A stretch of 22,111 nt of DNA from a virus. Each line of letters starts with the position of its first letter. Positions within the stretch are counted from its first letter, which is position 1. Of this stretch, positions 1-22,111 are shown piece by piece. The notes under the pieces were generated by a model. That model saw nothing but the letters and a program-made list of their open reading frames with translations. It was not told the origin of the DNA and searched no databases. The stretch lies in IMG/VR virus record IMGVR_UViG_3300042383_000943, positions 1 through 22,111 of that record. One strand, written 5' to 3'. The position numbers were made by a program, and so were the translations under genes.

Positions 1-872
1 TTTGGATAAGAAGATAAATTATTTAAATTAATTTGCTTATTTGCGTTTACAATATTACCGTCTCCAAAAACTAATCTTGGTAAAAAGTTTGTTCTATCGC
101 AAACGTGACCAGATACGCATCTAGCGCTTAATGTTCCGATACCAGGGACATTACATCCACGATTATTCGGATCATGTCTATAAAATGCATATCCTTTCAT
201 TACAACAGGACTTAATTCAACGCAGTTTATACTAACATCTGGCGGATTTCCAGTTGGGTCATAAGTTGTAGGATCGGCACATCCAAATCTTGGACATCCA
301 TTCACACCAGTTCCAGAGTAAGCAATGATTTGTTCAAGATTACAAGACGGTATATTGATGGGTAAACATGAAGGATTATAAGCCAATTCTATATTTACCT
401 GTGGAAATTTCACACCTGTTTTAAATCTATATTGATATTTAATTTCCCCAGAGACTCCGGTTGAATCAATGATCCACTCATTTAATGGTGGAGATAGGTT
501 AATAGGTGTTGCGAAAGGGTGTGTAAATAAATCGATACCAACTATTATTCCTTGATCTATTGACGTTGTTGGAAATGTTATAGTTCCCGTTCTTCTATCT
601 CCCCATGGTTGATATATGATCCCACTTGGTGCGGGTGATAACATATCTCTTCCCCCTGATATAAATTTTAAATAAGATAAATCTGGAGTACCATTTATAT
701 CTCTCCAAATATTTATTCTAGGTCGGTCATTTAGATTTTGTGTTCCTGGCGGACTAAAATCCATAACCAATACGTCATTAAAATTCCAAGTTAATGTTGG
801 GGTAATTACGTTTGGAGAAATTGATGCATTATTTGCTATAACTCCAGCATGGGCTGCAAAATTGCCATACAT
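1..872 (-). CDS. Partial virion/fibre-block protein, Cys-rich C-terminal half, 3' end outside window
   Basis: An open frame of 290 complete codons runs from an ATG at 872-870 to the left edge with no stop, so the C-terminus is missing. The start overlaps the stop of the upstream gene (TAATG), and a GGAG at 886-883 lies 10 bases upstream, which supports this start. The N-terminal ~160 residues are rich in Asn, Pro, Thr and aromatics, like an extracellular beta-structured protein; no signal peptide or membrane segment is visible. From residue 169 eight cysteines appear within 90 residues (169, 177, 193, 198, 217, 240, 252, 258), with none before. That spacing suggests metal binding or disulfides. 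It is the most downstream visible member of fibre block A, so a structural or adhesin role is inferred from position. I do not recognise the family. Confidence 0.75.
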   Translation of the reverse strand, partial: MYGNFAAHAGVIANNASISPNVITPTLTWNFNDVLVMDFSPPGTQNLNDRPRINIWRDINGTPDLSYLKFISGGRDMLSPAPSGIIYQPWGDRRTGTITFPTTSIDQGIIVGIDLFTHPFATPINLSPPLNEWIIDSTGVSGEIKYQYRFKTGVKFPQVNIELAYNPSCLPINIPSCNLEQIIAYSGTGVNGCPRFGCADPTTYDPTGNPPDVSINCVELSPVVMKGYAFYRHDPNNRGCNVPGIGTLSARCVSGHVCDRTNFLPRLVFGDGNIVNANKQINLNNLSSYP

Positions 873-1390
873 TACACAAGATCTCCATATAATAATACAT
901 CAGCTGTATTGCCTGCTCTTAATATAGATGCTACAGAATATAGGCCAGCCGTTTTATTAAATCCTAACCTATTTCTAATATTAAATGTAGCGGAACTATT
1001 AAAAGTAATATTTCCATCACCCATTTGCACAAAAGTAACATTATAACCTGACTGCATTTGAGTCGCATTTAACGGCAAGTTTACATTTATTCCAGTGGAA
1101 CTATTAACTCTTAAAACAAGCCCATTATGAGTAAGATCTAAATTTACACTTGATGTCACTTCCGTTGGGGAATCAACATTTGTTGTTACTACTTTTTCCC
1201 ATCCCTGTAAAGCCGTGAAGCTATTACCCCTATTTAAATATAAATCTCTATCTCCGCTAACAAATACTACTAATCCTATATACCTATTAGGAACGCTATT
1301 TAAAGTAGCAGCACTACCCGTCCAATAGCTTCTTCCGTCTAAAGGAAAAGCTCCAGCTGGATCAAAATTGCCTAAAAGAGGTGTGCCCAT
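872..1390 (-). CDS. Short tail-fibre-like protein with shared fibre-head module
   Basis: This encodes 172 residues, probably a small fibre or fibre-tip component. Residues ~10-65 match the N-terminal module of the 404-residue fibre gene at 3014-4228: a PLDxR motif, then VPN, then a YxGLxVxV strand and aromatic residues ending near a Trp. In phage fibres this type of module usually sits at the head-proximal end. Residues ~80-172 form a beta-rich domain (LPLNAT, then a Gly-rich turn and NITFNSS, ending in LLYGDLV). It resembles the domain found after the collagen-like segments of the larger fibre proteins here, but there is no collagen-like spacer between the two parts. It sits 5 bases after the 456-residue fibre gene, and its stop overlaps the next start. 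No Shine-Dalgarno sequence is visible. The fibre assignment rests on modules and neighbours. Confidence 0.7.
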   Translation of the reverse strand: MGTPLLGNFDPAGAFPLDGRSYWTGSAATLNSVPNRYIGLVVFVSGDRDLYLNRGNSFTALQGWEKVVTTNVDSPTEVTSSVNLDLTHNGLVLRVNSSTGINVNLPLNATQMQSGYNVTFVQMGDGNITFNSSATFNIRNRLGFNKTAGLYSVASILRAGNTADVLLYGDLV

Positions 1391-1395
1391 ATATA

Positions 1396-2766
1396 TTAAA
1401 ATCTAAATCTTAAGTCAAATTGTTGTCCAGGCTGGACAGTTAAAAGTGATGCTGAACGATATATTTTATAAGTCATAGTTTTACCATTCGCTCCAGTTAT
1501 AATTACATCTGGTATATTTGGTGAAGTAATAAAATTATTTATATTTTCAGTATTACTTCCAAAATCAAAAATACTTGTTAAATTACCCCAGGCAGTAACG
1601 CCTTCTTTAGTTTCGTTTGGATATATGAAATAAATATACTGCCCAACTGGACTAAATAAAAATCTCGGATCCGTTGGGCGAAAAGTTGGGCTAGAATTAA
1701 TAAGATTTCTTATTTGGTTAGGGTCTAAACTTGCTAACCCAGTTACTCCGTAATAATAACGAGGCTGAAAAAATAACGTATTTACCCCAGAAATAGTTTT
1801 TGGGTTGCCATTGTCATTTACATTGACTCTTACATTTAATCCTGCAAAATTTTGATCTACTGTCACCCCAAGTGTTATGGGTAGAGAAGTAACAGTTCCA
1901 GTTACTACTGTTGTTGGGCTTGTTATCGGAGTTTCATTTCTAAAATATTGTAGGTTTGTTATCGTGTTAACGGGTTCACTTTTGGGGTCTATCGTATGAT
2001 TAAAAGATATCGATAACACATTCGTACCGTACTCTTGAACTGGAAATGAATTTAAAACCATAGTTGCCGAAATAAATGGGAAAAACATATTATTTAAGAA
2101 CCCTGATATAGTAGTTCCACCATAATTCTGACCTACGACAGGGACTCTTGTTATAGGACGATTACCAGAAAATGGATCTAAAGAACTTCCAGCTGCTTCT
2201 CCTTGCAATAAAACTCCAGTTCCATTTACAGTGGGACGCCTTGTTAGCCGCATTACTCCCGAACGCGAATCTAAATAGAAATATTGATTGAAACCCGTTC
2301 CCAGAACAGATATATCAAAATATTGAAAACTATTGGGATAATTTCCCAAGCCGTCTCCGTACGCATCTGGATTATTGAGTTCTAAAATTGCGGCATTTGA
2401 ATCGACATTAAATCTATACGCCCAAAAAGAGTCGTTACCACCTGGATTTCCAGAGCCTTGAACGATAGCGCTTTCAATGATAGAACTATTCTGGGCAGTA
2501 TTTGAAATAAGCCTAAAATTATTATTAAAATAATTAATATCTATGCTTTGATTAAAAGTAGATTGAGTGGGGCCAATCCTAAGGTTTTTAATTGTTTTAA
2601 TACCATCAATTATTTGATCACCAGTTGCTACAACTAAAGACTCATTATTAACTCTTGGTAGCGTGTTGAAATTCTTAATACCACCAATAGCCTGATTTCC
2701 CGTTGTTAAAACAACGTTGCTCAAATCAGGACTAACTGGATAATAATCTGATAAATTAATTGGCAT
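1396..2766 (-). CDS. Tail-fibre-like protein with two TGxQxIxGxK cassettes
   Basis: This 456-residue protein is probably a host-binding fibre or fibre-associated protein. Residues ~18-58 hold two copies of the cassette VVxTTGxQxIxGIKxF that recurs in the other fibre genes here. A second shared piece, RPTVNGTGVLLQGEA, follows near residue 180. From about residue 200 (GNRPIT...FLNNMFFPFISA...LNSFPVQEYG) to the end it is clearly paralogous to the 351-residue protein at 4232-5287. Both have a long beta-rich domain with conserved RPIT, NNxFxPFIS and FPxQExG motifs, an aromatic YxxFxYP segment, and a tail ending in Phe (here RFRF). The region between ~60 and ~175 is unique to this copy. There is no signal peptide or membrane segment. 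The gene lies 8 bases after the 78-residue small gene. Receptor binding is inferred, not shown. Confidence 0.75.
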   Translation of the reverse strand: MPINLSDYYPVSPDLSNVVLTTGNQAIGGIKNFNTLPRVNNESLVVATGDQIIDGIKTIKNLRIGPTQSTFNQSIDINYFNNNFRLISNTAQNSSIIESAIVQGSGNPGGNDSFWAYRFNVDSNAAILELNNPDAYGDGLGNYPNSFQYFDISVLGTGFNQYFYLDSRSGVMRLTRRPTVNGTGVLLQGEAAGSSLDPFSGNRPITRVPVVGQNYGGTTISGFLNNMFFPFISATMVLNSFPVQEYGTNVLSISFNHTIDPKSEPVNTITNLQYFRNETPITSPTTVVTGTVTSLPITLGVTVDQNFAGLNVRVNVNDNGNPKTISGVNTLFFQPRYYYGVTGLASLDPNQIRNLINSSPTFRPTDPRFLFSPVGQYIYFIYPNETKEGVTAWGNLTSIFDFGSNTENINNFITSPNIPDVIITGANGKTMTYKIYRSASLLTVQPGQQFDLRFRF

Positions 2767-2774
2767 AAACTATC

Positions 2775-3011
2775 TTACACGAAAGAATTTGTTTCGGGGT
2801 CGTATGTTTTATATAAAAGCTCTGAATAATATTGATACCCAGTAATTACTTTAATCGGGTTTAAGTATGTAATGCCAGTTACAGCGCCCTCCGAATTTGT
2901 TAATAAAAACGGTGACTGCGTACCAGACTCTTCTGGGGCAAGTATTCTATGAATAAATCCATTTACTTTATTCGTTGCTGGATTGATAAGTAAAGTTCCT
3001 GTAGTATACAT
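2775..3011 (-). CDS. Small fibre-associated protein (78 aa)
   Basis: This small protein has no recognised family. It ends in YKTYDPETNSFV. The 73-residue protein at 18038-18259 ends in a similar pattern (KYYNSNTDTF), giving a common signature of Tyr, Asp/Asn, a few polar residues, Thr and then Phe. Both small genes lie directly downstream of a collagen-like fibre gene with a C1q-like end, here after a 2-base gap. A conserved fibre-plus-small-partner pair is therefore likely. Such partners can be assembly chaperones or minor tip proteins, but nothing in the sequence decides between these. No Shine-Dalgarno sequence is seen before the ATG. Tight packing between two fibre genes and good codon structure support it as a real gene. 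Confidence 0.7.
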   Translation of the reverse strand: MYTTGTLLINPATNKVNGFIHRILAPEESGTQSPFLLTNSEGAVTGITYLNPIKVITGYQYYSELLYKTYDPETNSFV

Positions 3012-3013
3012 AA

Positions 3014-4228
3014 TTATATTTCGTTTGACACCTGTGATAATATTAAAAATGGACGAGTTCCATAAAAATTATCAAAAACTGGAAATCCCCGAGCCTCTTG
3101 ATTAAATGGTGGGTTTGGATTTGTCCATAGCGCTCCCGCATGTAAAAAATCTGAAAATAAATATAATGGAACTTGTGATTGTGTTACTCTAAAAGTTGTA
3201 AAACCAGCCGCCATTCCTTCTCCATTTTGAGTAGTACCTATTGGTCCCTGCGCAAATGCAGTAAAAACTCCTGGAATTCCAGCGTTTCCTTGTCCAAATA
3301 TAGGATCTGGTACACTACTGTTTTGTGACAACCCCCCTTCATAAGGTGAAGAAAAATTTCTTAACCTTATTCTTAAAAAATCGGTAGAATCTAAAAGATC
3401 GTATGAAGCATATCTCATATCAATACTATACAATCCTGGTTGAGTAATACAAAAATTTCTATTTGATGAGTTATAAGTAACAATTTTTGAGTTATCGATT
3501 ACTGAAGATAGGGCTACCAAAGATGGATCATACCATGCAATATTATTCCATGGAATTTTATAATTTGCAGAATTATTGCTAGGAAACAATCCGTCTGTTC
3601 CATCTATTCTTAAAAATAACAATGTTTTAAATTTGTTTGAATCTACAATTGCATTTGCATTATTATCTAGTATACTTAACTTCCAGCCAGTAGTACCACC
3701 AACCCAAACCAAAATAAAATGCGCGCCTTGAACATTACATACTAATCCCTCTGTGCCAATAGCTCCTTCAATATTATGAGATAAACTTCTAACAGTTAAA
3801 TTATTAATATGAAAAGTTTCATTAGCATCTATAATTTCTACAATATCTCCAATTTGTAAATTTGTAGTTGGTAAATCAATAATAAAAGTGCCACTAGAAG
3901 TATCTGCTCCAATTTTCGAATTTCTAGCTACAAAACCACCACTATTTCTTATTGTAAAATTTAATGTTGCTGGACCTGTTGCGCCAGTTGCGCCAGTTGA
4001 GCCGGTAGCTCCAGTAGCGCCTTGACCTCCAGCAGTGCCAAGTTCTACCCATGTATTACTTGTATTATAGTAATAGTACTTGTTTTCAGAAGTAACATAT
4101 ACAATAAGACCTTGATAAACCTTGTTTGGAACGAGAGCGTTTCTTTCCGTTATGTTGGACACAACTGTTCTAACATCTAATGGAATTTGGGCTCCTAAAT
4201 CTAAATTTGTTGCTAATTGGAATGCCAT
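3014..4228 (-). CDS. Collagen-like tail fibre protein with C1q-like C-terminal domain
   Basis: This 404-residue protein is built like a modular phage fibre. Residues ~1-64 are the fibre-head module shared with the 172-residue protein (PLDVR, VPN, YQGLIVYV, YYYYN, W). Residues ~67-87 are a short collagen-like stretch of Gly-X-Y triplets, mostly Gly-Ala-Thr. Residues ~88-190 form a beta domain (IIDLPTTNLQIGDIVEI ... ILVWVGGTTGWKL) of the kind also seen at ~418-515 of the 694-residue protein. Residues ~200-404 look like a C1q/TNF-type jelly roll: QPGLYSIDMRYASYD, then FLRIRLR, then a closing strand PFLILSQV. C1q-like trimers commonly form fibre tips that bind receptors, so this is a plausible host-recognition protein. 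It is followed after 2 bases by the 78-residue small gene. Confidence 0.82.
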   Translation of the reverse strand: MAFQLATNLDLGAQIPLDVRTVVSNITERNALVPNKVYQGLIVYVTSENKYYYYNTSNTWVELGTAGGQGATGATGSTGATGATGPATLNFTIRNSGGFVARNSKIGADTSSGTFIIDLPTTNLQIGDIVEIIDANETFHINNLTVRSLSHNIEGAIGTEGLVCNVQGAHFILVWVGGTTGWKLSILDNNANAIVDSNKFKTLLFLRIDGTDGLFPSNNSANYKIPWNNIAWYDPSLVALSSVIDNSKIVTYNSSNRNFCITQPGLYSIDMRYASYDLLDSTDFLRIRLRNFSSPYEGGLSQNSSVPDPIFGQGNAGIPGVFTAFAQGPIGTTQNGEGMAAGFTTFRVTQSQVPLYLFSDFLHAGALWTNPNPPFNQEARGFPVFDNFYGTRPFLILSQVSNEI

Positions 4229-4231
4229 AAA

Positions 4232-5287
4232 TTAAAAATGATATATTACAGGGTAGTTTGTTAATGTTGTCGCTATAGTTCTTTTATAATACCTATATGG
4301 ATGGGTAGAAATTCCATTATCTAAAAATAGTGTTACAAATCCTTGTGTAAAATCCGTATTAATATTAAAATCTCCTAACTGTGGATTAGAAATTCTACTT
4401 AATGACCCCCACCCGCTAGGATACACAAAATAAAAAAAGTTATTATTTGTGTAAACCTGAACTTGAAAAGAAGGTGGTTCCTGCATAACAGTTTTACCAT
4501 TATTTCCACCAAGAGCATTTTGACCAGAAAGAACGGCTTTCATATTTGCTGGATTATTTTGTAGATTATCTATTCCAGATCCAGCAAACGTTGGTGCTTC
4601 AAATATTATACTTTGTGTATTACTTTGTATTTCAACTGGATTACCATTTTTACCAACTCCCGTGGCTTTTATATAAACATTATTTGAATTTGTTGATAAA
4701 TTGACATTTACACTCCATACGTTATTATTAAAATTTTGTACCACAGGGATTAATAAAGGTAAACGAGCAGAATTATTAACAAAAGCTTCTACATTTGTAA
4801 TTTGATTTAAATTTAAACTGCCAGTTGTAATAAATCCATTGAAAAAAATGAAATTTGTTGGTTTACCAAGTTCCTGTGTTGGGAAATTATTTAGCGTCAA
4901 AGATCCTGAAATAAATGGGTAAAAAACATTATTTAAAAATGCCACAACATCATCACCACCAGGAGTTAGATTTTGAAAACCTTGTACATTAGCTGTAATT
5001 GGTCTAGTACCGTCGAATACCGTAGATCCACCCTGTCCAAGTTCCCCAGTGGTTGCTAAACCCGATCCGTTAAAAGTTGGTCTTAGGTCAAATGATTTTT
5101 GACCACTAATTATCTGTTCTCCAGTTGTATAAACAACATTTTGCCCAGTTAACTCAATCTGTGGGCTATATTCATCTAATATAAAATCAAGTTCATCAAA
5201 GGTAACAAAGAAACCAGTTCCGTAACCACTAACAAGGTCACCGACATCTGGATGTAATTGATTTTTTCTGATTAAACTTTTGGCCAT
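4232..5287 (-). CDS. Tail-fibre-like protein, paralogue of the 456-aa fibre
   Basis: This 351-residue protein starts one base after the portal stop codon (order portal, then this gene). Residues ~51-80 carry the cassette VVYTTGEQIISGQKSF followed by RPTFNGSGL. From RPIT (residues 95-98) onward it parallels the 456-residue protein at 1396-2766: NNVFYPFIS, LNNFPTQELG, an extracellular-type beta domain rich in Asn, then FFYFVYPSGWGSL and a C-terminus rich in Tyr. The first ~45 residues (GDLVSGYGTGFFVTFDELDFIL) are unique and could be the attachment end. The two paralogues flank the collagen-like fibre gene, consistent with duplication inside the block. No Shine-Dalgarno sequence is seen; the start is fixed by the one-base gap to the portal. 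A baseplate or fibre role is inferred from modules and position. Confidence 0.75.
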   Translation of the reverse strand: MAKSLIRKNQLHPDVGDLVSGYGTGFFVTFDELDFILDEYSPQIELTGQNVVYTTGEQIISGQKSFDLRPTFNGSGLATTGELGQGGSTVFDGTRPITANVQGFQNLTPGGDDVVAFLNNVFYPFISGSLTLNNFPTQELGKPTNFIFFNGFITTGSLNLNQITNVEAFVNNSARLPLLIPVVQNFNNNVWSVNVNLSTNSNNVYIKATGVGKNGNPVEIQSNTQSIIFEAPTFAGSGIDNLQNNPANMKAVLSGQNALGGNNGKTVMQEPPSFQVQVYTNNNFFYFVYPSGWGSLSRISNPQLGDFNINTDFTQGFVTLFLDNGISTHPYRYYKRTIATTLTNYPVIYHF

Positions 5288-5288
5288 A

Positions 5289-7193
5289 TTATTCTATTTT
5301 GCTGTGATATAATAAAATAGCTGTTTTGTAATCTAACCCATACTCTTCAGCTATTTTATTTATGTCTTCCATGTTTACATTTAATTGTACTGGCTTATTA
5401 ATATACTCATTAATTTTATTCACCCAGTCTTTAGGATTTTCATTTGTAGCTATAGTTTCAGCTATGGTTTGAATAATATCTTTTTGTTCTTGGCTTAATC
5501 TTTTTTTATTATATTTCTCTTTTAAAGATGCCTCTATAGATGAAACTAAATTATCGAATTTAACTAAATTTTTGGCGACTAAATCGGCATTAATTTTTTC
5601 TTTTGAAGCTTTGACTGTTGGAGTTTTTCTTGGTTGCTTCGTCGTCTGTGGAGTTTCTGTAGTTCCAGCTGGTCTACCTGCTGGATTTTCTATTGGAGGC
5701 TTATTTAAAAGTGGTTGATAAAGACCGTCTTCTTGTAGTTTTCTAAAATCTTTTTGAGATTCTATACTTTCTTCTGGCAATGGTAATCTTCCAGTATCTA
5801 TAGCTGTTATACCCTCTTCTGGAGTTAAAACGCCGAGTTCAATTAACCTAGAATAAATACGAGTTAAATTAGCATCACTTTTGAAATCGGCGTCTTTGAA
5901 TCTTGCGACTGGTAAATTTTTAAAACCTAAATTTTTACCGATTTTTTTCATTTCTGGCGTAAGAAAATCATTTATAAAGGTTTCTCTTGCATGTTTTAAA
6001 CGAGATAAAAATACTTCTATTTTAGTATTTGTATTTGCGTATTTTTCTTCACCAAAAAGAACGTTATTTAATCCATAACGAATATCACGATCTACAACCT
6101 CGTATTTTTTAGGATCTAATATATTACTAATTTCTGGAATTATAAATTTAATATCTGTTGTATAATCTGTAACCAAAATACGTCCAACACTTTCATTTTC
6201 AAAAATTTTTCTTAGTGTTCCGATTTGTTCTTTTGTTGGCATACCAACTTCATCATTTCCCATTGTAACCAAAAGGACTGTTTGCTGTATGGTACGACTG
6301 ATTGCCATATCCATATTTTTAAGTTCTTGCTTCCAGTTAATATCTTCGAGAACAGGGAAGCCCATTGGAACGCTGAATGGTTCATAATCTTGTTTTTTAT
6401 AAAAAACTGGCACAAATTTATCTTGATCTAATTCAAATACCATGTATTGATTTGTTGGGGTTATTGAGCTAGTATTTTGTAAATCTTTTAAGTTTTTTAC
6501 TCGTTGTGCAAGTTGTTTATCCTGCTCGTTATCAGGATTTGTTAAAACTTTCATTTCAAAATCATTTAGTACTTTTACATATTGAGGGGTAATAAATGAT
6601 GCAGATCCTATTGCTTGAATATCCGCAGGATTTAAAATAATATATCTAACAGGAATTTCTCCAGTTTTTGCCTCTGTTGTTATAAGATCTGAGAGAACCC
6701 TCATATCTTGTTTGGTAAACTGAGCATTTAATTTATATAAAAATACATTTCCGCTACGGAAAAACTCACGGAAAAACATATCTTGTAACCGCCAAAGATT
6801 TACTCTATCACTCCAGGCTTGGAAGAATTTACGCGATTGCTCGTTACCGCCAGAAAAATAAATTGGAGAACAACTAAATTCTGTCATTAAGTCTATCGTA
6901 TTTCTAAAAATAGAAAAATTATAGTATGCCTTTTGGCAAAGAATAATAGTATCTCTAATACTAATATTAGATGTATATTTTCCATAACCTCCACCATAAA
7001 TAAAAGGAATAACGCCGCCTTCAATATTTATATACTTGTCCGTACGATTTATTGTTGAAGCCCTATTTCTACGAACAGAAGTGTTTACTTCTCCACGGCT
7101 CGCTTTTACTTCTATCGTATCCTTAGCTTTGACAGATCCTTCAATGACCTGTGGCTCTGGAAATTTAATATTTTTATTATTATTACGCGCCAT
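5289..7193 (-). CDS. Portal protein
   Basis: The portal is the dodecameric ring at one capsid vertex through which DNA is pumped and to which the tail attaches. This 634-residue protein lies 42 bases downstream of the large terminase, the usual order in phages. Portal-like features include a basic, disordered N-terminus (1-50). A core follows with YYNFSIFRNTIDLMTEFS at ~90-107, then SGGNEQSRKFFQAW at ~114-127 and FFREFFRSGNVFLYK at ~140-154. The core continues through an alpha/beta wing with 'PVRYIILNPADI' near residue 181 and long helices to about residue 480. A Pro/Thr/Lys-rich linker (~500-535) then leads to a helical C-terminal extension of ~100 residues ending in YGLDYKTAILLYHSKIE. That extension is unusual and could be an attachment or scaffold-contact segment. 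The family call rests on conserved motifs and synteny. Confidence 0.85.
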   Translation of the reverse strand: MARNNNKNIKFPEPQVIEGSVKAKDTIEVKASRGEVNTSVRRNRASTINRTDKYINIEGGVIPFIYGGGYGKYTSNISIRDTIILCQKAYYNFSIFRNTIDLMTEFSCSPIYFSGGNEQSRKFFQAWSDRVNLWRLQDMFFREFFRSGNVFLYKLNAQFTKQDMRVLSDLITTEAKTGEIPVRYIILNPADIQAIGSASFITPQYVKVLNDFEMKVLTNPDNEQDKQLAQRVKNLKDLQNTSSITPTNQYMVFELDQDKFVPVFYKKQDYEPFSVPMGFPVLEDINWKQELKNMDMAISRTIQQTVLLVTMGNDEVGMPTKEQIGTLRKIFENESVGRILVTDYTTDIKFIIPEISNILDPKKYEVVDRDIRYGLNNVLFGEEKYANTNTKIEVFLSRLKHARETFINDFLTPEMKKIGKNLGFKNLPVARFKDADFKSDANLTRIYSRLIELGVLTPEEGITAIDTGRLPLPEESIESQKDFRKLQEDGLYQPLLNKPPIENPAGRPAGTTETPQTTKQPRKTPTVKASKEKINADLVAKNLVKFDNLVSSIEASLKEKYNKKRLSQEQKDIIQTIAETIATNENPKDWVNKINEYINKPVQLNVNMEDINKIAEEYGLDYKTAILLYHSKIE

Positions 7194-7221
7194 AACTTAT
7201 TATAACAGCTTATTACACTAA

Positions 7222-7242
7222 AATCTGATATTTTATTAGATT
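7222..7242. other. Short inverted repeat at the end of the terminase gene
   Basis: Arms AATCT and AGATT, extended by three more bases with one G-T pair on the plus strand, enclose a loop of about five bases. The element overlaps the terminase stop codon (7238-7236) and is followed on the minus strand by TTTTAG. It could attenuate or partly terminate transcription between terminase and portal, but the stem is AT-rich and short, so chance is a real alternative. Confidence 0.25.
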
Positions 7243-9140
7243 AATTCTGCGACAAACTCTGTATTCTTCTTTGCAAAATTTTCTGGAGCCATTATATCAA
7301 AGTAAGCTTTAACACCCCAGTTTCCTAACATAAGTGTCGTATAGTTATCTTTTCTAGCCCTATTTATACTTGTAGATTTCCTTAAATGAGATGGTAAGTC
7401 AAAACTTTGGGTACCCCTAGATGTTGTGGTTACCTCAACATTTGCACACTGATCTTTTGTATCTTGAACAATGAAATCCTGCTCTTCTATAAATTCGCGG
7501 ACAGTCAATTTTTTTGTTTCATATTCGTTATCTGCCTTTTCGCCAATACCTCTCGGATATATATACTCCATCGGAAGATTCATTGTAAAAATATTTTCTA
7601 AAATATCAGGATGGTTGCTCGCGCGCGAGGCAAACCATATTTTTTTATGATCAATGCAGGTTTGCAGGTAAGAGTTTGCGCGACCCAAAAAGAAACTTGT
7701 AAAATATTGTTTAATACATATATTGCCAAAATCTTTATTATATTGACGCGCACAGTCTTTCAACATCTTTGTATAATCTTCATTTTCTTTATCAGAATCA
7801 AAATCTACAAACCCAACTTTACGATTCATGTCTTTAAAAAATTGAGAATTGTTTACCGCATCTATAAAAGTATCTGCACCAGCATGGTCAATAATGATCA
7901 AGGCAATATTAAAGTTTTTATATAAATAATAGAAATATTTTATATGATCTTGCAACGATGACCCTGCGGCTTGGTATCCATGAACCAGTACGCCCTGTTT
8001 TTTTTCTTCGTCTAGTTCGATTACACTCATGGCAAAATAGTCGGCAACTTTAGAAGACGAAAAGTTAGGGTCAATTGATAAAATATATTTTTTGTCACTA
8101 TCGCCAACTACTTTCGTGGTTGGATACTCTCCATCTGGTATCGTACATTCATGCATTTTTTTAGGTGAAAAATAGCTGTCTCCGCCATCAATAAAACGAG
8201 CACAATATTCACGTAAGAATGAATGGTGTGAGCTTCCGCCACTTTTTGCAACTTGAATAGCGCCTTGATCGACCATATGTTGTGGTAAGGCTTCATAACT
8301 TAATTGGGAAATAAAATATGTCCCAGGAAGCTCGCCCTCTTTAGACTCTTGTTCGTCTGGATGTTCTACCAAATGTGACCATTGTTGATAGACGCGAAAT
8401 AAATGTTCAAAGGTATAACTTGCAGAACTTAAACATAACATTTGAGATGTGTTCTCAAAGATGTGCCTATTATCTGGATGTAATAAGCCCTTTTTTATTA
8501 ATTCTTCTTCTAATTTTCTAATACGAATACGTTCGCCTACATCTCTTGGCGAACTCAAGAATGGGATAAGAACATTGTCAATAATATCTGGGGGTAAAAG
8601 TAAAAACTCGTCCAATATAAGTACGTTAGCACGGATACCACGAATTTTTTCTCCAGTTAGTGGAATAGCTGTGATACTACCCCCATTAATTTGCCATTCG
8701 TATTGGTCATTCCGCTTACTTTTTAAACCAAAACATTGTCGCGCTAAAGCTGCGCCTGGAGACATTAAAAATTTTTCAATTTCATTAAAAACACGACGAC
8801 TAGTACGAAAGTTAATAGATGCAATAAGTATTTTAGTCCCAGGCTCTAACATACATTTAAGAATACAATAGATCGCAGCGCAAAAACTTTTAGCACCACC
8901 ACGGCCCCAAACTAACATACAGTAATTTCTATTAAAAAAAGAATTCAGCGTTAATTCTTGATAAGCTTCTAATGTCAAGCCCATTGATAATTCTGTAGTA
9001 AAACCAAGATTATATCTTAGAAATTTGGCAAGACTCACCCTTGCTTCTTCGTCAGTTAAATCGCCCTTTAAATTAAGTAACTCTTTATTAACGTTAGCTA
9101 GTGGCTTAGATTTTTTCTGATTTCCTACGATGAGTGCCAT
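7236..9140 (-). CDS. terL: Terminase large subunit (DNA-packaging ATPase/nuclease)
   Basis: This is the motor that cuts concatemeric phage DNA and drives it into the prohead through the portal. The 634-residue protein has the two expected domains. In the ATPase domain the Walker A motif is GRGGAKS at 79-85 and the Walker B is VLILDE at 173-178. A coupling motif (LSSAS) lies near 237-241. The C-terminal RNase H-like nuclease domain starts with SIDPNF (Asp357) and continues with IIIDHAG (Asp418); a third acidic ligand is likely further on but I cannot fix it. It is slightly longer than most terminases. The ATG lies inside the end of the ERCC4 nuclease gene, a 16-base overlap, with no Shine-Dalgarno, so translation is probably coupled to that gene. 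The portal gene follows. Confidence 0.93.
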   Translation of the reverse strand: MALIVGNQKKSKPLANVNKELLNLKGDLTDEEARVSLAKFLRYNLGFTTELSMGLTLEAYQELTLNSFFNRNYCMLVWGRGGAKSFCAAIYCILKCMLEPGTKILIASINFRTSRRVFNEIEKFLMSPGAALARQCFGLKSKRNDQYEWQINGGSITAIPLTGEKIRGIRANVLILDEFLLLPPDIIDNVLIPFLSSPRDVGERIRIRKLEEELIKKGLLHPDNRHIFENTSQMLCLSSASYTFEHLFRVYQQWSHLVEHPDEQESKEGELPGTYFISQLSYEALPQHMVDQGAIQVAKSGGSSHHSFLREYCARFIDGGDSYFSPKKMHECTIPDGEYPTTKVVGDSDKKYILSIDPNFSSSKVADYFAMSVIELDEEKKQGVLVHGYQAAGSSLQDHIKYFYYLYKNFNIALIIIDHAGADTFIDAVNNSQFFKDMNRKVGFVDFDSDKENEDYTKMLKDCARQYNKDFGNICIKQYFTSFFLGRANSYLQTCIDHKKIWFASRASNHPDILENIFTMNLPMEYIYPRGIGEKADNEYETKKLTVREFIEEQDFIVQDTKDQCANVEVTTTSRGTQSFDLPSHLRKSTSINRARKDNYTTLMLGNWGVKAYFDIMAPENFAKKNTEFVAELI

Positions 9141-10060
9141 TTTGTATCAAAGTAATATTGCAAATCTATTTTACAGGCCTCTTCATTCATACCTAAAATA
9201 TGAAGTGTTTTATTTTTTGCTTCTTCTCGTCCATCACAAAAAACAAATTGGAGATTATCATATTGACGTAATAATTTTCTCATATTATGGGCGATAAATT
9301 CGCCAGAAGCTTTACCAAATTTTTGTTTTTGATACATCATATTATTAAGAGTTGACTCAACAACTACTACAATATATCCTTCTAATTTTTTAGCTTTTTG
9401 AATTTCACGCTCGAATCTTTCACGTCCACCACTTAAAGTCCCATATAAATCACTTAAGCTTTTACGTTCAACTGCTAATTTATTATTAGGGTGTAACGAA
9501 TAATCCCCATATTCTAATTTGGATTCTATTAAAGTATAGCCCTCAAAATGAAATGGCTTTTGTTCGCGGCTGTCTACAATAATTTGCGGAATAGGAGTCT
9601 CTGGGATTTCTTCTGGAATTTGATAATTAAATCTGGAATACAATCCATGTTTTTGGTATAAATTCTTGTAATCCGTTCCAGAAAAAATCTCCATCGTGCT
9701 AACTGGTAACAAGCAATTAATACTTTGGCATTCAACTTGACCTGGCGCCACATCAATACTTTTTAAGTCACAATATTGCGCTAATTTATTTTTAAAATAA
9801 TCCGCACACTCTTCTTTAGAAAGAGTTTTTAACCAGTTTTTATAGTTTTTCTTATCGATAAAATCACAGGTAATATATTGATCAAAAGATTTGTATTCTA
9901 ACTTTTTACCATCAAAACGATCAATACGCTTCCAGTAAGTTTCAAAATAAGTTTTACAGGAAAGCTTATGGTAATATCTTAAATGTTTTTGAAGTTCAGC
10001 GAAATAATTAAATTCTTCACCACAAACTTTACATTTTAAGTATATTTTGTTCTTATTCAT
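9125..10060 (-). CDS. Zinc-finger / ERCC4-family nuclease
   Basis: This 311-residue protein joins two DNA-binding parts. At the N-terminus a C2H2 finger is formed by Cys10, Cys13, His26 and His31, followed by a basic-aromatic stretch. A middle region (~60-150) is unassigned. The C-terminal ~155 residues carry the ERCC4 (XPF/Mus81) nuclease signature: IVDSREQKPF at 161-170, GDY at 185-187, ERKS at 198-201 and GRERFEREI at 212-220. The acidic and Lys residues that bind the metal in this family (Asp163, Asp186, Glu198, Lys200) are all present, so it should be active. ERCC4 nucleases cut branched or flap DNA near junctions. Overlap with terL by 16 bases suggests a role in resolving recombination or replication branches before packaging, as T4 endonuclease VII does; that role is inference. 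Confidence 0.88.
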   Translation of the reverse strand: MNKNKIYLKCKVCGEEFNYFAELQKHLRYYHKLSCKTYFETYWKRIDRFDGKKLEYKSFDQYITCDFIDKKNYKNWLKTLSKEECADYFKNKLAQYCDLKSIDVAPGQVECQSINCLLPVSTMEIFSGTDYKNLYQKHGLYSRFNYQIPEEIPETPIPQIIVDSREQKPFHFEGYTLIESKLEYGDYSLHPNNKLAVERKSLSDLYGTLSGGRERFEREIQKAKKLEGYIVVVVESTLNNMMYQKQKFGKASGEFIAHNMRKLLRQYDNLQFVFCDGREEAKNKTLHILGMNEEACKIDLQYYFDTKWHSS

Positions 10061-10071
10061 AATATATTATA

Positions 10072-11184
10072 TTAACTATGAACCATTTCATCTATATCAA
10101 TTCCACGAATTATTGCCTTTAGTTCGTCCATGGATGATAAACGTTTTGCTTCGTCTTCTAAATTTTGTTTTTGAGCTTCTGCCAAATGAATAATACTTTT
10201 ACGGCGCTCCTCGTCTTTCCACGCCTGCACTAGATTAAGAATACTAGCGTTTTCTTGTTTACGCTCCTGTATTTTTTTAGATCGATCATCTACAAGTGAT
10301 TTATATAATTTATTTTGTCTATTACGACATTGGTTGTATTCAGTTTGTAAGCTACTAATCGCCTCATTAAGACTCATTTTAATATTGCGCCCCTCGTCTT
10401 CTTCGGAGGCTTGACGTAATAATTGTCGCAAATCTTCAACTTGTTGTAAAATTGTAGAAGCAGTAACAACTTCTGTACACAAGGTAATAAATTGATCTAA
10501 TTCTTCTTGTGTTAAGTCTTCCTTGTCATAAGTGTAACGAATAAAAGCATCCTCAAATAATTTACGATCATCCTCACGACGATAGGTATTAATTTGATAA
10601 CAAAAACTAAAAGTATTCAAATATCTTTGTAGCATCTCAACTTGTTTAATCTGCATAGCTTTTAATTTCTTATCTTCCCATCCCAAATTAAGATATTTAT
10701 TAATTCTATATAAGGTTTGATCCATACGGCGCGGTGGAAAATATTCTCCAATATGACTTTGTACCGGAGCCTCTGATTCTTTCGGTACATAAGTCGTCAT
10801 ATCTAAATATGTAGGATCAGCCTTTTGGAGTTTGTTAACATATTTGTTGACTTCGCGTGATTCGAGACTTAAATGGGTCAAATTATTATTTTTAAATAAG
10901 ATTTTTGCCATATCAAGATAGTGCTGATTTTTATAATTATTTTTTATAAACTCTTCTTGATCGTTAGTTAGTGAAATACGATCTCTTTGAAATACTGAAC
11001 GATTTTTATATTCAATATTATTATCTAGTAAATATTTTTTTAGTATTCGACCTTCTTTACTGCGACTATCTATGCTTTCATTGTTATAAGTATAAGCAGT
11101 AATTTCAGTAAGAGTAGCTTCGGGATTTTTTTGTAAAAACTCCGTTAACCTATTTTTTTGCTCTAAAGTAAGAATATCATCCAT
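10072..11184 (-). CDS. Helical HTH-like protein, candidate small terminase subunit
   Basis: The family of this 370-residue protein is not recognised. The N-terminal ~130 residues look like helix-turn-helix segments: LTLEQKNRLTEFLQ near residue 5 and LTNDQEEFIKNNY near 72, followed by short helices and a LSLESREVNKYV segment. The remaining ~240 residues are strongly helical and charged, with coiled-coil character (~245-355). A DNA-binding N-terminus and an oligomerising helical body, just upstream of the nuclease and the large terminase, fit a small terminase subunit. The length is about twice that usual for the family, so a packaging regulator or a transcription factor is also possible. Its ATG overlaps the last base of the sigma-like gene's stop codon, and it has one of the few clear Shine-Dalgarno sequences (AGGGAG, 8 bases upstream). 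Confidence 0.7.
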   Translation of the reverse strand: MDDILTLEQKNRLTEFLQKNPEATLTEITAYTYNNESIDSRSKEGRILKKYLLDNNIEYKNRSVFQRDRISLTNDQEEFIKNNYKNQHYLDMAKILFKNNNLTHLSLESREVNKYVNKLQKADPTYLDMTTYVPKESEAPVQSHIGEYFPPRRMDQTLYRINKYLNLGWEDKKLKAMQIKQVEMLQRYLNTFSFCYQINTYRREDDRKLFEDAFIRYTYDKEDLTQEELDQFITLCTEVVTASTILQQVEDLRQLLRQASEEDEGRNIKMSLNEAISSLQTEYNQCRNRQNKLYKSLVDDRSKKIQERKQENASILNLVQAWKDEERRKSIIHLAEAQKQNLEDEAKRLSSMDELKAIIRGIDIDEMVHS

Positions 11185-11894
11185 TATAAAATCTCCCTTA
11201 CAACTTCTCGCGCTTTTTGTAAAATTTTAGATTTAATTTTTCCTATTTGCCTATAAGCTGGTCGCCCCTCTTTTAAACTTAATTTATAGCCCATCTTTTT
11301 TGCTACATCCGTTTCTTCCAGATGCTGAAGGAACATGTAGTCATACACTTTCCATTCAATGGTGCTTAAATTTTTTTTCATAAGGTCATGAAAAATAGGC
11401 ATTAAATTTTCTATATCCATAGAATTTTCTGTATCATGTAAAACGTTTTCCAAAGTTGTTTCTGGATTATCATGATTTGGGCTGTGAATACTTAAAGGAA
11501 ATTTAACATCATATGCCGATTTTTTACTTTTTTCCCATTTTGAATAATCCTTACAAGAATTGTTTTGTGACCCATAGATAGAACAACCATACTCCCCAGT
11601 ATTAAAAGGGCATTTTAAACAAGGGCGTGAAAAATTGGAATAATGATTCCTTAACATATTTGTCATCTGATGATTAATGACTTGGTTTAACCAAGGGCGC
11701 ATAGGTCGCGTAGGATCCCATTTATCCCATTTTTTATAAATATGTATACGCAATCTTTGAGCTACATCTTCAAAATCCATCCATGCTATAGCAGTTAAAT
11801 GCCAACGATGTTTACGTTTTTGGATTTCGGAATTGATAATTTCTATCGATTCTTCAAAAGAAGGTCTAACAATGCCTTTTTTCTTTCGTGGCAT
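11184..11894 (-). CDS. RNA polymerase sigma-70-like factor with four-cysteine cluster
   Basis: This 236-residue protein probably directs host RNA polymerase to phage late promoters. Residues ~36-85 (WMDFEDVAQRLRIHIYKKW ... PWLNQVINHQMTNMLRNHY) match sigma region 2, which binds the polymerase and the -10 element. Residues ~177-235 resemble region 4 (LSTIEWKVYDYMFLQ, then TDVAKKMGY and a basic helix), although the middle of that region (KLSLKEGRPAYRQIGKIKSKIL) is atypical. Between them lie Cys92, Cys95, Cys104 and Cys114, spaced CxxC-x8-C-x9-C, which looks like a metal-binding site inserted in the linker. T4 gp55 is the functional model for a phage late sigma; direct homology is not claimed. 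The gene follows the zinc-ribbon gene after 6 bases and overlaps the next start by one base. Confidence 0.8.
   Translation of the reverse strand: MPRKKKGIVRPSFEESIEIINSEIQKRKHRWHLTAIAWMDFEDVAQRLRIHIYKKWDKWDPTRPMRPWLNQVINHQMTNMLRNHYSNFSRPCLKCPFNTGEYGCSIYGSQNNSCKDYSKWEKSKKSAYDVKFPLSIHSPNHDNPETTLENVLHDTENSMDIENLMPIFHDLMKKNLSTIEWKVYDYMFLQHLEETDVAKKMGYKLSLKEGRPAYRQIGKIKSKILQKAREVVREIL
11193..11198 (-). promoter_or_regulatory. Shine-Dalgarno sequence for the 10072-11184 gene
   Basis: On the minus strand AGGGAG lies 8 bases before the ATG at 11184, inside the last codons of the sigma-like gene. It stands out because most starts in this window lack such a site, and it supports the overlapping start. 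Confidence 0.65.
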
Positions 11895-11900
11895 ATTAAA

Positions 11901-12305
11901 TTATTTGGACCTTAATGCGCCAGCTTCTTTTTGAAAGTCTGCTAGGATTTCATCCCGAGTTTTAGTTTTAATATCATTTTGATGATTAATTTCAATTGGC
12001 GCGGAAGGGTTATCAATGATATTTCCAAAAGATTCGCCCTTAGCTTGATAAACATCGACTTTAAAAGAGGGTTTAATTTTTTTAAAATCAATATTACTTT
12101 CTGGGACATAAGAATCTTCGTCTTGAATTTCGATAGAGTTTATATTTTTCTTTATTTTTAATTCATTTAAAAATTTATTTCTTTTGTCTTCTGTTTGTTG
12201 AGAAGCCAGTTTACTAGCAAAAGATTGACCACAAAATGCACAAAACTTAGGGAGTTCGAAATTATATTGCGTGGTCTTTCCGCATTTAGAGCAAAAATAT
12301 TTCAT
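11901..12305 (-). CDS. Zinc-ribbon protein, unknown function
   Basis: This 134-residue protein begins with a zinc ribbon: Cys5 and Cys8, then Cys22 and Cys25 (CSKCG and CAFCG knuckles). The rest is charged and predicted to be mainly disordered (~30-100), with a short helical end (DEILADFQKEAGALRSK). It is the first gene of the minus-strand operon that continues with the sigma-like factor, the candidate small terminase, the nuclease and the terminase. That position would suit a late-transcription co-activator working with the sigma factor, comparable in role to T4 gp33, but no sequence evidence links it to gp33. A nucleic-acid-binding adaptor is the alternative. No Shine-Dalgarno sequence precedes the ATG. 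Confidence 0.72.
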   Translation of the reverse strand: MKYFCSKCGKTTQYNFELPKFCAFCGQSFASKLASQQTEDKRNKFLNELKIKKNINSIEIQDEDSYVPESNIDFKKIKPSFKVDVYQAKGESFGNIIDNPSAPIEINHQNDIKTKTRDEILADFQKEAGALRSK

Positions 12306-12359
12306 ACACTAGTATTTTATAGGTTTACACAAAAAAATTCCAAAATCTCTTTTATCAAC

Positions 12360-12371
12360 TATTTATAAATT
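12360..12371. promoter_or_regulatory. Candidate T4-late-type promoter, possibly bidirectional
   Basis: On the minus strand TATAAATA (12367-12360) is identical to the T4 late -10 consensus and lies 55 bases before the zinc-ribbon gene. It overlaps the perfect palindrome ATTTATAAAT (12361-12370), so the plus strand carries TATAAATT (12364-12371), 7 of 8, about 20 bases before the metallopeptidase start. It is in the 86-base divergent gap. The octamer also occurs inside coding sequence (11735, 12830, 12971, 7921), so chance cannot be excluded in AT-rich DNA. Confidence 0.42.
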
Positions 12372-12391
12372 GGTAGGTGTAATTACTATTG

Positions 12392-12979
12392 ATGTCGTTT
12401 TTAATCAACTCAGATGTATATAGTATAATTAAAGAGGACCTAGAAGAGCTTGACGGTAAATTAATTTTTGTAAAAGGCCGTTACTGTGGTGGCAAAAATA
12501 AATGTTCTGGACTTTTTTATTTAAACTCTCAAGATAATCCTGTAATTAAAGTTGCCAAAGGTGGTTTAAAAGACGAGGAGTGGTTCGGAGTTCTTATTCA
12601 TGAATATTGCCATTTTATTCAATGGCGCGATAATTCTAAACACTGGGACCAATTCTCTAATTATGATGTTACATACTCCCAGATTCTTTCAAAACCAGAA
12701 AAATATAAGGCAGCTTTAACAGTATTAATAGAACTAGAAATTAACTGCGAAAAATGTGCGGTTAAAATAATTAAAAATAATAATCTTTTTGACTATAAAA
12801 AATACGCACAAAGCGCCAACGCTATATTATATAAATACGCTTTTCTTTATAAATTTAATAAATGGCCAGAAGACGATAGAAAATATCAAGAAATCCAATC
12901 CGAAGCACCGAATAGAATATTAAAATCTTATAAAGAGTATTTAAATATCCCCCAAAAAATTATTGATTATTATAAATAA
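12392..12979 (+). CDS. Zincin-type metallopeptidase-like protein
   Basis: Starting at the ATG this encodes 195 residues; a TTG three bases earlier (12389) is the alternative start, and the weak AGGTG at ~12375 does not decide between them. The catalytic signature HEYCH (HExxH) is at residues 70-74, in the context WFGVLIHEYCHFIQW. About 40 residues later ELEINCEKCAVK offers a Glu as third zinc ligand, the pattern of gluzincins such as the ImmA/IrrE-type peptidases. The N-terminal half holds a small Gly/Cys segment (CGGKNKCSG), perhaps part of a beta sheet. It is one of few plus-strand genes among minus-strand late genes, and its stop abuts the PhoH stop with no gap. Its substrate is unknown; a role in host-regulator cleavage or head maturation would be guesswork. 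Confidence 0.8.
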   Translation: MSFLINSDVYSIIKEDLEELDGKLIFVKGRYCGGKNKCSGLFYLNSQDNPVIKVAKGGLKDEEWFGVLIHEYCHFIQWRDNSKHWDQFSNYDVTYSQILSKPEKYKAALTVLIELEINCEKCAVKIIKNNNLFDYKKYAQSANAILYKYAFLYKFNKWPEDDRKYQEIQSEAPNRILKSYKEYLNIPQKIIDYYK

Positions 12980-13705
12980 TTATTTTTTAATGTTTTCGAA
13001 CTGTTCGATTATATAAGACAAAATTTCAGATCTTACAATATCTTCTTTCCCAAACTCGAAAGTATAAATACCTCGTTCTTTAGCGCAATCTTTATCAAAT
13101 AAATCAAACACTTTATTAAATCCGCTTTGCTTAATATCTGATTGTTGAGCGTCCCCACAAATAAATAGGGTGGAAAAATTTGCCATACGTGTCATTACTA
13201 GTAAAAAGTCTTCAATACGACAATTCTGCGCTTCATCCATAATAAAACTCGCATTTGATATGTTTAGACCTCTTAAAAACCCTAACGGAACACCAACTAT
13301 TCTTTCATCCATCATAAGAGCCTTAACATGCGGAATGGGTAGTAACTCATTTAATTTATCAACTAATGGTTGTGTATATGGAGACATTTTTTCTTCAGAT
13401 GTCCCCTTAATATAACCAATTCCGTGAACAGAGGCCTCAACTGGAACTCTACTATAATATATTTCGCTAGACTTTTTATCTTTTATTTTTTTTAAGGCGC
13501 AGTAAACTGCTAAGATCGTTTTTGCCGTACCAGCTACACCTTTCACTATTACAACTTTAGTATTTTTATCTAAAGCTAGGTTTATAAACTCTTTTTGTTT
13601 ATCTGTCCATGGTAGTTCACGAATGCTTAAGTCTATGGTTGTTTTTGTTTTTTTCTTCTCCGTGTATGGAGAAACATCACGAGGGGTTTCTTTTTTTTGT
13701 TTCAT
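12980..13705 (-). CDS. phoH: PhoH-like P-loop ATPase
   Basis: This 241-residue protein matches the PhoH family of P-loop ATPases, which are widespread in aquatic phages. The Walker A motif is GVAGTAKT at 56-63 and the Walker B is SFIMDE at 153-158, followed by AQN. The characteristic stretch of RVPVEA (86-91), GYIKGTSEEKMSPY (97-110), GFLRG (142-146) and FICGDAQQSDI is present. The first ~25 residues are a basic, flexible tail. In bacteria the family is linked to phosphate starvation and to RNA metabolism, and its role in phages is unresolved. The gene is transcribed toward the metallopeptidase gene, and the two stop codons abut. It is divergent from hsp20 across 105 bases. No Shine-Dalgarno is seen. 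Confidence 0.93.
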   Translation of the reverse strand: MKQKKETPRDVSPYTEKKKTKTTIDLSIRELPWTDKQKEFINLALDKNTKVVIVKGVAGTAKTILAVYCALKKIKDKKSSEIYYSRVPVEASVHGIGYIKGTSEEKMSPYTQPLVDKLNELLPIPHVKALMMDERIVGVPLGFLRGLNISNASFIMDEAQNCRIEDFLLVMTRMANFSTLFICGDAQQSDIKQSGFNKVFDLFDKDCAKERGIYTFEFGKEDIVRSEILSYIIEQFENIKK

Positions 13706-13810
13706 GAAGGAACATATATATTTACACTACATATAAAAATGACACTTTTATTTTACTTTTTTAAAAAAATTTTTGAACATTTATTAAAACAATGAATCTA
13801 ATATCAAACT
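13706..13810. promoter_or_regulatory. Divergent phoH/hsp20 intergenic region
   Basis: This 105-base AT-rich gap must hold starts for both divergent genes. On the plus strand TATAAAAA (13732-13739) is a late-promoter-like box 72 bases before hsp20. On the minus strand TATATGTA and AAATATATATG are weak -10-like boxes before phoH. No clear -35, operator repeat or terminator is seen. Confidence 0.35.
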
Positions 13811-14218
13811 ATGAATATTAATGCAAGTCTCGTACCAAAAAATTACAGTGGGTCTAATACATGGGAATTTATGGAATTAATTGATCAGAGTTGGCCGAAA
13901 TGGTCAACAATGTTTGATGTTGTTACAAGTCCGTCATATAGTTTCTCAAATATGGTAGGATTTAAAGAGTCTAATAAAGATTCCTATAATTTAGAAATCG
14001 AATTACCGCGTTTTCGTAAAGAAAATATTAAACTTTCTGCCGAAAATAATGTTTTGCATATTAGCGCCGAACAAGATAACCTTAAATTTTATCATTCAGT
14101 AAGCATTCCTTTAACTTTAGACACTAACACAATTGAAGCTAAACTTGATCATGGCGTACTCTCTCTTTCTGCTCAGAAAGCAGAGCAGGCTAAAAATAAG
14201 ACAATTCAAATTAAATAA
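13811..14218 (+). CDS. hsp20: Small heat-shock protein (Hsp20/alpha-crystallin)
   Basis: This 135-residue protein is a small chaperone that holds unfolded proteins in an ATP-independent way. The N-terminal arm (~1-45) is variable and has several Trp residues. The alpha-crystallin domain (~48-121) is clear: YNLEIELPRFRKENIKLSAE, then VLHISAEQ, and the family signature AKLDHGVL at 110-117. The C-terminal IQI (132-134) is the IxI motif that docks neighbouring subunits in the oligomer. Hsp20 genes with this layout are common in T4-like cyanophages and other aquatic phages, where help in folding or assembly of virion proteins has been proposed. It is divergent from phoH and followed after 40 bases by a glycosyltransferase gene. 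Confidence 0.93.
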   Translation: MNINASLVPKNYSGSNTWEFMELIDQSWPKWSTMFDVVTSPSYSFSNMVGFKESNKDSYNLEIELPRFRKENIKLSAENNVLHISAEQDNLKFYHSVSIPLTLDTNTIEAKLDHGVLSLSAQKAEQAKNKTIQIK

Positions 14219-14236
14219 AACTTTACATATAATAAA

Positions 14237-14260
14237 ATTATCGTTATAATAAACGATAAT
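14237..14260 (+). promoter_or_regulatory. Perfect hairpin overlapping the start codon of the 14259 gene
   Basis: Arms ATTATCGTT (14237-14245) and AACGATAAT (14252-14260) pair perfectly over 9 bases around a 6-base loop (ATAATA). The right arm includes the first two bases of the ATG at 14259. As RNA it would hide the start codon; as DNA it could be an operator. It also lies right after hsp20, but it has no trailing T run, so it is not a typical terminator. Confidence 0.5.
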
Positions 14261-15296
14261 GAAAAATATATACTTTTTTCATTGGCCCTCGCATCTAGGT
14301 GGGGCTGATACTAGATTAAAAGATCTAATAGAATTATTTGCTGAATCTAAAAAATATAACCTTTTTTGTATTCCTAATGATAACTTCCGATTAGAGGAAG
14401 AAAATATTGTAAATTTTTTAGAAAAAAATAATGTAAAGATTTTAACATGGGAAACATTACCAGAAAAAACAGATGGTTATGCTATAGCCTTTTGTAATTT
14501 TAGACTTTTCCAAGAAAGTCAAATGCTAGAAAAAATTCGTAATATCGGATTAAAATTTATATGGTCTAATGACATGATGTGGTCTTCACAGGAAGAGGTT
14601 AACGCTATTGAAAAAAATTTAGTTTCAGCAGTAATCTTTACTAGCAATTTTCATCAAAATCATTTAACAAAAATAAACCCCTTCTTTAAGAAGGTTCATA
14701 ATTATATTATTCCTAATTATTTTCATTCAGAAAATTATATAAAAACAAATAAAAAGCAACATCTTCTTGATAAATTTGTAATAGGAAAATTATCTAGAGC
14801 TGAATGGACTAAATATAGCGAGAATTTTCCATTATTTTATAAAAATATAAAAATACCAAATGCCCATTTTAGATTTATGGGTTGGGACGAAAAATTAAAT
14901 AAAAAATATTCATGGTTTGAATTTGGAGATAGTTTTGAACTATTGAAGGAAAAATCAGAAACAATTTTAGATTTTTTATCTCAATTAGACTTATACGTAT
15001 TTACTTGTCACCACAATTATATAGAAAATCAATCAAGATCAATTATTGAGGCACAATTAATGGGGGTACCATGTATAGTCCCAAATGAAGGTAATTTTCC
15101 AAATATGGTATGGCATGAAAGAAGTGGGTTTGTATATAAAAATATAGAAGAATGTTATGAATACATTTCCGAATTATATAATAATAAAAATTTGTTGAAA
15201 ATGTTTCAGCATAATTGTCAGAAAATAACCAAATTAATTTGGTCTGATAAAAAATCACAATTAGATTCCTGGGAAAATTTATTTAATTTATTATGA
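14259..15296 (+). CDS. Glycosyltransferase, GT-B fold (GT4-like)
   Basis: This 345-residue protein is a probable retaining GT4-type enzyme with two Rossmann-like halves. The N-terminus opens with IYFFHWPSHLGGADTRLKDL, the Gly-rich loop that contacts the acceptor. The nucleotide-sugar half shows an EX7E motif (Glu256 to Glu264, ENQSRSIIE), followed by AQLMGVPCIVPN and GNFPNMVWHERSGFVY, typical of the donor-binding region. It has no signal peptide or membrane helix, so it acts in the host cytoplasm. The stop overlaps the start of the next gene by 4 bases (ATGA), so both are probably co-translated. The donor sugar is not predictable. Substrates could be the phage fibres or a host surface glycan. 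The ATG is embedded in a hairpin and has no Shine-Dalgarno. Confidence 0.85.
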   Translation: MKNIYFFHWPSHLGGADTRLKDLIELFAESKKYNLFCIPNDNFRLEEENIVNFLEKNNVKILTWETLPEKTDGYAIAFCNFRLFQESQMLEKIRNIGLKFIWSNDMMWSSQEEVNAIEKNLVSAVIFTSNFHQNHLTKINPFFKKVHNYIIPNYFHSENYIKTNKKQHLLDKFVIGKLSRAEWTKYSENFPLFYKNIKIPNAHFRFMGWDEKLNKKYSWFEFGDSFELLKEKSETILDFLSQLDLYVFTCHHNYIENQSRSIIEAQLMGVPCIVPNEGNFPNMVWHERSGFVYKNIEECYEYISELYNNKNLLKMFQHNCQKITKLIWSDKKSQLDSWENLFNLL

Positions 15297-16078
15297 ACAA
15301 AAAATTTTGTTATTGGACAATTAGTTGGGGGGATTATGATTATATTGCGCAATCCATGATTAACTCTGCCAGAAATGTTGGTATCGATGATCATTTTTAT
15401 GCATTTACCGAGAAGCCCATTAAAAATTGTTTTAATATTAGTTTAAATAAAAATATTCAATTAGATCAATTACAATTTTTTAAATTTGAATATTTAGAAA
15501 AAGAAATTTTAAAATTAGACTATGATTATTTTGTATTTATAGATGCTGATCATTATTTTGTTCGTAAACCAGATATTAGTCCTTTAGATATTATTAAAGA
15601 TGACCCCTGGCATTCATTTCTTGAAAGCCCCATTAATCTTCCATCCACAAAAAGAAAAGATTGGTGGGGTGTGCCAAATATGGTTCTAGAAAAATTTTTT
15701 AGAAAAAACGGAGTAATGTCCAGAGAAATAAGAAATAGTAATGGCGGGTTTTGGATTGTAAAAAAAGAATTTATTTCGCAGGCTAGAATCCTAGCTTATG
15801 AATTTCACAATAAATTTAAAAAATATAATATAACTGTTCCAGAAGAAGTTTCTATTGCTTATCTCTCTCACCTAATGTCACCAATAATTGAGGATAGATT
15901 TTTAGAAAATTATACAAACTACTGGGCAAGCGATTGGACTGATAATTTTAAAGACATAGTACCTTTTAACAGGGAATGGGACTATGTGTCCTATATGACT
16001 TTAGAAAATATGCGCGTTAAACCAGCTATTGTTCACGCGATGAGAAGTAAAAACGCATTAATAAAAATGTCTAAATAG
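15293..16078 (+). CDS. Glycosyltransferase, GT-A fold with DxD motif
   Basis: This 261-residue protein resembles GT-A glycosyltransferases. The metal- and nucleotide-sugar-binding motif is DAD at 84-86 in the strand VFIDADHYFV, a typical position. It is preceded by FFKFEYLEKEILKLDYDYF, which resembles the helix leading to the DxD strand in GT8-like enzymes. Later features are DWWGVPN near 125, a SNGGFWIVKKEF acceptor-type loop near 150, and a C-terminal His in PAIVHAMRSKN that may be a metal ligand. No membrane segment is visible. The start overlaps the GT-B gene by 4 bases. At its end it converges on the next glycosyltransferase gene and overlaps it by 8 bases tail to tail. Family number and sugar are uncertain. 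Confidence 0.8.
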   Translation: MNKKFCYWTISWGDYDYIAQSMINSARNVGIDDHFYAFTEKPIKNCFNISLNKNIQLDQLQFFKFEYLEKEILKLDYDYFVFIDADHYFVRKPDISPLDIIKDDPWHSFLESPINLPSTKRKDWWGVPNMVLEKFFRKNGVMSREIRNSNGGFWIVKKEFISQARILAYEFHNKFKKYNITVPEEVSIAYLSHLMSPIIEDRFLENYTNYWASDWTDNFKDIVPFNREWDYVSYMTLENMRVKPAIVHAMRSKNALIKMSK

Positions 16079-16889
16079 TTTTTTTTTCTATAAATTTAAT
16101 AAACTCTTTAGAAAAAAATTTTTTGTATCCCCATAAATGTATTAAGCCGCCCTCAAACATTATTTTATAAACCATATCCCAATTTTCTTTTTCATGTGCT
16201 TTTAAATTAAGAGATTTAAAATCATATACTGGTTGAATATGATGATTATTAGAGTAATGTAAGGATAAGTTTACGAAGACTACTTGTTCCAAAAATACAG
16301 GTAATTCCCAATATCGAACTTGTTTTACAAGCGTGTCTTGTTTTTCTTCCAAATAATTTTTATGATTTTTACAATATTCTAGAACCAATTTCGCAGAATG
16401 GTTAATTGCGTTTACTGCATGACCGCCAATAATGGCGCAATTATATGTATGTAAATTATCATTAAATATTTTCTTTAATTCTGGAAAATTTTCTAACGCA
16501 TGTTTATATAAAAATTCATAATCTTTATTAGTTCTCCATGGTTCTGGGTGAAAACATATTAACTCATTATTGATAATTGGCTTTATTAGATCTTTTATCA
16601 TTATTACATCAAAATCAAAATGTAAAAATGGTTCATTTATTAGGCTAAATGCTAAAACTTTACCCAAACACCAAACATTATGTGGTAAAAAATCTAATTC
16701 TTTCTGATTAAAGACTCTGATTTCATCAAACTCAAAATTTTTTAATTTATCATAATGTTTTTCATCTGTATATAAAAGTGTTCTATATCCATGCTTTTTA
16801 ACGCTTTTAAGAGAAAGGTAAATTAAATTATTATCCAAATAATTTTCTTTTTTATTGTTATACCCCCAACAGCTATATACAATTTTCAT
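16071..16889 (-). CDS. Glycosyltransferase-like protein, GT-A fold with DFD motif
   Basis: This 272-residue protein is a probable GT-A glycosyltransferase. The opening strand [10 protein letters not shown] is followed by a [10 protein letters not shown] segment and by [20 protein letters not shown], ending in the DxD motif DFD (92-94), which should bind the metal and nucleotide sugar. [17 protein letters not shown] stretch near residue 150 resembles the acceptor-loop region. A C-terminal [10 protein letters not shown] supplies the His commonly placed late in these enzymes. It resembles the 15293 gene product in layout but not closely in sequence. Its start lies in the last codons of the upstream GT-B gene (4-base overlap), so the two are coupled, and it overlaps the plus-strand glycosyltransferase by 8 bases at its end. 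Confidence 0.75.
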
Positions 16890-18001
16890 CTAGGATATTC
16901 TTTACACAAAGGGCTCAGATTTGTCCCATCCTTATTTGTATACCATCCATTTTTTGTATATACATCAAGAACATCTTGAAAATATTTTTCATACATCAGC
17001 GCGACACGTTCTAATGAAAAATTTTCCCCCCACTTGCGACAATCTATAGGTTTAATTTTATCTATATTTTTAATAGCTTGCACAAAGTCTCCCATTGTAC
17101 GGCAACGATATCCGGTAATACCATGTAAATTATTTTCTGCAAAGCTACCCCAATCAGTAGTAATCGTTGGGGTGCCTGAAAGTAAATTTTCAATTTGGAC
17201 CCCACCAAATGGTTCCACATACATACTGGCAAGAAAGCTAGCACGGGCTTTCTTCATCAAACGCTTACGGGTTTCAACGTCAGCATAGCCAATATACTCA
17301 ACATGATCTGGCAATTTATAACCTTCTTCTTTTTGTCCAGCTATAACTAGTTTAACACCAGCAATTTGCGTAGCTTCAATCGCAATGTTGACGCCTTTGC
17401 CATTATAAACGCGACCTAAATAAAGAAAATAATCCTCTTTCTCGTCGCAATAGTCAAAATCTTCTAAATCAAAATAATTTGGGATAACAACTTCGTACCA
17501 ATCTTGGTTACATTGCCCTACATTTTTTAATCCACAATAAGCATGATAAATAGCGTAAGATTCAAAAATTTTCCAACGCGCCCAATGACCACCAGCATAT
17601 CCAATTCCAGGTTCTACGGTAATTAAATCGGAATGTGCGTCACAAATAGGTCTAACTCCAGATCCCCAAAATGGAAGTATAAAATCGTACTTTTGTTTTC
17701 TTTTGCCAACTTCTATAATAGCATTTCGAAAAAAAGTCTGATAAGCATGATCATTAGTATTAAATTTAAAAAAGTTATTTTTCCAATCATGAGATCCATA
17801 ACTAATTTCAAAATCACGGTTCGTTAATACTGTAACATGTTCATCACAAACGACATCCGAATCTTCATGGCCGTAATGAATAATCGTGTGCCCACGAGCC
17901 TTCATCATCTTACAAAATTTAACTACTTTTTGAGTATAAGCACACGCATTAAATTCTTTGCTACTAACAGTATGTGGAAGTCCTAATACATGAAATCTCA
18001 T
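16886..18001 (-). CDS. Glycosyltransferase, GT-B fold (GT4 family)
   Basis: This 371-residue protein is a GT4-like glycosyltransferase. The N-terminal half starts with [12 protein letters not shown] and contains acceptor-side segments including [19 protein letters not shown] at 130-148. The linker [11 protein letters not shown] (172-182) precedes the donor-binding half, which opens with [20 protein letters not shown], a typical diphosphate-binding entry. The EX7E motif is Glu263 to Glu271 (EPFGGVQIE), followed by [19 protein letters not shown], as in the family. The protein is soluble with no signal peptide. It has more balanced codon use than its neighbours and is better conserved in pattern, which may indicate a different origin from the two plus-strand enzymes. 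It is upstream of and overlaps the GT-A gene by 4 bases. No Shine-Dalgarno is seen. Confidence 0.9.
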
Positions 18002-18037
18002 ATTAATTATTATATGAGTTTATGTATTTTATATAAA

Positions 18038-18259
18038 TTAATTTAATGGATCGTCAGAGAAAGTATCTGTATTAGAATTATAATATTTTCCAATATAGCT
18101 GTCTGAATATTCTATATTGGGAAGACAAACTTCTCTAACTTCATAATAAGTTTTCGTATTATAATCAAAAGATTGGTAAACCGAATCAGTTTGTTCATCA
18201 GTTGAGTATCTTAATAATTTATAATTTTTATTTTGATCGAATATTCCGTATAGTCTCAT
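18038..18259 (-). CDS. Small fibre-associated protein (73 aa)
   Basis: This small protein of unknown family starts 4 bases after the stop of the 565-residue collagen-like fibre gene. It is rich in Tyr, Asp and Ser. Its C-terminal signature KYYNSNTDTFSDDP mirrors the YKTYDPETNSF of the 78-residue protein at 2775-3011, which also directly follows a collagen-like fibre gene. The pairing suggests a fibre chaperone or tip component that is duplicated with its fibre; the evidence is synteny and this short motif. The rest of the two proteins is too divergent to align by eye. Its ATG has no Shine-Dalgarno, so it may be translated by re-initiation after the fibre gene. Confidence 0.68.
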   Translation of the reverse strand: MRLYGIFDQNKNYKLLRYSTDEQTDSVYQSFDYNTKTYYEVREVCLPNIEYSDSYIGKYYNSNTDTFSDDPLN

Positions 18260-18263
18260 AATA

Positions 18264-19961
18264 TTAGTTTAATCTTGTTATATAAACTCTTGGGCTTGTA
18301 CTATCTTCAGTAGAAGGGTAAGGATTGTTTATGCTTGGATTTAATTGAACAGCATAGAAACCTGCACTTGCAACATCAATTATAGCAGAGTTTGACCAAG
18401 CTTTTTCAGCGCTTTCTGTGCCGCTTTGACCATTAAGAACTTCTCTTCCTAATAAAGTTACTAAAGTTAAAGCTCCATTATTGGTAGAAGATGATGCTAT
18501 TTTTATTTTAAATTGACAGTTACTATGCGCATCATAAGTTTGATAAAATACCGTTATTAAATAGTCGCCAGCAACTTTAATATTAATTCTATTATTATCT
18601 ATATCAAATGTATTAGTATCTGTATTAAATACGGTACTTGTAAGCGGCATTGTTGTATCAGTATTATTTGAGACATTGGTTAAACTTGAGTCCCATGCAA
18701 AACATGCTGATGCATTAGTGACTCCAGGACCTGTCGCTCCAGTTGCACCCTGTGATCCAGCTGTTCCTGTCGCGCCAGTTGCTCCCGCGCTACCAGTTTC
18801 ACCTGTAGCTCCAGTCGCACCATTTGCGCCAGCTGTTCCTGTCGCGCCAGTTGCTCCCGCGCTACCAGTTTCACCTGTAGCTCCAGTCGCACCATTTGCG
18901 CCAGCAGTTCCTGTCGCGCCAGTTGCTCCAGCGCTACCAGTATTACCAGTTGCGCCTGTTAAGCCCGTAGCTCCTTGGGGGCCAGGTGCGCCTGATAAAC
19001 TTATTGCCCAAGAAGTATATGGCCCACCAGATCCAGTTATAGAAGTTACATTTACAACAAGAGTTGTTCCAGAATAACTAGTTACTGTACCTTCCATTTT
19101 ATTGGAAGCATCATAAGCTATTATAACTACTTGCCCAATGCTAAGTGCTAAACCGCTATCTACTGTAAACGTTTTAGATCCAGTTCCAATAGATTCGCTA
19201 GTAGTTGATGTTGTAGTGTATTTATCTCCAGATAATCCAGAAGCGCCCGTCGCTCCAGTTGCACCATTATTTCCAGCAGGGCCAGTTGCTCCAGTTGCAC
19301 CATTACTTCCAGCGGGGCCAGTTGTTCCAGTTGCACCATTACTTCCAGCGGGGCCAGTTGCTCCTGTCGAACCATCTACTCCAGCAGGACCTGTAGCTCC
19401 TGTAGAACCATTACTTCCAGCAGGGCCTGTAGCTCCTTGTGGACCAGTTGCTCCCAAAGCCCCACCTCCAGCAATCACAGTTCCTTGTGGCAATACAACT
19501 GAATTACCACTAGAACTAATAGAAGCTTGTCCTAAATAAAGTGTTCCACTTGCTAGATAAAGGTCTTTAAATGGTTTATCAATAGTTCCTAAATCATAAG
19601 TACCGCTTGTTGATGGAATAATATTTTGAGCAAGTCCACTTAAGTCATTTGCAGAAATTAGTCCATGATTATTTAATGTTGGTCTTACTCTAAAGTTCCA
19701 GGTTCCACTAACAGTTCCAGTCCCCTCTATAAATTGAACATCAGCGCCAGAAAAAATAAAGCTATCAGCTAGAAAAGTTTTTTCGCCACTGATAACTTGG
19801 TCACCAGTTGCGTAAAAAAGTCCTGTAGGGATTGGACCTGTTGCGCCTGTAATCCCAATGCCTTGTGGGCCAGTAGCGCCCAATGGGCCTGTTGCCCCAA
19901 CTGGCCCAGTCGCGCCACTTGGTCCTGTTTGTAATGGATAAATTTCTGATAGTAATGCCAT
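18264..19961 (-). CDS. Collagen-like tail fibre protein with C1q-like end (565 aa)
   Basis: This modular fibre alternates Gly-X-Y rods with beta domains. A first collagen-like segment covers residues ~13-45. The cassette [16 protein letters not shown] (~48-63) follows, then FIFSGADV and a [10 protein letters not shown] repeat piece. A long collagen-like rod spans ~166-240, with five 12-residue units ([12 protein letters not shown] type). Next, ~244-323 is a beta module ([20 protein letters not shown] ... [21 protein letters not shown]) of a kind seen in many phage fibres. A third rod (~324-413) has two exact copies of a 24-residue unit. The C-terminus (~417-565) is a C1q/TNF-like jelly roll ([21 protein letters not shown], closing with PRVYITRLN). 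Probably trimeric and host-binding. It is followed by the 73-residue partner. Confidence 0.85.
18760..18946. repeat. 72-bp tandem repeat in a collagen-like rod
   Basis: Two identical 72-base units (18760-18831 and 18832-18903) encode the same 24 Gly-X-Y residues ([20 protein letters not shown] then ATGT). A third, partly diverged unit follows to about 18946. Exact identity between units, including silent positions, points to recent duplication or gene conversion. Confidence 0.85.
19261..19440. repeat. Five 36-bp tandem repeats in a collagen-like rod
   Basis: Units start at 19261, 19297, 19333, 19369 and 19405 and each encode 12 residues of the [12 protein letters not shown] type. They differ by a few substitutions, so they are older than the exact 72-base copies in the same gene. 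Confidence 0.8.
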
Positions 19962-19980
19962 ATTATTATTTACACTTTGA

Positions 19981-22065
19981 TTATGCTAATTTTGTTATTA
20001 TAATTTCTGGGGGCCCCGAATTTCCAAGGCTGGCCATATTTAAAGTATCGTCATCAGATGGAAAAGGATTAACATCTGGATTAAAATCAGTACCATTATG
20101 ATTTATATCAAGCCAAACTTGTGTATTTGACTGAGTAACATGAAGAATTGCATTTCCATGTAAGATACGGTCTATAAAATTCTCACTAACGCCTCCACCG
20201 CCACTTCTAAAATCAACAATTGGTTGCACTAAACTATCTGTAGGACCATCTTTCTTCCAAAGTCTTACAATAAGATTTAAACCTTCTGGAAGATCATATA
20301 AATGGATATTCGCATCAATTTTATAATATCCAGGTTTCTTAATTGTTAAATATTGTGTAGAACGATTTCCTGGATTTGTAATAGGGCCAAATGTTTCCGT
20401 ATCTGTATTTATAATCTGATGATTAAATGGAATACGATTTAAATTTAATAAATTTGCATAACCTCCTGTTTCATCACTAGACCATACAGCTTTATAAAGT
20501 TTAATTGTAGGATAAGTTAATCCGTTCCATGGAACAAATTTCCAGCCAACGGTTGAATCAGTATAAATGAGTGAGAACGTTCCTGATACATCGCAAGTTA
20601 AATTTTCTGCCGTGCTATCGATATTAGCGCCGTTGCGAGCGATAATTAAATTATTACCATTATTTTTATTAAAGGTAATATTTACAAATGATCCTACGGC
20701 TGGAGAACTTGGAAGTGTTGCGGTAATTGCTCCTGCAGAAGAATTAAATATATACCCCTCATTAGAGGTTAATGTTTGGCTTGTTGTAATTTCTGTATAA
20801 TTAAAATCAGATCCGCTAGCCCCAGTTGGGCCTTGTACACCTGTTGCTCCTGTAGCTCCAGACCCTGTTGCCCCTGTAGCTCCATCATTACCAGATAATC
20901 CGGTTGCGCCAGTTGATCCTGTCGCCCCTGTAGCGCCAGAACCTGTCGCGCCAGTTGCACCTTGTGTTCCAGTATTACCAGTCGCACCAGTTGCGCCTTG
21001 TTCTCCAGTGTTTCCAGTTGCTCCAGTCGCACCTTGTGCTCCAGTATTACCAGTTGCTCCAGTTGCGCCTTGTTCTCCAGTGTTTCCAGTCGCACCAGTT
21101 GCGCCTTGTTCTCCAGTATTACCAGTTGCTCCAGTTGCGCCTTGTAAACCTGTATTACCTGTCGCGCCTTGTAAACCAGAAGGGCCTGTCGCACCAGTTG
21201 CGCCTTGTGAACCTGCAGTTGCTTCTCCGCTTAATAATACTCCCGTACCATTTATCATTGGACGGCTGTTAAATTGTGAAAAACCGCTTACGCGTAAATT
21301 ATTATTTGTTAAAATAACATCTGCGCCAGAAAAAATATAACTGTCTGCATAAAAAGTCTTTGATCCACTAATAACTTGCTGACCAGTAACATATACAACA
21401 TTATTAGGAATTGGCCCTGTTGAACCAATTTGTCCAGTAGCACCAGTTGAACCCTGCCCACCTATTGGTCCAGTAGCTCCCGTGGCACCACCTGGATCCC
21501 CTTGAAGACCTGTCGCGCCAGTTTGTCCAGCTGGGCCAGTAGCACCAGTAGCTCCAGAGCCCGTAGCGCCAGTTAACCCTGTCGCACCTTGAGATCCCGT
21601 TAGTCCAGTCGAACCAGTGGCTCCAGTTGAGCCTACACCCGTAGCGCCAGTTAACCCTGTCGCACCTTGAGATCCCGTTAGTCCAGTCGAACCAGTGGCT
21701 CCAGTAGCACCTATGCCCCCTGCGATTCCAGTTGATCCAGTTGGACCTTGAGAGCCAGTTGCGCCAGTAGATCCCGTTAAGCCAGTAAACCCAGTTGGTC
21801 CAGATAATCCTGTCGCTCCAGTCGCTCCAGTAATTTGACCTACTACATCCCAACTATTTCCATCCCAAATGTATAATTGACCATTTTGTTCAACAATATA
21901 AGCATCTCCTATAGAGTTTCCGCTATTAGGTAAATTAGATACTAATGGAACGCTACCCTTAATTACAATTCCTGGTCCTGGGGTCCCCTGTGGTCCAGTA
22001 GCTCCAGTTGCCCCTGGCTCGCCTTGTGCTCCACGTTCTTCTATAATAATTGGTATTTCGCTCAT
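19981..22065 (-). CDS. Large collagen-like tail fibre protein with C1q-like end (694 aa)
   Basis: This is the largest fibre protein in the window. After a short acidic start and a few Gly-X-Y triplets (12-31), a small domain (~32-78, [34 protein letters not shown]) resembles the N-terminal beta module common in phage fibres. A rod (~80-219) follows, then the cassette [16 protein letters not shown] near 221-236, FIFSGADV, and [15 protein letters not shown] (~266-280). A second rod (~281-416) contains six 12-residue units of [12 protein letters not shown] type. A beta domain (~418-515, [19 protein letters not shown] ... GWKFVPW) is shared with the 404-residue fibre. The end (~515-694) is C1q-like ([15 protein letters not shown], closing with PEIIITKLA). 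AAGGA lies 9 bases before the ATG. Fibre block B is transcribed from here toward the 565-residue gene, with a 19-base gap. Confidence 0.87.
20957..21172. repeat. Six 36-bp tandem repeats in a collagen-like rod
   Basis: Units start at 20957, 20993, 21029, 21065, 21101 and 21137. Each encodes a 12-residue [12 protein letters not shown] unit in which the residue before Gln varies (Leu, Glu, Ala, Thr). The regular period could allow rod length to change by slippage or recombination. Confidence 0.82.
21560..21705. repeat. 68-bp direct repeat, 78-bp spacing, in the large fibre gene
   Basis: Two identical 68-base segments (21560-21627 and 21638-21705) are separated by 10 bases. They encode the same Gly-X-Y block ([18 protein letters not shown]). 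The identity at silent positions suggests a recent duplication. Confidence 0.8.
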
Positions 22066-22068
22066 ATT

Positions 22069-22111
22069 TTATAATCCTTCAGTTACATCATCTACAATTG
22101 GAAAACGTCCT
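22069..22111 (-). CDS. C-terminal end of an upstream gene (partial)
   Basis: The last 13 codons and a TAA stop (22071-22069) of a minus-strand gene are visible at the right edge, reading GRFPIVDDVTEGL. The stop lies 3 bases before the ATG of the 694-residue fibre gene, the tight spacing used across both fibre blocks. The embedded GAAGGA (22080-22075) also serves as Shine-Dalgarno for that fibre gene. Too little is visible to name a product; a structural gene is likely by position. Confidence 0.5.
   Translation of the reverse strand, partial: GRFPIVDDVTEGL

Follow-up and report, generated by a model that had tools for sequence, protein, structure and literature searches.

Most of what is known about XPF-type nucleases comes from repair in archaea and eukaryotes. 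One of them, Hef, serves Haloferax as an alternative resolvase of junctions (PMC7776575), and viral ERCC4 genes described elsewhere are found in replication or repair settings (PMC10535572, PMC10160649). Two packaging-related nucleases of other folds provide further points of comparison. Endonuclease VII of T4 (gp49) frees branched DNA on which packaging has arrested (PMC9958956), and its gene, 49, does not adjoin terL. HNH nucleases of the HK97 gp74 type, named for a protein of a cos phage, are separate nucleases tied to the terminase machinery (PMC9410871).

We analyzed a viral fragment of 22,111 bp, the complete IMG/VR record IMGVR_UViG_3300042383_000943 (hereafter the window). Its packaging genes include one for a zinc-finger protein with an ERCC4 nuclease domain, which overlaps the start of terL (Table 1). 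The protein has the ERCC4 domain, the GD...ERKxxxD active site, and the fold in common with XPF, MUS81, and Hef, but it is without their HhH2 or helicase domains, carries an N-terminal C2H2 finger and a helical module, and is encoded beside terL. Tailed viruses of haloarchaea encode ERCC4 proteins of the same family (PHROG_3490, e.g., HRTV-27 gp75), with ~24–46% identity over the nuclease domain; gp75, however, has 145 aa and no counterpart of the N-terminal half, and no terL is annotated in the stretch read around it. The nearest named TerL proteins, those of SPbeta, Slash-like, and MaeS phages, belong to the same broad family as that of the window (23–36% identity), but the gene that precedes terL in those phages has no ERCC4 similarity. 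In a large group of uncultivated environmental phages, an XPF-type nuclease is tied to the packaging block. No description of a link between ERCC4 or XPF and a terminase locus was found in the open-access literature (most subscription papers fell outside the scope of this search), and the linkage is apparently new to the literature. Because the window is a fragment, questions concerning whole genomes were put to its relatives.

Table 1. Features of the packaging block in the window, with the main evidence for each.
Feature	Position	Strand	Evidence or remark
Probable portal protein	5289..7193	(-)	Weak PHROG portal match (E 0.003), position, synteny in relatives
terL (large terminase subunit), itself with a nuclease domain	7236..9140	(-)	PHROG_2, 3e-23
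Overlap of nuclease stop and terL start, 16 nt	9125..9140	(-)	Overlap in 73/98 distinct relative pairs
Zinc-finger ERCC4 nuclease gene, 311 aa	9125..10060	(-)	Pfam ERCC4, PHROG_3490, AlphaFold2 model
ERCC4 nuclease domain, residues 159–290	9191..9586	(-)	Structural match to XPF and Hef
Motif ERKxxxD, residues 198–204	9449..9469	(-)	E198, R199, K200, D204 invariant (37 diverse relatives)
Motif GDY, residues 185–187	9500..9508	(-)	D186, Y187 invariant, G185 almost so (37 diverse relatives)
Motif IVDSREQ, residues 161–167	9560..9580	(-)	D163, R165, E166 invariant (37 diverse relatives)
Helical middle domain, residues 36–145	9626..9955	(-)	Conservation, all-helical model, HNH_repeat in 2/37 relatives
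C2H2 zinc finger, residues 10–31 (C10, C13, H26, H31)	9968..10033	(-)	zf-C2H2 below cut-off; kept in relatives
370-aa helical protein, HTH-like N-terminal helices, long coiled coil	10072..11184	(-)	AlphaFold2 pLDDT 80.4
Sigma-70-like protein, upstream end of block	11184..11894	(-)	Sigma70_r2, 8.4e-07; syntenic in relatives

Domain architecture of the nuclease

The ERCC4 domain lies far above chance level, with E=6.2e-10 and 39.6 bits against Pfam ERCC4 PF02732 (cut-off 24) and E=1.2e-17 against PHROG_3490, “ERCC4-type nuclease.” The first-pass annotation, made from the letters of the window, had given the position, strand, and length of the gene and its overlap with terL exactly as in Table 1, and it had also recognized the complete ERCC4 signature, whose third motif reads ERKSLSD in this protein. 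The AlphaFold2 model has a pLDDT of 92.4. Its nuclease domain (residues ~156–295) superimposes on archaeal XPF (2bgw; Z 12.7, rmsd 2.5, 126 aligned) and on Hef (1j22; TMt 0.73), and as modeled the protein carries the XPF/Hef nuclease fold. Pfam ERCC4 matched all 37 diverse relatives (E up to 0.1). The active-site pattern was unbroken in all 160 locus entries checked, a count that includes some contigs fetched twice, and none had suffered the active-site loss that the first-pass annotation named as counting against its reading. Neither the window protein nor the 37 relatives had an HhH match in Pfam, the C-terminal HhH2 of canonical XPF, MUS81, and Hef being absent; the ~20 residues that follow the nuclease domain form one short helix in the model. 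Searches of Pfam and PHROG gave no match to an HNH catalytic domain in the 311-aa protein, whose nuclease domain is ERCC4.

The C2H2 finger proposed in the first pass is present, with all four of its ligand positions. In the window protein alone it scores 21.9 bits against zf-C2H2, under the curated Pfam cut-off of 25.2, and it gains support from the family: zf-C2H2_4 matched 28 of 37 members, the family profile matched many solved C2H2 finger structures, and the pattern is kept in 105 of 113 distinct relatives (lost or altered in the other 8). Between the finger and the nuclease domain lies a middle domain that is all-helical in the AlphaFold2 model. Conservation is similar in the finger (0.59), the middle domain (0.56), and the nuclease domain (0.62), and is 0.26 in the linker. 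HNH_repeat (PF18780), a repeat associated with homing endonucleases, matched 2 of the 37 relatives, with a best E of 0.0023; as the alignment scan reported no position for it, it is our reading of the sequence pattern that places the match in the middle domain. This domain is a possible DNA-recognition module, and together with the finger it suggests that the N-terminal half recognizes DNA.

Linkage to terL across relatives

Relatives were gathered by separate nuclease and TerL searches of IMG/VR, and the full-length nucleases in the loci fetched are ~33–94% identical to that of the window. A profile search with the nuclease matched at least 582 viral stretches; among the relatives on viral contigs that were fetched from it, terL follows the nuclease immediately in nearly all, with TerL identity falling to ~35%. 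The first search with TerL recovered the nuclease in 73 of 73 readable loci, seven further loci starting after the gene. The second, which used a distant TerL as seed, gave 77 new loci, of which 74 gave an HMM match to the nuclease and two are cut short; the remaining one (L272) has an ORF resembling the C-terminus of ERCC4 and, after it, a GIY-YIG-like ORF. Both TerL-only searches therefore found the nuclease in every locus with readable upstream sequence; the loci kept were the best matches of each scan, and the absence of exceptions holds for these rather than for all phages. Wherever enough sequence is available, the fetched loci have the same block, in the order sigma-like gene, 370-aa gene, ERCC4, terL, and portal. 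In L159 (8128–10930) the order is changed to terL, ERCC4, and portal, and the link is kept. The linkage between ERCC4 and terL is real and conserved, as is the terL neighborhood on which the first-pass reading had been made to depend.

Within the block, TerL has three acidic residues that are invariant in the TerL alignment (Asp348, Asp409, and Asp589 in first-row numbering), which we read as its probable nuclease triad. The 370-aa protein is a candidate small terminase by its position. Profile and fold searches gave it no TerS match; viral matches in the fold search of its model were not significant, and the other matches were simply helical or coiled-coil. We also compared single sequences with hhalign, a weak test, and obtained no match of the nuclease to SPbeta YonG, Staley_32, or the MaeS gene before terL, or of the 370-aa protein to YonG or Staley_32. 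Two relatives (L157:7830–10958 and L194:3237–6440) have a single terL ORF of >1,000 aa with an intein-like, in-frame insertion near the P-loop.

The nuclease is under strong purifying selection, with dN/dS of ~0.07–0.11 against close relatives (0.003–0.02 for terL). Distances between nucleases follow those between the adjacent terL genes (Mantel test, Spearman 0.78; 0 of 1000 permutations as high). In one relative (L031:2098–3030) the nuclease is 84% identical to that of the window, with differences scattered along the protein, while the adjacent terL and 370-aa gene are 99% and 97% identical. A tree of nuclease domains places the TerL-linked sequences apart from cellular and haloviral ones, with the exception of O_L237, a very long row that is possibly mis-framed. 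From these sequences, a single origin of the TerL-linked nucleases is compatible with the tree but not shown by it. Locus L252 (2884–4199), where a stand-alone 162-aa ERCC4 gene and a separate 92-aa HNH gene lie near a distant terL, differs in that its ERCC4 clusters with the cellular sequences, on a long branch.

These data bear on whether the gene is a selfish homing-type endonuclease that happens to reside beside terL. Two observations speak for this: a weak HNH_repeat similarity, and the homing-type genes that some relatives, such as L157 (HNH-like) and L272 (GIY-YIG-like), carry as insertions in this region. Those neighbors are patchy, however, while the nuclease is not: it is present in all readable TerL-found loci, where no empty sites were seen, its distances track those of terL, and it is maintained by purifying selection. 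We consider it highly improbable that the gene is a homing-type endonuclease.

Gene overlap and ribosome binding sites

The first-pass annotation described terL as having no ribosome binding site of its own and as translationally coupled to the nuclease. In the window terL indeed has no Shine-Dalgarno (SD) sequence, but its absence says little because ~90% of genes are without one, including those for the portal and the nuclease. SD-like motifs precede 9–14% of genes in these genomes, vs. 4–7% of random sites, and several members of one sub-clade (L087–L104) have a clear AGGAGGG before terL; we therefore rejected the argument from SD absence. Nor is the overlap particular to this gene pair, as it is equally common in sigma/370-aa pairs (67/92 distinct pairs, vs. 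73/98 for nuclease and terL). The genes form a compact block, and a special coupling of nuclease and TerL beyond this compactness is not shown.

A passage of PMC6847099 describes Bacteroidota as naturally without SD sequences, and the contig that carries one relative (L220) was binned to a Flavobacteriales MAG. On the strength of these two observations, our guess is that the host belongs to Bacteroidota.

Replication genes and resolvase searches in large relatives

Two large relatives, G002 (178,478 bp) and G003 (166,536 bp), have identical terminal overlaps of 127 and 96 bp, respectively, and the gene order of G003 wraps round that of G002. Both are classed as linear and appear to be circularly complete, although the overlap of G002 is weaker evidence of circularity because it is also found nearby as a repeat. 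G002 encodes a DNA polymerase (nearest named relatives DnaE-like), a primase, a UvsX-like recombinase, a DnaB-like helicase, and a PD-(D/E)XK nuclease. An AAA+ protein common to all four large genomes compared (L114:10436–11374) aligns over its full length with RuvB (PDB, 4.1e-13) and scores above cut-off for Pfam RuvB_N and RuvB_C; PHROGs labels it a clamp loader.

The replication genes of these phages form a cluster apart from the terL block, which speaks against a general replication-fork or repair nuclease, or a degrader of host DNA, that is merely sited among structural genes, as does the persistence of the nuclease beside terL even in the reordered L159. Such an activity would agree with the ERCC4 genes of other phages and archaeal viruses, which lie among replication or unassigned genes (PMC10535572, PMC10160649), and with the work of Hef at stalled forks (PMC7776575). 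On balance we find a general role improbable.

The first-pass annotation further proposed that the nuclease replaces a resolvase, and named a known resolvase elsewhere in the genome as evidence to the contrary. No RuvC, EndoVII, RusA, T7 EndoI, Hjc, or NinG was detected above Pfam cut-off in the relatives searched, G002 and G003 included, and models of these families had no match in the window record. The EndoVII model finds T4 and the EndoI model finds T7; Pox_A22, a model with no positive control, had no match. Three candidates were rejected. A RuvC match in G008/G009 (E 0.015, below cut-off) appears by its position to fall in the structural gene cluster and was treated as chance; the G002 gene judged to be its counterpart has no Pfam match. 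An EndoVII match in G013 is below cut-off and has two internal stops, and a RuvC in G018, from a bacterial MAG (contig 10), was taken as probably the bacterium’s own.

Beside the replication genes, G002 and G003 share a conserved protein of 137 aa (L119:7882–8295) that PHROGs labels an HNH or homing endonuclease and that has a weak, sub-cut-off match to Pfam DUF559; a PDB search gave no match. This candidate nuclease could be an alternative resolvase. The replacement proposal is accordingly weakened: known families went undetected, as it predicted, but it rests on that absence. With no known resolvase family detected, these genomes offer the ERCC4 protein as a candidate resolvase.

Proposed role in DNA packaging

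The position of the gene at terL suggests an enzyme that trims or cuts viral DNA during packing. Judged from its sequence and model, its likeliest role is that of a packaging-linked, structure-selective endonuclease that would clear branches ahead of the motor, to which we assign a probability of roughly 0.45. The ERCC4 domain would cut branched DNA (flap, fork, or four-way), the finger and helical module would aid binding to DNA or to the motor, and encoding in one block with TerL and portal would supply the enzyme together with them. Removal of branches from a recombining concatemer would then allow the motor to run, and the job of T4 endonuclease VII, the branch clearing for packaging that we propose the two share (PMC9958956), would be filled by an unrelated fold. 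We infer the branched substrate, the action at the motor, the co-expression, and the resolvase role. We favor debranching because of the structure-selective fold, the packaging block, the recombination genes, and the lack of a known resolvase family; the UvsX-like recombinase and RuvB-like AAA+ protein of the relatives point to recombining concatemers as likely, and the apparently circular maps are compatible with permuted, headful-packed DNA. Against it, the finger and helical module suit DNA recognition and are unneeded for debranching, the HhH2 of XPF is missing, the 137-aa protein could be the resolvase, resolvases of further families may exist, and the window genome is a fragment. The debranching role put forward in the first pass thus remains the leading one, shorn of its coupling argument and with one close rival.

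That rival is an accessory terminase endonuclease comparable to HK97 gp74, which would read a site through the finger and helical module and make or stimulate the cut at the start or end of packaging. It follows closely because the N-terminal half resembles a DNA-recognition unit, HhH2 is missing, and an HNH precedent exists: gp74, of HNH rather than ERCC4 fold, promotes cos cleavage in vitro (PMC9410871). The gene also has terL on one side and a possible small-terminase gene on the other, the middle domain has HNH_repeat similarity, the finger is conserved, and HNH genes occur near terL elsewhere (Staley_30; L252). TerL, however, keeps its own conserved acidic residues, and the apparently circular maps are more in keeping with permuted, headful ends than with a cos site. 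In addition, 8 of 113 relatives have lost or altered the finger pattern, and the 370-aa protein is a small-terminase candidate by position only. We regard this function as possible but doubtful. The zinc-finger ERCC4 protein could also be a third, integral terminase subunit in a large uncultivated phage lineage, using the finger and helical module to read the packaging site and both resolving branches and making or licensing the initiating cut. This is unlikely; if true, an XPF-type enzyme would be the basis of a packaging system.

If the proposed role is correct, yet another fold has supplied the branch-clearing or end-making nuclease of packaging, and the stand-alone ERCC4 of L252 would hint at a second recruitment.

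Other genes of the window

PhoH-like (12980–13705), Hsp20-like (13811–14218), and glycosyltransferase (14259–15296) genes adjoin the packaging block. A 196-aa ORF at 12389–12979 (+), possibly a zinc metalloprotease, contains the motif HEYCH and matches SprT-like weakly (E 0.036). Two long ORFs (18264–19961 and 19981–22065) with collagen-like Gly-X-Y (GATG) repeats probably encode fibre proteins.
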